Shown here in pieces: positions 1-64,000 of a stretch of DNA of 64,000 nt; positions within the stretch are counted from its first letter, which is position 1, and every line of letters begins with the position of its first letter. Position numbers and translations under genes: made by a program. Source of the DNA: Nostoc sp. PCC 7524 (lineage in GTDB: Bacteria; Cyanobacteriota; Cyanobacteriia; Cyanobacteriales; Nostocaceae); contig NC_019684.1 in NCBI RefSeq assembly GCF_000316645.1, positions 5,120,001 to 5,184,000 on the forward strand. Direction: 5' to 3'. The notes below the pieces were generated by a model. The model was given only the letters and a program-made list of their open reading frames with translations. It searched no databases and was not told the origin of the DNA.

Positions 1-886
1 CGGGATACATTGTTAGAAGTAAAACACCTTGTTTGAGACTGTTGTATAAATCTTTAGTTAAATTGGCAACAATTTGTGCTGCTGTAAATCCTGTATCAGA
101 AACATCTGTAATATCTAATTCATCAAAGCAAATTACCGTAACTCTGTAATGACTTGTTATGTCTAATATCTGTCGTACATTACTTAATGCTTCAGCTTCT
201 CTGTCTTCATTTTTAGGATTTGGTAAACCCAGTACATCACCTTGTGTTTGAGTTATTTCTAAACCTGATAGCCAATAGGTTGCATAATGAGCGTGTGTTT
301 TCGAGAGTGTCCACAAAATAGCTCTAATGATGTAGGGGTTATTAATTTCAGGCTTAATTTTTAAGACTGATTCTGTTAAAATGTCAATTGTTTTAGTTGA
401 ATATTTGCTTAACCAATTTGGATAAATACTACTAATGTATTGTTGTGGTGTATTGTTCCAACCTTTAGCTTCATTGATTAAAGCCGTAGCTATTTCTTGC
501 CACTGCATCACTTCTTGACTGCCAAATGCTCTCAAACTAGAAGCAACGGTTTGCTGAAATTGATATTTAATTTGATTCAAGTTGTCATACTTGCTCATGT
601 AAATGAATAATGTATTATCTTGTGATTGCAAGCGATGACGTATACGGCTAATAATATGACTTTTACCTAAACCTTTTTCAGCAGTTATTGTAATACCTAC
701 AGTTTCGCGCTTACCATTACGTATTTTTTCAACTGCATCAAACACTGCTTTAGAAGCATGAGCATTAATAGATGGAACATCAGGATAACTTTTACCCCAT
801 ATTTGCTGAGGTCTGACAACAATATGTCCTGCAAATGGGTTGTGATTTCTAATTAGTTCATCAATGGTAGACGTAGTAGCAATCAT
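1..886 (-). CDS. P-loop ATPase, C-terminal part cut by the window edge
   Basis: An open minus-strand frame starts at ATG 886 and runs without a stop to base 1, so about 295 N-terminal residues are visible. Residues 69-77 read AEKGLGKSH, a Walker A-like loop. Near residue 250, VTVICFDELD looks like a Walker B strand with an acidic pair. This is an AAA/STAND-like P-loop NTPase by inference. The gene lies 38 bases downstream of the 233-residue protein on the same strand, so the two are probably one transcript. I cannot name the family. Paired helix-turn-helix plus ATPase genes occur in defence loci, but nothing here proves that role. Confidence 0.75.
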   Translation of the reverse strand, partial: MIATTSTIDELIRNHNPFAGHIVVRPQQIWGKSYPDVPSINAHASKAVFDAVEKIRNGKRETVGITITAEKGLGKSHIISRIRHRLQSQDNTLFIYMSKYDNLNQIKYQFQQTVASSLRAFGSQEVMQWQEIATALINEAKGWNNTPQQYISSIYPNWLSKYSTKTIDILTESVLKIKPEINNPYIIRAILWTLSKTHAHYATYWLSGLEITQTQGDVLGLPNPKNEDREAEALSNVRQILDITSHYRVTVICFDELDITDVSDTGFTAAQIVANLTKDLYNSLKQGVLLLTMYP

Positions 887-924
887 AGTATGTTGAAGTT
901 TATTTAGTGAGGAGTTTAGAAAAT

Positions 925-1626
925 CTAGGCTTTGAGAAGTTTGGCGTAACAACGTAGTCCATCTAACACAGTAGTAATGGAATCTTCTATTTTGTCAGGT
1001 GCATTATCCTCTACAGTTCCGCCTTGCAACTGCAAAATATCATCAGATTGCATCTCTAGCAGCCAATCATTAAATTGTGTACGACTCACCCGATCGCCTA
1101 CTTGTCTCCTAATCCGATAAATTGGTACTAGATGATTGAAGTTGTATTCATAATTCAACTTGTCGTAAACTTCCAGCACCGTTGATTTAAACTCGTCATA
1201 AGATGTGATAATCGCCACCTTATTGCCCTGATTCGATTGCTTATCTGAATCAGCCTGAGAAATCCCTACACTATCTATCTGACGAATCCATTTAACCAAC
1301 GCATTTGCAACTCGCACTCCAATTTGATTGCCATCAAACTCAAAATTACCGCTTTTTAATCCATCGCTAAGAATTTGCAAGCCTGTATCAGTCAGAGACA
1401 TCTTTGCTACTCTGTTTGTAGTAGCGATCGCGATCGCTCCAGTTTCTTGTAATTCTTCAAAAACTACCTGATAGTCTTTGGCCTTTTCATTAGTCCGTAT
1501 TACTCTCTTGGTGAGATCGCTTTTTTTAACTTCTGCTTTTGCGCCTCCTAAATCCCACAACGCCAGCAGAGTCAGAGTTTTAGCTTGAGCTTCTCCGCCT
1601 TTTAAGCCAGTATTCTTTGATACCAT
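925..1626 (-). CDS. Conserved hypothetical protein, possible winged-helix N-terminus
   Basis: A 233-residue soluble protein with no signal peptide or membrane segment. Residues ~14-95 alternate short helices with a segment ending ATTNRVAKMSLTDTGLQIL, a pattern like a winged helix-turn-helix domain in which the last strand-turn is the wing. The C-terminal half (~140-225) is mixed helical and contains a second possible small DNA- or protein-binding fold (PIYRIRRQVGDRVSRTQFND). It starts with ATG 14 codons before a Gly/Ala-rich stretch. It sits directly upstream of the truncated ATPase on the same strand, so a joint function is likely. The family is not recognised. Confidence 0.7.
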   Translation of the reverse strand: MVSKNTGLKGGEAQAKTLTLLALWDLGGAKAEVKKSDLTKRVIRTNEKAKDYQVVFEELQETGAIAIATTNRVAKMSLTDTGLQILSDGLKSGNFEFDGNQIGVRVANALVKWIRQIDSVGISQADSDKQSNQGNKVAIITSYDEFKSTVLEVYDKLNYEYNFNHLVPIYRIRRQVGDRVSRTQFNDWLLEMQSDDILQLQGGTVEDNAPDKIEDSITTVLDGLRCYAKLLKA

Positions 1627-1959
1627 ACAAATAATTCCATTAAATAAAACCAGTATAGTTTTTCTAGCTACTCAAAACGTTTCGTAAAATTACTGAAAGA
1701 ATCACAGAAATTTACAATGATTTTAGATATTTTTAGCGAAATATTCCGATGATTTATTAGATAGAGTTACTTGTAAACGCTCACTATTTCTCTGCATATA
1801 TAACCTAACTAAAAATCTATTTCCTTGGAGCGATCGCAATGTCTCTCAAAAGCAGGACGGAAGACCGGAATAAGCGACTCATCATAGCAAAAGGTAAGTA
1901 CAACCTTCTTTAAAAATAGGCGTATATCCTACTGCTATGTTTTAGCCAGGAGATAGATT
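1627..1959. other. Intergenic region, divergent promoters, possible tiny ORF
   Basis: This AT-rich 333-base gap separates a minus-strand operon from a plus-strand gene, so it should hold both promoters; I could not fix a -10/-35 pair with confidence. A 24-codon frame at 1839-1913 (+) starts ATG after a GGAG at 1827-1830 and ends TAA. It codes for a basic peptide beginning MSLKSRTEDR. It could be a leader peptide or chance. A HIP1-like GCGATCGC lies at about 1830-1837. Confidence 0.3.
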
Positions 1960-2229
1960 ATGGTCGGTGATTTTTTGCGAAAAGCTCAGGATTTTATTGG
2001 TGGCTCAAGGCGTGACGAACGTGGGGAAGATAGGGATTATCGAGAATATCGGGGACGCGGGGGAAGACGAGACAGCGAAGACCGTTATGATGAAGAAGAT
2101 GAGGAAAATTATGGCGATCGCCGCCGCTCCCGTGAAGACCGCTATGATGATGAAGAAGATGAGGAAAATTATGGCGATCGCCGCCGTTCTCGTAGAGACA
2201 GGTATGATGATGAGGACGAAGACGAATAA
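1960..2229 (+). CDS. Small highly charged repeat protein
   Basis: An 89-residue protein almost entirely of Arg, Asp, Glu, Tyr and Gly after a short N-terminal helix (MVGDFLRKAQDFIGG). The unit DRYDDEEDEENYGDRRRSR is repeated about two and a half times from residue ~42. An AGGAG sits about 8 bases before the ATG, which supports the start. The protein is probably disordered; no enzymatic motif is visible. Each repeat contains a GCGATCGC octamer, so the repeat may have grown around HIP1 sites. A second overlapping frame (1967-2251) is a frame-shifted shadow of the same repeats. The function is unknown. Confidence 0.65.
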   Translation: MVGDFLRKAQDFIGGSRRDERGEDRDYREYRGRGGRRDSEDRYDEEDEENYGDRRRSREDRYDDEEDEENYGDRRRSRRDRYDDEDEDE

Positions 2230-2280
2230 CTATTTAAGAAATTTGTTTTAATTGCGCGATAAATCATGTAATACCAAATA

Positions 2281-2311
2281 AGGCAGTAGCATCAGAAGTT
2301 ACTGCCTTTTT
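2281..2311 (+). terminator. Rho-independent terminator
   Basis: AGGCAGTA (2281-2288) pairs with TACTGCCT (2300-2307), and a run of five T follows. It lies 51 bases after the charged repeat protein and between convergent genes, so it may also stop malate dehydrogenase transcripts from the other side. Confidence 0.8.
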
Positions 2312-2318
2312 CTTGTGA

Positions 2319-3302
2319 TTATATTGAACTTGTTGCAGCTAAAATTTCTTGCGATCGCTCAATATTTTTCCGCACAGATTGAGCCGAAATATGTAAAGCT
2401 TCTTGTTCACTATCGCTAAGATTTAATTCTAAAATATTTTCAATTCCACCAAAGCCTAAGCGACAAGGAACACCAATCACCACATCTTTTAAACCATATT
2501 CACCTTGCAGATATGTCGCCACAGGTAACAACCGCGACTGATTCAATAAAATCGATTCCACCATCACACTTGTAGCGGAAGCTGGCGCAAAAAATGCACC
2601 GCCAGTTTGCATCAATTCCACAATTTCAGCGCCACCGTTGCGGGTTCTTTCTACTAAGCGTGCAATTGTGTCTGCATCCAATAATTCTGTGATAGGAATA
2701 CCGTTAACTGTAGCGTAACGAGATAAAGGAACCATCAAATCCCCATGACTGCCTAAAACCATCGCCTTGACATCAGCAGGTAATACCCCCAATTCCAAAG
2801 CGATAAAAGTTTCAAACCGCGCCGAGTCTAACACCCCAGCCATACCCATAATTCTGTTGCGTGGCAAACCAGTCGCTTCCCAAGCTAAATATGTCATCAC
2901 ATCCAAAGGATTAGTGACAATGATAAAAATAGCATGGGGAGAGTAGGCGATCGCTTGTTTAGCTGCGGTAACAACAATCTCCGCGTTAGTTTTCAGCAAA
3001 TCATCCCGACTCATCCCAGGTTTACGGGGAAGCCCGGCTGTAATCACGACAATTTGCGAACCAGCCGTATCAGCATAATTATTTGTACCGATAATCTCAC
3101 GATTATGTAATTCAATGCCCCTAGCTTCCAACAAATCCAGTGCTAAACCTTGAGGCATTCCTTTCACAATATCTAATAACACCACATCCGCCAGATTTTT
3201 TTCAGCGATGCGTTGAGCTAAGGTACTACCAACTCTACCAGCACCGATGATAGAGACACGCGGCAGACGACAAAGAATTGGGGAGTCAAGAGGATAAGAC
3301 AT
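2319..3302 (-). CDS. mdh: Malate dehydrogenase (LDH-like type)
   Basis: A 327-residue cytosolic NAD-dependent dehydrogenase that interconverts malate and oxaloacetate. The Rossmann loop GAGRVG is at residues 20-25. The substrate loop GLPRKPGMSRDDLL (~90-103) carries the arginine typical of malate rather than lactate dehydrogenases. The catalytic histidine is H186 in GSHGDLMVPL, and IVTNPLDVMTYL (~128-139) is also conserved. The length fits the LDH-like malate dehydrogenase family (about 310-330). The N-terminal ~14 residues before RVSIIGAG are a short extension. It is a single gene, convergent with the repeat protein. Confidence 0.92.
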   Translation of the reverse strand: MSYPLDSPILCRLPRVSIIGAGRVGSTLAQRIAEKNLADVVLLDIVKGMPQGLALDLLEARGIELHNREIIGTNNYADTAGSQIVVITAGLPRKPGMSRDDLLKTNAEIVVTAAKQAIAYSPHAIFIIVTNPLDVMTYLAWEATGLPRNRIMGMAGVLDSARFETFIALELGVLPADVKAMVLGSHGDLMVPLSRYATVNGIPITELLDADTIARLVERTRNGGAEIVELMQTGGAFFAPASATSVMVESILLNQSRLLPVATYLQGEYGLKDVVIGVPCRLGFGGIENILELNLSDSEQEALHISAQSVRKNIERSQEILAATSSI

Positions 3303-3429
3303 AATTTGGGTAGAAAGTGCAACCTTTACAACCCCAGGTTAACAGCTAGTTTTCATGCCGCCAGCAGCTCAAGTCAGAAAATTGCATATATAGAATGGAC
3401 GATAAAAAATTCACCAACATCATCACATT

Positions 3430-3459
3430 TGTAGAGACGTTGCATTGCAACGTTTGTAC
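3430..3459. repeat. Short palindromic repeat
   Basis: TGTAGAGACGTTGCAT is followed by its near reverse complement (TGCAACGTTTGTACA). The same core, GTAGAGACGTT, appears as a perfect palindrome at 39642-39670. It is one of the small hairpin repeats scattered in intergenic DNA of this genome. It lies in the 231-base gap before the antiporter gene. Confidence 0.6.
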
Positions 3460-3533
3460 ACTCCCTGTCTCCTGCTTCAAAATGGATTTAATACAGACAG
3501 AAATTGCTGTAAGTACATTTAATCTCTATAACT

Positions 3534-4544
3534 ATGCTGCTGTTTATTCAAGTCCTGGTGTGTTTTATTTTAGTCATTATGGCAGGAATCAAGCTTTCCC
3601 AAAGTGCCGATATCCTGGCAGAAAAAACTGGATTAGGACGTACTTGGATTGGCACAATCTTACTAGCTGGTGTGACTTCTTTACCAGAGTTAGCAACAGG
3701 GATTAGTGCCATTGTGATCTTCAATTCCCCAGACTTAGCGGTGGGGGGAATTTTAGGTAGTTGTTTATTTAACTTGCTGATTTTAGCACTACTGGATATT
3801 TTGACTGGCCCTGAGCCATTGTTGAAACAAGCACAGATTAGTCATGGACTAGCCGCCAGTTTGGGTTGTGTGATGCTAGGTGTGGCTGCGGCTGGGATGC
3901 TGTTGGCAAAAACCGATGTTAATTTAACCGTGGGATGGGTAGGGATTCCCAGTTTACTATTAATTTTGCTGTATTTTGTTAGTGCTAGAACCATTGCCCA
4001 ATTTGAGTCTAGACGACGTGCTGCCGTATTAGAAGAAGAAGTTGAGATGTTTCAATACGAACACGTAACTACTCAACAAGCCTATCGACAATTCTGTTTG
4101 CATTCAGTAGCGATTGTAATTTTAGGCGTGTGGCTAGCATTCTTAGGAGATCAAATTGCTGAAGTTACTGGGTTAGGAAAGAGCTTCATCGGTGCGATTT
4201 TGTTAGCTACAGCTACCTCTCTACCTGAAATAGTAGCATCAGTTGCAGCCGTGAGACTCAACGCTGTAGATTTGGCAGTTTCCAATCTTTTTGGCTCTAA
4301 TCTCTTTAATTTAACTATTCTTGGCATTTACGACTTAGTTTATCTTCCGGGTAGCCTGTGGTTAAGTATTAGCCAAATACACATATTTACAGATGTTGTA
4401 GCGATGGTAATGACCTCAGTAGCGATCGCAGGTTTAATTTACCATGCTGTCAGTCGCTCCCGAATGTACATTACTTGGGATGGACTCACAATCATCGCTC
4501 TCTATATCGGTGGAATGTATGTTATTTACCGTAATTTACTATGA
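3534..4544 (+). CDS. Calcium/sodium-type cation antiporter (CaCA family, YrbG-like)
   Basis: A 336-residue inner-membrane protein with about ten hydrophobic segments. It has the two alpha repeats that define CaCA exchangers: TSLPELATGISAI with GGILGSCLFNLLIL (~47-88), and TATSLPEIVASVAAV with SNLFGSNLFNLTIL (~227-262). The conserved acidic residues in each SLPE motif bind the cation in the family. A hydrophilic loop between the halves (~155-185) is rich in Arg and Glu. Exchange of Ca2+ against Na+ or H+ is expected; the exact ions cannot be read from sequence. The gene is not in an obvious operon. Confidence 0.88.
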   Translation: MLLFIQVLVCFILVIMAGIKLSQSADILAEKTGLGRTWIGTILLAGVTSLPELATGISAIVIFNSPDLAVGGILGSCLFNLLILALLDILTGPEPLLKQAQISHGLAASLGCVMLGVAAAGMLLAKTDVNLTVGWVGIPSLLLILLYFVSARTIAQFESRRRAAVLEEEVEMFQYEHVTTQQAYRQFCLHSVAIVILGVWLAFLGDQIAEVTGLGKSFIGAILLATATSLPEIVASVAAVRLNAVDLAVSNLFGSNLFNLTILGIYDLVYLPGSLWLSISQIHIFTDVVAMVMTSVAIAGLIYHAVSRSRMYITWDGLTIIALYIGGMYVIYRNLL

Positions 4545-4600
4545 AATGAATAACTAGCGATCGCTATCTGGGAACACTGTAATCATCAGTCAAGTTTTGT

Positions 4601-5383
4601 ATGCAAAGGCACACGCTGATGAAAATCGTGGCACAAACCCATAGCCGATTGGCAATGAAGCATTTACCTACAGAAAACTGGTGGACAGGAGGCTTATTAA
4701 TTAGCTTTTGTTTGGGTTCTTTGATTTATCTGATATTTTTTAATGCTGTTTCAGCTAGTTTAACTTGTAATCGCGTTGTCAATAATCAAATCAATTGTGT
4801 ATTGAAGAAGTTTTATCTATTAGGAAAAACCGAACAACAAAAACTTTTTGATCCTCAACAGGCAAGCATGAGAACTCTAGTTGGGAGTAAAGGCAGCAGA
4901 AATTATCAAGTAATTATTGCAACTCCCTTTGGAGAATATAGTATTTTAAAACCAACCACTGGATATCGATATCATCAGGGCATTGTTTCTCAAATCAATA
5001 ATTTTATTGCTTCAGATCAAACATATTTATCAATTAGACAGCATCAATGGTATGAATATTCGATTTACTTATTAATGATAGGTACTGCTATTATTTGGAG
5101 TGCTTTTTTAATCTCATCTCCTGTAGTAACCTGCACCTTCTATAAAAGTCTCAACAAAATTGTTATAGAATACCAAGGTCTGCGCGGTAGTCGAATTAAA
5201 GAATATCCTTTATTCAACTTACTCCGTATTGATAGTCAAGAAAAAAATACTCGTTGGGGCAAATTGTACCGTCCTGCCTTAGTATTGAAATCATCAGAAA
5301 CTATACCAATTCATCAGGACTACACTAATAAAAACATTAACCAAAATGCAGTCTATAGTATAAATAATTTTTTAGAATATTAG
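4601..5383 (+). CDS. Hypothetical two-helix membrane protein
   Basis: A 260-residue protein with two clear membrane helices, near residues 29-50 (GGLLISFCLGSLIYLIFFNA) and 150-172. A ~100-residue loop between them is likely periplasmic. After the second helix, the tail (~175-260) has alternating strands (FYKSLNKIVIEYQGLRG) reminiscent of bacterial PH-like domains, which is a weak inference. A second ATG at 4619 could be the true start. No family is recognised. It follows the antiporter by 56 bases on the same strand and may be cotranscribed. Confidence 0.6.
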   Translation: MQRHTLMKIVAQTHSRLAMKHLPTENWWTGGLLISFCLGSLIYLIFFNAVSASLTCNRVVNNQINCVLKKFYLLGKTEQQKLFDPQQASMRTLVGSKGSRNYQVIIATPFGEYSILKPTTGYRYHQGIVSQINNFIASDQTYLSIRQHQWYEYSIYLLMIGTAIIWSAFLISSPVVTCTFYKSLNKIVIEYQGLRGSRIKEYPLFNLLRIDSQEKNTRWGKLYRPALVLKSSETIPIHQDYTNKNINQNAVYSINNFLEY

Positions 5384-5465
5384 AGGATATTTAAAATGTT
5401 TCTAATGATGTATCAAATGCTTTTAGCTGAACCTTTACCCCCTTGAAAAAGCTAATAATAAGTCA

Positions 5466-5527
5466 ACCCCCAAATCCCTCCTCTTGTGTGTACACCATAG
5501 GATTAATAAAGAGGGGTTAGGGGGGAT
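5466..5527. terminator. Imperfect hairpin between convergent genes
   Basis: CCCTCCTCTT is followed after a 25-base loop by AAGAGGGGTTAGGGGGG, giving an imperfect G/C-rich stem. It lies between the membrane protein and the convergent ndhO, where a bidirectional stop would be useful. There is no long T-run, so it may instead be a dispersed repeat. Confidence 0.35.
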
Positions 5528-5568
5528 CATTAAGACCTTGACAATACACCCTAGCCTCTATTGTGACG

Positions 5569-5784
5569 TTATTCAAAAGCTTCCAGTTGATCTAAACGCA
5601 ACCAAATGTTTGGTGTTGGTACCAGTCCAAACTTCACTAAGGCATAATCGCCTTTAATATCTACTACTTCACCTTGGCTATCAAACAAATAAGCAGGAAA
5701 GCGAGTATCACTAGCTTTAGCTTCTAAACTATTTTCTAGCTTCTCGCGGACAGCACGCACCAAATTTCCTTTTTTAATTGGCAT
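5569..5784 (-). CDS. ndhO: NAD(P)H-quinone oxidoreductase subunit O
   Basis: A small peripheral subunit of the thylakoid NDH-1 complex, which carries out cyclic electron flow and respiration. The product begins [19 protein letters not shown] and contains [20 protein letters not shown] and [20 protein letters not shown], the pattern of the NdhO family. The start at 5784 gives 71 residues, the family's usual length, and has GAGAGGAA just upstream. The longer frame to 5817 adds 11 unrelated residues. It is monocistronic as far as can be seen. Confidence 0.93.
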
Positions 5785-5820
5785 AAGTTCCTCTCTCAAG
5801 TGTTTACATCCTCTCATAGA

Positions 5821-5968
5821 GGATTATAGGGGATTGGGGACTGGGGACTGGGGATTGGGGACTGGGGATTGGGGATTGGGGATTGGGGACTGGGGATTGG
5901 GGTAAAAACTCCTCTGCCCCTCTGCTCCTCTGCTCCTCTGCTCCTCTGCTCCTCTGCTCCCCTGCTCC
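5821..5968. repeat. Heptamer tandem repeats (two arrays)
   Basis: About eleven units of GGGGATT/GGGGACT fill 5829-5903, and about eight units based on CTCCTCTG/CTCCCCTG fill 5912-5968. These match the short tandemly repeated repetitive (STRR) sequences known from heterocystous cyanobacteria. The second array ends two bases before the mutM stop codon. Confidence 0.9.
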
Positions 5969-5969
5969 C

Positions 5970-6839
5970 CTAATGCTGACATTGGGGACAAAAATGACTG
6001 GATCTTCCTGCTAACTTCACTCTCTGAATTACCTCACCACAAACTCGACAGGGTTCTCCAGCACGATTGTAAACCCAGGCGACACCGCCATAGTTACCAT
6101 TGATCCCCTTAACATTGAGGAAGTTACTAAAAGTTGTACCGCCAGCCGCAATGCTGGTTTCTAAGACTTGAATAATCGCGGTTCGCAAAGGTTCAATTTG
6201 CTTTAACTCTAAATCTGCACACAGAGTTTGAGGTAATATTCCACTTTTAAACAGTGCTTCATCAGCATAGATATTACCCAAGCCAGCCACCACTGACTGA
6301 TCTAATAAGGCAGTCTTAATCGGACGACGGCGATTATGCAGCTTATCGGCTAAATACTCAACAGTGAATTCTGGCGAGAAGGGATCAACTGCCAGTTTAC
6401 CTAAACCAGTAATTACACTTTCTACAGCTACTTCTGGCGGAACCCACCACATCTGTCCGAAAGTACGCTGATCAACAAACCGCAATTCCTGTTGATCCCC
6501 AAAGAAGATTCTGACTCGTGTGTGCTTGTGCAATGGTTCATCTGGCTTTAACCATAACAATTGACCGGTCATTCGCAGATGTACACCCAGCCAACCGCCG
6601 GAGGGGGATGGGGGAGTGGAGGGAGTGGGGGGAGTGTCAGAGAGTTCTGCTAAGAGATACTTACCGCGACGATGCCAATTAATTATGGCTTTGCCTGCGA
6701 TCGCATTTACAAAATCATCCACAGAAAAAGGGTGGGCGATGGTGCGATTGAGCAACACATCTCCACCCGTGATTTGCCGTTGGAGGGTCAATTGATTTAA
6801 ACCCCGGCGGACTGTTTCAACTTCAGGCAGTTCAGGCAT
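5970..6839 (-). CDS. mutM: Formamidopyrimidine-DNA glycosylase
   Basis: A base-excision repair glycosylase/AP lyase for 8-oxoguanine and formamidopyrimidines, 289 residues. The N-terminus PELPEVETVRRGL carries the catalytic proline 2 and glutamate. The central helix-two-turn-helix contains LLDQSVVAGLGNIYADEALF. The C-terminal zinc finger has CRVCG and CPQC. An insert of about 14 Pro/Ser/Thr residues (TPPTPSTPPSPSGG, ~70-85) interrupts the N-terminal domain just before WLGVHLRMTGQL; its DNA resembles a purine-rich tandem repeat. All catalytic elements are intact, so the enzyme should work. Confidence 0.95.
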   Translation of the reverse strand: MPELPEVETVRRGLNQLTLQRQITGGDVLLNRTIAHPFSVDDFVNAIAGKAIINWHRRGKYLLAELSDTPPTPSTPPSPSGGWLGVHLRMTGQLLWLKPDEPLHKHTRVRIFFGDQQELRFVDQRTFGQMWWVPPEVAVESVITGLGKLAVDPFSPEFTVEYLADKLHNRRRPIKTALLDQSVVAGLGNIYADEALFKSGILPQTLCADLELKQIEPLRTAIIQVLETSIAAGGTTFSNFLNVKGINGNYGGVAWVYNRAGEPCRVCGEVIQRVKLAGRSSHFCPQCQH

Positions 6840-7082
6840 TTAAGCTGATTGAGCAAACAATTGGAATTATTTATAGGGATCATAGAACATATAAGGATAT
6901 AGATACTTCGTGTGACTTACCATGCTACTGGAGACAATCCGCAAATACCCGCAGGTCGGCTGATTATTCCGTAGGGTAGTCTGGGGTGAAGAATGAAAAA
7001 ATTATAATTTTCATACTTCGGTATCTATATTTCACCCTTCTCTTCATCATCCCATTAAATAATCCCCTCCAGGCTTGGCTGC

Positions 7083-7295
7083 TTATTTTTTCGCCTTAGC
7101 CTTTGGTGCTTCTACCTCAAGCAGTTCATCTGGAGCAAAGTTGTTGGTGTTGATGCCAGAATAATTGACCTTATCAAAGCGGACAATTACGGAGTATTTA
7201 ATGCCACTTTGGTCTACAGAAGCAACAGTTCCGACATCTTGGAACCAGTAGGATTCTGGGCGAAGAATACGTACTTTAGAACCACGTTGAACCAT
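7083..7295 (-). CDS. psaE: Photosystem I subunit IV (PsaE)
   Basis: A stromal-side PSI subunit of about 8 kDa that helps dock ferredoxin and supports cyclic electron flow. The 70-residue product begins [19 protein letters not shown], continues GTVASVD and [14 protein letters not shown], and ends in a Lys/Ala tail. This is the SH3-like fold of PsaE with the usual length. GGGAAG lies about 8 bases upstream of the ATG. It stands alone with a 347-base leader region. Confidence 0.97.
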
Positions 7296-7642
7296 GATTA
7301 TCTTCCCTTTTAGTTATCAATCGCCATTATGTAGGGCTAATTGATTTCACTCTACAACTTGAAGGTCGTTACTAGAGTCTTTGTTAAGTTATTTGTCAAT
7401 TGGGAATGGGGAATGGGGCAGTAGACAATAGGCAATAGTCCATTTTCATTAGTCTTTTCTCCCTTATCCTCCACTCTGAATTTTGAATTGTATTGCCCCC
7501 TGGCTCCCGTCACTATCCACCAATCTCTACCCTTAGTTGCTTTTACGTCCCCAATTACAAACCTAGTATGGTGTCAGACCCTCCTTGACAAAGTGTCAGT
7601 TATCGCATAAGTTCGTTCGCAAACACACATTTAAGGAAAATC
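7296..7642. other. Intergenic region upstream of psaE
   Basis: This 347-base gap should contain the psaE promoter (minus strand) and the 3' end of the fibrillin-like gene transcript. It holds short runs of GGGAATGGGG and CCCCCTGG type sequence near 7400-7500. No clear terminator, riboswitch or small gene was seen. Confidence 0.4.
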
Positions 7643-8227
7643 TTATGTTTTACTTAAAACAAACACACTACCCTCGTTACCCCTGCCAATGCGTAAATTT
7701 TCATCTAGGTAGGTGATATCCAACCAACCCTGTTGTGTCTCACTGTTGATGGGTACATCCAGCGCCATAAATTTTTTTCCGGCGACAATTTGTTGGATAA
7801 AATTCTCAGGAGAAGTGTATCCTATTAATCGTTGTAACCCAACAATAGAACGCTGAAATTTTACTTGGACACGCCGTTCCGAAACTGGCTCAAATTTGGC
7901 AGCTACACTGACTAATCCTTCTAGATAAGGTAAGCCATAAATTTCGGCAATGTTGTAAACGCTGGTAGTTTCTACCCGAATACACTGATAAATTTGACCA
8001 AGTTTATATACAGGTAGGCGATCTATGTTTAAGAGAGCCTTACTACTGGTGTAGAGTAAGCGCCAATTGCCTTCAAGCAAGTCGGCAGCCTCTAACGGGC
8101 GCGGTGTCGGATTCAGGTCTTCTAAGGTGGCGATCGCTGCTAAGATAGCCTGCTTCTGGGGTTGACTCGCCAATAAACCGCGATTGGTGCCTGCGATCGC
8201 ATCTAATAGAGCCGTTTTTTTGAACAT
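7643..8227 (-). CDS. PAP/fibrillin family protein
   Basis: A 194-residue lipocalin-like protein of the plastid-lipid-associated/fibrillin family. Plant and cyanobacterial members associate with thylakoids or plastoglobule-like bodies and affect stress tolerance of photosynthesis. Visible family features are a helical N-terminus (KKTALLDAIAGTNRGL), the core NWRLLYTSSKALLNIDRLP, and a C-terminal WLDITYLDENLRIGRGN motif. I choose ATG 8227 because the longer frame begins with TTG at 8242. The biochemical role of the cyanobacterial protein is uncertain. Confidence 0.85.
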   Translation of the reverse strand: MFKKTALLDAIAGTNRGLLASQPQKQAILAAIATLEDLNPTPRPLEAADLLEGNWRLLYTSSKALLNIDRLPVYKLGQIYQCIRVETTSVYNIAEIYGLPYLEGLVSVAAKFEPVSERRVQVKFQRSIVGLQRLIGYTSPENFIQQIVAGKKFMALDVPINSETQQGWLDITYLDENLRIGRGNEGSVFVLSKT

Positions 8228-8469
8228 CACCCATTCCCTCAAGAATGATTAAAATTAAACCCACATTAAGTTGATATTAATGTCTATGTATGAAACCGGA
8301 AAAATTACTCAGAATCAGTTGTTAATTCCTCTATCACTATTAAATAAAATATTTTTCTTAGCTTGCGGATTTAGAAACCTAAGAGTTGAAGAAATAACTA
8401 AATTATTCCGTCTCAAGTGATAGACTTCTTAATGTCTAGTTACATAAGCTTTTTTGTGTATTCGTCGAT

Positions 8470-8706
8470 ATGTTGAATTCTCCTTTACGTGAAGAACCCC
8501 GGAACCAGCGTGCTGCTGTCATCCCTCTCAAACAAGAGTCTTCTTTATTGGATTGGTTGCAAGCCAATGGCCGGATCATTGCGCGTGACGTTCATGAATC
8601 TGATTTTCAGGATGAAGAAGAAGAAATATCAGAATTTCTCGGTGGAGATGATGGTATCGACTACCTGGATGATGATGATGATGACATCACCATAGATGAA
8701 GATTAG
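8470..8706 (+). CDS. DUF3134-type small acidic protein
   Basis: A 78-residue protein with a basic N-terminal third (LREEPRNQRAAVIPLKQESS) and a very acidic tail ending in runs of Asp and Glu. Its layout fits the short cyanobacterial DUF3134 family, whose function is unknown. It lies 79 bases upstream of mraY on the same strand and may be cotranscribed. The family call is from memory. Confidence 0.7.
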   Translation: MLNSPLREEPRNQRAAVIPLKQESSLLDWLQANGRIIARDVHESDFQDEEEEISEFLGGDDGIDYLDDDDDDITIDED

Positions 8707-8785
8707 TCTTTGTAGACGGGGACTTCAGACAGATATATTGTCCCTGTGATTCAGTTTTGTAAGTGTGGAGTGAAGGGAAAGATTT

Positions 8786-9889
8786 GTGGACGCGAAATTA
8801 TCTCCAAACCAAGGATTAAATGTTTCTGGGATTGGTCTGGCTTCTGGCCTCGCCGCCGGACTGGGTATAGCAGCCGTGATTTTAGATGGAATGGCAAACA
8901 GAACACCCTGGCAGGGGATGTCTCTGACACTGCCATTGTTACTGTCTGCCGTAATATCGGCTGCTGTGGGTTACTTGGTAGTACCCCTGTTGCAAGCACT
9001 CAAAACTGGGCAAATCATCCGTGAAGACGGCCCCCAAGCTCATTTAAAGAAGGCTGGCACACCTACAATGGGCGGGATATTTTTCATCCCTGTGGCAGTT
9101 TTAGTTGCTTGTGTGTGGTCTAATTTTGCGACCGATGTACTGGCTGTCTCCGCATTAACACTAAGCTATGGCTTAATTGGCTGGCTTGACGATTGGCAAA
9201 TTCTCCGACGGAAGTCTAATAAAGGCATTTCTCCCCGGATGAAATTGTTATTGCAAATTGGGTTTGCGATCGCTTTTTGTCTGTGGCTGATGTTTAATCA
9301 ACCCGCTAATATTACAAATATTGCTCTACCTTGGGTCAGCTTTGCCATACCTTTGGGATTCTTATTCTGGCCTTTGGCTGGCTTTGTCCTCGTGGCAGAG
9401 AGTAACGCCACGAATCTAACTGATGGTATTGATGGTTTAGCAGGGGGAACCGTAGCGATCGCCCTGTTAGCATTAGGTGCTATAGTTGCTCCTACTTCCC
9501 TAGGATTAATGGTTTTCTGCGCTGCTTTGAGTGGTAGCTGTTTAGGTTTCTTAGCCCACAACCGCAACCCAGCCCGTGTGTTCATGGGAGATACCGGTTC
9601 TCTGGCTTTGGGTGGTGCTTTAGGAGCAGTGGCGTTGTTAACTAACAGCTTAGTAGCCTTGTTTATTCTCAGTGGCATCTTCTTTGTAGAAACCCTGTCT
9701 GTGATGGCACAGGTAAGTTATTACAAAGCCACCAAAGGCCCCGATGGTAAAGGTAAGCGTCTATTTAAAATGGCTCCTCTCCACCATCACCTAGAATTGT
9801 CTGGTTGGTCAGAGTTGCAGGTAGTTGGTGTATTTTATATAATCGCTGCCATATTAGCGTTCCTTTGTGTAGCGATCGCTCCCTTTTAA
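8786..9889 (+). CDS. mraY: Phospho-N-acetylmuramoyl-pentapeptide transferase
   Basis: An integral membrane enzyme that transfers phospho-MurNAc-pentapeptide to undecaprenyl phosphate to make lipid I, the first membrane step of peptidoglycan synthesis. The 367-residue protein has about ten membrane helices. Family motifs are KKAGTPTMGGI, SNKGISPRMKLLLQ, the catalytic region ATNLTDGIDGLAGG, FMGDTGSLALGG, and the HHH loop APLHHHLELSGWSE. The start is GTG at 8786, with GGGAAAG 8-14 bases before it. The N-terminal ~25 residues before the first helix are variable in the family. It is not beside other mur genes here. Confidence 0.96.
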   Translation: MDAKLSPNQGLNVSGIGLASGLAAGLGIAAVILDGMANRTPWQGMSLTLPLLLSAVISAAVGYLVVPLLQALKTGQIIREDGPQAHLKKAGTPTMGGIFFIPVAVLVACVWSNFATDVLAVSALTLSYGLIGWLDDWQILRRKSNKGISPRMKLLLQIGFAIAFCLWLMFNQPANITNIALPWVSFAIPLGFLFWPLAGFVLVAESNATNLTDGIDGLAGGTVAIALLALGAIVAPTSLGLMVFCAALSGSCLGFLAHNRNPARVFMGDTGSLALGGALGAVALLTNSLVALFILSGIFFVETLSVMAQVSYYKATKGPDGKGKRLFKMAPLHHHLELSGWSELQVVGVFYIIAAILAFLCVAIAPF

Positions 9890-9923
9890 ATCTTTTTTAA
9901 ACCAATAAAATTCCAATAACCAT

Positions 9924-9957
9924 AACCCCGCTTTCTGCTAGATAGTGGGGTTGTTTT
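9924..9957 (+). terminator. Terminator after mraY
   Basis: AACCCCGCT (9924-9932) pairs with AGTGGGGTT (9944-9952) with one G-T wobble, and GTTTTC follows. It lies 35 bases after the mraY stop. Confidence 0.7.
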
Positions 9958-9966
9958 CATTAGATT

Positions 9967-10085
9967 AGGACTTACGCAACTGGCATATTCGTAGGGTGCG
10001 TCAGTGTTTGACGCTATTCTCAACAGATTTTTGGCATCTGACGCACCCTACAAGATAGGTTTAGTGTGACACCTGCGTAAATCCT
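9967..10085. repeat. Palindromic MITE-like repeat
   Basis: The ends AGGACTTACGCA (9967-9978) and TGCGTAAATCCT (10074-10085) are inverted copies matching at 11 of 12 positions. Inside, GTAGGGTGCGTCAG (from 9991) is inverted at 10038-10051. The inner palindrome recurs at 38245-38308. No coding sequence is present, so this looks like a small non-autonomous element. Confidence 0.75.
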
Positions 10086-10149
10086 GTAGATAATTCAGAA
10101 ATTATTTGTCAACACATTGGATCTAAATTATAGAGTTAGTGAATGAAAA

Positions 10150-10578
10150 ATGAAAAAATTAATTGTCCCAATATTATTACTTGGAATTAGCACCAACTTA
10201 TTAGCAAGCAGTCCCAGCACTGCTAACCAGAGTCATTCATTAGTGGCTCAATCTAATAGTCGCAACAGAAACACAGAAGAATTTACTGTTAGTGGCACAG
10301 AGCCATTTTGGAGTGTCACAGTGAGCAAAAAAGGAATTATTTACTCTACACCAGAATCTCGCCAAAGCTTTCCTTATGTTGCACCATTAACAGCATCCGG
10401 CCGTCCGGTAGATTTAGTCAGAGTTTACAGATTAAGAGGTAGAAACAACACAAATAATACCCTAGTAATTAAAAAAGTAAACTCTTGTAGTGATGGTATG
10501 TCTGATATCAAATATCCTTACTCAGCTATATTCATTGTGGGTAATAAAGTTTTAGAAGGTTGTGCCAGATTAAAATAG
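10150..10578 (+). CDS. Exported COG3650-like protein
   Basis: A 142-residue protein with a signal peptide (MKKLIVPILLLGISTNLLAS, likely cleaved near ANQ at residue ~26). The mature part has GTEPFWSVTVS, a middle strand region, and CSDGMSDIKYPYSAIFI with a final GCARLK, motifs I associate with the COG3650 family of small periplasmic or lipoprotein-like proteins. The two cysteines (in SCSDGM and GCA) may form a disulfide. The function is unknown. It is single, after the repeat element. Confidence 0.7.
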   Translation: MKKLIVPILLLGISTNLLASSPSTANQSHSLVAQSNSRNRNTEEFTVSGTEPFWSVTVSKKGIIYSTPESRQSFPYVAPLTASGRPVDLVRVYRLRGRNNTNNTLVIKKVNSCSDGMSDIKYPYSAIFIVGNKVLEGCARLK

Positions 10579-10837
10579 TGATTCTGCACTCAGCCAATCC
10601 TGTGAACTGTAGGGCATAATTTGCCCACATAAATTTAGCTTGTTGACTCCGTGGCTTGTTAGTTGATCAATGCCACATTTTAGCCTGATGATTCCCTTGA
10701 GGATATTCCAGTGCAGGAAAGATGCTCACTGGACATGGTAAAATCTATGCCCTACTGATTGATCTTTAAGTTATTCCGGAAACCAAGGGCAAGTATGGGA
10801 AATTTACTATTATAAGGACTAACTCAGTAACCAGCTC

Positions 10838-12580
10838 ATGAGCTACCACATGATCGGTAAAGTACTGCAAGCGCGCTACCAAATTGTCCAAAGCCTGGGC
10901 GCAGGGGTATTTGGACAGACATACATCGCTGTGGATATTAATCATCCACACAGCCCCAAATGTGTTGTTAAACAACTCAAAGTTAGCAGTTTGCATCCTA
11001 GCTACCTAGATACCATCAGATTACGTTTTTTAACTGAAACCGAAACCCTCAAACGTTTGGGAACTCACTCCCAAATCCCTGAGTTCATCGCTTGTTTTGA
11101 AGAGAATGAGCGTTTCTATTTGGTGCAGGAATATATTGCAGGCCATTCCTTGACGGCGGAACTGCCCATTAATCAACAGTGGGGGTGTTTGTGGAATGAG
11201 GATGAGGTGATCGCATTTTTAGAAGATACTTTGGGAATTTTAGAATTTGTTCACTCCCAAGGTGTAATCCATTGTGATATTAAACCAGAAAATATTATTA
11301 GGCGTGCTGTTAATGGTAAGTTAGTCCTCATTGATTTTGGTTCTATTCAATCAATTAATTTTGGTATGGATGGGGAATTATCCATCTATCAAGCTCCTGC
11401 AACTTCTTTAGGCTATATTCCCCCTGAGCAATTTATTGGTCAAACCCAGCCCAATAGTGATATTTATGCTTTGGGGATGATTGCAATTCAGGCTTTAACA
11501 GGGCTAGAACCGCTACAAGTCAAAGTAGATGCTTATACTAATGAAATTATTTGGCGTTCACCCGATACACAGGTGAGTGATTATCTAGCGGCTATACTGA
11601 GCCAAATGATCCGCTACAATTACCAAGAACGTTTCCAGTCTGCTGCTGAGGTATCGCGTGTCCTCAAGCAAATGGTATGGGAAACTGCCGTCACACCAGT
11701 ACCTCAAATAGAGCTAATTGCAGATAAGCAAATAGAAGCAGATTCAGAGCAATCATCCCCCCTACTCACAGGCATGACAGTAGGAATAGCTGTTAATTCT
11801 TTATTAATGGGGTTGGGAACTTATTCTTTGCTCAATAGTTCTCCAGCATATTCGGAAACAGAAATTTTATATAACGCTACAAAAGAATATCAAGCAGGAG
11901 ATTTGCAACAAGCGATCGCCTTAGCCAAATCAATCCCATCTTACAGTAATGTTTATCCAGATGCTCAAGCGACCATCGAAACTTGGCAACAGCAATGGCA
12001 AACAGCTGCACAACAATATTTAGTAGCTGAAAAAGCTATGTCTGAGGGTAGATGGTCAGATGTACTTAGTGCAGCTAATCAAGTTCCAGATATTTTATAT
12101 TGGCAAGTCAAAGTTAACGATTTAGTTCAACAAGCCAAAATCAATATTGAAGCACAAACAAAAGTTTTATTAGCGAAAGCTTTTACTAAAGCTCAGGCTA
12201 GAGATTTTTCTACAGCATTAGAATATCTGCGGCAAATTCCCAAAGAAAGTTCTGCTGGTGCTTTGGTGCAGAATAAATTAGTTGAATACAGTGAAAAACG
12301 GCAGATTAGAGCCGCCTACTTTTTACATCAAGCCCGCAAGCAGGCATTAGTTGGTAACTTTGATCAAGCGGTAACATTTCTCCGCAAAATTCCCAAAGAT
12401 ACCTCTGTTTACGCTCAGGCTCAAACTAAATTGAATGAGTATAACCAAAAAATCCGCCCACAACCTCAAAGTCAAAACCTAGCCTATAGCGTAATTTCTT
12501 CTACTCAAAAAACACCATCGGTAATGAAGTTGGAAAACGTCAACCCTGATCATCACTTACAAGAAGTAAATATTCAGTAG
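10838..12580 (+). CDS. Serine/threonine protein kinase with membrane anchor and helical repeats
   Basis: A 580-residue eukaryotic-type (Hanks) kinase. The kinase domain spans ~11-285: glycine loop LGAGVFGQTY, lysine in CVVKQLK, catalytic loop VIHCDIKPENII, DFGS metal motif, and PPEQF in place of APE. The catalytic loop has HCD rather than HRD, which is common in non-RD kinases. A single membrane helix follows at ~307-330 (GMTVGIAVNSLLMGLGTYSLL). The outer part (~340-530) holds repeated helical units such as FSTALEYLRQIPKES and FDQAVTFLRKIPKDT, like TPR repeats. It is probably a membrane receptor-type kinase; the signal is unknown. Confidence 0.9.
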   Translation: MSYHMIGKVLQARYQIVQSLGAGVFGQTYIAVDINHPHSPKCVVKQLKVSSLHPSYLDTIRLRFLTETETLKRLGTHSQIPEFIACFEENERFYLVQEYIAGHSLTAELPINQQWGCLWNEDEVIAFLEDTLGILEFVHSQGVIHCDIKPENIIRRAVNGKLVLIDFGSIQSINFGMDGELSIYQAPATSLGYIPPEQFIGQTQPNSDIYALGMIAIQALTGLEPLQVKVDAYTNEIIWRSPDTQVSDYLAAILSQMIRYNYQERFQSAAEVSRVLKQMVWETAVTPVPQIELIADKQIEADSEQSSPLLTGMTVGIAVNSLLMGLGTYSLLNSSPAYSETEILYNATKEYQAGDLQQAIALAKSIPSYSNVYPDAQATIETWQQQWQTAAQQYLVAEKAMSEGRWSDVLSAANQVPDILYWQVKVNDLVQQAKINIEAQTKVLLAKAFTKAQARDFSTALEYLRQIPKESSAGALVQNKLVEYSEKRQIRAAYFLHQARKQALVGNFDQAVTFLRKIPKDTSVYAQAQTKLNEYNQKIRPQPQSQNLAYSVISSTQKTPSVMKLENVNPDHHLQEVNIQ

Positions 12581-12589
12581 GTGAATTCA

Positions 12590-12727
12590 TGTAGTGGCGT
12601 GGCAAGGCTAAAATGTTGCATTAAAACTCTCTTGTGGGATGGGCTTCTAGCCCGTCCAGTGCGGGCAAGATGCCCACACCACAAGAACTATATTTTTGCA
12701 CTACTTTAAGCTTGCCATGCCACTACA
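12590..12727. repeat. Inverted-repeat MITE-like element, copy 1
   Basis: Terminal inverted repeats TGTAGTGGCGTGGCAAG (12590-12606) and CTTGCCATGCCACTACA (12711-12727) match at 16 of 17 positions. An inner palindrome includes TGTGGGATGGGCTTCTAGCC and GCGGGCAAGATGCCCACACC. A nearly identical copy in reverse orientation lies at 38305-38434. It ends one base before the ileS stop codon. Confidence 0.9.
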
Positions 12728-12728
12728 A

Positions 12729-15700
12729 CTAAAATTCACCAGCTAAAGCGGAAACACAGCGATCGCAAATTAACGGATGCTCTTGTGATTCTCCTACAGT
12801 CGTAGAATAATTCCAACAGCGATCGCATTTTTCGCCGTCTGCATTCACTATCCCAATTCCCCAATTATCAGACTGCAAGTTATATTTCACATCTGGCAAT
12901 TTCTCAGATGAATCTAATAATTCAACCTGAGAAGAGAGGAATAAATAGCGCAACTCATCCACATGATTTAAAGGTGAAGAAGTAGATTCTGCTATCTCTT
13001 GAAGGTTAGAAATTGCATAATTAGCTTGTTTTTGCGCTTGCAACATCCCTGTAGAAGCTTTCTCTTGAATTTCTAACTCAGTATTTTGAGCATCTTTTTG
13101 AGCTTTGAGAAGATCATCTCTAATTGCCTGTTGAGTAATAGCGTTAGTTGTAATTTCATGAACTTTCAATAAATGATGATAAACTGACGATTCTTCATCA
13201 TCTTGAGTGTTCAACTGGTTAGCTGCTTGTGTTGGCTGTATATTTGCTTTTACTGCTTCCAGAATTTTCAGATTTGCTTCACTTGATGATTTTTTCAGCT
13301 TCAAAAGAAACTCATCTGTTGTTTGAAGGCTTTGAGAAATTGCTTCACAACTGTCTGAATGTGAAGGAGTATTAAGTACATGGCTTCCTGTATTCATTTG
13401 TTGCATCTGTTCGCGTAATTTTTCATCTGCGACATACAACAAAACTTTGGCTTCCAACGAAGAACCAATCATTTTTTCTATCCTGGCTTGTTCCATCACC
13501 TTATTAACATCGGTGCGGAGTGAACGCAGAGTCTCCCAAAATTCCCCTAAATCTGGATTATGCCATTTATCCTCTAGTTTCACCCAACCAGCTTGAAACA
13601 CTGATTTATACGGTGTTTTGTAGGGAAGATATTGCCAGATATCTTCAGCAGTGTGACATAAAACAGGTGCGATCGCTCGTGCTAAATTTTCTAAAGCGAT
13701 GTGGATAACTGTCTGACAACTGCGACGACGGAAAGAATTTGGCGCACTGATATACAGCCTATCTTTCGCTACATCTAAATAGAAGTTAGATAAATCCACC
13801 ACACAGAAATTCTGCACAGTTTGGAAGAATCGGAAGAATTGGAAACTTTCAAAAGCTTCTGTCACTTCCTGGAACACTTCCCGGATACGGTGCAGCATAT
13901 ATTTATCTAACTGCGGTAACTCCTCAAAAGGTACAGCATCTTTTTCGGGGTCAAAATCATGCAAACTACCCAACAAGAACCGCGCCGTATTGCGAATCTT
14001 ACCTCTGACATCGTTGAGTTGCTTAATGATATTGCTACCCAAACGCACATCGGCAGTGTAGTCAACCGACGACACCCACAACCGCAACACATCCGCACCA
14101 TAGGGTGGTTCTTTCTTCTGGTCTTTTCCACCCAGAATCATCACCTGGGGATCAACCACATTCCCCACTGATTTACTCATTTTCCGCCCTTGTTCATCTA
14201 AAACAAAGCCGTGAGTTAACACAGTTTTATAAGGTGCAATCCCATTCACCGCTACGCTAGTCAGCAAACTCGACTGGAACCAACCACGATGCTGATCAGA
14301 ACCTTCCAAATACATATCAGCCGGGTAACGCAACTCTGGCCGTTGCTTCACCACAGAAGCCCAAGACGAACCAGAATCAAACCATACGTCCATTGTATCA
14401 GTACCGCGACGGTAAGACCGACCATTATTACGGTAGGACTCTGGTAATAATTCCTCTACCGACAACTCCCACCAAGCATCAGAACCTTTTTCGGCAATGA
14501 TAGCTTGCACATGGTTGATAGTTTCTTCATTCAGTAAGGGTTCACCCGTTTCCTCATCGTAGAATACCGGAATGGGTACACCCCAAGAACGCTGACGAGA
14601 GATACACCAATCAGAACGTTCCGCTATCATGGGCGTGATACGATTTTCACCTTGGGCTGGTATCCATTTTACAGATGCGATCGCCTTCAGTGCTTCCTCC
14701 CGAAATCCCGCCACCGAAGCAAACCACTGTTCAGTAGCGCGGAAAATCGTCGGCTTTTTCGTCCGCCAGTCGTAAGGATACTTATGCGCGTAAGCCTCCT
14801 CTTTCAACAGGGAACCCGCATCTGTCAGCGCATCAATCACCGCCTGATTCCCATCACCCAAAACATTCAACCCAGCAAACTGTCCTGCTTCCTCAGTAAA
14901 GTTGCCATTATCATCCACAGGCGCGAGAATCGGCAGACCATAACGCAGACCAACAATGTAGTCTTCTTGACCATGACCAGGCGCAGTATGCACCAACCCA
15001 GTACCCGATTCAGTAGTGATATAATCACCACCCACAACCACCGGACTTTCCCTGTCAAACAAAGGATGTCGATAAGTAGTATGCTCTAAATCCTGCCCCT
15101 TAAAAGTAGCCTTCACAGTCAACTCAGCCGAGATAGTAGTAGCCAACCGTTCCACCAACTCCGCCGCCACAATCAAATACTTGAATTTACTCTGCGTCTC
15201 TGCGCCTTTGCGCGAAACTTCCACCAAAGAATAATTGAGGTCGCCATTAACCGCCACCGCCAAATTCCCCGGAATAGTCCAAGGAGTAGTAGTCCAGACA
15301 GCCACACCCAAATCCGGCAAATACTCACCCAAAACAGACTTAACCGCCTCAGCCAAACCCGTCACAGGAAAAGCCGCATAAATACTCCGCGAAGTATGCC
15401 CTTCAGGATATTCCAACTCTGCCTCAGCCAAAGCCGTCTTAGAACTAGGACTCCAGTGAACCGGCTTCAAGCCCCGATAGATGTACCCTTTCAAATACAT
15501 CTGGCCAAACACCCCAATTTGCGCCGCCTCATATTCCGGCTTCAGCGTCAAATATGGATTATCCCAGTCACCCCAAACACCATAGCGTTTAAAACTTTTA
15601 CGCTGATCATCAACCGTAGCCAAAGCAAATTCCTTCGCCTTTTGCCGCAATTGCAGAGGTGTTAAATTTTGCCGTTCTGCCGACTTGAGATTTTGCAAAA

Positions 15701-16022
15701 CCTTCAATTCAATTGGTAAGCCGTGGCAGTCCCAACCAGGCACATAACGCACCTTCCGCCCTTGTAGCAGTTGGTAGCGATTAATAATATCTTTGAGAAT
15801 TTTATTTAAGGCATGACCAATATGAAGTGAGCCGTTTGCGTAGGGAGGCCCATCGTGCAGTATAAATAATTCGCCTGGGTTATTTTGCGACAGGCTTTCA
15901 AAAATTTTATTGTCTTCCCAGAACTTTTGGATCTCAGGCTCACGCTTGATGGCGTTCGCCCGCATATCAAAATTAGTCTTGGGTAAATTTACCGTATCTT
16001 TGTAGCTTCCAGGTTCTGTCAC
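12729..16022 (-). CDS. ileS: Isoleucyl-tRNA synthetase with a ~140-residue insertion
   Basis: Charges tRNA-Ile with isoleucine and edits valine. Class I signatures are [14 protein letters not shown] (HIGH motif) and KMSKSVGN. The editing domain lies between them. A C-terminal zinc finger has CDRCW and CDRC. I choose GTG 16022 ([11 protein letters not shown]), giving 1097 residues; the longer frame begins at TTG 16061. Most bacterial type IleRS are ~930-960 long. The excess is a hydrophilic, Gln/Glu/Ala-rich, coiled-coil-like segment at residues ~877-1018 (bases 12969-13394) between the anticodon-binding region ([17 protein letters not shown]) and the zinc finger. It shows no membrane helices. 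Confidence 0.96.
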
Positions 16023-16152
16023 AGCTTCATGCCTAAGATTTATGTGTACAGGTTCTATCAATTATAGAAGATGGCAGGAAGTCCTAAATTAGCGATTTTT
16101 CCGACAGTGACCTTTTCTCAATTTAAGATTCAGATTCTAGTAGTTTTACACC

Positions 16153-16506
16153 TCAAAATGGGATAGACATAATTTGATTGACCCATTCCTCTGCGGTAGA
16201 TGCTTCCCAAACGATAATGAGTGAGTCAATAGCATCACTGATGGGCAGATTTTGAGCCAAAATTAAAACCCCAGAACTGCTTTGCGACATGATGAAATTA
16301 CCAAACTCAGCAGGCATAGTTTTACGGTCGTGAGTTACAAGCACTCTGCTATCCTGTGCGGCTATCATCAATACCTCTGAGTCTTGTTTGCCTTCCAGTC
16401 CTGCTACGTTGGCTGATTGAAAGTCAATGTTTGGTTGTCTGCGTACTACGCCAGTTACTATTGCTTGCTTGAGATCCGCATCTGCTTGAAATCTTACTAC
16501 CGTCAT
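16153..16506 (-). CDS. DUF5615 PIN-like protein, probable toxin
   Basis: A 117-residue protein with a PIN-like outline: an acidic residue early (RFQADADLKQAIV), a DSEVLMIAAQDSRVLVTHDR core with further acidic residues, and a C-terminal VLILAQNLP strand-helix. DUF5615 proteins are predicted RNases. It overlaps the upstream DUF433 gene by four bases (ATGA), so translation is probably coupled and the two form a type II toxin-antitoxin-like pair. Toxicity is inferred, not shown. Confidence 0.8.
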   Translation of the reverse strand: MTVVRFQADADLKQAIVTGVVRRQPNIDFQSANVAGLEGKQDSEVLMIAAQDSRVLVTHDRKTMPAEFGNFIMSQSSSGVLILAQNLPISDAIDSLIIVWEASTAEEWVNQIMSIPF

Positions 16507-16835
16507 ATCTGACTCTGCTTTTGCGTTTGAGCAGTTTGCAATTTCTGATAAAGAAGCGGGTTATTTTCTCTCAAGGACTGTTGTAGTTTGGCAAACTCTA
16601 CCTCACCTTCCTTTAAGTAAGCATCAACTAGCTCTCGGTTGGCAAGATAGAAAGCGATCGCACCATACACTTGTTCCAGTGAAAGTAACGGAAAATTCTG
16701 GGCAATATTTTCCGGTGAATCTCCATTTAAGAAAGCGTACACCACAGAATCAAGGGAAATACGAGTGCCTTCAATCCAATACCCTTGATCTCGTTGTTCG
16801 ACATATTGTTTAACTGGGGTTGGTGATGCTGTCAT
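16503..16835 (-). CDS. DUF433 protein, probable antitoxin
   Basis: A 110-residue protein when started at ATG 16835; the longer frame to 16895 adds 20 poorly supported residues. DUF433 features are EGTRISLDSVVYAFLNGDS and SPENIAQNFPLLSLEQVYGAIAFYLANREL, a helix-turn-helix-like region that binds DNA in related proteins. The C-terminal ~40 residues are hydrophilic and could wrap the toxin. It is the first gene of the pair with the PIN-like DUF5615 protein. Confidence 0.82.
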   Translation of the reverse strand: MTASPTPVKQYVEQRDQGYWIEGTRISLDSVVYAFLNGDSPENIAQNFPLLSLEQVYGAIAFYLANRELVDAYLKEGEVEFAKLQQSLRENNPLLYQKLQTAQTQKQSQI

Positions 16836-16948
16836 ACAACTACTAATATGTTGTAAATATAGAGTATTTTCAATCTTATCTTTTGCATTTTGCACATAAG
16901 TTTATGATAATTTTCAGTCACTCTGTATTCAAATTCTGAATTTTTATT

Positions 16949-18655
16949 TCAGTTTATTAAAAGCAATTTATCTATAGCATTAGAAAAAGCTTGAGTTTTT
17001 GCTAATGACCGATCATAGTCTCCATCAACAGCTTGATCAATAATTTTTGTAGTATTTAATAATATATCTTTACACTGATTATCATCCCATAATGCTTGTT
17101 CTATCAATTCACAATATTTACCGAATTTATTCGTTGCTAAGTCAGGAATATTTTTCCCTGCAATTTGTATTCTTAAAATATTGAGCATATGGTATTTAAA
17201 TGAACTATATTTAGCATCTATCTGTCTTTTTCTAAACAGAGAATCTAAACAAAACTTTGCATATGCACTAACATAATATCCTATGGGATTATGTGAAGGT
17301 AAAAATATTTTATCTTTTGTCTCTTCCTGCAACTTTGCATGATATCTACCCGCATTATGCGCTTGCTCTAAAAACATAGATGCAAAGCATCTCATTTGAG
17401 AACGTATATCTATTATTCTGATTTTTTCAATTTCATCTATTCCATTAAATTGTCTTGGTCGTCTTTCATAATAAAGTTTCTTATCGTCTGGCATAGAATT
17501 GTAGTATTCTTCTAATTTTTTTTGAAAATCAGTTAATGCTTCAAGTTCCTCCAATTTGACAGGTGTTTGTCTATTATTAGTTTTAATTATTTTGTTCTTC
17601 AGTTTACTATCCCGATCTAAAGCTATTATTTTAATTGGTATATATAAGGAATCGTCTATTGATTCTCTGTTATTATATAGAATATAGCTAGTTTGACATC
17701 CATTAACAATTTGATAATCTTTGATAGTAATTAAGTCGCCAACAGGATCAACATACTCAGCCACGATAGTTATACCATTGTTAAACAGTACAAAAAACTG
17801 GCGATCATCAGAATTGATAGTTGCCTTTATTTCTTGATTGACATCATTTTCACCTTGAAAACCTCTTACGTTGTCATAAAATAATCCTCTAATTAGATTT
17901 CCATCCTCATCGGTAATTAATTTTAAATATTCGCTTGCTGGCAGAATAGAAATGTATGCTTGGTTTACGTCTTCTATTTTAGGAATAGTAGTACGTCTTT
18001 CAAATTTAATTTGTCTTGATATTTTGTTATTCGCTAATCTATATAAGTTTTGAATTCCATTGGCATCAATAGGGTTAAATGTTACTCTTTCAAAAATACC
18101 CATATCATCAAGTCTTTTACTTAAACCATCAATAGTTACCTTAAGATGTTTGTCATCTAGCCATTTACCAGTAGTAACATAGTATAATTTACATAAAGGT
18201 TTTCTATTTTTAAATAAACTACTTTTGTCATATATTAGTTCCATTAATTGAGATTTCTCTTTGATCTGAGCATTAGCTGGCAACTCAGAATTTTCGCTAA
18301 AAAAATCTGTAGCTCCTAGTAAGAATTTAGCTATTTCTCCAGCGTCAAAATTACTACTTGTTTTTGATTGAATTAATATAAATTCAACATCTAAATACTT
18401 ATTTTTTTTCTCCAAATCTTCTAATTCTTCTTTGGAGGTTATTAAACTACCGTTAACAATGATCGCAATACCATCTAATGCTTTGTCAGCACTACCTCCA
18501 ACATGAACATCCTCAAGTCCAAACTGATCATTATATTCTTTGGAAATTACATAATAATTAACAAAATGCTCAAAAAGCTCTGATTCTCGTAAATCTTCTG
18601 GAAAAGATTGTTGTTTTTTAAAGCTATTTAACAAACCAGCCGTAATTCTATCCAT
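16949..18655 (-). CDS. AIPR (abortive infection phage resistance) family protein
   Basis: A 568-residue protein of the AIPR family, members of which were first linked to abortive phage infection. Family-type segments are FFVLFNNGITIVAEYV, IVNGCQTSYILYNN and KIIKTNNRQTPVKLEELEAL. The N-terminal third has DGIAIIVNG (~61-69) followed by VEFILIQSKTSS (~90-101), a D...QxK arrangement that resembles the PD-(D/E)XK nuclease core; this is an inference. No membrane segment is seen. The gene is visibly more AT-rich than its neighbours, which suggests transfer. It lies 53 bases after the 87-residue protein on the same strand. Confidence 0.85.
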   Translation of the reverse strand: MDRITAGLLNSFKKQQSFPEDLRESELFEHFVNYYVISKEYNDQFGLEDVHVGGSADKALDGIAIIVNGSLITSKEELEDLEKKNKYLDVEFILIQSKTSSNFDAGEIAKFLLGATDFFSENSELPANAQIKEKSQLMELIYDKSSLFKNRKPLCKLYYVTTGKWLDDKHLKVTIDGLSKRLDDMGIFERVTFNPIDANGIQNLYRLANNKISRQIKFERRTTIPKIEDVNQAYISILPASEYLKLITDEDGNLIRGLFYDNVRGFQGENDVNQEIKATINSDDRQFFVLFNNGITIVAEYVDPVGDLITIKDYQIVNGCQTSYILYNNRESIDDSLYIPIKIIALDRDSKLKNKIIKTNNRQTPVKLEELEALTDFQKKLEEYYNSMPDDKKLYYERRPRQFNGIDEIEKIRIIDIRSQMRCFASMFLEQAHNAGRYHAKLQEETKDKIFLPSHNPIGYYVSAYAKFCLDSLFRKRQIDAKYSSFKYHMLNILRIQIAGKNIPDLATNKFGKYCELIEQALWDDNQCKDILLNTTKIIDQAVDGDYDRSLAKTQAFSNAIDKLLLIN

Positions 18656-18708
18656 AAATAATAAATTTGTACTATATAAAATATGAAAATTGTACAGTAT
18701 TTTTAGTT

Positions 18709-18972
18709 TTATAGCTGAGAATAGTTAATTTTGTAGGCTTCATAAAATGCCTGCTGACGACGAATACCAATCTCATCTACAAATTCGCTGTATGCTTCGT
18801 CTGACATATCACTCCAGCAACCTGCGAACTGCATGATATTTGTCGTGTCGCTACTACTGGGTTCTGCACTCAGCCAAAATTTATGAATCAAGTCATACAG
18901 TTGTGCTAACTTAGCATCTGGAATTTGCTGTACTTCTTCCCAGAGCTTGATTTTCCATTCAGAAGGGTTCAT
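18709..18972 (-). CDS. Small antitoxin-like protein
   Basis: An 87-residue protein that starts with ATG and has a helical N-terminus (KIKLWEEVQQIPDAKLAQLY) and the C-terminal pattern FAGCWSDMSDEAYSEFVDEI followed by RRQQAF. Such fAG-W-DM-E-(x)-RR tails are typical of small cyanobacterial antitoxins that pair with PIN toxins. No PIN gene follows it. The next gene on the strand is the AIPR protein, 53 bases away, so the two may be cotranscribed. Assignment as an antitoxin is by pattern only. Confidence 0.55.
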   Translation of the reverse strand: MNPSEWKIKLWEEVQQIPDAKLAQLYDLIHKFWLSAEPSSSDTTNIMQFAGCWSDMSDEAYSEFVDEIGIRRQQAFYEAYKINYSQL

Positions 18973-19113
18973 TATCTAAAATTTTTCTAATTTTTGGATT
19001 TTGCCTGCAAATATTCTAAGACAGCAAGGATGGTAGGCATAAAGACATCGCTGGAAACTCTAATAAAAATTAAACCCAACATTATATTTAGGTTAATGTT
19101 GGGTTTCACTATA

Positions 19114-19884
19114 TCAACTAGCCTGATTATTGGGTGGTTGTTGTTCTGGTGGGACTTCTGCTGGGGGAGCTAACACTGCATCTGGGGCAATTTCTTCCAC
19201 GGGGATGGGTGTTTTATCCTCAGCTTCATCATGTGGTTGGGCAGCTTCCACCAATTCCGGGGATGGGGGATGGGGTGGAATTACTTCTGTTACAGTGGGT
19301 TCTTGAGGCTCAGTTGTAGTTGTGGCAGTTGCTTCTGTTGGCTGTTCTGGTGCTACAGTTGGTGATTCAGATTCAGTAGTAGAAACTGGCTCTGGCGTTG
19401 GTGTTTCTCTCTTATCAATAATCTCCACGTCTGGTTTTGCTGTAGTTTCTGGTTGGGGAGTTGTCGTTTTTGGACTAGCAGGCGGTTGGACTCGATTTTT
19501 CAAGCCACCAAAAACGCCACCTAAACCTTGCTGTAATTGAGTCAAGCGTTGGGGTAAAGACAACTTTGCAGCCTGTTCTTGCAGTGTAGTTTTTACAGCC
19601 TCAGAACTGGGTACTTGAGTTTGTTGTAGTAAGGGAGTCAACTGGCGACGTAATGAGAGAGTTTGCCAACCAAACCACACCAAAAGCGCCACACTAGCCA
19701 CATGACCGAGTAAAAGACCACCAGAAATGCGAGGAGCAAACACCCATAAAACTAGGGCATAAAAAAGTCCGACTCCACTCCAAATAAAATCATTCTTGCG
19801 GTGGATTTCTGGGAAAAAGAAAGCTGATAAGTAGATGGCTAAACTACCAAGGCCGACCACCAAAGCTAGGACATTTGCCAGCAT
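19114..19884 (-). CDS. ycf66: Ycf66 family protein
   Basis: A 256-residue membrane protein related to plastid Ycf66. Three hydrophobic segments lie at residues ~2-22, ~33-50 and ~56-75 (MLANVLALVVGLGSLAIYLS, IWSGVGLFYALVLWVFAP, LLLGHVASVALLVWFGWQ). A helical segment follows (~85-130), then a long Pro/Thr/Glu-rich tail of low complexity (~133-256) that is probably disordered. The function of Ycf66 is not established; it is found in cyanobacteria and some plastids. It is monocistronic. Confidence 0.88.
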   Translation of the reverse strand: MLANVLALVVGLGSLAIYLSAFFFPEIHRKNDFIWSGVGLFYALVLWVFAPRISGGLLLGHVASVALLVWFGWQTLSLRRQLTPLLQQTQVPSSEAVKTTLQEQAAKLSLPQRLTQLQQGLGGVFGGLKNRVQPPASPKTTTPQPETTAKPDVEIIDKRETPTPEPVSTTESESPTVAPEQPTEATATTTTEPQEPTVTEVIPPHPPSPELVEAAQPHDEAEDKTPIPVEEIAPDAVLAPPAEVPPEQQPPNNQAS

Positions 19885-20186
19885 TTTTTGGTTACTCCTT
19901 TAACTAGGGACTAGGTATTGGGGACTAGGTATTGGGTATTGGGGATTGGGCATGGGGTATTGAGCGGGATCAAATCTCCTCTGTTTCCTCTGCTCCCCAG
20001 TCCCTAATGAAAGCAAATTTTACAAATTAATTGTTGACTTAGATACAAATTAAAACTTTTTAAGTGTGTTTCTAGTGAGCTTTTATTGATTAGATTAACT
20101 CTTAATGTCTTCTTTAGGGGAGAAGAGAAAATCTCGGACTACCCTTAAAGATGAAAGAACCTGCAAGAGTTAGCCAAACATAGTTT
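19885..20186. other. Divergent intergenic region with a short heptamer array
   Basis: This gap separates ycf66 (minus) and gnd (plus) and should contain both promoters. A degenerate array of GGGACTAGGTATTGG-type units fills about 19905-19962. The gnd side (20030-20186) is AT-rich. GATGAAAGAAC precedes gnd, but no strong Shine-Dalgarno sequence is next to its ATG. Confidence 0.5.
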
Positions 20187-21617
20187 ATGACCCTACAAAG
20201 CTTTGGTGTGATTGGTTTAGCCGTTATGGGCGAGAACATCGCTCTGAATGTTGAGCGTAATGGCTTTCCAATTGCAGTTTATAACCGCTCCAGAGAAAAA
20301 ACCGATGCTTTCATGGCACAGCGTGCCGGAGGCCGCAACGTTAAGGCTGCTTTTACCTTAGAAGAATTTGTTGCCGCATTAGAACGTCCCCGCAAAATTC
20401 TAGTGATGGTGCAAGCAGGTAAACCAGTTGATGCGGTTATTCAGCAGCTAAAACCTCTGCTCGATGAAGGCGATATCATTATCGACGGTGGCAACTCTTG
20501 GTTTGAAGATACCCAAAGACGTACTCAAGAATTAGAACCCGTGGGCTTACGCTTTCTGGGTATGGGTGTAAGTGGTGGTGAAGAAGGTGCGCTGAATGGT
20601 CCTTCATTGATGCCTGGTGGTACACAAAGCTCTTATGAGTATCTGTCCCCAATTTTCAACAAAATTGCGGCTCAAGTTGATGATGGCCCTTGTGTAACCT
20701 ACGTTGGCCCTGGTGGTTCTGGCCACTACGTCAAGATGGTACACAACGGTATTGAGTACGGCGATATGCAGCTAATTGCAGAAGCCTACGATTTGTTGAA
20801 AAATGCTGGTGGACTAAACGCGCAACAGCTACATGAAGTATTTGCTGAGTGGAACACCACCGACGAACTCAATTCTTTCTTGATTGAGATTACAGCCAAT
20901 ATCTTCCCCTACGTTGACCCCGACACCAAACTACCCCTAGTAGATTTGATTGTTGATGCAGCCGGTCAAAAGGGTACTGGACGCTGGACTGTACAAACTG
21001 CTTTGGAATTGGGTGTTTCTATCCCCACCATTACAGCAGCCGTAAATGCGCGGATTATCTCTTCCATTCGCGATGAACGGATTGCTGCATCTAAGCAGTT
21101 GACAGGCCCCAGTGGCAAGTATGATGGCTCTACCAAAGACTTTATCAACAAAGTCCGCGATGCTCTCTACTGCTCCAAGATTTGTTCCTATGCTCAAGGG
21201 ATGGCGCTGCTATCCACAGCTTCAGCAACATTTAACTGGAATTTGAATCTGAGCGAAATGGCGCGGATTTGGAAAGGTGGCTGTATTATTCGCGCTGGCT
21301 TCTTGAATAAGATTAAGAAGGCATTTAACGAAAATCCTGCATTACCCAACTTGCTACTTGCTCCTGAATTTAAGCAAACAATTCTCGACAGACAAGCAGC
21401 TTGGCGGGAAGTAATTATCACAGCTGCCAAACTCGGTATCCCTGTGCCTGCATTTAGCGCATCCTTGGATTATTTTGACAGCTATCGCCGCGATCGCCTA
21501 CCCCAAAACCTCACCCAAGCACAACGCGACTACTTCGGCGCACACACCTACCTGCGTACCGACAAACCCGGAAGTTTCCACACCGAATGGGTTCCCATTA
21601 CTGAAACTAAAAAGTAA
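20187..21617 (+). CDS. gnd: 6-phosphogluconate dehydrogenase (decarboxylating)
   Basis: Oxidises 6-phosphogluconate to ribulose-5-phosphate and CO2 with NADP+, the last oxidative step of the pentose phosphate pathway; in heterocystous cyanobacteria this route supplies reductant at night and to nitrogen fixation. The 476-residue protein has the nucleotide loop GLAVMGENIALNVERNGF, IIDGGNSWFEDT, the signature GMGVSGGEEGALNGPSLMPG, catalytic lysine in HYVKMVHNGIEYGDMQ, and the C-terminal QRDYFGAHTYLRTD. Length and motifs are complete. Confidence 0.97.
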   Translation: MTLQSFGVIGLAVMGENIALNVERNGFPIAVYNRSREKTDAFMAQRAGGRNVKAAFTLEEFVAALERPRKILVMVQAGKPVDAVIQQLKPLLDEGDIIIDGGNSWFEDTQRRTQELEPVGLRFLGMGVSGGEEGALNGPSLMPGGTQSSYEYLSPIFNKIAAQVDDGPCVTYVGPGGSGHYVKMVHNGIEYGDMQLIAEAYDLLKNAGGLNAQQLHEVFAEWNTTDELNSFLIEITANIFPYVDPDTKLPLVDLIVDAAGQKGTGRWTVQTALELGVSIPTITAAVNARIISSIRDERIAASKQLTGPSGKYDGSTKDFINKVRDALYCSKICSYAQGMALLSTASATFNWNLNLSEMARIWKGGCIIRAGFLNKIKKAFNENPALPNLLLAPEFKQTILDRQAAWREVIITAAKLGIPVPAFSASLDYFDSYRRDRLPQNLTQAQRDYFGAHTYLRTDKPGSFHTEWVPITETKK

Positions 21618-21652
21618 GTTTGTAATCCTCTAAATTCTCAACTTATTTATTA

Positions 21653-21681
21653 GTGACTCTAATATCTAGAGTCACTTTTTT
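21653..21681 (+). terminator. Terminator after gnd
   Basis: GTGACTCT (21653-21660) pairs perfectly with AGAGTCAC (21668-21675) and TTTTTT follows. It is 36 bases downstream of the gnd stop. Confidence 0.92.
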
Positions 21682-21711
21682 ATCAATATAGATTTGGTTG
21701 TTTATCAAGAA

Positions 21712-21886
21712 AGGCAGAGGGCAGAGGGCAGGAGGCAGAAGGAATACTGGCCTCTGTCCTCCGCCGCAACCATTCCCCGAAGGGGTTCCCGCAGGGTAGG
21801 GAGCAAGGGTTTAAGACCCCCACCAAATTTTCAATTTGGTGGCTCTTGTTTAGGAGGGGTCGGAATCCCCTTCTAAACAAAACCTT
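21712..21886. repeat. Repeat block beside the IS110 element
   Basis: GGCAGAGGGCAGAGGGCAGGAGGCAGAAGG at 21713-21742 is a heptamer-type array. A hairpin ACCAAATT-TTC-AATTTGGT sits near 21823-21841, and GTTTAGGAGGGG with CCCCTTCTAAAC forms another at about 21848-21880. These are dispersed intergenic repeats. A reverse-oriented array (CTGCCTCCTGCCTCCTGCC) lies on the other side of the transposase at about 23480-23503. Confidence 0.65.
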
Positions 21887-21983
21887 CTGACTTGAAAATC
21901 AAACTTTGGTAAAAAACTAAAGAAAGTATGTGGCTATTGTCGTTGAATGGCGACACAGCCGAAACAAAATATTGATTACAGGT

Positions 21984-23219
21984 TTAAATTGCGACCGGAA
22001 CAGGTTCAACACTAACTTGATAACCAAGTTTTTCTAGGCGTTTAATCAAACGTTTCTTGACACTTACATGTCGATGTTTGTCGAAATAATCAGCTCCTAA
22101 ATCTTTATAAGGTTCTTGACGTGATATGAGATGGTAAGCGATCGTTAAAATAGAATGTGCAACAGCAACCGCAGCGCGTTTTTTTCCGCGTCGTGCCGAC
22201 AGACGACGAAACTGTGCAGCAAGGTAAGTTTTAGTTCGAGCCAAAGCATGGGCAGCTTGAACCAAAATAGTTCGTAAAACTCGATTACCTTTGCGAGTGC
22301 CGTCACAAAGCTTCTTACCGCCACTTTCATAGTTTCCAGGGGCAACCCCAGCCCAAGCAGCCAAATGTTCGGCACTTGGGAAGCGACTCATATCCGTGCC
22401 AATTTCCGAGACAATGATCTCAGCAGTTCGACGAGCAACACCAGGTATGGTGTCAACTAACTCAACCGCTTGGTCGAAAGGGCGGCAATATTCCTCAATT
22501 TGTTGGTCAAAACATTTAATTGTTTCGTCTATGCTATCAATTTGACACAGTAGCTGTGCAAGAATGAATCGTTGATGAGGACGAACTCTACCCTCAAGTG
22601 CTTGAATCAGTAAATCGTGCTTTTTTCGCATGGTTCCTTTTGCCAAGTCCGCCATCAGTTCAGGACTAGCGCTACCTTCAACAATCGCAGCTAGCATTGC
22701 TCGTCCTGACACACCCATTACGTCACTGGCAACTGAGGCAAGTTTGATATTAGCAGCTTCCAGCACTTTTTGGACTCGATTCACTAAGTTAACTCTTTCG
22801 CGAATAAAATTGCTACGATGACGAGTTAAATCGCGCAAATCTCTTTGCTCCACAGGGGGAATAAAACTCGCACGTAACAACCCATGTTGTAGTAGTTCGG
22901 CAATCCACTGCGAATCTTTGATGTCTGTTTTGCGTCCTGGCACCGCTTTTATATGACGGGCATTAACTAACATAACTTCAAAGTTTCCTTCTAGGATATT
23001 AAATACAGGTCGCCAGTACTCTCCAGTACTCTCCATTGCTACATGAGTACAATTGTGACTTGTTAACCAGTCAGAAAGTTTTAACAAGTCCTGAGTCATT
23101 GTAGTGAATGTGCGTATTTCCTTGTGCCATCCGGACGAAGACTTCGGGGTAATTACACAAGCTACCACCGTCTTTTTGTGTACATCTAGTCCTGCACAAC
23201 GATTGTAGACTACCTGCAT
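21984..23219 (-). CDS. IS110-family transposase
   Basis: A 411-residue recombinase of the IS110 family. The N-terminal RuvC-like (DEDD) domain shows CAGLDVHKKTVVACV (first Asp), VAMESTGEYW (Glu) and GRKTDIKDSQWIAELL (two Asp). The C-terminal Tnp domain has DTIPGVARRTAEIIVSEIG, FPSAEHLAAWAGVAPG and an ESGGK segment with the likely catalytic serine. The middle is coiled coil-like. All motifs and length look intact, so the element may be active. In this family a non-coding RNA next to the gene guides insertion. Confidence 0.95.
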   Translation of the reverse strand: MQVVYNRCAGLDVHKKTVVACVITPKSSSGWHKEIRTFTTMTQDLLKLSDWLTSHNCTHVAMESTGEYWRPVFNILEGNFEVMLVNARHIKAVPGRKTDIKDSQWIAELLQHGLLRASFIPPVEQRDLRDLTRHRSNFIRERVNLVNRVQKVLEAANIKLASVASDVMGVSGRAMLAAIVEGSASPELMADLAKGTMRKKHDLLIQALEGRVRPHQRFILAQLLCQIDSIDETIKCFDQQIEEYCRPFDQAVELVDTIPGVARRTAEIIVSEIGTDMSRFPSAEHLAAWAGVAPGNYESGGKKLCDGTRKGNRVLRTILVQAAHALARTKTYLAAQFRRLSARRGKKRAAVAVAHSILTIAYHLISRQEPYKDLGADYFDKHRHVSVKKRLIKRLEKLGYQVSVEPVPVAI

Positions 23220-23224
23220 ATCTC

Positions 23225-23445
23225 TTGAGCTACTACAACTTTCAAAATTGATAGGGGGCTAATACGTGGATATCTAAATAGTAGATTCTGACTTGCGTGC
23301 TCACTAAAACCAAAAAATTGCTCAGTGGCGACAATTGGTAATTCCTCTCGATATCCAGGTTAGACTGCCCTTCAGGCTCTGATGCTCTAATAAGGAAACA
23401 ACCTCGCTTGTATCAGCCTTATCTTGGAAGTTACCACATTTTCAT
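23225..23445 (-). ncRNA. Candidate bridge RNA region of the IS110 element
   Basis: The ~220 bases upstream of the transposase carry no ORF but show folding potential. TGGATATC (23267-23274) can pair with GATATCCA (23350-23357), closing a domain of ~90 bases; inside it AATTG (23316) pairs with CAATT (23332). A further stem uses GATAAGG and CCTTATT in the distal part. IS110 elements of this layout express a bridge RNA from this position. Boundaries and loops are not determined. Confidence 0.4.
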
Positions 23446-23517
23446 TCATGGTGATGAAATTTTTTCATTGGGACTGCCCTCTGCCTCCTGCCTCCTGCCT
23501 TCTTCAACAATTTAGTT

Positions 23518-24648
23518 TTATTCGTTATCATTACCAATATATTTAGCCTTTAATTCCTCTAATTCCCGATCAAGTGCGCTTTGATTAGCAGGGGCATTGG
23601 TTGCGGTTTGTGGCTGAATATTTTGGGGTTTGGGTTTACCTCCAGGTAAAAATTGAGTTTTTAGTTCTTCTAGTTCCAAATCAATTTGACTTTGTGATTT
23701 TGATACCAGTGTTGGGGGCAAGGTAGGTGGCGCTGGATTAATAGTTTTTGTTGGTGTCGATGCTGTTGAAGATATTTGATTGACATCTTGCAAAACTTCC
23801 TCTGCTGTCTGATAGCGTCTCACAGGAATGCTTTTTAGCATTTTGTTGAGAATGCTAGTTAAATTATTGCTGATTGGTGTTGTTAAATATTGCTGCCAAA
23901 CCCAAGTATCGTTATTAACATCATAGGAATCGAAAGGCGATCGCCCAGTTAATAACTTAATACAAGTCGCTCCCAAACTATAAATATCACTAGCAAAAGT
24001 CGCTCTCCCTCTGATTTGTTCTGGAGCAACATATTCAGGTGTACCAATACTGGTACCAGTTTGATTTAAAGCAGTTTGCGTTGCAGATTTAGAAGCACCA
24101 AAATCTACTAAAAATAATTTCTGATCACTGCGACGCAAGATAATATTTTCTGGTTTAATATCCCGATGAATTACTTGTCTCTCATGACAAAATTGCAATA
24201 CTGGCAATAAATCTTTGAGTAATTGCTGAATCTGTGTTTCATTAAAAGCACCTTTATGTGCTAATTCTTCTGCTAAGTTTGCGCCATCAATAAATTCTTG
24301 TACTAAATACTGGCGATCGTCGTAGGTAAAATACGCCAACAGATCGGGAATTTGGGGATGTTGACCTAAACCATCTAATTGTATGGCTTCTTGGTTAAAT
24401 AATTCCACTGCTTTCTGCACAGTGTTCGTGCCTTGGGCTTGGGGGTAAAATTGCTTAATGACACAGGGCGGTTTAGAAGGTTTATCTTCATCCACTGCTA
24501 AGAAAGTTCTGCCAAAACCACCTTGTCCGATGGGTTTAATGGCACGGTAGCGTTCCTTGAGTAGTAACTTAGTACCACAACTCAAGCAAAACTTGACATC
24601 TTGAGGATTTTCTGGCTTGGAACAACGGGGATTAAGGCAATAACTCAT
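23518..24648 (-). CDS. Serine/threonine protein kinase with N-terminal zinc ribbon
   Basis: A 376-residue Hanks-type kinase when started at ATG 24648; GTG 24666 would add six residues. A four-Cys zinc ribbon (C4, C9, C21, C24: YCLNPRCSKP, FCLSCG) precedes the kinase domain (~33-285), which has IGQGGFGRTFLA, CVIKQF, VIHRDIKPENIIL, VDFGASK and GTPEYVAPEQIRG. Catalytic residues are complete. The tail (~295-376) is Pro/Thr-rich with two copies of a helical unit, DLELEELKTQFLPGG and DRELEELKAKYIGND. There is no membrane helix, so it is probably soluble. The substrate is unknown. Confidence 0.92.
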   Translation of the reverse strand: MSYCLNPRCSKPENPQDVKFCLSCGTKLLLKERYRAIKPIGQGGFGRTFLAVDEDKPSKPPCVIKQFYPQAQGTNTVQKAVELFNQEAIQLDGLGQHPQIPDLLAYFTYDDRQYLVQEFIDGANLAEELAHKGAFNETQIQQLLKDLLPVLQFCHERQVIHRDIKPENIILRRSDQKLFLVDFGASKSATQTALNQTGTSIGTPEYVAPEQIRGRATFASDIYSLGATCIKLLTGRSPFDSYDVNNDTWVWQQYLTTPISNNLTSILNKMLKSIPVRRYQTAEEVLQDVNQISSTASTPTKTINPAPPTLPPTLVSKSQSQIDLELEELKTQFLPGGKPKPQNIQPQTATNAPANQSALDRELEELKAKYIGNDNE

Positions 24649-24720
24649 TTGTGGGATGGCGTTCACATCGCTCTGACTGTCTTTATTTTGCCTTGTGCTA
24701 GTTAAGAGTGGTTAAGTTCG

Positions 24721-25002
24721 TTATCCCAACAAACGCTTTAATCTTTTGTACACGTCGTCATCATTGCGTTTGCCAACCAAAATTACTTCTACTAAATCTT
24801 CTTCAGGAAAAAACCGATAAACAATCCGATATTCGCCACTATCCACTCGGTAATAACCTTGATACCCTAATAACTGCTCACTATCAGCAGGTAAAGGATC
24901 AATATTCAAAGCCAAGACTTTTTTAGCAATCTGTGCCGCTATTTTTGGCTGCAAACCATTCAAAAAATCCAGAACAGTTGCTAAACCATCAAGCCTCGCC
25001 AT
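24721..25002 (-). CDS. RelE/ParE-type toxin
   Basis: A 93-residue basic protein with the RelE/ParE outline: helical N-terminus (LNGLQPKIAAQIAKKVLAL), then GYQGYYRVDSGEYRIVYRF and a final strand VEVILVGKRNDDDVYKRL. RelE-type toxins are ribosome-dependent mRNA nucleases; ParE-type poison gyrase, and sequence reading alone does not separate them. It overlaps the upstream gene by 14 bases, typical of a toxin following its antitoxin. Confidence 0.87.
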   Translation of the reverse strand: MARLDGLATVLDFLNGLQPKIAAQIAKKVLALNIDPLPADSEQLLGYQGYYRVDSGEYRIVYRFFPEEDLVEVILVGKRNDDDVYKRLKRLLG

Positions 25003-25375
25003 TAGCTAAACGCTCCAGTGCAGATGTAAAATTCTCTGTACCAACCATTTTTGATTGGCTCAAAGCAGTTTCAGCTGCTTGCCCTAAAAGCATATCCTCC
25101 AATTCATGCAATCGATTTACTAATTTTTGGTAATTCTCTGGAGAGATAATTAACCTGTCTGCTGCCCGATATTTCATGACTTCTTCTAGCATCTCATTTA
25201 CTGAGTCAGGATCATCAGCAAATAATCCGAGTAAATGGTCTTTTTCTTGTTCTGTCGCTGTTAGTTGATCAATCGCGTAGGTAATCAATTCCGACAAATC
25301 ACAATGGTGCGACTTTGCCAAAGCGATCGCTTTTTCCAGGGTTTTCTGGTCGAGTTGCAATTCAATTTTTTCCAT
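24989..25375 (-). CDS. Antitoxin partner of the RelE-type toxin
   Basis: A 128-residue protein, long for an antitoxin. Residues 1-45 (KIELQLDQKTLEKAIALAKS, LSELITYAIDQL) resemble a ribbon-helix-helix-like start. The middle is acidic (LFADDPDSVNEMLEEV). The C-terminal 50 residues are helical and may bind the toxin. The position just upstream of, and overlapping, the RelE gene is the main evidence. It starts with ATG. Confidence 0.7.
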   Translation of the reverse strand: MEKIELQLDQKTLEKAIALAKSHHCDLSELITYAIDQLTATEQEKDHLLGLFADDPDSVNEMLEEVMKYRAADRLIISPENYQKLVNRLHELEDMLLGQAAETALSQSKMVGTENFTSALERLANGEA

Positions 25376-25564
25376 GCTGCCTTATATGGAAGCGTCTGTT
25401 CTACGGTGATTCTAGCATTGTGGCTAGGCAGCGAATAAAAGGGCGATCGCTATTGTGTTGTTGCAGCATCCAAATTAAATTGAGGCTAACAACTAATGAC
25501 TAGAGCTGATGTCCCCAGATTGTGTAATAATGATCCGACTGCTTAGAGTAATAAGTTACCAACT

Positions 25565-26596
25565 GTGCAATCAACGGATAATATCAATGACCTCGCTGCT
25601 GCTTTGCAACAGCCTGCGGATCTCACTTTTGAACTGCCAGATCCAGAAGATGAACAGATTCCAGAGTCAGATTTCCAACAGCAGTTGGATATAGCTTGGC
25701 AGATATGCGATCGCTTTGATTTACAAACTGAAATCTGGCGGGGGCGAATCTTGAGGGCAATCCGCGACAGAGAAAAAAAAGGCGGTGATGGACGCGGTAC
25801 TGGTTTTCTCAACTGGCTCAAGCAACGGGAAATCAGTAAAAGTCAAGCCTATGCTTGGATTCAACTGGCTAACAGTGCTGATACCCTTCTAGAAGAAGGC
25901 AAGCTAGAGCCAAGTGCAGTCAATAATTTTAGTAAACGTGCTTTTATCGAAACTTCCAAAGCCTCCCCAGAAGTGCAACAAATGGTAAGTGAGGCAGCGA
26001 GTAAAGGCGATCGCATCACGAGGCGCGAAGTCCGTCAGCTGACAGACGAATGGACGGCGATGTCTTCGGATTTATTACCAGAACCAGTAAAACTCAAAGC
26101 CGCCGAAAATTCCCTTCCCCCCCGCTACATTGCCCCTTTGGTGAAGGAAATGGAAAAGCTACCAGAACCTCATCAAAAATTTATTCAAAAGGAAATTGCT
26201 GCTAATCCCGATGTGGATACTGTCAAGCAAGTAACCACAGAAGCGCGACAGCTAGCTAAATATTTGAAATCGGCTGCCCAAGTCCAAGCTTTGATAGAAG
26301 AAGATGTAGATATTGAAACAGCCTTAGAAGAAGCCCAACGAGTCGGCTGTTTGAGTGTTGCGGCTGACTTGGTAAATCAAGCATCCCAAATCGAACAAAC
26401 CATTGCCAAGTTGTACATGACTTGGAAACGCATCGCCAATTTAGCCGACAGACTGTATGTAGATACCGGTGCTAGTACACCCAATTTGCGATCGCTCCTT
26501 AGTTCTATCGAACCCCTAGGTGGCGAAGTTATGGAAGTCAAGCTCAGTGGTACTACGGAACACATCGTTCGCTTGCAAATTCAGGAGACAAGTTAG
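25565..26596 (+). CDS. Conserved cyanobacterial protein, possible DNA-binding
   Basis: A 343-residue soluble, largely helical protein starting at GTG. An acidic N-terminus (~20-45) is followed by RGRILRAIRDREKKGGDG and GFLNWLKQREISKSQAYAWI, a helix-turn-helix-like pattern that I associate with DUF3102/ParB-type plasmid proteins. A second such segment may lie at ~145-165 (SKGDRITRREVRQLTDEW). The C-terminal third (~240-343) is helical, then ends in strands. It may bind DNA, but the target is unknown and no partner gene is adjacent. Its TAG stop is the first part of a heptamer repeat array. Confidence 0.6.
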   Translation: MQSTDNINDLAAALQQPADLTFELPDPEDEQIPESDFQQQLDIAWQICDRFDLQTEIWRGRILRAIRDREKKGGDGRGTGFLNWLKQREISKSQAYAWIQLANSADTLLEEGKLEPSAVNNFSKRAFIETSKASPEVQQMVSEAASKGDRITRREVRQLTDEWTAMSSDLLPEPVKLKAAENSLPPRYIAPLVKEMEKLPEPHQKFIQKEIAANPDVDTVKQVTTEARQLAKYLKSAAQVQALIEEDVDIETALEEAQRVGCLSVAADLVNQASQIEQTIAKLYMTWKRIANLADRLYVDTGASTPNLRSLLSSIEPLGGEVMEVKLSGTTEHIVRLQIQETS

Positions 26597-26597
26597 G

Positions 26598-26634
26598 GAT
26601 TGGGGATTGGGGACTGGGGACTGGGGACTGGGGC
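26598..26634. repeat. Heptamer tandem repeat array
   Basis: About five units of GGGGATT/GGGGACT. The array starts directly at the stop codon of the 343-residue protein (TTAGGGATTGGGG) and ends ten bases before the stop codon of the convergent hemagglutinin-like gene. Confidence 0.9.
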
Positions 26635-26643
26635 AGAAGAGAT

Positions 26644-28950
26644 TTAATTCCTACTCCCTAATACTCCACAAGCGGCAGGCTTCAGCCCTTGACTATGGGG
26701 TAGTGTGGATGCTTGGGCAACTAGAACTACGTTACCATTGCCATCTACTATCCAGCCTTGAGCTTCGACAATTTGGCTAGAGCGATCGCCTGATTGACGT
26801 GTTTTTGTATTTTCTTCTATATATGGCTGAATATTACTTATCAGATTTTTTCTATCTACTGGTAATTTAATCCAATCTGCTAGCACTGCATCATCCATTA
26901 ATGTATCTGTAGGGCTGGGTGTAATTCCTCCACGACCAGTAACAACAAGTGAGCTTATTTCAGTATTTCTACTATAATTACAGCTAGAAGCAATTTGTCT
27001 AGAAGCATCAACAGGATTTGTGGGCAGTTCTACTAAACTTTTACTAGGGTCAACATCAGGTGTGTTGATTTGTACAGTACCACTTAAAGAAGGATTTTGT
27101 TGAGAAAAGGCTGTAATGTCGTTGGTTGGCAACCTGCTAGGGTTTAGTTCCTCTGGATTTTCAGTTCCTAACAACTTCACCAAATCTGCGCGAGTACGTG
27201 GTACAAATCCAAAAATGCTCTTGGCATTGATTATGACTTTACCAGCCGTGTCAGCGAAAGCATTAGCAGTAATATCGCTATTTTCTAAAGGATTAGCAAC
27301 GATGAAGCCATTAGGCGCATTGATAGTGATGTTACCCCCATCGCCAGGAGTCTGTGGTGTACCTGCATTAGTTGATATCACACTGTCACGGCGCATCAGT
27401 AATAAGTCCTGCACCTGTAAGTTTATATCCCCACCCTGTCCTGAAAGCGTCTCAGATGTAAGTTGTCCTTGGTTTTCTAGCAAAATATAATTAGCGTTTA
27501 TATTTAGCTGTCCTGGTGTTCCTGAGTTAACTAAATTAATGAATGCTCCCACACTCACACTGATTTCTCCTCTATCTCGGACGATTAATTTGCCTGTGGT
27601 GATGTTAACTGTGCCGGCATTTTGAGCATTTATAGTTTTAGCCAGCAAAGAACTAGGAGTACCTAATTTCAAATTACCAGCTATTTCCACTAACTCCCTA
27701 GCGTTGACAGTTATATTTCCGCCTTGTCCTTGAGATGCGATGATTTCTGAATTCCGTATCGTTGCACTGGACTCTGCTGTTACTCTTGCCCCGTTGAGGA
27801 TACGCAACTTTCCTGTGCTGATTGTAATGTCACTAGCTTTACCTTGACCGGCGTTTATACCAATCAATCCAGTAATTGTATCTGGCAAGTTATCGCTACC
27901 AATTAGCTCCACTGATTCAAAGGCATCTATGATAATATTTCCCGACGCTCCTCTACTGATGGTGGATGTAGCTATTTGTGCGCCGTCCCGAACAATTAAT
28001 TTTCTCGTATTAATCGTTATGTCTTGGCCGTTTTCTATACCTCTAGTCAGACTTCTCACCCGTACATCCTCACCATTGAGTTCTACGATGTTACCTTGCA
28101 CATGAATACCACCACCACCAATGCCACTAGCATCTACCTGAGAAGGGAAAATTCTCCCATCAGGAGTGAGTCGGGTTTTCAGTTGAATATTCTGAAAATT
28201 CTGCACATTTTCATATCCCAAACTCCAACCTTGGTTATTGGGAGTTGGTTTGAGACTGACTAAACTATTAGCTGCAACACTGCCTAGCTCAATTCTTCCT
28301 GACTGCGCTCTTAAGCTTCCACCCTCCAGGGTTATGTCACCACCGACGAGTGCCAAGGTTTTACCTGTGGGTACTTGTAGCCCAATCCCATTTTGTAATT
28401 GAGATTGATTATAAATAGGATTTGCCTTGGTTCCAAATTGTAAACCATTGGGAACACTCATTTTCAGTAGGTCTGTATTGTGGGGTTCTGTGGCACTAAA
28501 CTTGCTGCCATCAGCAGAACTTAAACTATTTGCCGTACTCGCTAAGAAAGAACCATTGATTTCTAATGCTGCATTGGGGCCAAAAATAATACCGTTGGGA
28601 TTAATCAAAAACAGGTTAGCTGTGCCTTCAGCTTTGAGGGTACCATCAATATGAGAAATGGCAGAACCTGTGACTCGACTAATAATGTTCTCAACACCCG
28701 CAGTATTTTTAAACTCAGCCGTATACTTTTCTAAAACGGAAAAATCTTGAAAACTGTGGAATAGAATACGTCTATTTTCAGATAAGGTTCCACCTTCAAT
28801 AGTTATGATATTTCCCTGCTTTGTAACTCTTGAATTTTCAGGCAAAGTAGCATCCTGGGTAATTTCAGCAACAGCAGAGTTGACAGAGCAACTGATTGCA
28901 CAACCTATTGCCACTCCTAGTCCTTTAACCCATAGCCAGAAAATACTCAT
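26644..28950 (-). CDS. Filamentous hemagglutinin-like exoprotein
   Basis: A 768-residue secreted protein of two-partner-secretion type. The signal peptide (~1-28, ending AVAEI) is followed by a TPS domain (~30-280) with the motifs NLFLINPNGIIFGPNAAL and FLASTANSL, then short beta-helix repeats rich in ITINA/GNITV-type strands to ~620. The C-terminal ~100 residues (GRGGITPSPTDTLMDDAVLA) form a conserved tail seen in Nostoc homologues, from memory. It is probably exported to the cell surface by a TpsB-type porin; no TpsB gene is in the window. A role in adhesion is inferred. Confidence 0.87.
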   Translation of the reverse strand: MSIFWLWVKGLGVAIGCAISCSVNSAVAEITQDATLPENSRVTKQGNIITIEGGTLSENRRILFHSFQDFSVLEKYTAEFKNTAGVENIISRVTGSAISHIDGTLKAEGTANLFLINPNGIIFGPNAALEINGSFLASTANSLSSADGSKFSATEPHNTDLLKMSVPNGLQFGTKANPIYNQSQLQNGIGLQVPTGKTLALVGGDITLEGGSLRAQSGRIELGSVAANSLVSLKPTPNNQGWSLGYENVQNFQNIQLKTRLTPDGRIFPSQVDASGIGGGGIHVQGNIVELNGEDVRVRSLTRGIENGQDITINTRKLIVRDGAQIATSTISRGASGNIIIDAFESVELIGSDNLPDTITGLIGINAGQGKASDITISTGKLRILNGARVTAESSATIRNSEIIASQGQGGNITVNARELVEIAGNLKLGTPSSLLAKTINAQNAGTVNITTGKLIVRDRGEISVSVGAFINLVNSGTPGQLNINANYILLENQGQLTSETLSGQGGDINLQVQDLLLMRRDSVISTNAGTPQTPGDGGNITINAPNGFIVANPLENSDITANAFADTAGKVIINAKSIFGFVPRTRADLVKLLGTENPEELNPSRLPTNDITAFSQQNPSLSGTVQINTPDVDPSKSLVELPTNPVDASRQIASSCNYSRNTEISSLVVTGRGGITPSPTDTLMDDAVLADWIKLPVDRKNLISNIQPYIEENTKTRQSGDRSSQIVEAQGWIVDGNGNVVLVAQASTLPHSQGLKPAACGVLGSRN

Positions 28951-29215
28951 ACCGGATATTACACCCCTGTTACATCCTACTAATTGCTGAATAGTAGTGA
29001 TATTGCACCAATATCAACATCCTTAAGTATGACTGATAAGGGCTGTTATTGAAGCTTTTCGGCAGCAAAGTATTTCACAATACTGTTCAGTTGAGGGGAA
29101 ATAGGACAAAAAGCAAATATAAAAATTTATCTATTTAATTTTTCTAGACAATATAAAAATGATGAAGTACAGAAATGCTGCATCTTCACCACAGATAACT
29201 ACTTAATATTCAGAA
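28951..29215. other. AT-rich intergenic region
   Basis: This should contain the promoter of the exoprotein gene (minus strand). It is strongly AT-rich and shows no ORF of note or clear hairpin. Confidence 0.4.
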
Positions 29216-29524
29216 TTAATGACAGGGGCAATTAACAAAATCATCTTTTTCTTCTGACCAGCAAGTGCAAGTATTAAAGCTTAGTGTACCTATTGATTTT
29301 TGTGTAATTGTATCTACAGAATTTGGATCATTTGATTCAATTTTAGTGGGGTCGATACTGCATTGAATTTTAATCACTTCTTCTCCAGAAATGTTGTATC
29401 TCTTGAATATTTCTTTTAATTTGGAGTTACTCAGACTCAAACGCATCTCTTGCATAATTTCATCTTGTAATGCTTCCAGGGTTTGAGAATCCAATACTAC
29501 TGGTTGTAATGTTTGGTTATCCAT
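29216..29524 (-). CDS. Small Cys-rich peptide, possible RiPP precursor
   Basis: A 102-residue product when started at ATG 29524; the longer frame uses GTG 29590 and adds 22 residues. The N-terminal ~55 residues are acidic and helical (SQTLEALQDEIMQEMRLSLS), like a leader. A middle linker follows, and the C-terminal end FNTCTCWSEEKDDFVNCPCH has four cysteines in 20 residues. This leader-plus-Cys-rich-core layout is typical of ribosomally made modified peptides, but a metal-binding role is equally possible. No modifying enzyme or transporter lies nearby. Confidence 0.55.
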   Translation of the reverse strand: MDNQTLQPVVLDSQTLEALQDEIMQEMRLSLSNSKLKEIFKRYNISGEEVIKIQCSIDPTKIESNDPNSVDTITQKSIGTLSFNTCTCWSEEKDDFVNCPCH

Positions 29525-29828
29525 AATGTTGACTGTGTTTTGATTTAATAGAGGTATCAGATTTTGCTTTGGACTATTTACTAATTTCACAGAAGTTTTA
29601 TCAGTAAATTCGTCTTTGTCAAGAGAAAGACTAGGGAAGTATTAGAATGCAAAACGCTTTTCAACCTCCTGCAACATCTTCCTCATTATTTTCATCAGTC
29701 GCCTTAGTAAAAATTACGCAATACTTAAAAAAACTTAATACTCTTAGCATAAGTTTTCAGTAATACAGTACATATATACTGGTTCAGTCAAGGGTGAAGG
29801 GGAAAGGGAAAAAAGGAAAAATTTACCC

Positions 29829-30656
29829 CTAATTCTTAATACCAGTGGTAGCAATACCTCGGATAAACTGACGCTGACCGATGAGAAACAGCACCATCAC
29901 GGGTACAGTAGCAATCGTCACTGCTGCCATCATCAAAGGCCAGTTATTGGTAAACTGCTCCTGAAATTCAGCTAATGCTAGTTGTACTGTTCTTAATTCT
30001 GGTCGGGTTGTAAACACTAAGGGTTTAAATAAATCGTTCCATTCGGCGATGAATGTAAATAAAAACAGTGTCACCAAGGCTGGACGCGCTAAAGGTAACA
30101 TCACTCGCCATAGAACTTGTAATCTGTTCGCACCATCGATGGTTGCAGCTTCTTCCAACTCGACGGGAATTGTCTGGAAATATTGACGTAAGAGAAAAAT
30201 GCCAAAACCGTTAACGGCGGTTGGTAAAATCAATGCCCCATAGGTGTTGATGAGATGTCCCCACTTCAACACTAAAAAGATGGGAATTACCAATAACTGA
30301 AAGGGAATGACCAGAGTGGCTAAGACTACCAACAATAGGGCTTGTCTACCGCGAAATTTTAACCTCGCCAACGCATAACCCGCCAAAGCCGAAGTCACAA
30401 TCTGAAACGCCGTCACAGCGATCGCCACCAAGGTAGAATTAGCAAATGCTAATAAAAACTTACCTCTTTGCCAGGCATCGCGGTAATTAGCTAAAGACCA
30501 ATTATCTTTGGGCAAAAGTTCTAAATTGGCTCCTGGAGGTGCAAAGGACGTGAGAAAGACCACAAACAGTGGTGACAGTACAATCACTGCCCCAATGATT
30601 AGTCCTCCTAGACTCAAAAAATCAGTAGATTTCAGACTCCAGTTTGTTTTAGGCAT
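29829..30656 (-). CDS. Carbohydrate ABC transporter permease (MalG/UgpE type)
   Basis: A 275-residue inner-membrane permease with six membrane segments and the cytoplasmic EAA loop EEAATIDGANRLQVLWRVML, which contacts the ATPase. The first helix starts near residue 14. Such permeases work as dimers with a MalF/UgpA-type partner, but neither that partner nor an ATPase gene lies next to it. A sugar-binding protein of the same transporter class lies at 45259-46557, so subunits may be scattered. The sugar cannot be inferred. Confidence 0.9.
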   Translation of the reverse strand: MPKTNWSLKSTDFLSLGGLIIGAVIVLSPLFVVFLTSFAPPGANLELLPKDNWSLANYRDAWQRGKFLLAFANSTLVAIAVTAFQIVTSALAGYALARLKFRGRQALLLVVLATLVIPFQLLVIPIFLVLKWGHLINTYGALILPTAVNGFGIFLLRQYFQTIPVELEEAATIDGANRLQVLWRVMLPLARPALVTLFLFTFIAEWNDLFKPLVFTTRPELRTVQLALAEFQEQFTNNWPLMMAAVTIATVPVMVLFLIGQRQFIRGIATTGIKN

Positions 30657-30960
30657 GAGTTAAATAACTAAAGTAGGAGTGTAGGGGAAACAAGGGAGAC
30701 AAGGTAGAAAAACGATTACCCAATGCCCAACGTCTAATCCCCCATACCCATTTTCAGCCATTTGTTGCGTCAAAGTAGGGGAATTTGAGACACGACCTAT
30801 TGAGTGGATTAAATTGTTAGAGCTATCACGCCCAGCAAAAGCTAATCTATAACATAGTGACTTGTTAAGTAAAATTAAACAACAGTGAGTATTACCCTAA
30901 ATACATGGGGTAAATGAAATTTCTGTATCAAATGATTCAGTTTACAGGAGTAAACATACC
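30657..30960. other. Divergent intergenic region upstream of ado
   Basis: The 304 bases between the permease (minus) and ado (plus) should hold both promoters. ACAGGAG at 30942-30948, about 12 bases before ATG 30961, is a good ribosome site for ado. No further structure was recognised. Confidence 0.45.
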
Positions 30961-31656
30961 ATGCAGCAGATTGCGGGCGATTTAGAAATTGATTTCAAGA
31001 GCGAAAAATATAAAGATGCCTATAGCCGGATTAATGCGATCGTAATTGAAGGCGAACAAGAAGCCTATGATAATTACATTCAGCTAGCTGAAATGCTACC
31101 GGAACACAAAGATGAACTAATTCGTCTGTCTAAAATGGAAAATCGCCACAAAAAAGGGTTTGAAGCTTGTGGACGGAATCTGGAAGTATCACCAGATATG
31201 CAATTTGCCAAAGAATTTTTTGCTGAGTTGCATAGCAATTTTCAAACGGCAGCAGCTGAAGGTAAAGTTGTTACTTGTTTGTTAATTCAGTCTTTAATCA
31301 TCGAATGTTTCGCGATCGCAGCATACAACATCTATATCCCCGTAGCCGATGATTTTGCTCGCAAAATTACCGAGGGAGTCGTCAAAGATGAATATAGTCA
31401 TCTCAACTTTGGTGAAGTTTGGCTCAAAGAACACTTTGCTGAATCAAAAGCAGAATTAGAAGCAGCCAATCGCCAAAACCTGCCCATAGTTTGGAGAATG
31501 TTGAACCAAGTAGAAGCAGATGCCGCAATTCTGGCTATGGAAAAAGAAGCCCTAGTAGAAGATTTTATGATTCAGTACGGAGAAGCCCTAAGCAATATCG
31601 GCTTCACTACCAGAGATATCATGCGCTTGTCAGCCTACGGACTTACAGCAGCCTAA
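30961..31656 (+). CDS. ado: Aldehyde-deformylating oxygenase
   Basis: Converts fatty aldehydes to alkanes plus formate, the last step of cyanobacterial hydrocarbon synthesis. The 231-residue all-helical protein has the full set of di-iron ligands, at the positions known for this family: E32, E60, H63, E115, E144 and H147 (in [29 protein letters not shown] and [10 protein letters not shown]). It is directly upstream of aar, 137 bases apart, and probably in one operon with it. The electron donor would be ferredoxin. Confidence 0.98.
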
Positions 31657-31793
31657 ACTTTGCTTGTAGGGGTAACTGGCTATGTTGCCCCTGACACATC
31701 TTACGCTTTGTATAGTATTTTTAAGAATTAGGTATTGTCTCTTACCCACAAAATTCACGCTTTTAGCAAAGCACACGCCTAATATATCACCAC

Positions 31794-32813
31794 ATGTTTG
31801 GTCTAATTGGACATTTGACGAGTTTAGAACACGCTCAAGCGGTAGCTAAAGAATTAGGATACCCAGAATATGCCGATCAAGGGCTAGATTTTTGGTGTAG
31901 CGCCCCACCGCAAATAGTTGATCACATTAAAGTTACCAGTATTACTGGAGAGATCATAGAAGGCAAGTATGTAGAATCTTGCTTCTTACCCGAAATGTTG
32001 GCAAATCGCCGGATTAAAGCCGCAACGCGCAAAATTCTCAACGCTATGGCTCATGCTCAAAAGCATGGTATCGATATTACAGCTTTGGGTGGCTTCTCCT
32101 CCATCATTTTTGAAAACTTTAACTTGGATCAGTTTAGCCAAGTCCGTAACATTAAACTAGAGTTTGAACGCTTCACCACAGGTAATACTCATACAGCCTA
32201 CATTATCTGTCGGCAGGTAGAAGCGGCATCACAACAAATAGGAATTGACCTTTCCCAAGCCACAGTAGCTATATGTGGGGCTACTGGTGATATTGGCAGT
32301 GCCGTAACTCGTTGGCTAGATGCGAGAACCAATGTCAAAGAACTCTTGCTGATTGCCCGTAACCAAGAGCGTCTCCAGGAATTGCAAACAGAACTGGGAC
32401 GGGGAAAAATCATGGCTTTGGATGAAGCACTACCCCAAGCTGATATTGTAGTTTGGGTTGCTAGTATGCCCAAAGGTGTGGAAATTGATCCTACAACTTT
32501 AAAGAAACCCTGTCTGTTGATTGATGGTGGCTATCCGAAAAATTTAGCCACTAAAGTACAGCATCCCGATGTTTATGTCCTCAATGGCGGTATCGTTGAG
32601 CATTCTTTAGATATTGACTGGAAAATTATGAAAATTGTCAATATGGAAGTGCCAGCACGCCAGTTATTTGCTTGTTTTGCTGAATCAATGCTCCTGGAAT
32701 TTGAGAAGTTATACACGAACTTTTCTTGGGGGCGCAATCAGATTACCGTAGACAAAATGGAGCAGATTGGTCGAGCATCGGTAAAACACGGGTTTAGACC
32801 ACTGTTGGTTTAA
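31794..32813 (+). CDS. aar: Long-chain acyl-ACP reductase
   Basis: Reduces fatty acyl-ACP to fatty aldehyde with NADPH and hands it to Ado. The 339-residue protein shows the Rossmann loop [17 protein letters not shown] (~159-175) and the catalytic cysteine C294 in [14 protein letters not shown], at the position known from Synechococcus. The N-terminal domain (1-130) binds Ado in published complexes. The gene follows ado and precedes accA, linking alkane output to fatty-acid supply. Confidence 0.97.
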
Positions 32814-32840
32814 TGCTGGGAAATAAGAAATAGGGAATAG

Positions 32841-32938
32841 GGAAGTAGAGGAAATTATAATTCCCAGTACCCAATCCCCAATCCCTAATCCCCAATACCC
32901 AGTACCCAATCCCCAATCCCCAATACCCAATCCCTAAC
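32841..32938. repeat. Heptamer array forming the accA leader
   Basis: Units of CCCAATC/CCCAGTA/CCCTAAT fill almost the whole gap between aar and accA, ending at CCCTAAC one base before the accA ATG. No Shine-Dalgarno sequence remains upstream of accA. Confidence 0.9.
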
Positions 32939-32939
32939 T

Positions 32940-33920
32940 ATGGCTACAACTGAGCGTAAACCACTACTGTTGGATTTTGAAAAGCCTTTAGCAGAACTGG
33001 CTAACCGGATTGACCAAATTCGGCAACTGGCAGAAGAAAATGGTGTCGATGTATCTGGCGAAATTCGCAAGCTAGAAGCACGCGCTATGCAACTGCGGGA
33101 GGAGATTTTTAGTACCCTGTCTCCGGCTCAACGCCTGCAAGTTGCTCGCCATCCCCGTCGCCCCAGTACCTTAGATTACATTCAGGCTATTAGTGATGAA
33201 TGGATGGAGTTGCATGGCGATCGCTCTGGTAGTGATGATCCAGCTTTAATTGGTGGTGTGGCGCGTTTGGGTGGGCAACCAGTGGTGATGTTGGGTCATC
33301 AAAAAGGGCGCGATACTAAAGATAATATCGCCCGTAATTTCGGCATGGCTACCCCTGGCGGCTATCGCAAAGCGATGCGCCTCATGGAACACGCCAATAA
33401 ATTTAGTATGCCAATTTTGACGTTTATTGATACACCAGGGGCTTTGCCCACGGTGGTAGCAGAACGCCAAGGCGCAGGAGAAGCGATCGCCTATAACCTG
33501 CGGGAAATGTTCTCTCTGGATGTACCCATTATCTGTACAGTCATCGGTGAAGGTGGTTCTGGTGGTGCTTTGGGTATTGGTGTGGGCGATCGCCTGCTCA
33601 TGTTTGAACACGCCGTCTACACCGTAGCTACCCCCGAAGCCTGCGCCGCGATTTTGTGGAAAGACGCAAGCAAAGCGCCCCAAGCCGCCGTAGCCCTCAA
33701 AATTGTCTCCCATGACTTGAAAAACCTGGGCATCATTGACCAGATTCTACCTGAACCCATTGGTGGCGCTCATACCGAACCTCTCACAGCCGCTACCACC
33801 CTCAAACAAGCATTGTTAGATAATTTAGATGCACTCAATCGTTTAACATCACAAGAACGGCGGCAATTGCGTTATGAAAAATTCCGTAAAATTGGCGTTT
33901 TTACGGAAGTTGCCCATTAA
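32940..33920 (+). CDS. accA: Acetyl-CoA carboxylase carboxyltransferase subunit alpha
   Basis: With AccD, it transfers CO2 from biotin to acetyl-CoA, the committed step of fatty-acid synthesis. The 326-residue protein has the family length and motifs, including [72 protein letters not shown], and [19 protein letters not shown]. The ATG at 32940 is followed at once by good family sequence. It lies 126 bases after aar, separated by the heptamer array. Confidence 0.98.
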
Positions 33921-33965
33921 TCAGGGCTGGAATTTGACTGATTAGTATACAAGCAGTGCTATAAT

Positions 33966-34012
33966 TGCCTATGGTTCTTAAAGATTTTTAACAATCTTTT
34001 CAGCCATAGGCA
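33966..34012 (+). terminator. Long hairpin after accA
   Basis: TGCCTATGG (33966-33974) pairs with CCATAGGCA (34004-34012), and inside it AAAGATT (33980-33986) pairs with AATCTTT (33993-33999). There is no T-run after the outer stem, so it may be an atypical terminator, an RNA-stabilising stem or a repeat. Confidence 0.5.
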
Positions 34013-34292
34013 TTCGTGTCTAGAGCAAATCCACTCCAATAGATGAGTGTACCTAGCAGCATTGATTAATCGGCTTTGATGAAATGGTTTGAGTTCTCAG
34101 GACAGCATTTGTTATCCTGTATAAATAGCTATTGAAGAGAACGCTAATAATAACAAAGAATCATAGCATTTTTCAATGCAAATCATAGGAATTTAAGATT
34201 AATTTAAGATTTGTTTAATCTAAATTAATCCCCAAAATTTTCATAATGGGGTGGTCAAGGCTTGCAAAACTGCCAAAAAATTGGGAGAAAGG
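34013..34292. other. AT-rich leader upstream of the SDR gene
   Basis: This AT-rich stretch probably contains the SDR promoter. Repeated AATTTAAGATT and TTAATCTAAATTAATCCC segments lie at about 34189-34232. GGGAGAAAGG at 34282-34291 is a ribosome site for ATG 34293. Confidence 0.45.
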
Positions 34293-35018
34293 ATGAGTTT
34301 GGAGCAGAAACGACGCGCTCTGATTACTGGGGCGAGTAGTGGAATTGGAAAAGCAACGGCCTTAGCCTTTGCCAAAGCCGGAATAGATGTTGCTTTAGTG
34401 AGCCGTTCTCTAGATAAGTTAGAGACAGTAGCACAAGCAACGAAAAATACTGGAGTAGCAGCAAAAGTATATGCCGTAGACCTAGCCGATGTATCGCAAG
34501 TAGAAGCAAAAATGCAAGCGATCGCCTCGGATTTTGGAGATATAGATATCCTCGTAAATAATGCGGGTATAGGTTATACAGGAATTCTCCGTGAAACTAC
34601 CCTAGAAGACTGGCAGCAAGTCATCAATTTAAATCTGACTAGCGTATTCCAGTGCATCCAAGGAATTCTGCCCGGAATGCTGGCTAGAGGTGCAGGCACA
34701 ATCATCAATGTCGCCTCCATTGCAGCCAAACAAGCCTTTCCTAACTGGGGAGCCTATTGTGTGAGTAAAGCTGGTTTACTAGCTCTTGCTCAGACTTTGG
34801 CACAAGAAGAACGCACCCACGGTATTCGCGTCACTACCATTTGTCCTGGTTCTGTCAACACCGGACTATGGGACACAGAAACCGTTCATGCTGACTTTGA
34901 CCGTTCCCAAATGCTCACCCCAGAAATTGTGGCGCAGTCAATTCTCCATACTGCTTTATTACCACCACAGGCAGTAATTGACGAATTGATACTCATGCCC
35001 AGTGCCGGTGCGCTCTAA
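34293..35018 (+). CDS. Short-chain dehydrogenase/reductase
   Basis: A 241-residue SDR oxidoreductase when started at ATG 34293, which has GGAGAAAGG before it; the frame from GTG 34251 adds 14 residues without support. The classical SDR set is present: cofactor loop TGASSGIGKATALAFAKAG, the NNAG motif in ILVNNAGIGYTG, a catalytic serine in INVASIAAKQ, and YCVSKAG with the active Tyr and Lys. An NADP preference is suggested by SRSLDK after the second strand. From memory it follows accA in Nostoc. The substrate is unknown; a role in fatty-acid or aldehyde metabolism is only a guess from position. Confidence 0.92.
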   Translation: MSLEQKRRALITGASSGIGKATALAFAKAGIDVALVSRSLDKLETVAQATKNTGVAAKVYAVDLADVSQVEAKMQAIASDFGDIDILVNNAGIGYTGILRETTLEDWQQVINLNLTSVFQCIQGILPGMLARGAGTIINVASIAAKQAFPNWGAYCVSKAGLLALAQTLAQEERTHGIRVTTICPGSVNTGLWDTETVHADFDRSQMLTPEIVAQSILHTALLPPQAVIDELILMPSAGAL

Positions 35019-35125
35019 ATAGTCTTTTGTTGTTGATCATTTGTTTGTTATTCCTTGCAAATGACCAATGACCAGTGACTAATGACTAATGACTCACGAT
35101 TAAACCATAACCAAGTATTGACATC

Positions 35126-35833
35126 ATGACTATTGCTAGTTCTAACGGTTCCAATCGCTTTCAGTCTCCTTTGATTCCCGATTTAGCAGAAGCCATCAAC
35201 ACCAGACCCGACCGCAATACCCACGATGGAAAGCAACCCGATTTGCATCCGCCTTCCGAGGAACAGATGGAGCCAATGATGGATGCCGTGAGAGCAATAT
35301 TATTAGGTGTGGGAGAAGATCCAGAACGGGAAGGTCTATTAAAGACACCAAAGCGTGTTGCAGAAGCAATGCGGTTCCTCACCAGTGGCTACAACCAATC
35401 TTTAGAAGAACTCATCAACGGTGCTGTTTTTGATGAAGGGCATAACGAGATGGTATTAGTCCGAGATATTAACTTCTTTAGCCTCTGTGAACACCATATG
35501 TTGCCTTTTATGGGTAGAGCGCACGTTGCTTACATTCCCAACCAAAAGGTTGTGGGACTAAGTAAACTAGCCCGTATTGTTGAGATGTATTCTCGTCGCT
35601 TACAAGTCCAAGAAAGGCTCACCCGCCAAATTGCCGAAGCGATTCAAACCATCTTGGAACCCCAAGGAGTCGCGGTAGTTATGGAAGCCAGCCATATGTG
35701 CATGGTAATGCGGGGTGTACAGAAACCCGGTTCTTGGACTGTTACCAGTGCAATGGTTGGTGTTTTCCAAGAAGAACACAAAACCCGCGAAGAATTCTTT
35801 AACTTGATTCGTCATCAAGCAGCATTCTTTTAG
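35126..35833 (+). CDS. folE: GTP cyclohydrolase I
   Basis: Catalyses the first step of folate and pterin synthesis, GTP to dihydroneopterin triphosphate. The 235-residue enzyme has the zinc and catalytic motif [20 protein letters not shown] (C and H ligands), [29 protein letters not shown], and the second cysteine in [17 protein letters not shown] variable N-terminal arm of ~50 residues precedes the domain. The gene is complete. Confidence 0.97.
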
Positions 35834-35839
35834 GTATGG

Positions 35840-35938
35840 GGAGTAGGGGAGCAGGGGAGATATTTTACCCCAGTCCCCAGTCCCCAATCCCCAGTCCCCA
35901 GTCCCCCAGTCCCCAGTCCCCAATCCCCAGTCCCTAAC
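35840..35938. repeat. Heptamer array between folE and trpF
   Basis: Up to twelve units of CCCCAGT/CCCCAAT lie between two convergent genes. The right edge overlaps the trpF stop codon, which is formed as TTAGGGACTGGGG on the minus strand. A chance ORF through the array encodes repeated LGTGDWG and is not a gene. Confidence 0.9.
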
Positions 35939-36566
35939 CCCCAATCTTTAATCTCTCAAACAGTAACGCAACCTTATTTAAATCTTTATCACCGGGTTTG
36001 ATTTCTACGCCACTAGATAAATCTATGCCGTCGGGATTTAGCTGACTCAAGGCTGTCAAAATATTATCTGGCGTTAGTCCCCCTGCTAGCAACCAAGGGC
36101 AACTGGGGCGAAATTGCTGTAACATCTGCCAATCTAAAGTTTGACCTGTGCCACCCAACTGCTGCGGATGATAGGCATCTAGTAATAAAGTATTAATATA
36201 TTGAGTGAAAATAATTGCTTGCTCCAGATGCTCTACATTGCGGACTCTGAGAGCTTTAATGATTTCTACTTGCGGTAGAGCTTGACGTAACTGGTGACAA
36301 AATTCTGGTGTTTCGTCGCCGTGTAACTGCACACCAGTTAATCCAGATTCATGTACAGTTTGACTAATTTTTTGAATACTGGTATTGGCAAAAACACCAA
36401 TTGTATCAATATTTACTGGAAGTGGTGCGATCGCTGCCCCAATTTGTGCAGGGGTAACGTAACGAGGCGAAGCAGGCACACAAATAAATCCTAACGCTGT
36501 TGCACCTAAAGAAGCGATCGCTTGTGACTGTTGTGGTTGAGTGATGCCGCAAATCTTAACACGCAT
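35934..36566 (-). CDS. trpF: Phosphoribosylanthranilate isomerase
   Basis: Isomerises N-(5-phosphoribosyl)anthranilate in tryptophan synthesis. The 210-residue TIM barrel has the N-terminal catalytic cysteine in MRVKICGIT (C6), [31 protein letters not shown], the catalytic aspartate in [20 protein letters not shown], and the phosphate loops [10 protein letters not shown] and GIDLSSGVE. It is not in a trp operon, as is usual in cyanobacteria. Confidence 0.96.
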
Positions 36567-36667
36567 AAAAATTAGAGCTATTTCGATTATGTTTAGCTAC
36601 TTAATGCACATTAACACTGTATAAACTACCATTGAGTGAGAAGATTCTTACTACTTTTGGTAAGACT

Positions 36668-36892
36668 ATGCAAGTTGAAAAACTATCGATTTCCTTACCA
36701 GCGTCTCTGGTGCAATTTATTGAAGGTTACAAAGTCGCCCATGACTGTAAATCCCGCTCTCAAGTCATTGAAATGGCATTGCAATTGTTGCGCCAACAGG
36801 AACTAGAAGAGGCTTACCGAGAGGCATCTGCCGAAGTTGATCATGATTGGGATGTCACGATTACAGACGGATTAACCGATGAAGCGTGGTGA
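36668..36892 (+). CDS. Ribbon-helix-helix antitoxin (MazE-like)
   Basis: A 74-residue protein when started at ATG 36668; the longer frame from TTG 36632 lacks support. The N-terminal LSISLPASLVQFIEGYKVAH and SRSQVIEMALQLLRQQ form a ribbon-helix-helix domain, and the acidic tail (DHDWDVTITDGLTDEAW) would cover the toxin. It overlaps the following MazF-type gene by 14 bases. Confidence 0.85.
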   Translation: MQVEKLSISLPASLVQFIEGYKVAHDCKSRSQVIEMALQLLRQQELEEAYREASAEVDHDWDVTITDGLTDEAW

Positions 36893-37217
36893 TATTTGTT
36901 ATGCAAATCTTAGTCCGGCTGTAGGCTCAGAAATGGATAAACGCCGCCCAGTCCTGATAGTCAGCAATGATGCCAATAATCGTGCAGCTACTACAGTAAC
37001 AATATTACCGCTTACATCCAATGTCAGCCGTGTTTACCCGTTTGAGGTTTTACTTAATCCAGAGGATAGTGGTTTACCATTAGCGTCCAAAGTACAAGCG
37101 CAGCAGGTGCGAACAATTTCTAAGCAAAGGATTGTGTCAGAGGTAGTAAATAGTTTAAGTGAAGAGTTGATGCAATTAGTAAATGCTGCTCTTAAACTAC
37201 ATTTAAAGTTGGAGTGA
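36879..37217 (+). CDS. MazF/PemK-type mRNA endoribonuclease toxin
   Basis: A 112-residue toxin with the PemK/MazF core: KRGDICYANLSPAVGSEMDK with the catalytic Arg region, RRPVLIVSND, VTILPLTSNVSR, and the C-terminal QQVRTISKQRIVSEV. MazF proteins cleave mRNA at short motifs. Translation probably depends on the upstream antitoxin, with which the gene overlaps. The pair forms a type II toxin-antitoxin module. Confidence 0.92.
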   Translation: MKRGDICYANLSPAVGSEMDKRRPVLIVSNDANNRAATTVTILPLTSNVSRVYPFEVLLNPEDSGLPLASKVQAQQVRTISKQRIVSEVVNSLSEELMQLVNAALKLHLKLE

Positions 37218-37340
37218 ATGCCTTTTAACTGTCTGGGATATTAGTTTCAGGTGCAAATCTTAACACCCATAGAAATTATAAATATAGCTGTAGCCAATGA
37301 GATTAGGACATCAGGAAATCATAAAACCATTACCATCAGA

Positions 37341-37455
37341 GGCTTTTAAACCTGTAACCTATCACCTGTAACCTGTAACCTGTAACCTGTCACCTGTCCC
37401 CTGTAACCTGTCCCCTGTAACCTGTAACCTGTAACCTGTCACCTATCACCTGTTA
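37341..37455. repeat. CCTGTAA heptamer array
   Basis: About fourteen units of ACCTGTA/ACCTGTC/CCCTGTA. It is a different heptamer family from the GGGGATT arrays. It separates the MazEF module from a convergent Uma2 gene. Confidence 0.9.
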
Positions 37456-37477
37456 TATTTTGGTTTTGTCTAGCTAC

Positions 37478-38119
37478 TTACTGCACTGTAGCAATTGTCT
37501 CTCTCACCCAAGCACGAAAAGCACGAGTAGTAGAAACTTCGCCATCCTGTTTAGCTGCTAAAACAAACTGGGGAATCTCTTTCACTGGTACAGATGCAAA
37601 AGTCGGACTAATTTGGACTTCCGAATATTTCCCGCCTACAAGCGTATAAACTCTTAATGTACTGCCGTTATAACGCCAAAACTCAGGTACTCCCATCGCT
37701 GCATACAGCTTCAGCTTATCTATCGCAGGGCGAGAATATTCAATCTCTAGCACCAAATCAGGCGGTGGATCGGTGGCTAGGTCAATATTTTCTTTTTTTC
37801 TGACTAACCCCTCATTTTGGATGTAATAGCTACTATCTGGCTCGGCTCCCCGTTCTAAATCATCTCGCGTTAAAGTTAAAGAGCCAGAACGTTTAATTTC
37901 TAAACCAAATTCTTCGCACAGTACCCCAATAAATACCTCGATTAGACGGTTTGAGTTTTCGTGTGGCATGAGAGGGGTCATAATTTCTACTGTTCCATTT
38001 TCATAAGCCAGTCGGTAGCTGCGCTCTGTCCCCATCTCAATCAACATAGTTTTAAATGTCTGCCAGCTGATGTTGTGAAGTAAACTTCTCGTCTCTGCTG
38101 GTTGTGTTATGGCCACCAT
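37478..38119 (-). CDS. Uma2 family protein (putative endonuclease)
   Basis: A 213-residue protein of the Uma2/DUF820 family, which is very abundant in cyanobacteria and has a PD-(D/E)XK-like fold. Visible core elements are MTPLMPHENSNRLIEVFIG, EPDSSYYIQN with an active-site-type Asp, LVLEIEYSRPAIDKLKLYAA with Glu and Lys, and VPEFWRYNG. Nuclease activity is predicted but not well established. It is a single gene. Confidence 0.88.
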   Translation of the reverse strand: MVAITQPAETRSLLHNISWQTFKTMLIEMGTERSYRLAYENGTVEIMTPLMPHENSNRLIEVFIGVLCEEFGLEIKRSGSLTLTRDDLERGAEPDSSYYIQNEGLVRKKENIDLATDPPPDLVLEIEYSRPAIDKLKLYAAMGVPEFWRYNGSTLRVYTLVGGKYSEVQISPTFASVPVKEIPQFVLAAKQDGEVSTTRAFRAWVRETIATVQ

Positions 38120-38244
38120 AGTTGATTTCTCCCAAGAATATTGGCTTCAGGTGCGCTCTTAAAATCAATCATAAAGCCTGAGATAAGGGTTTCTCATCTG
38201 ATTGTGGTGGATAAAAGACTTCCAGAGCCAAAAATATCCAAAAT

Positions 38245-38308
38245 GTAGAGTGCGTCAGTGTGACAAAACCTAACTATGCTAATAAATATTCATACTGACG
38301 CACCCTAC
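38245..38308. repeat. GTAGGGTGCGTCAGT palindrome
   Basis: GTAGAGTGCGTCAGT (38245-38259) and ACTGACGCACCCTAC (38294-38308) are inverted copies with one mismatch. The same palindrome forms the core of the element at 9967-10085. Confidence 0.8.
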
Positions 38309-38434
38309 TGGCATGGCAAGCTCAAAGTAGTGCAAAAGTTCTTGTGGTGTGGGCATCTTGCCCGCACTGGACGAGCTAGAAGCCCATCCCACAAGAGAGT
38401 TTTAATGCAACATTTAAGGCTTGACACGCCACTA
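38305..38434. repeat. Inverted-repeat MITE-like element, copy 2
   Basis: This is a reverse-oriented copy of the element at 12590-12727. The inner segments (TGTGGTGTGGGCATCTTGCC, CACAAGAGAGTTTTAATGCA) are nearly identical to it, while the ends carry a few changes. It abuts the preceding palindrome and lies ~135 bases upstream of psaK. Confidence 0.9.
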
Positions 38435-38567
38435 CTTAGCTTTGAGCGTAAGCCCATCATAAAGCTTTACAAAAATGTATTTTGAATTTTGAATTGGTAT
38501 AACTCTATAATTTTCTAGGTCTAGATTTACTCTGACCTTATATCCTTGATATTTAGGAGAAAAAAGC

Positions 38568-38822
38568 TTGATTACATCTACCTTATTAGCAGCAGCTGCA
38601 TCTGTACCGGCAACTCCTGAATGGAGTCCTACTGTAGGAATTATTATCAGTGCCAGCAGTGTAGTAGCTCTTTTACTAACTCTCAATATTCAAAAGCCCC
38701 AAGTAGGGCCTAAATTACCTGGACTACCTGTAAGTTTGCCTGCCTTTGTCGGTGCAATGGCTCTTGGTCATGTGATCGGTATTGGTATTGTCTTAGGGCT
38801 AACTAACATTGGTCGCTTGTAA
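38568..38822 (+). CDS. psaK: Photosystem I subunit PsaK, copy 1
   Basis: A peripheral PSI membrane subunit at the antenna edge. The 84-residue product has two membrane helices (VGIIISASSVVALLLTLNI; VGAMALGHVIGIGIVLGLT) joined by the conserved loop QKPQVGPKLPG. The start is TTG 38568 with AGGAGA at 38555-38560, a good ribosome site; no ATG or GTG in frame is better placed. The N-terminal TLLAAAASVPATPEW is a short presequence. A second psaK follows 244 bases downstream. Confidence 0.93.
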   Translation: MITSTLLAAAASVPATPEWSPTVGIIISASSVVALLLTLNIQKPQVGPKLPGLPVSLPAFVGAMALGHVIGIGIVLGLTNIGRL

Positions 38823-39066
38823 ATTAAGATATCAGTAAGGCGTTATTTTCTACGTATTGCTGAATCTGAAACTTCACGACTATCCTATTCTTTCTCCAGC
38901 TATGGGCATTGGGATGTCAGCACAGAGGGCTTTTGTGTCATTTCTTTACTGATGAGGTATACCTAAACCTTTCTTTTGAGAGAGGTTCTGCAACTTCTGT
39001 AAGCGGAGTATGGACGTGGCTGTTAACTGACAGCTAAAACCTTTTGTTCATGCGGGAGAAAGAACT

Positions 39067-39345
39067 ATGTTTTCATCAATATTATTTGCAGTCCAAGTTA
39101 CTGTTCCCAACACTGGTACTACTTGGAACTGGACAGGAACACCAATTATTATTGGCAGTTGCTTATTAGTTTTGCTAATTGCTGGCTGGTCAATTGAGAA
39201 ACCCCATGTTGGCCCGAAAATGCCTTTACCTTTCCCATCATTATTTAATAATCCCAGTGTTGGCACTTTCTTGGCAGCTATGAGTTTTGGTCACATCATT
39301 GGTGTTGCTGCTATTTTGGGCTTGACTAATCTCGGTGTGATTTAA
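39067..39345 (+). CDS. psaK: Photosystem I subunit PsaK, copy 2
   Basis: A 92-residue diverged paralogue of the upstream PsaK. It has the same layout: helix ([17 protein letters not shown]), loop [16 protein letters not shown], and helix ([20 protein letters not shown]). The loop between the helices is longer than in copy 1 and includes FNNPSVG. GGGAGAAAG lies 7-15 bases before the ATG. Cyanobacteria use alternative PsaK forms under changed light or stress, so the two copies may be expressed differently; the sequence does not show how. Confidence 0.92.
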
Positions 39346-39414
39346 CAGTATCTAAAATCACAGCCAACCACTTTTAAAACACCCTTTCAGCAACTCACAC
39401 ATTATTTAAAGTTT

Positions 39415-39756
39415 GTAGTAAGGACTTTAGTCCTGATTTTGTTCGGGTAGCCTCTCAAGGAGAAAAAAGGACAAAAATTGAGAAGGTATAAGCTGAAAAA
39501 CATTTAGTTTGCATATTCAAATGCGGTTATATTCTTTTAAAGGGGTATCTTACCCGTCCATGATATGCAAGTTAAATATGGGACAGCTTAACATATTTTC
39601 GGAACGCTTCCCTAATAGACATCTCCAGATTCCAGAAACCTTGTAGAGACGTTCCATGGAACGTCTCTACATTCTTTTTTGGAGATGTCTAATAATCGCA
39701 AAGCCTTGATTATTCTTGCGAGTCGGTAATTCCTAGAGGACTAAAGTCCTGACTAC
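39415..39756. repeat. 342-bp element with 20-bp terminal inverted repeats
   Basis: GTAGTAAGGACTTTAGTCCT (39415-39434) is repeated inverted at 39737-39756 with two differences. Inside, at 39616-39691, TAGACATCTCCA and TGGAGATGTCTA enclose the perfect palindrome GTAGAGACGTTC-CATG-GAACGTCTCTAC. No ORF is present. This looks like a non-autonomous transposon carrying a second small palindromic element. Confidence 0.8.
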
Positions 39757-39760
39757 AGAC

Positions 39761-39798
39761 AAAAAAGATACCACAAACCTAAAAAGCTTGTGGTTTTT
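39761..39798. terminator. Terminator after pilQ
   Basis: ACCACAA (39770-39776) pairs with TTGTGGT (39788-39794). On the minus strand a T-rich tail (from AAAAAA at 39761) follows the stem, and on the plus strand TTTTT follows too, so it can act in both directions. It is 65 bases beyond the pilQ stop. Confidence 0.7.
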
Positions 39799-39862
39799 AG
39801 TCAAACTCTATTAACAAATTAAGGCAAGGTAGGAAAATCATAATGTATACCTACCTAGTGAT

Positions 39863-42352
39863 TTATCGCCTAGGTGTACCTAAACCACGACGCTCAAGCA
39901 TTTGCCGCACTTGTGGGCTAGGAGTGTAGTTATAGCCGTAAGCAGAGTTTTCTGAGTCATCCATAACTTGAGGTGTGAGTAATACAATTACTTCATTTCG
40001 TTGGTTAGTTCTATTTGTGCTTCTAAACAGTGAACCAAGCAGGGGAATATCACCTAAAATCGGAAGTTTGCTTACAGAAACTTTATCTGATTCTTGAATA
40101 ATGCCACTAAGAATTAAGGTTTGACCATCTCTCAAACGAATTAGCCCAGATTTAAGACTGCGTTGGGATATGAGAGTAATGCTACCATCGGCAGTTGGTG
40201 CTGTACCACCCGGTGCAGACACGGTAGGTGCGACGGACAACGAAACAAAACCATTATCATCAATTCTGTCCACTTTAACTGCCAAAGTCAGACCTGCATC
40301 CTTAATGATAGGTTTTCTGGTAGAGGAGGATTGAGAATTTGTTCCTGTTGATGAACTCTGTTCTGAACTTTCAAAACCTCCAAATACTTCTGTGGTTAAT
40401 TTCACTACAGCCTCTTGACCTTCTTGCACAATTAAAGTTGGGTCAGTCAAAATTTTGGCATTGCCATTTGTAACTTGAGCCTGCAAGCTAGCAAGAAGAC
40501 GTTTAGGATACTGAAATAGACTAGGTAGTGCAGCCGTTACACTTCCACGAGTTCCTTCAGTAACAGTGGTGGTTTCAGTTACTACCCCTGTATCTGGATT
40601 GGTAGTAGTAGTGCTTCTGATAATGTTTGGTGTTCCTTCAGTAACTTGGGTAATTCCAGTATTGAATGGATCCCCTGAAATACCTGCTCTTCTCTGTAAA
40701 AAGCTGAGATCCTGACCTTGTGTCTCAGTAATAGAGCCTCCACCTGGATTGTTGATATTGATTCTTCTAGTGTCTACTCCAGTGTTAGGAACCGGTCCAA
40801 CAGTTTGAGTTAAATCCAAGAAAGTATTACCACCACTATAGGGATTAGCAGTCACGGTTGGATTGAGACTGTTACGCACATTATTAGCATTAGGTGGATT
40901 AAAACCGCCAAAATTAACTGATGCTGCACCGCCATCACTGGAGAAGAAGTTATTACCTATTCCAAAAGAAAAGCTAGAGTTGGATTCTTGGAGATTCAGA
41001 AGGTTGACATCAATGATTTTGACGTTAACTACTACTTGACGACGACGAATATCAAGCTGAGTCAGTTGAGCCATTGCTATGTCCACTTGCCTGGGTGGCC
41101 CGATTAACGTAAGAGAATTAGTCCGCTCATCTCCTAATGCTTGTAGACCTCTGAGTAAAGGTCTTGAGTCTTGAAATTCAGCTCTTTGAGTTTCTAATTT
41201 AGTTTCTGTAGTTGTTTGAGTTTGAGTAACTGCTACATTCGCTGCACCCCCTACAGGTACAGCATTGACACTTGTTACAAGTCTTTCCCTGCTAATAGCA
41301 CTCTCAGCCCCTAAGCCGACTAAAAAGTTAAGAGCCACTCCTACCGTTACCTGATTGAGTCGCAGGTTACGCATAACTACATCACGGGTGGAATTAGGCA
41401 GTTTTGCCCCAACAAAAATAGTCCTGTTGCTGCGGTTAGCTTCTAAACCACTCAGGCGTAAGACGTAGTTAAACACATCTTGCACTGGCTCATTTTCTAT
41501 ATCTAAAGAGATGGTTTGTTGAATTGCCTGGCCTTCACCTCCTGGAGCTTTACCATCAGCATCACCTATATAAGCCAAGTTGAGATTAGCCGCACGAGCT
41601 AGCAAAGATAAAACCTCACGGACTGGTGCATCCCGCAAGACAAGACGAGGTACACGTTCCTGTGTACCCAAATCTATGGTGCTAGGAGAAGCATCGGTAG
41701 CAGAAATGGCAATATCCCCTACTGGTGGAGCAACGGCTCTAGGTAAAAATGGCGGTGCTTGGCTGACAGGTTGACCTACTCCCGCCGGTTGTGCCGGTCT
41801 ACCATCAATTGTGACTTCCGGGTTGGGTACAAGCACATTGGGGACTGCACCTGGTTGAGCCACCGTAGAACCAGGGGGTGTTGATACTGGTGGTGTTGTA
41901 GATACTGGTGGTGTTGGGGTAATTGGTGCTGATGCTGTGGTTCCGGTTGATGGGGTGTAACTGAGGGTGATTGCTTCTGGTTTTCGCTCTACAGGTTGAC
42001 CACTTGGTGCATCATTGTTACCTGTGACTATCACCCGAATACTATTAGCATCTAGTTGAGTAACCTCTACAGAGGCAATGCCCGGCGCAGGATTATCTTG
42101 GCGGAAATTATTGCCTTGCCGTAAACGCAGTTGCGTATTGATAATATCGGAAACTAAAGTTTTGCCTCTTTTCGTTGTAAAAATTTGCGGGCGCGAGCCG
42201 GCAGAAGTTTTTAAAATAACGCTAACTCCCCCATTGCCTGGGTTTAGCTTTACTTCACTAACTTGTGTAACTTGTGCTAATACTGGTTGCGCTGCCAGAA
42301 AGGATAAAGCAGCAGCACCCAAAATAAAATTATTACCGTGAAGCTGTTTCAC
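39863..42352 (-). CDS. pilQ: Type IV pilus secretin PilQ
   Basis: The outer-membrane pore through which the type IV pilus leaves the cell; needed for motility and DNA uptake. The 829-residue protein has a signal peptide (~1-26), an AMIN domain (~30-130), a Pro/Thr-rich linker (~130-215), secretin N-terminal domains (~225-450; LVLRDAPVREVLSLLARAAN), an Asn/Gly/Thr-rich stretch (~460-600), and the secretin core (~610-800; LPILGDIPLLGSLFRS, EVIVLLTPQVM). The start is GTG with GAGGAA upstream. It is last in pilM-N-O-Q; no pilP is present. Confidence 0.95.
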   Translation of the reverse strand: MKQLHGNNFILGAAALSFLAAQPVLAQVTQVSEVKLNPGNGGVSVILKTSAGSRPQIFTTKRGKTLVSDIINTQLRLRQGNNFRQDNPAPGIASVEVTQLDANSIRVIVTGNNDAPSGQPVERKPEAITLSYTPSTGTTASAPITPTPPVSTTPPVSTPPGSTVAQPGAVPNVLVPNPEVTIDGRPAQPAGVGQPVSQAPPFLPRAVAPPVGDIAISATDASPSTIDLGTQERVPRLVLRDAPVREVLSLLARAANLNLAYIGDADGKAPGGEGQAIQQTISLDIENEPVQDVFNYVLRLSGLEANRSNRTIFVGAKLPNSTRDVVMRNLRLNQVTVGVALNFLVGLGAESAISRERLVTSVNAVPVGGAANVAVTQTQTTTETKLETQRAEFQDSRPLLRGLQALGDERTNSLTLIGPPRQVDIAMAQLTQLDIRRRQVVVNVKIIDVNLLNLQESNSSFSFGIGNNFFSSDGGAASVNFGGFNPPNANNVRNSLNPTVTANPYSGGNTFLDLTQTVGPVPNTGVDTRRININNPGGGSITETQGQDLSFLQRRAGISGDPFNTGITQVTEGTPNIIRSTTTTNPDTGVVTETTTVTEGTRGSVTAALPSLFQYPKRLLASLQAQVTNGNAKILTDPTLIVQEGQEAVVKLTTEVFGGFESSEQSSSTGTNSQSSSTRKPIIKDAGLTLAVKVDRIDDNGFVSLSVAPTVSAPGGTAPTADGSITLISQRSLKSGLIRLRDGQTLILSGIIQESDKVSVSKLPILGDIPLLGSLFRSTNRTNQRNEVIVLLTPQVMDDSENSAYGYNYTPSPQVRQMLERRGLGTPRR

Positions 42353-42473
42353 AGTTCATTCCTCACCTAATAATCAATTCAAAATAGTCTAAGACAAGGC
42401 TTGCGCCTACAAAATTCAAAATGAGAGAACTATTCTCTTCTCCTACACTTAGCCCCTAGACTCTAGCCGGGAA

Positions 42474-43241
42474 TTATTTCTTAGGGGTTGCTGTAGCAGT
42501 AGCTATTTCTTCTGGATTAAGGGGCATCAATGCCTGTAATTGGAAAGATGTCGTAATTGGTGCAGGCCCTATCCTCCGTACAGGTTTACCAGATGCGTTA
42601 GTGGCTTGTATGTTGGCTAATGTTGATTGATAGTCTTTCACTATTAGTAATGGTTGCAAACGCTCTATATTCCGAAGAATCGATTGGGTTTGTTCGTAAG
42701 TACCGATAATTTCAACATTAACGCTACTGCGTTTGAGCCTACCGTTAACGGCTGTTCCTAGAGAACCATCGCTAACAACTTCTGGTTTTTGTGTAGCTGG
42801 CACGAACTTTTGCAGTTTGGCTCTGACAGCATTGATATTCAGAGGAGTTGGAGAACTACCTGACTCAACTAAACGATTGAGATCCAACAGTAGGGTGTCT
42901 AAGGTTTTCTCATCGGAGAATAAAGCTAAAACCTGTTGTTTCTGCTGTTTGGCTTGGGCTAGCTCTTCTTTGACTTTGCCAATCTGTTTGACGGCAGCTT
43001 GCTTTTGTTGGATTTGTCCTTGCAAGTCGTTGTTTTGTGCTTGTTTTTGTTGATAGCTTTCCCAGGCTGGCATCACCATGTTGAGCAGCATATACATGGC
43101 TCCGGCTATACCTAAGACCCCCACCGCAAGTCCAATGATTTTGGGTGTAAAGCTGATACCAAAAACAACGGGGTAAGTTGGTGCGCCTGAATCGAAATCT
43201 CCGGCGTGTTCGGCAAAATTTAAGTCTTCACTCAGCGTCAT
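42474..43241 (-). CDS. pilO: Type IV pilus inner-membrane protein PilO
   Basis: A 255-residue alignment-complex protein that dimerises with PilN in the periplasm. A cytoplasmic tail of ~30 residues precedes one membrane helix (~33-55), a Gln/Lys-rich coiled coil (~58-105), and a periplasmic ferredoxin-like domain (RSSVNVEIIGTYEQTQSILR). Overlap with pilN by four bases indicates translational coupling. The C-terminal 15 residues are Ala/Thr-rich and variable. Confidence 0.9.
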   Translation of the reverse strand: MTLSEDLNFAEHAGDFDSGAPTYPVVFGISFTPKIIGLAVGVLGIAGAMYMLLNMVMPAWESYQQKQAQNNDLQGQIQQKQAAVKQIGKVKEELAQAKQQKQQVLALFSDEKTLDTLLLDLNRLVESGSSPTPLNINAVRAKLQKFVPATQKPEVVSDGSLGTAVNGRLKRSSVNVEIIGTYEQTQSILRNIERLQPLLIVKDYQSTLANIQATNASGKPVRRIGPAPITTSFQLQALMPLNPEEIATATATPKK

Positions 43242-44002
43242 CGTGCAATGACTCCTGTTTGTTGCATATTACGAATTCGGGCTACTAATCCCACTGTGCC
43301 TTTTTGTTCTAATTCCCTGATTAACTCAGAGGCTGGAACATCACTCAGACTGGATTGAATAGTATATTTAACTACCTGGGGCGGCTTAATTGCTACACCG
43401 TTGTTACCAGCAGTTGGTTGCACTGGCGCATCTACTAAAGTAGCTGTAGTAATTCTGCTTTCAGAAGACTTTAAGAATCGCGACTGTTGCAGGCTTAACA
43501 AAAAATCATTGACATCGTTAAAAGAGCGAGCCAAGCCGGTAATTTCTATGCCACCCGCAGGATTAGGAGAGGGTTGTCCTTCGGCTGGGGGAGTGGGTGG
43601 GATTTGCTTAACGTTCTCAATCTGCACGGATGCGGGGATGCGATCGCGCAAATCTTGTAACATGGCCGACCAAGGACGAATCTGATCAAATACAGTCACT
43701 AAACTTTGTGTTTCGCCTTTGACGGCGTTGGTTTGCTCCTTGATTTTGTTAATATTGCTGATTTCTGCGTCTAACTTCTTGCCTTCTTCTTCGAGTTGGG
43801 CGATCGCCTGCTCTAGCTTGCTAGTTTCCGCCTGCAAAAACCACAACCCACCTCCAACCAAGAGGGGAAAAGTTACACCTAGCCCCACACCGATATACAC
43901 TGGTGTTAAATTCCCAGTTGGCAGTTTAATTCCTGACTTTTTCTCAGACTGGGGTTGGTAAGCTGGGCGGTCTTTGAGAAAATTAATATCTAGACTGTAC
44001 AT
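43238..44002 (-). CDS. pilN: Type IV pilus assembly protein PilN
   Basis: A 254-residue inner-membrane protein with a short cytoplasmic N-terminus (MYSLDINFLKDRPAYQP, where family members contact PilM), one membrane helix (~33-55), a coiled coil (LEQAIAQLEEEGKKLDAEIS), and a periplasmic domain with IPASVQIENVKQIPPTP and IEITGLARSFNDVNDFLLSL. It sits four bases after pilM and overlaps pilO, confirming the operon. Confidence 0.92.
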   Translation of the reverse strand: MYSLDINFLKDRPAYQPQSEKKSGIKLPTGNLTPVYIGVGLGVTFPLLVGGGLWFLQAETSKLEQAIAQLEEEGKKLDAEISNINKIKEQTNAVKGETQSLVTVFDQIRPWSAMLQDLRDRIPASVQIENVKQIPPTPPAEGQPSPNPAGGIEITGLARSFNDVNDFLLSLQQSRFLKSSESRITTATLVDAPVQPTAGNNGVAIKPPQVVKYTIQSSLSDVPASELIRELEQKGTVGLVARIRNMQQTGVIAR

Positions 44003-44006
44003 TTAG

Positions 44007-45113
44007 TTACACCTCCCGCATCCCTAAACCAAGGATGATCCCTAAACCAGAGCGTTGTGTTGCTGGATACTTACCTTCGTCAACTTGCAAGGACAAACAC
44101 CCAATGGGATCTATTTGGCTAGTGGGTATACTGAGTCTTTGTGTAAAGAACTCATCTAGCTGTTGCAATCCACCACCGGGGCCAGCTAATAAAATCTGTG
44201 CTACTTCTAAGTTTTCACTTTGATTTAAGTAAAAATCTATAGAACGGCGTAGTTCATCTGTGAGTTCTCCCAAGATTCGCAATACACCAGCCATCCCAGG
44301 ATTTGTTTCTGTGACTCCAGTTTTTTCAGCGTCTCCCGGAGTTACAGAAAGTGTCATTTCATATAACATTTCCATATCCCGTGATGCAGGTAGACTCATT
44401 GCCCTGGCTAAAGCCATTTGCATTTGGTTAGTACCAATGGGTACAGTCCGCGAAAATTGGGGTACTCCGTTGACAACGATCGCAATTTCTGTACTGTCGA
44501 ACTCTATATCAACTAAGACGGCTGCTTCTTGTGGGCTTAATTCTCGCAAATGGCGATCGCGAATTGTCCGAATCAGTGCAAAACTGTTAATCTCTAAAAC
44601 ATCAATTTGCAATCCTGCTTGCTCAAAGGTACTAATATATGTATCTGTCACGTCCTTGCGGGTGGCAACTAACAGTACCTGTACCTTTTCAATGCCGTCT
44701 TCATCTACAAAGTACCCAAGTTTTTGATAATCTACATCAGCTTCTTCACGGGGATAGGGTAAATACAACCCTGCTTCATGGTTTAACACCATCTCCCGGA
44801 GTTCTTTGTCATCCAACTCCGCCGGTACAGGTATGATCCGCACAATCGATTCCCTACCGGGAACACCAGTAGCCACCCGTGAAGTCTTGATCTTACTTTC
44901 AGCTAAGGCTTGCTGAATTAGTTGCGCCATGGCTGGGGGATCATTGATTTGTCCATCGGTGACAATCCCCTCTGGAACTGCTACCGAAGTTAAAGATTCG
45001 AGTTTCAAGCCCTGGCGCTGCTTGCGTAGCTGAACTACATTCACTCGTTCTGGTGCTATTTCAACACCCACCCCTTTATGAGATTTGCCAAACAGACTAT
45101 TGAAACTTTTCAC
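44007..45113 (-). CDS. pilM: Type IV pilus assembly protein PilM
   Basis: A 368-residue cytoplasmic actin-like protein that binds the PilN N-terminus and couples the pilus motor to the alignment complex. FtsA/PilM-type motifs are KGVGVEIAPERVNVVQL (phosphate 1), VLVDIEFDSTEIAIVVNGV (phosphate 2), and ILLAGPGGGLQQLDEFF (adenosine loop). The start is GTG 45113. It heads the operon pilM-pilN-pilO-pilQ; the 145-base gap to the divergent sugar-binding protein should contain its promoter. Confidence 0.94.
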   Translation of the reverse strand: MKSFNSLFGKSHKGVGVEIAPERVNVVQLRKQRQGLKLESLTSVAVPEGIVTDGQINDPPAMAQLIQQALAESKIKTSRVATGVPGRESIVRIIPVPAELDDKELREMVLNHEAGLYLPYPREEADVDYQKLGYFVDEDGIEKVQVLLVATRKDVTDTYISTFEQAGLQIDVLEINSFALIRTIRDRHLRELSPQEAAVLVDIEFDSTEIAIVVNGVPQFSRTVPIGTNQMQMALARAMSLPASRDMEMLYEMTLSVTPGDAEKTGVTETNPGMAGVLRILGELTDELRRSIDFYLNQSENLEVAQILLAGPGGGLQQLDEFFTQRLSIPTSQIDPIGCLSLQVDEGKYPATQRSGLGIILGLGMREV

Positions 45114-45258
45114 CGCGTTTATGTCCGATGCAATGCTAATTTGTAAACTTTAAATGTTACTAAAGAATATTCACGGTAATAGGTAATTGATTTAGCCTAT
45201 AATCTCGACAATTCTGCATAAGCTTCTGCCCCTGATCAAGCGTAAAAATACTGGTAAG

Positions 45259-46557
45259 ATGATTCAATTGCGAAAATTTCAACAACTGGTTGCTTGGATG
45301 CTGTTAGGTTTACTGACCAGTTGGATTGTTAGTTGCAGCACAGCAAATGTTAATACAAACACCCAACAAGCTGCTTCTGGAACAGCAAATATTGAGTTTT
45401 GGACAATGCAACTCCAACCTCAATTTACTAACTACTTCCAAAATTTAATTGCGACCTTTGAGACACAAAATCCAGGTATAAAGGTTAACTGGGTTGATGT
45501 ACCTTGGGCGGCAATGGAGAACAAGATTTTAACAGCTGTCTCCGCAAAAACGCCACCTGATGTTGTTAACCTCAATCCAGATTTTGCTTCGCAATTAGCA
45601 GGACGAAATGCGTGGTTAGATTTGGATGCAAAAATCCCACAGGAAGCACGTTCCTCCTATCTCCCAAATATTTGGAAAGCCAGCACACTCAATGGCAAAA
45701 GTTTTGGCATTCCTTGGTACCTCACCACGAGGTTAACCATTTATAACACCGATTTATTGAAACAGGCTCTGATCAGTAAACCACCTACTACTTACGCAGA
45801 ATTAGCACAAGTAGCGCAACAAATTAAAGACAAGACTGGGAAATATGCCTTTTTTGTGACTTTTGTACCGCAAGATTCCGGGGAAGTGCTGCAATCATTG
45901 GTACAGATGGGAGTTAACCTCATAGATGCTGAGGGGAAAGCAGCTTTTAATACGCCTCAAGGTAAAGCAGCGTTTCAGTATTGGGTAGAACTTTATAAAA
46001 AAGGGTTATTACCGAAAGAAGCACTGACACAAGGCCATCGCCACGCTATTGATTTATACCAATCTGGTGAGACAGCTTTTTTGGCATCGGGGCCAGAGTT
46101 TCTGAAAACCATCGCTAATAATGCGCCGAAAATTGCCGAGGTTTCTGCGATCGCACCCCAACTTACAGGTGATACTGGTAAGAAAAATGTGGCTGTGATG
46201 AATATTGTCATTCCCCGCGATACTAAACATCCTGATGCGGCGGTGAAATTTGGTTTATTCCTCACCAATGATGAAAATCAATTAGCCTTTGCTAAAGCTG
46301 CTAATGTTTTACCATCGACAACTAAGGCTTTAGCTGATAGTTATTTTAAAGATGTGCCAGCTAATGCTTCCACCGTAGAAAAAGCCAGAGTTGTCAGCGC
46401 CCAACAACTACAGCAAGCAGAAATTTTAACTCCTGCTTTGAAAGATATTAAAAAGTTGCAAAAAGCAATTTACGAGAATTTACAAGCAGCAATGTTAGGA
46501 GAAAAAACTGTAGATAAAGCCGTAGAAGATGCGGCGCAAGAGTGGAATAATCGGTAA
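45259..46557 (+). CDS. Sugar ABC transporter substrate-binding lipoprotein
   Basis: A 432-residue extracellular solute-binding protein (family 1, MalE-like). The signal peptide ends in LLTSWIVSCST, a lipobox, so the mature protein is likely a lipid-anchored periplasmic receptor. The binding fold is shown by IEFWTMQLQPQFTNYFQ, TPPDVVNLNPDFASQLAG, FGIPWYLTTRLTIYNTDLL and AAVKFGLFLTNDENQLAFAK. No transporter gene is adjacent; the nearest matching permease is at 29829-30656. The sugar is unknown. Confidence 0.92.
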   Translation: MIQLRKFQQLVAWMLLGLLTSWIVSCSTANVNTNTQQAASGTANIEFWTMQLQPQFTNYFQNLIATFETQNPGIKVNWVDVPWAAMENKILTAVSAKTPPDVVNLNPDFASQLAGRNAWLDLDAKIPQEARSSYLPNIWKASTLNGKSFGIPWYLTTRLTIYNTDLLKQALISKPPTTYAELAQVAQQIKDKTGKYAFFVTFVPQDSGEVLQSLVQMGVNLIDAEGKAAFNTPQGKAAFQYWVELYKKGLLPKEALTQGHRHAIDLYQSGETAFLASGPEFLKTIANNAPKIAEVSAIAPQLTGDTGKKNVAVMNIVIPRDTKHPDAAVKFGLFLTNDENQLAFAKAANVLPSTTKALADSYFKDVPANASTVEKARVVSAQQLQQAEILTPALKDIKKLQKAIYENLQAAMLGEKTVDKAVEDAAQEWNNR

Positions 46558-46685
46558 GGACTAGATGGGGGAGGCAGTGCGTTGCGGATGTCTCCTCCGT
46601 TGTAGTAACTGCCTTCATTGGGCTATTGCCAATGCCTATCGCTTTTTCGCTATCTTAGAAAGGTAAGTATTTTCCAATAACACCT

Positions 46686-47267
46686 ATGGTTGCTTTTCCT
46701 GATTACACTTTCATGAGCGCAGAAGAATATCTGATTTGGGAAGCCACCCAAGAAATGCGTTATGAGTATTGGGATGGTGAAGTGGTGGCGATGACTGGTG
46801 GTACACGCAACCATAATCGGATTTCTCTAAATTTCGCAAAGTTTCTAGATAATGCCTTAACAGATAGAACCTGTGAAGTATATATTGTAGATGTCAAAGT
46901 AGAAGTAGAACCAGGGAGAAAGTATTTTTATCCTGATGTAGTAGTGACTTGTGATCATCGAGATACTGATCCTCAGTTTATACGATTTCCCAGCTTAATT
47001 ATTGAAGTGCTGTCACCGACAACAGAGGCAGTTGATCGGGGTAAAAAGTTTGCTAAATATCGCCATTTATCAACCTTGAAAGAATATGTTTTAGTGCAAG
47101 TAAATCAACCAATTGTAGAAGTATTTCGCCGCAACGAACAGGGAAAATGGGAGTTGTGGGAATATAATCTGGGTGAGATGTTAAGGCTGGAATCTGTGAA
47201 TGTAGAAATAGCTATAGCTGACTTGTATCGACAAGTACAATTTGAAGCTGAAGCTACAGAAAATTAA
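46686..47267 (+). CDS. Uma2 family protein (putative endonuclease)
   Basis: A 193-residue protein with the Uma2 core: MSAEEYLIWEATQEMRYEYW, FYPDVVVTCD with the key aspartate, LIIEVLSPTTEAVDRGKKF with Glu and Lys, and YRHLSTLKEYVLVQVNQ. It is shorter at the N-terminus than the family member at 37478-38119 and clearly a different subgroup. Its stop is three bases from that of the convergent folC. Confidence 0.9.
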   Translation: MVAFPDYTFMSAEEYLIWEATQEMRYEYWDGEVVAMTGGTRNHNRISLNFAKFLDNALTDRTCEVYIVDVKVEVEPGRKYFYPDVVVTCDHRDTDPQFIRFPSLIIEVLSPTTEAVDRGKKFAKYRHLSTLKEYVLVQVNQPIVEVFRRNEQGKWELWEYNLGEMLRLESVNVEIAIADLYRQVQFEAEATEN

Positions 47268-47269
47268 TT

Positions 47270-48562
47270 TTAATGGGGAGAATCAAAAACTATACTTCTG
47301 TTTCCTAAAAAGTGACCAATTAAATATAAAGAACCGCATAAAATTACTAAGTTATCTTTAGTATTACAAGCTGATTCTAGAGCCGATGATAAATCTAGGT
47401 AAGTTTGGCAATCACTTAATTCTGGACAAATATCATGAGCTAAATTGGCTAATTCTACAGTATTAGCTGAACTATGATCTGGGATTGGTACTAAATATAA
47501 TCGCTCATTTGGTCGTAGTAAAACTTGAAAAATATCGGCATGATCTTTAGTGGATAACATTCCCATTACCCAAGTTATATTTTGATAATTTAGAGTGTCT
47601 ACATAATCACGTAATACTTTAGCTGCGGCTGGATTATGTGCGCCATCAATTAATAATTTGTGGTGATTCCAATTAATCCATTGCATCCGCCCTGGCCATT
47701 TAGTTTTAGCCATACCATTAATTATTGCTGCTTCCGAAATCTGCCAACCTTTTTGTTGTAAAATTTCTAAAGTAGCTAAAGCCAAAGCCGAATTAGTTAA
47801 TTGAATTTGTCCCTGTAAAGGTAAAGGATATTTAATGAAATTGGTATTTTGAATAGTTTGATATTCTGCCCATCCTGGATGTATTGTTTGTGCAGGTTGG
47901 GGAGTAATTACAGGACATTGTAATTCTTGAGCGCGCGATCGCACCACTTTCTCAGCATCTGATGGTAATCTTCCAACCACAGTCGGACATCCAGCCTTGA
48001 TAATACCCGCTTTTTCCCCTGCAATCTCAGCAATAGTATTACCTAACTGCTGCCAATGTTCCCGACTAATGGAAGTAATCACCGTCACAAGCGGCTCAGA
48101 TATGACATTAGTAGCATCTAAACGTCCCCCCAATCCCACCTCTACCACTGCGACATCAACTTGGTGCTGGGCAAAATATAACCAAGCAGCCGCAGTCACG
48201 ACTTCAAATAGAGTGGGGCAATCATCATCAAAGTTTACAACCGTTTTAACTTCTAGTAATAACTTGTAAAATTCCTCAGCAGAAATTTGCTGTTCATTCA
48301 GACAGATACGTTCTGTCCAATTTACTAGATGAGGAGAAGTATAGCGTCCTGTACGATAACCTGCTTCAGTCAGAACAGAGGACAAATAAGCACATACAGA
48401 ACCTTTGCCATTTGTACCAGCAACATGAATCACTGGAACTTGGTGATGAGGATTGCCAATACTAGCTAACAGCCTATGAATGCGCGAAAGTCCAAGGTTA
48501 ACGCCAAAATGTTGAAATGGTTGGAGTAGAGAATCTATATTCACGAACGGGGAATTGGGCAT
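47270..48562 (-). CDS. folC: Folylpolyglutamate/dihydrofolate synthase
   Basis: Adds glutamate to folates (and to dihydropteroate if bifunctional). The 430-residue Mur-ligase-type enzyme has the ATP loop VAGTNGKGSVCAYLSSVL, YTSPHLVNWTERI, the second nucleotide motif GLGGRLDATNVI, ITSISREHWQQLGNTIAEIA with GEKAGIIK, and the C-terminal LIDGAHNPAAAKVLRDY. The set is complete. It starts with ATG 48562; the gene lies 89 bases after the DinG-like gene on the same strand. Confidence 0.95.
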   Translation of the reverse strand: MPNSPFVNIDSLLQPFQHFGVNLGLSRIHRLLASIGNPHHQVPVIHVAGTNGKGSVCAYLSSVLTEAGYRTGRYTSPHLVNWTERICLNEQQISAEEFYKLLLEVKTVVNFDDDCPTLFEVVTAAAWLYFAQHQVDVAVVEVGLGGRLDATNVISEPLVTVITSISREHWQQLGNTIAEIAGEKAGIIKAGCPTVVGRLPSDAEKVVRSRAQELQCPVITPQPAQTIHPGWAEYQTIQNTNFIKYPLPLQGQIQLTNSALALATLEILQQKGWQISEAAIINGMAKTKWPGRMQWINWNHHKLLIDGAHNPAAAKVLRDYVDTLNYQNITWVMGMLSTKDHADIFQVLLRPNERLYLVPIPDHSSANTVELANLAHDICPELSDCQTYLDLSSALESACNTKDNLVILCGSLYLIGHFLGNRSIVFDSPH

Positions 48563-48651
48563 AGATGAGGATACAAGTTAGCACAGGGGCGAACATTAAT
48601 ATAAACTTTTTCCCAATCCCCAGTCCCCCAAACACCGGGGCTACCTTGTAC

Positions 48652-50199
48652 TTAAGCAGAATTTTCCTCATTGCCATGAGCAAATAAACTCGGATCAAGA
48701 TAGTTAATTCGTGCCAAAGGACTTAAGGCTGCCAGAACTTGAGAGCCATAGCTACGGTTGACAACACGACTATCCAGTAAAGCTACAATACCTTGACTTT
48801 CGCGCACAGGTGCTACAGCTCGTTGTAATTCATTCAAGGCGGTAGGCAAGAGAAATAACCGGAACCAATCTTGATGCGATCGCTTGTAATGAGCTACCCT
48901 GCCAGCTACAAGGGGATGTTCTAAAGATGGTAAGGGTAAAGTGGCGATCGTTAACAATTGGGGCGCAGGTAAGACTGCTTGATGCTCTCGCCAAAACTCC
49001 CAACCACTTACTAAAATCCCGTTTTCATCCAAACAAGTTTTTTCTACCTGCACCCGTGAACCAAACTCGGCGGCGAGAATAGCTCCCACTTGCGCCTTGA
49101 GTGGCACATCTCCCACCAGTAATACTGTTAATCCTGGTGCTGTGGCACTTAAACATACTAAAGTTCGCACCTTATGAATAAATGCTGCTTGAAATTCCGG
49201 CGTATTGGGTAGGGGTAATTGGTAAGGGATGTATAGCTGAATGGCTTCTGATTGGCTATCAGAAGCAAACTTCAAGCAAGTGACATCATCCAAACCCAAA
49301 CGTTGACGAAACAAAGGAGCCTCAGTTTCTGACTCTAAGGCACTACCAATTAATACCACTGGTTGCCGTTGCCAAATGGGGGAGAGACTTTCAGCCAACT
49401 CAATTGGCGCATAATTTAAAGAAAATAAGCCTTGCCGCCGGGCAGTAGTCGCCCAGAACAGAGGCAAGGGAGAATGCTCATTGGTTTTTGAGAAGTCTTG
49501 ACAGAATTTTTGCCAAACTTCTGGTAAGCCCTCGACAGATTTTAAAGCTCCACACAGATGCTTGAAGATATCAGCTTCTGTCTGGGAAATTAAATAGCAT
49601 TCGTAGGGGTTTGCCGGATGCTTGAATAATTCCTGTGTTAGTTGCGCCCGTGCGTTGCGAATTGTCTCTGCTTGGTAAGGACAAGCGAGGATGAGTTGAT
49701 CCCAATCTTGGGGCTGAATACTTTGAGTAAGTTGCTCACGTACCCAATCTTCCAAATCATCTACCCCATCAATGATAGTAGGTATGCCTGGGGGAAAATC
49801 ATTACTAGGTGTGAGCTGTTTTTTTAACCAAGCTTCTGGGGAAGTGAGAAGTATTCCTTGGAACTCAGAACCAGGCCAAGCGTCACCTGTTCTGATTGGT
49901 TTGTTGACTTGTAGCCATTGTTGTAGGCGAGGAATTTCCACTCGCAACAACCGTTGTTGTACTGCTTCCGTGGCTACAATAATTACAGGCCCATGCCACA
50001 TTAAAGCGGAGGCAATGAAACTGGTGCGATACAGCCCTTGATAGCCGCAAACCGCCCCGACTTGAATTAAAGCACTACGTCCCAAACGTAAAGCCCGTGC
50101 TACCAACCGTGCCATCGTTAAGTGATGGGGCCAGGAAGGGAAACCCGCCTGCGATCGCAGGAAGTTATGTAATGACAAATGGACTTCTGCCTCAATCAC
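48652..50199 (-). CDS. Degenerate DinG-like helicase homologue
   Basis: A 515-residue protein related to the DinG/XPD superfamily 2 helicases but with decayed motifs. The expected Walker A is replaced by a segment with no GK(S/T) (SALIQVGAVCGYQGLYRTS, ~42-60). The DEAH box is IIDGVDDLEDW. Motif VI reads NELQRAVAPVRES instead of a QxxGRxxR. The C-terminal region keeps the DinG outline (SGWEFWREHQ, IATLPLPSLEHPLVAG, LLDSRVVNRSYGSQVL). The start is GTG 50199. It probably lacks helicase activity; the role is unknown. Confidence 0.7.
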   Translation of the reverse strand: MIEAEVHLSLHNFLRSQAGFPSWPHHLTMARLVARALRLGRSALIQVGAVCGYQGLYRTSFIASALMWHGPVIIVATEAVQQRLLRVEIPRLQQWLQVNKPIRTGDAWPGSEFQGILLTSPEAWLKKQLTPSNDFPPGIPTIIDGVDDLEDWVREQLTQSIQPQDWDQLILACPYQAETIRNARAQLTQELFKHPANPYECYLISQTEADIFKHLCGALKSVEGLPEVWQKFCQDFSKTNEHSPLPLFWATTARRQGLFSLNYAPIELAESLSPIWQRQPVVLIGSALESETEAPLFRQRLGLDDVTCLKFASDSQSEAIQLYIPYQLPLPNTPEFQAAFIHKVRTLVCLSATAPGLTVLLVGDVPLKAQVGAILAAEFGSRVQVEKTCLDENGILVSGWEFWREHQAVLPAPQLLTIATLPLPSLEHPLVAGRVAHYKRSHQDWFRLFLLPTALNELQRAVAPVRESQGIVALLDSRVVNRSYGSQVLAALSPLARINYLDPSLFAHGNEENSA

Positions 50200-50339
50200 A
50201 CACTTAAAATCCCATACAAAGTGACGTTTACTGCCAATAGCCCCATTTCTATTATGTTGTCAATTGGGGGTTGTTAGTTCCTCTGCCCATAACTGACAAC
50301 TACCACTAATTAATCTTCACTGACTGAATATCCTAAATT

Positions 50340-51302
50340 ATGCCAACTTACACAGGAATCTCTAGCGAAGCCTTCCGGCATCCACTAGATCGCCAAGCCG
50401 AGCAAGCCTTACGCAGTTTACCGGGATTTGATGTCATCGCTCGTAAATTTGTGGAATTTGTCTATGAACGCCCTCAGTTAGTCTATCTAATGGGCAACAC
50501 CATCCAAGTCGGGCCGCGCCAATATTCCACGATTTACCAGATGTTTCGAGAATGTGTTAGGGATTTGGACATTTATCCAGAACCCTCTTTGTTTGTACAA
50601 CAAAATCCGCAAGCGAATAGCTATGCCCTAGGCCAAGATCATCCTTACATAGTTATTAACACAGGAATACTAGACTTACTTAATGAAGCCGAAATTAGGG
50701 CAGTGCTAGCCCATGAACTGGGGCATATTAAATGTGGTCATACTATTTTAATTCAAATGGCGATGTGGGCGATGAGTGCCGCTTCTGTCTTCGGGGAATT
50801 AACCTTTGGCATTGGTAATTTTTTGTCTCAAGCCTTGATTTATGCCTTTTTTGAATGGCGGCGCAAAGCCGAGCTATCAGCAGATCGCGCAGCATTGTTA
50901 GTAATAGATGACTTAAATACCGTCATGTCCTCAATGATGAAGATTTCTGGCGGTAGTAGCCAATATCTCAACGAATGTAGTTTACAAGAATTTATCAAGC
51001 AATCAGAAAAGTATCAGGCATTAGACGAAGATGGGCTAAATCAAGTGTATAAATTCTTAATGTACAACGGCGCACAGGGCATGATGCTGACTCATCCTTT
51101 CCCTGTAGAAAGGGTGCAGTATCTACGCCAATGGGCAACATCATCAGAGTATCAAGAAATTCGCCGAGGCAACTATCAGCGATCGCCCGCCTCTGGTGCA
51201 GTAGATGTCACATCTCAAACCCCAGAAACCGAAGCCGAAATTTTGCGCCGTCAAATTGCAGAATTACGCCAAGAAATTGACAGAATCAACAAATCTGAAT
51301 AG
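50340..51302 (+). CDS. M48 family zinc metalloprotease (HtpX-like)
   Basis: A 320-residue membrane-associated peptidase. The zinc motif HELGHIKCGH has its ligands at H125 and H129, with the third ligand E178 in KAELSADRAAL. A hydrophobic region (~135-172) between these motifs may be membrane-embedded. The C-terminal part (~280-320) is a charged coiled coil (EAEILRRQIAELRQEIDRIN). It may degrade membrane or misfolded proteins; the target is unknown. Confidence 0.9.
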   Translation: MPTYTGISSEAFRHPLDRQAEQALRSLPGFDVIARKFVEFVYERPQLVYLMGNTIQVGPRQYSTIYQMFRECVRDLDIYPEPSLFVQQNPQANSYALGQDHPYIVINTGILDLLNEAEIRAVLAHELGHIKCGHTILIQMAMWAMSAASVFGELTFGIGNFLSQALIYAFFEWRRKAELSADRAALLVIDDLNTVMSSMMKISGGSSQYLNECSLQEFIKQSEKYQALDEDGLNQVYKFLMYNGAQGMMLTHPFPVERVQYLRQWATSSEYQEIRRGNYQRSPASGAVDVTSQTPETEAEILRRQIAELRQEIDRINKSE

Positions 51303-51638
51303 TCATTAGTTAATAGTCATTAGTTTCCACTTTCCCCCACCTGCGGGTAGGCTTACGCCATCGTAAGAGAAGCTGACGCTACATCTTCCCCTGCTTTCCA
51401 ATCCCCAGTCCCCAATCCCAGTCCCCAATCCCCAGTCCCCAATCCCCAGTCCCCAGTCAGAGAAAAAGAAATAGTTATCTAAGAAACTCCGCTTTCTTCA
51501 CTTCAGGTGTAGCCTCAGCATTAGAGCAATTATTTTTCAGATTTATCATCCTGTGAGAGTGGGAAAATCTCAAATGTGACTCCTGTACACCTGAATACCA
51601 GGTAACTAACATCTCATTCCGTCTGGGAACTGCTAAAT
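51303..51638. other. Intergenic region with heptamer array
   Basis: CCCCAGT/CCCCAAT units fill about 51398-51458. A fragment GCGGGTAGGCTTACGCCATCG (from about 51343) belongs to another dispersed repeat. The remainder is AT-rich up to ATG 51639 and probably includes the promoter of the CpxP-like gene. Confidence 0.6.
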
Positions 51639-52076
51639 ATGGCAATTAACTTTCCAAAGTGGCTATCTTTATCCTTAATAGCTACTATTCTTGCCCTCGT
51701 CCTACTGATGCCGAGTATTGCCTTGGCAGCACCTTTGGGATTTCATGCCCCCTCTAGGGCAATTATTAGCCCTGCTGTCAATGTTGTAGCTAACCTTGTA
51801 ACTAACTACCCTAACTTGTCTGATCTGGATTTGACACCCTTGCAACGTCAACAACTCCAAGCTGTGTTGCAACGCCGTAATAAAGAAATTGCGGCAGTCT
51901 TAAATCCTTCCCAACGCGCTCAACTGCAACACAAACTACATTCTGGTAATAGCTTCAATCAAGCTTTGGTGGCACTAGATTTAGAACCAGAACAACAGCA
52001 CTTAATCAAAGCAATAGAGCAATTCACTACATTGAAACTCAAGGCAACCTTAGCTAAATACTCCTTATCCTATTAG
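51639..52076 (+). CDS. Exported Spy/CpxP-like small protein
   Basis: A 145-residue protein with a signal peptide (SLIATILALVLLMPSIALAA, cleaved near residue 31). The mature part is all helical: LSDLDLTPLQRQQLQAVLQR, IAAVLNPSQRAQLQHKL and LVALDLEPEQQHLIKAIEQ, a layout like the LTxxQ motif proteins Spy/CpxP, which act as periplasmic chaperones or stress sensors. The gene stands alone. The function is inferred from layout only. Confidence 0.65.
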   Translation: MAINFPKWLSLSLIATILALVLLMPSIALAAPLGFHAPSRAIISPAVNVVANLVTNYPNLSDLDLTPLQRQQLQAVLQRRNKEIAAVLNPSQRAQLQHKLHSGNSFNQALVALDLEPEQQHLIKAIEQFTTLKLKATLAKYSLSY

Positions 52077-52284
52077 GGGCTGCCAATTGCAAAAATAAAC
52101 CAACCAATCACTGTGTAGCCAGAGTTCGGGGAGATGGGGAGGCAGGGAAAAAAGGGGAAAGTCCTCCCTCTTTCACCCTGCCCCAATGCCCCATTCCCAA
52201 AATTTTATTTTGAATTTTGTAGGCGCAAGCCTTCCCTACGGAGGCGTTAGCCTAGTCGTAGACTATTTTGAATTTTGAATTGAT

Positions 52285-52983
52285 TCATCTTCTCAAACCC
52301 CCTTGACGTTCACACTTAAAACCTCTACTTTCCCAAGCTGGCATATCTACATCAGTAAGCTTTGTCACATTCCCACATGGGGGTTGAATGAATTGACTCA
52401 CAACCGCCCATAATAAACTGCGTGTGATGTCCAGTGCCGTTTTTAATGAAGACTCATAATTACCAGGAACGCCAGTTTCCTGAACAATATCCAATTCTAC
52501 CCAAATACCATGAGCGCCTAAGAGAATTTGCGCCATCCATTGAGCGCGAGGTAAGTGAGTGGGGGAAGTGATTAGTTTGACTTTGTGTACTCCCCATCTC
52601 CGTAAAATTGGGATTCCGTAATAGAAATTTTCAAAGGTGGAATTAGCACACTTTTCTAGCCACACGTTGTGTAAATCTGTTGCTTCTCTTTGAAAAATTA
52701 GCCAGATACATGGGTCAGGAGAACCATGAGAAATTAAAATGGGGATTTGTGGATCTTGTCTGGCTTTTTGGGCAATATAAATTTCGCGCCGAATACTACC
52801 GCCAAGGACAAAAAAGGCATCCACTGGCTCCGAAGATGCAATAACTAGGTTTATGGTAATGAGAATTAACCAACCGCCAAATAGCAGACATAAAGCCCAA
52901 ACCAATTTTTGTAGCAATTGCAACGGTTTGCGAAATTTGCTATCCGGGGAAATTGATGAATTTTTAGTAAATTTGCCTCTCAT
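52285..52983 (-). CDS. YdcF/DUF218 family membrane protein
   Basis: A 232-residue protein when started at ATG 52983; the longer frame begins at TTG 52995. A membrane helix (~26-50) is followed by the DUF218 domain: DAFFVLGGSIRREIYIAQKA, ILISHGSPDP, STFENFYYGIPILRRWG, KVKLITSPTHLPRAQWMAQI. The family is implicated in cell-envelope processes, but the reaction is not established. It is single, in the minus orientation between plus-strand genes. Confidence 0.8.
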   Translation of the reverse strand: MRGKFTKNSSISPDSKFRKPLQLLQKLVWALCLLFGGWLILITINLVIASSEPVDAFFVLGGSIRREIYIAQKARQDPQIPILISHGSPDPCIWLIFQREATDLHNVWLEKCANSTFENFYYGIPILRRWGVHKVKLITSPTHLPRAQWMAQILLGAHGIWVELDIVQETGVPGNYESSLKTALDITRSLLWAVVSQFIQPPCGNVTKLTDVDMPAWESRGFKCERQGGLRR

Positions 52984-53306
52984 GACATAAGACAAAAAAC
53001 CTGCTGATTTTAGTCGTAAAAGACCAACACTTCAGACAACGAAATGCTATCTTATAGAATAAATATAGGGTGTAAATAAGACAGTTACACAACTGTCACA
53101 CTATTGTCACAGTGTTAGATTAGACTAACAAAGAAAGTGTCAAATCTGGGTAACAGTTTTTAATAAGCTAATGCAAAAGTTTAGCATAATTCAGAGGGGA
53201 AAATTATGAGAGCAGCATAGCTAAAAATTGAGTATAAAAACTTAAAAATTTCCCAAAAGCCTGATTGCTAAACTGACAACAACACCGTAAATCCCTGCTG
53301 ATATAC
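52984..53306. other. Divergent intergenic region
   Basis: These 323 bases between the YdcF gene and the S41 protease are AT-rich. CTAACAAAG and repeated TGTCACA segments (CTGTCACACTATTGTCACAG, about 53091-53110) could be regulatory sites. No gene or terminator is evident. Confidence 0.4.
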
Positions 53307-54644
53307 ATGAACCAATCTGCGAAACGTCACTCGCCACTCCAATTCGCCCTAATTGGAGGAGCGATCGCCACAACGGCCACTGTATCTGTATTTGGTCCCG
53401 CTTGGACTCGTAGTGTTCGCGCTGCCCTACAGGACAGTCCCAAAACATTAGTTGACCAAGTATGGCAAATAGTAAATAGTGAATATGTTGACGGCAACTT
53501 TAATCAAAAAGATTGGCTAGCAATAAGGCAAAGCCTATTAAGCAAAGAATACTCATCTAAAGAAGAAGCTTATGTAGCAATTCGGGAAGCTTTACAACAG
53601 TTGAACGATCCATACACCAGGTTCATGGATCCGAAGCAGTTTGAAGCTTTGACAAGTCAAACTTCTGGGGAAGTGTCTGGTATTGGCATCCGCATGGAAC
53701 TAAATGAACAAACCAAGCGTTTGACAGTTGTAGAAACCATAGAAAATTCCCCAGCTCTGAAAGCAGGCATTAAAGCAGGCGATGAAATTTTGGCGATTGA
53801 TGGCAAATCTACTCAGCAGATGAAAATAGATGATGCCTCCAAATTAATTCGCGGTAAGGCAGGTAGTAACATCACACTACAGTTAGGACGCAGAGGACGT
53901 AGTGCTTTTGATGTGAAGCTGACACGGGCAAATATTGAAGTGCCAACAGTGCATTCTACCCTCAAGCAAGAAGGAAACCGCCGTATTGGTTACATTCGTT
54001 TGCGTGAGTTTAGTGGCCACGCCGCAGATCAAATGCGCCGAGCTATCCGGGATTTGAATGGTAAAAAAGTTGATGCCTTTGTATTAGATTTACGCGGCAA
54101 TCCTGGCGGTTTATTGCAGGCGAGCGTTGAAATTGCCCGGATGTGGTTAGATGACGGTGGTATTGTCCGCACCGTTAACCGTAGGGGGGTCAACGAAAAT
54201 ACTAGAGCTAATCGCACTGCTTTGACAAAACTTCCCTTAGCCATATTGGTTGATGGTAATTCCGCTAGCGCCAGTGAAATTCTCACAGGTGCGCTCAAAG
54301 ATAATAAGCGAGCAGTAGTAATTGGCTCTCAAACCTTTGGCAAAGCTTTAGTACAGTCAGTGCATGAACTCTCAGATGGTTCTGGATTGGCTGTTACCAT
54401 TGCCCACTACTACACCCCCAATGGCACAGATATTAATAAGAAGGGAATTACCCCAGATATCAAATTAGAGTTAACAGAAGCCCAAGAGCGTCAGCTAGCA
54501 ACTAACCCAAATCTGATTGGGACTCAGAGTGATCCTCAATATAGCCGAGCGATCGCCATTTTATCGAATAACAACTTTGCCCAACCACTATTCAACCAGC
54601 CTTCTCAACCGTTGAGTATTGGTATCAAAGACTGGAAATTTTAA
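53307..54644 (+). CDS. Carboxyl-terminal processing protease (S41)
   Basis: A 445-residue periplasmic or lumenal serine protease of the Ctp family; cyanobacterial CtpA removes the C-terminal extension of photosystem II protein D1, while CtpB and CtpC have other roles. A signal peptide (~1-40) precedes a PDZ domain (~105-205; VSGIGIRMELNEQTKRL). The catalytic pair is S321 in GNSASASE and K346 in TFGKALVQ, 25 residues apart as in known Ctp enzymes. Which of the three Ctp types this is cannot be decided here. Confidence 0.93.
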   Translation: MNQSAKRHSPLQFALIGGAIATTATVSVFGPAWTRSVRAALQDSPKTLVDQVWQIVNSEYVDGNFNQKDWLAIRQSLLSKEYSSKEEAYVAIREALQQLNDPYTRFMDPKQFEALTSQTSGEVSGIGIRMELNEQTKRLTVVETIENSPALKAGIKAGDEILAIDGKSTQQMKIDDASKLIRGKAGSNITLQLGRRGRSAFDVKLTRANIEVPTVHSTLKQEGNRRIGYIRLREFSGHAADQMRRAIRDLNGKKVDAFVLDLRGNPGGLLQASVEIARMWLDDGGIVRTVNRRGVNENTRANRTALTKLPLAILVDGNSASASEILTGALKDNKRAVVIGSQTFGKALVQSVHELSDGSGLAVTIAHYYTPNGTDINKKGITPDIKLELTEAQERQLATNPNLIGTQSDPQYSRAIAILSNNNFAQPLFNQPSQPLSIGIKDWKF

Positions 54645-54821
54645 AGATTTTCGTTACCAGGTGTTCATGTATCAGCTCATAGTCAAAAGATTGTGAATCG
54701 GGAATACTAAAGTAAGGTACTGGGGACTGGGAATTGGGGACTAGGGAACAGAAAAAATCTCTTTTTTGTCTCCTCTCAACTCTTAAAGTCCTACATCCTC
54801 TCATTTACAATCACAGGCTCT

Positions 54822-55799
54822 ATGAATGATCAGCAACTTCACACAACCACCGCTACCTGCTTCTTGCCAATGGTATCGGTGGTTGTTCCTATTTATAACG
54901 GAGAGGCAGATTTACCAGAGTTAATTAACTGTCTGGTGTCTCAAACCTACCCACAAGATAGGGTAGAGTACCTGCTGGTAGATAATAACAGTAGCGATCG
55001 CACCCTGGAATCTCTCAAAACATCTGCCACCACTTGCCCAATTACTATTCACCCTTTGAGCGAAAACCAAATTCAAAGCTCTTATGCGGCGCGTAATACT
55101 GGTATCCGTGCGGCTGTAGGTGAAATTTTGGTTTTTACAGATGCTGATTGCCGTCCTCAACCCCAATGGCTCAAAGCTTTAATTCAGCCTTTGATCAATC
55201 CAGATGTGGTAATTGTCGCTGGCGAAATCACTGCACTACCCGGTAATAGTCTCTTAGAACAACACGCAGATCGTCAAGAAACTCTTTCCCAAAAGCATAC
55301 CCTTGCTCATCCCTTTTGTCCCTACGGTCAAACTGCTAACTTAGCAATTCGTCGCACTGCATTAGAAATAGCAGGTTTATTCCGCCCTCATCTCACCACT
55401 GGCGGTGATGCAGATATTTGCTGGCGCATTCTGCAACACCAGATTGGGCGAATAGAATTTGCCCCAGAAGCGATCGTCCAGCACCGCCACCGCACTACGC
55501 TTAAAGAATTAGCCAGTCAATGGCGACGCTACGGACGCTCTAATCGCTATCTGCACGAACTACATGGTGTAGCGTTAATGCCAGATATGAAACTTCCAGA
55601 TCTGAGCTATCGTTTATTACGTTGGTTATTGAAGGAATTACCACAAGATAGTGTAAAAGCGATCGCCGGGAAAGCTACACTCATAGATTTGTTAAATACT
55701 CCCATTAGCCTGTTCACAGCTAGGGCGCGTGCGGTTGGACAACGGGATGCTAAGTTATCTGAAGTAGCCAAGATAATTGAGTGGCTAGAGAAAGTTTGA
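54822..55799 (+). CDS. Family 2 glycosyltransferase
   Basis: A 325-residue GT2 enzyme. The GT-A fold shows VSVVVPIYNGEADLPELINC, LLVDNNSSDRT, YAARNTGIRAAVGEILVFTD with the metal-binding DADC, and a GGDADICWRI acceptor-side motif. A single hydrophobic patch near the C-terminus may give peripheral membrane association. It probably adds a sugar to an envelope or exopolysaccharide component. The following response regulator is 57 bases away and may be cotranscribed. Confidence 0.9.
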   Translation: MNDQQLHTTTATCFLPMVSVVVPIYNGEADLPELINCLVSQTYPQDRVEYLLVDNNSSDRTLESLKTSATTCPITIHPLSENQIQSSYAARNTGIRAAVGEILVFTDADCRPQPQWLKALIQPLINPDVVIVAGEITALPGNSLLEQHADRQETLSQKHTLAHPFCPYGQTANLAIRRTALEIAGLFRPHLTTGGDADICWRILQHQIGRIEFAPEAIVQHRHRTTLKELASQWRRYGRSNRYLHELHGVALMPDMKLPDLSYRLLRWLLKELPQDSVKAIAGKATLIDLLNTPISLFTARARAVGQRDAKLSEVAKIIEWLEKV

Positions 55800-55855
55800 A
55801 TTTTAGATCGAGGATTCGCTACATTGGAAATAAGTAGACCATAAGGAAATGTTCA

Positions 55856-56551
55856 ATGTCAGCACAATTGTTACTGGTAGATGATGAACCCGGATTACGG
55901 GAAGCAGTGAAAGACTATCTGCAAGAAAGCGGTTTCGTCGTTCAAGTTGCCAGTAACGCCCGTGAAGGTTGGGATTTAATGCAACAAAATACACCCGATC
56001 TAGTAATTTCTGACATTATGATGCCCCAGGTGGATGGCTATCAGTTTCTCAAGCAATTACGAGATGACCCCCGCTTTCAATCGCTACCTGTGGTATTTTT
56101 GACAGCTAAAGGCATGACTAGCGATCGCATCCAAGGTTATCAAGCTGGTGTTGATGCTTACCTACCCAAACCCTTCGATCCAGATGAGCTAGTGGCGATT
56201 GTAGAAAACCTACTTACCCGTCGCATCGCCAAGCCGCAAATGACAGGTGAAGAAGGTGAAACGCCAGATATTGCGGAATTAGCCAATCAAATTGCCCAAA
56301 TCAAGGCTTTATTGACCCAAAAAAATGCGATTTCTCAATCCCCAGCCCCTTTTAAAATCGACTTGACCCCCAGAGAACAAAGTGTTTTAAACTTGGTGGC
56401 CGAAGGACTAATGAATAAAGAAATAGCCCGTCGCCTAGAAACCAGTGTGCGGAATGTAGAAAAATATGTGAGTCGTTTATTTAGTAAAACTGGTACTAAT
56501 AGTCGTACAGAATTAGTTCGTTTTGCTCTAGAACACGGACTAGCTAAATAA
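55856..56551 (+). CDS. NarL/LuxR-type response regulator (Ycf29-like)
   Basis: A 231-residue two-component regulator. The receiver (~4-118) has the acidic pair D9/D10, the phosphorylation site D53 in VISDIMMP, T83 and K105. A linker (~120-160) leads to a LuxR-type helix-turn-helix (~165-228): LTPREQSVLNLVAEGLMNKE, IARRLETSVRNVEKYVSRLF. The arrangement and length resemble cyanobacterial/plastid Ycf29. No histidine kinase gene is adjacent. Confidence 0.93.
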   Translation: MSAQLLLVDDEPGLREAVKDYLQESGFVVQVASNAREGWDLMQQNTPDLVISDIMMPQVDGYQFLKQLRDDPRFQSLPVVFLTAKGMTSDRIQGYQAGVDAYLPKPFDPDELVAIVENLLTRRIAKPQMTGEEGETPDIAELANQIAQIKALLTQKNAISQSPAPFKIDLTPREQSVLNLVAEGLMNKEIARRLETSVRNVEKYVSRLFSKTGTNSRTELVRFALEHGLAK

Positions 56552-57276
56552 CTGGGGAGTTGGGAATAGGGGAGATAGGAGAGGTAGTGGAAATAACTAT
56601 AGGATTCATATTTGATTTATGAAAAAAAATCCGTACACTCAAAAATCCCTCTTTCCTACTCCCTACTCCCTACTCCCTACTCCCTGCCTACGCAGATAAT
56701 TTCAAAAATCAAAGCGGATTCCTATATTGCCTATTGCCTACTAATTAATGACTGAACCCAACGAACAATTTATGGCACTTGCTTAAGTCCTGGGTTGGTC
56801 AAAAATACCTCATCGGTTAGCAAGGATAGATGCGATTCTCACCTTGCCAAATAAATGTATTTAAATACTCAATATCTAGAAAATTTGAGCAATTGTTGAT
56901 AATCAAAGTATTGAGAATTGCAGTTAATTGGGTACGATGCTGATTTAATTAATTTCTGAAAATGCAAGTAAAACCCTGGTTAAAGAAAGCACTCGGAAAC
57001 TACGAACTACAAAAACTGTAATACACCCTAGAAGCAACAAATATTTGCATTAGTAGACACTCAATTATGTAAGTAATATAAATAGCGAGGACTACTGTAG
57101 ATGCTAGATTTAGCTTCTCTAATGAGTAGGGTAAATTGCTTGTATGAAAGCATTAGGTTATACAAGCTGACTCATGCTTGAGCATAAGTAGGCAAATGAG
57201 AGCAATTGAGCAAAAATTCTAGATTATTTGCCTAGTTTTTGATTTGCCGCTACTCGAATTACAGCTTGATTGTTAG
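56552..57276. other. 725-base intergenic region
   Basis: CTACTCC heptamers fill about 56654-56685. The rest is AT-rich, with short frames that lack ribosome sites or family features. It lies between two convergent genes, so it need not contain a promoter. No tRNA, known small RNA or mobile element was recognised. Confidence 0.4.
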
Positions 57277-57558
57277 CTACTGATTATTGTCAACAGCATT
57301 ACGTAACCGCATCAGTTGACGACGCATTTGAGGCGAGGCTTTGAGTTCTGTTACCTCCTGCGCTTTCACAGATGCTTGTAGCATTTCTAAGAAATCATCA
57401 GAGCCTTCTGTAAGGGCATCTAGTAGCACTTGCAACAGTTGCTCGCGATCGCCCAGCAAACTCTTTTCCTCAATCAACCGGAATTTGAGATTTATTTCGC
57501 ACTCATAAACACCTACTTCGATATTATTTATCTGCCGTGGTAATGCTTTCGAGTTCAT
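57277..57558 (-). CDS. Small conserved cyanobacterial protein
   Basis: A 93-residue protein with the conserved-looking segments MNSKALPRQINNIEVGVYEC, LKFRLIEEKSLLGDREQLLQ and SPQMRRQLMRLRNAVDN. An N-terminal strand-rich half and a C-terminal helical half are predicted by eye. I recall a family of similar short proteins from filamentous cyanobacteria annotated as heterocyst-differentiation regulators (Npun_R1517-like), but I am not certain it applies. Long AT-rich gaps flank it on both sides. Confidence 0.7.
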   Translation of the reverse strand: MNSKALPRQINNIEVGVYECEINLKFRLIEEKSLLGDREQLLQVLLDALTEGSDDFLEMLQASVKAQEVTELKASPQMRRQLMRLRNAVDNNQ

Positions 57559-58316
57559 AATTTTAAGGATTCCTTTACTTGGTGGTCGTGAGGGTGAGGA
57601 GCAATATCTCCTGCAAAAATTCTTTATATTTTTTTGAATCCATTCGGTCTGAATTAAGAATGTTTTTTCAAGTCATAGCATTTATATTCCATTGCACTCT
57701 CCTGTGTTTCTTTAGATAGACTTTCACTTTGCTCTGGTGTGATCTTCCTTTGCCTGGCGATATTCAGACAAGCCATAACTATTATTCAGTTTTTGAGATT
57801 CTATACAATAAAGTTTCTGTAAGAAGTTGTTCTAGCTTTTTAAAGCTTTTTACATCAACTTTATCTTCGCGTCAACAATAGTTTGAGTTTTTACTGAACT
57901 TTTGGTAATTACACGTAAGTAAATCCTCTAGTTTTTTGAGTTTTGATTAGAGCCAGAGGTATTTGTATCGTAGTTACGTAAAATTACTTGATGTACGTTT
58001 TTTTCATCATAAAATTCAGGCAATTTAGATGAACAAATATATTAAGAGTAAAATCTTGGTTTTCAACAATAGCATAGTCCCAAAGCTAAATTCACCTGAA
58101 TTTTAGGACAGGGGATGAGATGAAGAAGCAGGGGAGCAGGGAGAAATTCCTCCCCCTTGCGCTCTGCCCTCTATCCCAAGTCCTCTTCTGCTCCCAATGT
58201 CCAATCGGGCGACTATCTGGTTCAAAAACCAAAGGATCAGCGATTTTGTGGATTTAAGGTCAGGTGTAGCGTCTACAATGATTTCAGTATCATCAACCCA
58301 AATCTCACATCCTGCT
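57559..58316. other. AT-rich intergenic region upstream of ndhM
   Basis: The 758-base gap has the upstream region of the 93-residue protein on the left and that of ndhM on the right. A G/A-rich patch (GGGGATGAGATGAAGAAGCAGGGGAGCAGGG, 58110-58141) resembles a decayed repeat. A 25-codon frame near 58030 lacks support. No RNA gene was recognised. Confidence 0.4.
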
Positions 58317-58667
58317 ATGGACAAACCGATGCTGCTTAAGTCTACAACCCGGCATATCCGCATTTTTGCAGGAGAAATCGACCGGGACGGCGAACTGGTT
58401 CCCAGTAATCAGGTCTTAACGTTGGATGTTGACCCAGACAACGAATTCAACTGGAATGAAGATGCTTTGCAAAAGATTTATCGCAAGTTTGATGAACTCG
58501 TCGAAGCATCCAGTGGTGAAGACCTCACAGACTACAACTTACGCCGCATTGGCTCTGATTTGGAGCATTATCTGCGATCGCTCCTGCAATTAGGCGAAAT
58601 CAGCTACAATCTGTCGGCACGCGTCACTAACTATAGTATGGGTCTTCCCCAAGTTGCAGTTGAATAG
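58317..58667 (+). CDS. ndhM: NAD(P)H-quinone oxidoreductase subunit M
   Basis: A peripheral subunit of thylakoid NDH-1. The 116-residue product begins MDKPMLLKSTTRHIRIFAGE, and continues with LVPSNQVLTLDVDPDNEFNW, AVE-type C-terminus and YNLRRIGSDLEHYLRSLLQL, the NdhM family pattern. ATG 58329 is an alternative start giving 112 residues; the longer frame to 58197 adds 40 residues unlike the family. No clear Shine-Dalgarno sequence helps decide. Confidence 0.9.
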   Translation: MDKPMLLKSTTRHIRIFAGEIDRDGELVPSNQVLTLDVDPDNEFNWNEDALQKIYRKFDELVEASSGEDLTDYNLRRIGSDLEHYLRSLLQLGEISYNLSARVTNYSMGLPQVAVE

Positions 58668-59870
58668 AAGCCAGTAACGTTAATTAACTGCCTCAAACTA
58701 AGGGGCTAGGGGCTAGGGGCTAGAGCAACTTCTGGATTCTCCTAGCTTTTACTTTTGACAGTTTTGGGGGAAGGTTCAAGCCCCAACGCCAGTTCTCTCA
58801 AGTCGGGAAACCCTTTCGGTGGTCGCACCCTGCGGGAAGGCTAACGCCAACATGGGGGAAACCCCCTTCCCTGCGGGACGCTCCGCGAACGCGAAGCGTC
58901 TCGTAGAGAAGACCGCGCCACCTCACCACGCAACTGGCTCCCCCTTGTGGGTGGCTTTTTCCTCCTTCTGCCTCCTGCCTCCTGCCTTCTGCCTTCGATT
59001 GACTGAATCAAAACTTATCTGGTGAGGCAATTCGCGAAAAGCTCAACAATTGCCTAGAGTTAATCGTAGATTGTGATACAAAATTTTGCCAACAAAATCG
59101 CAATAATACTATCACAATCAGCAAAACCAGAAAGAATTTACATTGATTTTATTTACCGGGAGAATATTATGGCGAATTCATAAATTTCCTAAAATTAGAA
59201 AAATTTTCCTTCTAACTTAGACATCATAGTTCAGAATCGTCTTTTCTCTGACTTGACTAACATTAGCAAGTTAAATTTTGTGAACTTCTTGGAACGCTTA
59301 GTTTTTACTTAATGATTTGAGTGAATTATTTTGATACAAACCGCTTAAGCCGCAATTGCTGGCATTGCCTGACAGGTAGTATTTTTGAGAAACAATTACT
59401 GAATTTTCTTGATACCAGATGCACTTTAGACAGGTTAGCATGAGTTTTTTGAATTTTGCAGTCTGTGAAGTAGGAAAAAATCTCTCTGTAAAGCAGCGAT
59501 CTTAATTCTTAATTAAAGTTTATAGCTGTATAGCTAATTATAAACTAGAAAAATATCTGCTTTCTCTGTTGCGGACTCACAGAGTAACGTACTGACAGCG
59601 ATCGCAACACATTATAGTAACAGGGTGGGAGTTAGTTACTTTAGTAATAGAGAATCATAGAAAATGAGAAGTTATGATGAGGCTGTAAATTTGACAAAGG
59701 AGTATGTTCTTTGTATAAGTCGGTAAATTAAGTATTAGTATCTTCTGGTATCTGCCAGCTAAAATCATTAGCCCACGTTGGATACTTCGATTTCTAGAAA
59801 AATAAGCGGTTAAAATTGCCGCTACCAGTGCTGTTGAAGAAATTGCCAATCGCTGATCGGTGCGAACACT
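58668..59870. other. 1.2-kb intergenic region
   Basis: The left part (58700-58995) is repeat-rich, including GGGGCTA repeats at 58700-58720, hairpins such as GACGCTCCGCGAACGCGAAGCGTC (58877-58900) and CTGCCTCCTGCCTCCTGCC near 58968. The right part (59000-59870) is AT-rich with no gene of recognised family. A minus-strand frame at 59655-59939 overlaps the PP2C start and looks spurious. The PP2C promoter should lie at the right end. Confidence 0.5.
58800..58925. repeat. Block of hairpin repeats
   Basis: It contains the palindromes GGGGGAAACCCCC (about 58853-58865), GACGCT-CCGCGAACGCGA-AGCGTC and CTCGTAGAG. Similar fragments occur near 51343 and 52222. These are small dispersed repeats of Nostoc-type intergenic DNA. 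Confidence 0.65.
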
Positions 59871-62141
59871 ATGGAAAATGATGCGGCAACGCTCTACTGC
59901 CCAAATGAACTTTGTCGGGCGGCGAACCCCCTGACTCACAAGTTTTGCCAGCGATGCTCCACACCCATACCCAAACGATACTTGTGGGTTGTAGGAGATG
60001 GTTTAGGCGTAGGCAGTCCGGGAGAAATATTAGCCGATCGCTATCTAATCATCAGTAAATCCGTTGTTTTAGATACTAAACCTGGGTTATTACCCCAAGC
60101 GCCAGAGATTGAAAATGTCCAGCACATCAAACCTTATCTCAGACTGATTCCTTATCGCTTACACATCCCGCAGGTTTATGGAGTCCTACCCATCACGGAG
60201 GGACGCATCCGTAGGGAAATTTTACTTTTAGAAAAACCGCCACTATTTACAGACACCGTAGCCCAGCAAGTACATCTATATAGCACCTTAACCGAAGCTT
60301 GGAGTCATGCTAATTCCATGCGCCAACTTAATTGGTTATGGCAAATGGCTCATCTGTGGCAACCTTTAAAAAGTGAAGGTGTTGTCTCTAGCTTACTTGA
60401 CCCTGAGTTATTGCGGGTAGAAGGGTCCTTAGTAAGGTTGTTAGAATTGCGTTTCGATGCGACCACAGCCCTAGAATTACCACAATTAGGTGAATTTTGG
60501 CAGCAACTACGCACCTATGCCAAACCAGCGATCGCGCCATTGGTTGACCAAGTAAGTAATCTGTTAATTCAAGGTGAAATCACCTCACCAGAAGTCTTAA
60601 TTGCAGTTTTAGACAGAGGACTGGCAGATTTAGCCAAATACCAAACATCTACCACTCAAGTTATCACTAAAACTGACACCGGCCCCAGGCGCGAACGTAA
60701 CGAAGATGCCTGTTACCCTGCCAGTGGTAAACTGTTGAGCAAACCACCCCAACCCACAGCCTTAGCCATTGTCTGTGATGGAATTGGTGGTCATGAGGGG
60801 GGAAATGTCGCCTCCAACTTAGCCATTGAAACTATCCAGCAGCAGGTACACCAACTCACCAAAGTCCCTTCTGACCATATAGAACCCTCACTGCTGCTGG
60901 CAGATTTAGAAATGGCTGTAGCCAGCGTCAATGACAAAATCAGTCAGCGTAACGATAGCGAAAATCGCCAAGGCCGCAAACGCATGGGTACAACCATCGT
61001 CATGGCACTGCCAATTGCCCACGAAATGTATATTACCCACGTTGGTGATAGTCGTGCTTACTGGATTACCCGTCACGGTTGTTATCAAGTCACCCTTGAC
61101 GACGATGTAGCTTCACGGGAAGTGAGATTAGGTTATGCCGTTTATCGTGAAGCTGTGCAACAAAGTGGTTCAGGTTCTCTGGTGCAAGCTTTGGGGATGA
61201 GTCCCAGCACTTCATTGCATCCTACAGCCCAGCGATTCATTTGTGACGAAGATACAGTATTTCTCCTCACTACTGATGGTTTAAGTGATTTTGACCGCAT
61301 AGAAGATTACTGGGATACAGAAATTTTACCGGTTCTCACAGGGGAGAATAAATTAGCCAACGTTGCCGATCAATTGATAGAACTGGCTAATACAAAAAAT
61401 GGACATGATAATGTCACGATCGCTTTAGTGCATTATCAAGTGAAATACTCTGAGCCAGAGTCAGCCATTTCCGTAGTAATTCCAGATAGCAACGCCATCA
61501 AAGTCGCATCGACAATCTCAAAAACCACACCACCAACATTATCAGAAGGCAAACCCGACCAGAAAACCAAAGTCATTCCTGTCAACTTAACCAGCAATAT
61601 GACGAAGCTGCCGTTAAGTTTCATCGTACCGTTGATTTTGGTGGCTGCGGCTGGGTTATTTGGATATTGGGTTATGCTCTTGAGAACCCAATTAACTAAC
61701 GCTCCGGTTGTAACACCGACTACGACTATACCAGCAACTAACCCCACACCACAGAGGCGATCGCTCAATAACCTAGCTTCTGAATGGGTGATTCAAACCA
61801 AGACAGAAATTCCTTTGGAAAACCAGACCAGCTTACCACCTGAAACCTTTTTAGAAGTTGAAGATAAAAAGAATTTACCAGAGGCTCAACAAAATTTAGC
61901 CAATGCCGAAGATTATGATGTGTTTTTTAGATTATGCCCTACTAAAAAACTGCCAATCCCATTACCAGGAATTCCGGGAAGACCAATTTCAATTAAATTC
62001 TCACAATTAAAAATCTGGGAACAAGATGGAAAAATAGAGGTTCGGCAAGCGAATGATGATACTCCTTGTAACTCTCCTCCCCTAGACAGCCTATCTCCTA
62101 CACCCAGTAATCCTAGTGACACAGAAACTGGGAATCAATAA
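59871..62141 (+). CDS. PP2C-type protein phosphatase with zinc ribbon and kinase-like N-terminus
   Basis: A 756-residue phosphatase for phospho-Ser/Thr. A zinc ribbon (C10, C15, C26, C29) is followed by ~220 residues resembling a decayed kinase fold (ILADRYLIISKSVVLDTKPG, EILLLEKPPLF, NWLWQMAHLWQPLKSEGVV, VEGSLVRLLEL) with no catalytic loop, an inference. The PP2C domain (~262-525) has RRERNEDACY, the metal site VCDGIGGHEGG (D303), THVGDSRAYWI, LLTTDGLSD and GHDNVTIALV. A membrane helix (~580-602) precedes a Pro/Thr-rich tail. The CHAT-FHA gene follows 213 bases downstream. Confidence 0.9.
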   Translation: MENDAATLYCPNELCRAANPLTHKFCQRCSTPIPKRYLWVVGDGLGVGSPGEILADRYLIISKSVVLDTKPGLLPQAPEIENVQHIKPYLRLIPYRLHIPQVYGVLPITEGRIRREILLLEKPPLFTDTVAQQVHLYSTLTEAWSHANSMRQLNWLWQMAHLWQPLKSEGVVSSLLDPELLRVEGSLVRLLELRFDATTALELPQLGEFWQQLRTYAKPAIAPLVDQVSNLLIQGEITSPEVLIAVLDRGLADLAKYQTSTTQVITKTDTGPRRERNEDACYPASGKLLSKPPQPTALAIVCDGIGGHEGGNVASNLAIETIQQQVHQLTKVPSDHIEPSLLLADLEMAVASVNDKISQRNDSENRQGRKRMGTTIVMALPIAHEMYITHVGDSRAYWITRHGCYQVTLDDDVASREVRLGYAVYREAVQQSGSGSLVQALGMSPSTSLHPTAQRFICDEDTVFLLTTDGLSDFDRIEDYWDTEILPVLTGENKLANVADQLIELANTKNGHDNVTIALVHYQVKYSEPESAISVVIPDSNAIKVASTISKTTPPTLSEGKPDQKTKVIPVNLTSNMTKLPLSFIVPLILVAAAGLFGYWVMLLRTQLTNAPVVTPTTTIPATNPTPQRRSLNNLASEWVIQTKTEIPLENQTSLPPETFLEVEDKKNLPEAQQNLANAEDYDVFFRLCPTKKLPIPLPGIPGRPISIKFSQLKIWEQDGKIEVRQANDDTPCNSPPLDSLSPTPSNPSDTETGNQ

Positions 62142-62354
62142 CTGCTGTAATTCAGTATCTTTAGCCACAGGCAGCATACATACCATACCAAGTGCCTAGA
62201 AATTTTAGTGCAGTAGAAACAAATAATCGATAAACTGGTAAAAACCTGAAATAATACAGATAGTAACCACGCTTAAATTTATAAGATAAAAGTTTTCTGC
62301 AAGGAAACTTATTGGTGGAAATTATCTGTTTTTACCTGTTAGTGTCATCAACCC

Positions 62355-63941
62355 ATGCCATCCCTGAACCTGGCGATCGCCCGTCTCATCAATACAGGCA
62401 ATGATAGTTTCGCCATTTGGGTGGTTAAGGCTCCATATCCCAGTGGCTACGTTTTGCGTGACTGTGTATGGCCTGTTGAACTCACTCAAGTTTGGCAAGA
62501 ATGGCAGCAAATGTTTGCTGGCCATAGTGGTATAAATATTTCCACAGGCTCAACCCATCGCTCAGTTAACCAAGTCCCCATGAATTTAGTCTCACCACCC
62601 TCCGGTCAGGCTACTGGTTATGGCAGTCGGTTGATGCAATATTTAGGGATTAATCTCTGGCGTTGGGTCTTTGAAGGGTCAATTCTTGGTAGTCTAGAGC
62701 GCAGTCGTGGGATAGCGATGGGTCAGAGTACCAGACTGCGCTTTCAGTTGGAAATCCGCGACCCGGATTTAATCGCCCTACCTTGGGAGATTATGCAGCG
62801 AGAACCCGGTCAACCAGCCATGTCCCTCTCGCCCGATTTACTATTTAGCCGCACCACAAGCGAAGTAGAACCACTACCAAATCTACGCACTGATCAAGCT
62901 CTGAAAATCCTCCTGGTGCTGGGATACGATCAAAACCTGCAACTGCAACAAGAAGCCACTATCTTAGAACAGACCTTGTTAAATGGTGGTCAGGTAGGTA
63001 GTTATGGTCAGAGATATGCACCTTGTACAGTTAAAACACTTTTACAACCAACGCCCCAGGAGTTGATTCAAGAGTTAGAAACTAAAGCATATAACGTCTT
63101 TTTCTACGCCGGCCACGGTCTGCCGGCTCCCGATGGCGGATTATTGGTTTTACGCCCAGGAATGAATCTGAATGGCATAGAATTAGCCCAAGTATTAAAC
63201 CGTAGTGCTGTGAAATTGGCAGTTTTTAACGCCTGTTGGGGAGCGCAACCAGCAGCCATTAATCATCAAGCCATTCCCGCCAGTAGCTTGGCAGAAGTTT
63301 TAATTCGTCATGGTGTCCCGGCGGTTTTAGGAATGCGTGATGAAATTGCTGATCATGAAAGTCATAGTTTTATCCAAGTTTTTGCTAAAGCTTTGCGATC
63401 GCGCAAATCAATTGACGAGGCGGTGGCAGAAGCGAGGCAAGAACTGTTAACACTGTATAAATACAATCAACCCGCTTGGACTTTGCCAGTTCTCTATCTC
63501 CATCCCGATTTTGATGGTGAACTGATTAAAAGTGTGGATGAAGGTGTGACAGAACTACCAGATACGGCTATTCCTCACTTCAATTCTTCCGTATCGATGG
63601 CGTGTTTGCGATCGCTTTCCCCTGGTGGTCGTACTTGGTTGTTAAGAAACGGTGTCACTCGTATAGGTCGCACCAGAGACAATGATATCGTCATCCCTGA
63701 ACCCTCTGTTTCTAAGCGACACGCGGAAATTTTTTGCCGCAATACTTTTACAGGTACTACTTATGTGCGAACTTATTACTTACAAGATTTTTCTACCTAC
63801 GGTACAACCTGGTGTTTAGGCGCTAATGGTTGGCAACAAATACTCCGGGAAGAAGTTCCCTTACAATCGGGAATGCAGCTGAAGTTTGGTAGTTCTAGAG
63901 GTGAAACTTGGGAGTTTATTATTGAAGATTCGGAAAGCTGA
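62355..63941 (+). CDS. CHAT protease domain fused to an FHA domain
   Basis: A 528-residue protein. The N-terminal ~190 residues contain a region of unknown fold (DCVWPVELTQVWQEWQQMFA, LEIRDPDLIALPWEIMQ). The caspase-like CHAT domain (~190-390) has the catalytic pair H254 in FYAGHG and C294 in FNACWG, plus LAEVLIRHGVPAVLGMRDEI. A C-terminal FHA domain (~425-525) has IGRTRDNDIVIPEPSVSKRH, the phospho-threonine-binding pattern, and LQDFSTYGTTW. It probably senses a phosphorylated partner and cleaves a target. The upstream PP2C gene suggests phosphorylation control. Confidence 0.9.
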   Translation: MPSLNLAIARLINTGNDSFAIWVVKAPYPSGYVLRDCVWPVELTQVWQEWQQMFAGHSGINISTGSTHRSVNQVPMNLVSPPSGQATGYGSRLMQYLGINLWRWVFEGSILGSLERSRGIAMGQSTRLRFQLEIRDPDLIALPWEIMQREPGQPAMSLSPDLLFSRTTSEVEPLPNLRTDQALKILLVLGYDQNLQLQQEATILEQTLLNGGQVGSYGQRYAPCTVKTLLQPTPQELIQELETKAYNVFFYAGHGLPAPDGGLLVLRPGMNLNGIELAQVLNRSAVKLAVFNACWGAQPAAINHQAIPASSLAEVLIRHGVPAVLGMRDEIADHESHSFIQVFAKALRSRKSIDEAVAEARQELLTLYKYNQPAWTLPVLYLHPDFDGELIKSVDEGVTELPDTAIPHFNSSVSMACLRSLSPGGRTWLLRNGVTRIGRTRDNDIVIPEPSVSKRHAEIFCRNTFTGTTYVRTYYLQDFSTYGTTWCLGANGWQQILREEVPLQSGMQLKFGSSRGETWEFIIEDSES

Positions 63942-63944
63942 AAT

Positions 63945-64000
63945 GGGGATTGGGGATTGGGGATTGGGGATTGGGGACTGGGGAGCAGGGGAGCAGGGGA
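63945..64000. repeat. Heptamer tandem repeat array at window end
   Basis: GGGGATT/GGGGACT units start four bases after the CHAT-FHA stop codon and continue to the window edge, ending in GGGGAGCAGGGG units. Confidence 0.9.

Follow-up and report, generated by a model that had tools for sequence, protein, structure and literature searches.

A candidate phosphorylation-controlled, HetF-related protease locus in Nostoc sp. PCC 7524: CHAT-FHA, a membrane PP2C phosphatase and ORF226

We tentatively read a locus of Nostoc sp. PCC 7524 as encoding a phosphorylation-controlled cysteine protease related to HetF together with the proteins that control it, and we assign this reading a probability of roughly 0.4. 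The putative protease, CHAT-FHA, would be switched by phosphorylation of Thr399 and reset by a PP2C phosphatase, with ORF226 as its partner. The features that carry this reading are collected in Table 1; the window is the whole stretch of 64,000 nucleotides that was analyzed.

Table 1. Features of the CHAT-FHA locus (window positions, or positions in L009 where so marked).
Feature	Coordinates	Strand	Details
PP2C phosphatase, membrane (4-Cys zinc ribbon, kinase-like N-terminal region)	59871..62141	+	756 aa; Pfam; conserved upstream neighbor of CHAT-FHA
4-Cys zinc ribbon (Cys10, Cys15, Cys26, Cys29)	59898..59957	+	each Cys in at least 97% of 91 PP2C rows
Degenerate kinase-like (putative pseudokinase) region	59976..60650	+	residues ~36-260; hhalign
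PP2C catalytic domain	60669..61430	+	residues ~267-520; Pfam
Juxtamembrane K-T566-Q type motif	61563..61580	+	T566 in 83/91 rows; surrounding linker variable
PP2C transmembrane helix	61596..61694	+	residues ~576-608; hydropathy
CHAT-FHA protein	62355..63941	+	528 aa; Pfam CHAT and FHA
CHAT (caspase/HetF-type) peptidase domain	62760..63464	+	residues 136-370; Pfam PF12770, 68.8 bits vs cut-off 24
Catalytic His254 (predicted)	63114..63116	+	111/111 aligned CHAT-FHA rows
Catalytic Cys294 (predicted)	63234..63236	+	111/111 aligned CHAT-FHA rows
Linker motif T399-E-L-P402, proposed phosphosite for FHA	63549..63560	+	invariant
FHA domain	63657..63890	+	residues 435-512; Pfam PF00498, 53.4 bits vs cut-off 20.7
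ORF226	L009:7139-7786	+	past the window edge; conserved start 197 bases 3' of the CHAT-FHA stop
FHA-PrsW membrane protease	L009:8223-9629	-	after ORF226, convergent to it

Results

The reading frames and domains of PP2C and CHAT-FHA, the 213-base gap between the two genes and the His254/Cys294 pair, all described in the earlier note, were recovered in the ORF list, in Pfam and in our alignments. CHAT-FHA exceeds the gathering cut-off of the CHAT peptidase family and carries the His-Cys dyad; hydropathy gave no transmembrane helix in this protein. Within the FHA domain, R439, S453 and H456 are kept in 108, 110 and 109 of 111 rows, respectively, and one miss at each position belongs to a sequence truncated by a contig end (L150). 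R439 and S453 are presumably the Arg and Ser that contact the phosphothreonine and its phosphate. FHA domains usually have an NGT motif; here the Asn is not conserved, since residue 482 is Tyr in 94, Phe in 13 and Asn in 2 of the 111 rows. A sequence search of the PDB with CHAT-FHA returned FHA chains and one weak CHAT chain, and the weak matches to its FHA end included GarA chains (E ~0.01), one of them named 'Rv1827 pThr 22'.

The linker between the two domains is poorly conserved as a whole (mean identity, 0.51), and its length differs in some rows. Nevertheless, T399 and P402 are identical in all 212 unique CHAT-FHA sequences and, in a non-redundant set of 40 sequences, are the only invariant columns between positions 389 and 430. 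The spacing from the CHAT domain to the motif is 14 residues in 200/212 rows. At the corresponding place, TxxP is absent from 17/17 HetF-type paralogues. According to the earlier note, the FHA domain would dock on a phosphorylated partner; a likely ligand, the Thr399 motif, instead lies within CHAT-FHA itself.

PP2C, the upstream gene, exceeds the Pfam cut-offs for the phosphatase domain (PF13672/PF00481), with 42.4 bits against 24 for PP2C_2 and 35.3 against 20.3. Its acidic residues, including D279, D303, D469, D473 and D513, are kept in 97% or more of the 91 rows, and we take them to be metal ligands. The zinc ribbon and membrane helix claimed earlier are both borne out: the four cysteines are conserved, and the single hydrophobic helix lies at the matching place in 11/11 distant orthologues. 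The ribbon agrees with the prefix of 4-Cys kinases, and a paralogue from the same genome (L219) passes the NCBIfam model 4Cys_prefix_kin.

To evaluate the kinase-like character of the PP2C N-terminus, we compared profiles. Pfam gave no Pkinase match in the window protein, nor any kinase match among the families listed for ten relatives (for one of them, L225, 25 of 45 families). Profile-profile comparison with hhalign aligned the region with kinases in colinear register. With the alignment led by the window sequence, the signal was weak (P = 0.013; HHalign probability, 3.4%), and its score was reached by 0/150 column shuffles; 33 deep rows gave P = 0.0013. The strongest result came from 15 rows of divergent relatives (P = 1.2e-5), a set tried after the window-led one. 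When the ribbon was included, 155 columns aligned with P = 1.3e-8, a score boosted by the ribbon itself. The catalytic HRD and DFG residues are missing in the alignment. These comparisons uphold the earlier claim of a kinase-like region without catalytic motifs and support its assignment as a degenerate, probably catalytically dead kinase domain of the 4-Cys type. A PDB sequence search with the region found nothing significant (best E, 0.44). This region, in the same gene or a paralogue, occurs in 88/244 genomes, 30 of them without CHAT-FHA; it is therefore not specific to the CHAT protease.

The genome has 44 Ser/Thr kinase matches, two of them inside the window (10877-11638 and 23788-24549). 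Both kinases noted earlier are real, but neither is near the PP2C/CHAT-FHA pair and nothing ties either of them to it. The 4-Cys kinase at 23518-24666 (minus strand) was considered as the cognate kinase on account of its tail, LKTQFLP, which resembles the PP2C motif. This candidate was rejected as unspecific: the stretch seems to belong to a helical ELEELKxxFLG repeat, its K/R-T-Q/E-hydrophobic pattern occurs in 21 of the best 30 relatives inspected, and the kinase as a query matches 91/244 genomes at E 1e-60.

We then determined how far the neighborhood is conserved. PP2C lies at most 1 kb upstream of CHAT-FHA in 75/80 close-relative loci, and ORF226 lies less than 600 bases downstream in 80/80, so that a conserved gene does exist past the window edge, where the earlier note had proposed to look for one. 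Outside the own family (31 loci from 24 genera), PP2C lies within the same distance upstream of CHAT-FHA in 11/31 loci and 11/24 genera, always on the same strand; it is non-adjacent in the other 20, where some contigs end close by. An unbiased clustering of these distant loci ranked ORF226 (13 genera) and PP2C (11) as the commonest neighbors of CHAT-FHA, followed by FHA-PrsW (8) and then by deformylase and ndhM (5 each). Retention across so many genera exceeds chance. Scanning the locus for promoters and terminators was uninformative: promoter-like sites numbered 7 (shuffle mean, 11.4) and terminator-like sites 8 (5.3).

ORF226 is the gene most closely associated with CHAT-FHA, and the two occur together almost one to one. 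Among 244 genomes, 59 have CHAT-FHA, 61 have ORF226 and 58 have both, which places ORF226 in 58/59 genomes with CHAT-FHA and in 3/185 others (Fisher p 2.7e-51, a value that ignores phylogeny). In 13 of the 58 genomes the two genes are present though unlinked, and in three (G005, G123 and G207) ORF226 is found without a CHAT-FHA match. The unit is thus larger than the PP2C and CHAT-FHA pair proposed earlier, with ORF226 as the nearer partner and FHA-PrsW convergent to it. ORF226 has no family in Pfam, NCBIfam, PHROGs or PADLOC (best E in PHROGs and NCBIfam, 0.05 to 0.08), and a PDB sequence search gave nothing significant (best E, 0.22). We also considered ORF226 as the FHA ligand through a phosphothreonine of its own. 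Across its 98 rows no Thr reaches 85% conservation, and this candidate was dropped. FHA-PrsW has a conserved juxtamembrane [T/S]QLFP motif, with Thr in 79, Ser in 2 and a gap in 2 of 83 sequences.

Discussion

From these patterns we infer a possible mechanism. Thr399, between CHAT and FHA, would be phosphorylated by one of the numerous Ser/Thr kinases in the cell; the FHA domain would bind the phosphothreonine either in cis, as in OdhI and GarA, or in trans, giving a dimer; and binding would alter the protease activity of His254/Cys294. The membrane PP2C would strip the phosphate, its putatively dead 4-Cys-type kinase domain serving as a docking or sensing module. ORF226 would be a dedicated partner, most likely a substrate or a regulator of the protease. 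It is unlikely that the full chain holds, in which the phosphorylated TELP motif turns CHAT-FHA on or off, ORF226 is cleaved, PP2C resets the switch and FHA-PrsW reads the same kinase signal; this would be an undescribed pathway in which two types of protease respond to one kinase signal.

Several other scenarios may explain the same data. The FHA domain could dock another phosphoprotein, such as an autophosphorylated kinase or PP2C itself through K-T566-Q, with Thr399-Pro402 merely structural in the linker. The PP2C motif is indeed conserved within a variable cytoplasmic linker, FHA-PrsW has its own juxtamembrane motif, and the FHA domain of OdhI serves for kinase docking (PMC8546545). Moreover, two sequences (L126 and L143) have lost Arg439 and retain Thr399, and Tyr or Phe replaces the NGT Asn in 107/111 rows, so the FHA domain may bind something other than Thr399; the nearly constant 14-residue spacing would also fit a structural role. 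Yet T399 and P402 stand alone as invariant columns in a linker that varies in sequence and length, and no HetF-type protein has TxxP there, making a role within the CHAT fold unlikely. We regard docking elsewhere as doubtful, though it is the strongest of the competing explanations. Slightly less probable, and in our view unlikely, is that CHAT-FHA is a non-proteolytic scaffold with ORF226 as a structural partner and with phosphorylation governing assembly. Its nearest relative, HetF, is described as belonging to the divisome and interacting with FtsI (PMC8406250) and may itself act as a scaffold there, and the co-occurrence of ORF226 suits a complex as well as a protease and its substrate; a scaffold, however, would not need His254 and Cys294, which are invariant.

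The gene order could also be inherited housekeeping synteny without joint function. Other neighbors are conserved in the close-relative loci as well (ndhM in 74/80, a response regulator in 67/80 and nitrate genes in 54-59/80), and both ndhM and peptide deformylase recur nearby outside the own family. Against this, ORF226 and PP2C adjoin CHAT-FHA in more of those distant genera than any other family does, and ORF226 and CHAT-FHA keep co-occurring where they are unlinked, so we consider mere synteny quite improbable. CHAT proteases are known from anti-phage and abortive-infection systems, and the defense role raised in the earlier note would make CHAT a killing protease. This is by far the least probable explanation: PADLOC models matched neither NdhM nor any of the four genes (PP2C, CHAT-FHA, ORF226 and FHA-PrsW), and there is a single CHAT-FHA per genome among the matches listed, at a stable site beside housekeeping genes.

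If the phosphorylation-controlled protease is real, it would be a bacterial example of caspase-like proteolysis under the control of phosphothreonine and an FHA domain, in a relative of HetF, a protein of cell division and heterocyst differentiation. To our knowledge, few cyanobacterial kinases have a known output, and the locus would offer a concrete one: a protease with one invariant Thr as its candidate phosphosite, together with candidates for the phosphatase and for the substrate or partner. In the open-licence literature, searches that combined the CHAT and FHA domains (by themselves or with PP2C, caspase or cyanobacteria), PrsW and FHA, or pseudokinase and PP2C returned no paper recognizable as a description of the pair. 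Candidate PCC 7120 locus numbers include all0615.

Among known systems, HetF (NF045509) is the nearest to CHAT-FHA. The CHAT domains belong to the same branch and share the GH...C dyad, and HetF-type proteins are the next matches after CHAT-FHA in the same genomes, with 31-40% identity mostly over residues ~80-400. CHAT-FHA is nonetheless distinct: it scores 148.2 bits with the HetF equivalog, below the cut-off of 1200, whereas the second match in its own genome is HetF itself, with 1384 bits. The FHA domain and the TxxP linker replace the transmembrane and TPR parts described for HetF (PMC8406250). PP2C resembles PRK14559 and Stp1 in its phosphatase domain with conserved motif residues, and its N-terminal region has homologs in many genomes, as noted above. 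It differs in its transmembrane helix and juxtamembrane KTQ motif and falls below both equivalog cut-offs (238.7 against 374 and 160.9 against 230). With the 4-Cys prefix Ser/Thr kinases of cyanobacteria, it shares the zinc ribbon immediately ahead of a kinase-like region; unlike them, it lacks the HRD and DFG residues in the alignment and is fused to a phosphatase. Finally, OdhI and GarA share with CHAT-FHA a conserved Thr motif in an acidic context, N-terminal to FHA in the same chain. The OdhI model gives CHAT-FHA 18.8 bits against a cut-off of 200, with a weak match at 386-460 (E 0.0011). The motif is TELP rather than ETTS, and the switch would control a protease rather than the inhibition of a dehydrogenase.

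Gene layout at the window edge

The PP2C and CHAT-FHA reading frames, 213 bases apart, were found where the earlier note had placed them, in a genome of 6.7 Mb that has 18 matches to CHAT and 44 to kinases. That note had also proposed a search for a conserved gene past the window edge, and one was found: ORF226, in L009, the own-genome locus that reaches past this edge. ORF226 matched no Pfam family, and nothing in NCBIfam came close to its cut-off; by its sequence, it appears to be an undescribed family. Its members share conserved YPWNP and ARPxAYAMR motifs. The genes further on in L009 were read as putative nitrate reductase and transport genes.

Coordinates of the features discussed
Feature	Location	Strand	Description
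PP2C	window 59871-62141	+	756 aa; 4-Cys zinc ribbon, ~220-residue region, PP2C domain, variable linker, one TM helix, post-helix tail
K-T-Q motif, PP2C juxtamembrane	window 61563-61580		linker otherwise variable
CHAT-FHA	window 62355-63941	+	528 aa; CHAT 136-370, linker, FHA 435-512
ORF226	L009:7139-7786	+	conserved start 7139; earliest possible start 7106
FHA-PrsW	L009:8223-9629	-	convergent to ORF226; FHA 64.8 bits, PrsW intramembrane protease domain 131.9 bits
Nitrate-reductase-associated gene	L009, beyond FHA-PrsW		from domain scan
4-Cys Ser/Thr kinase	window 23518-24666	-	repeated ELEELKxxFLG-like tail
PP2C relative (G085)	L225:413-3256		C-terminal WD40 repeat region
PP2C of L012	L012:6501-7883		match ends at residue 464, ~2.1 kb before CHAT-FHA; gene may be interrupted

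Conservation of the neighbourhood

The best 80 of 297 relatives were kept, nearly all of them named Nostocales; the set is therefore biased to close relatives. ORF226 lies within 600 bases of CHAT-FHA in all 80 loci, and PP2C lies upstream in the same orientation in 78 (all except L081 and L083) and within 1 kb in 75. A convergent FHA-PrsW is present in 74; of the six loci that lack it, three (L031, L035, and L061) are contigs that end nearby. Because close relatives share much synteny (ndhM is present in 74/80), we examined the 31 CHAT-FHA loci, from 24 genera, outside the own family, drawn from a 244-genome sample, and clustered all their ORFs of at least 90 aa. The commonest neighbour was ORF226 (17 loci, 13 genera; 35 to 517 bases downstream), followed by PP2C (11 loci, 11 genera; 47 to 364 bases upstream) and FHA-PrsW (8 loci, 8 genera); each remaining family occurred in at most 5 genera. 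ORF226 was non-adjacent in 14 of these loci and PP2C in 20, and a few of these contigs end beside CHAT-FHA (L133 and L150). The pairing of PP2C with CHAT-FHA proposed in the earlier note holds in close relatives and in a minority of distant loci.

Co-occurrence across genomes

CHAT-FHA matches occurred in 63 genomes, of which G033, G045, G135, and G207 were left out because their sole match covers the CHAT part with HetF-like identity, leaving 59 of 244. ORF226 is present in 61, FHA-PrsW in 56, and the PP2C N-terminal region (PP2C itself or a paralogue) in 88. Both CHAT-FHA and ORF226 occur in 58 genomes, CHAT-FHA only in one (G237, a draft of ~300 contigs), ORF226 only in three (G005, G123, and G207), and neither in 182, with a Fisher p of 2.7e-51 that takes no account of phylogeny. 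Among mixed genera, g22 and g34 agree with this association (each with one genome having both and two having neither), while g15, g25, and g28 disagree (each with one genome lacking one partner). The correlation does not come from adjacency alone, since 13 genomes outside the own family keep both genes although these lie on separate contigs or over 1 Mb from each other. FHA-PrsW (47/59) and the PP2C region (58/59, but also 30 other genomes) follow CHAT-FHA more loosely. ORF226 can persist without the protease: G005 keeps the order ndhM, PP2C, ORF226, FHA-PrsW, deformylase (L254, G005:C16), and its ~0.7-kb gap between PP2C and ORF226 holds no CHAT-FHA match. Overall, a module of CHAT-FHA with ORF226, and less tightly PP2C, is well supported; ORF226 is a candidate substrate, regulator, or scaffold partner of CHAT-FHA.

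A degenerate kinase-like region in PP2C

The earlier note had called the PP2C N-terminus kinase-like. No Pfam kinase domain was found in the window PP2C, nor did the families shown for ten relatives (25 of 45 for L225) include one. We compared profiles with one built from 36 kinase-domain rows of 30 own-genome loci. By uncorrected P values, the window-led 53-sequence set gave P=0.013 (probability 3.4%), the 33 deep rows alone P=0.0013 (19%), and a subset of 15 rows from divergent relatives, picked afterwards, P=1.2e-5 (81%). The window-led set scored 24.0; the highest score among 150 column shuffles was 21.7, the reversed profile gave 19.6, and two unrelated families gave 13.5 and 16.8. The alignment keeps register from the hinge through the catalytic loop and DFG, positions at which the residues needed for catalysis are missing. 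With four 4-Cys kinases as the counterpart, the alignment of the window-led set covered the ribbon only (25 columns, P=1.5e-8, uncorrected), and those of the deep and divergent sets covered 155 (P=1.3e-8) and 152 columns (P=1.4e-7), scores that the ribbon helps. L219, an own-genome paralogue, scores above the cut-off of the NCBIfam model for the 4-Cys kinase prefix (27.7 versus 24); the matches listed for the window PP2C do not include this model. We take the region as a putative degenerate 4-Cys kinase.

Conserved threonines and comparison with known systems

Thr399 and Pro402 are invariant across 212 unique CHAT-FHA sequences. In a 40-sequence set (<80% identity), they are the sole invariant columns within residues 389 to 430, where mean identity is 0.51 versus 0.74 for CHAT and 0.64 for FHA, and positions -4 and -3 to Thr399 are each acidic in 30/40. 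Thr399 follows CHAT Pro384 by 14 residues in 200/212 sequences (12 to 19 overall), and Pro402 precedes the FHA GR motif by 35 in 177/212 (25 to 50 in all except the truncated L150). TxxP was found at the corresponding place in 0 of 17 HetF-type proteins; two carry one at another point within the following 25 residues, shifted by two to three positions in the nearest case (L257). Own-genome HetF alone passes the HetF cut-off of 1200 (1384), the 16 others scoring 525 to 928. Elsewhere, the K-T-Q motif of the PP2C cytoplasmic linker has T566 in 83/91 rows, some other rows being perhaps misaligned, and FHA-PrsW carries [T/S]QLFP ahead of the first helix predicted in it (of 83, 79 have Thr, 2 have Ser, and 2 have a gap).

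The Thr399 motif looks like a phosphorylation motif, and a phospho-switch there is a good candidate hypothesis, against which counts the loss of the FHA Arg in L126 and L143, where Thr399 is kept. Intramolecular binding in OdhI/GarA was reportedly described by Nott in 2009. The Thr399 motif is placed like the ETTS motif of these proteins (PMC8546545).

We recognised no description of the PP2C/CHAT-FHA pair in the open-licence literature, and the available part of an eLife survey (PMC7159879) does not contain this arrangement. The same part describes actinobacterial systems that link kinase, PP2C, and vWA, and it counts FHA domains among effectors.
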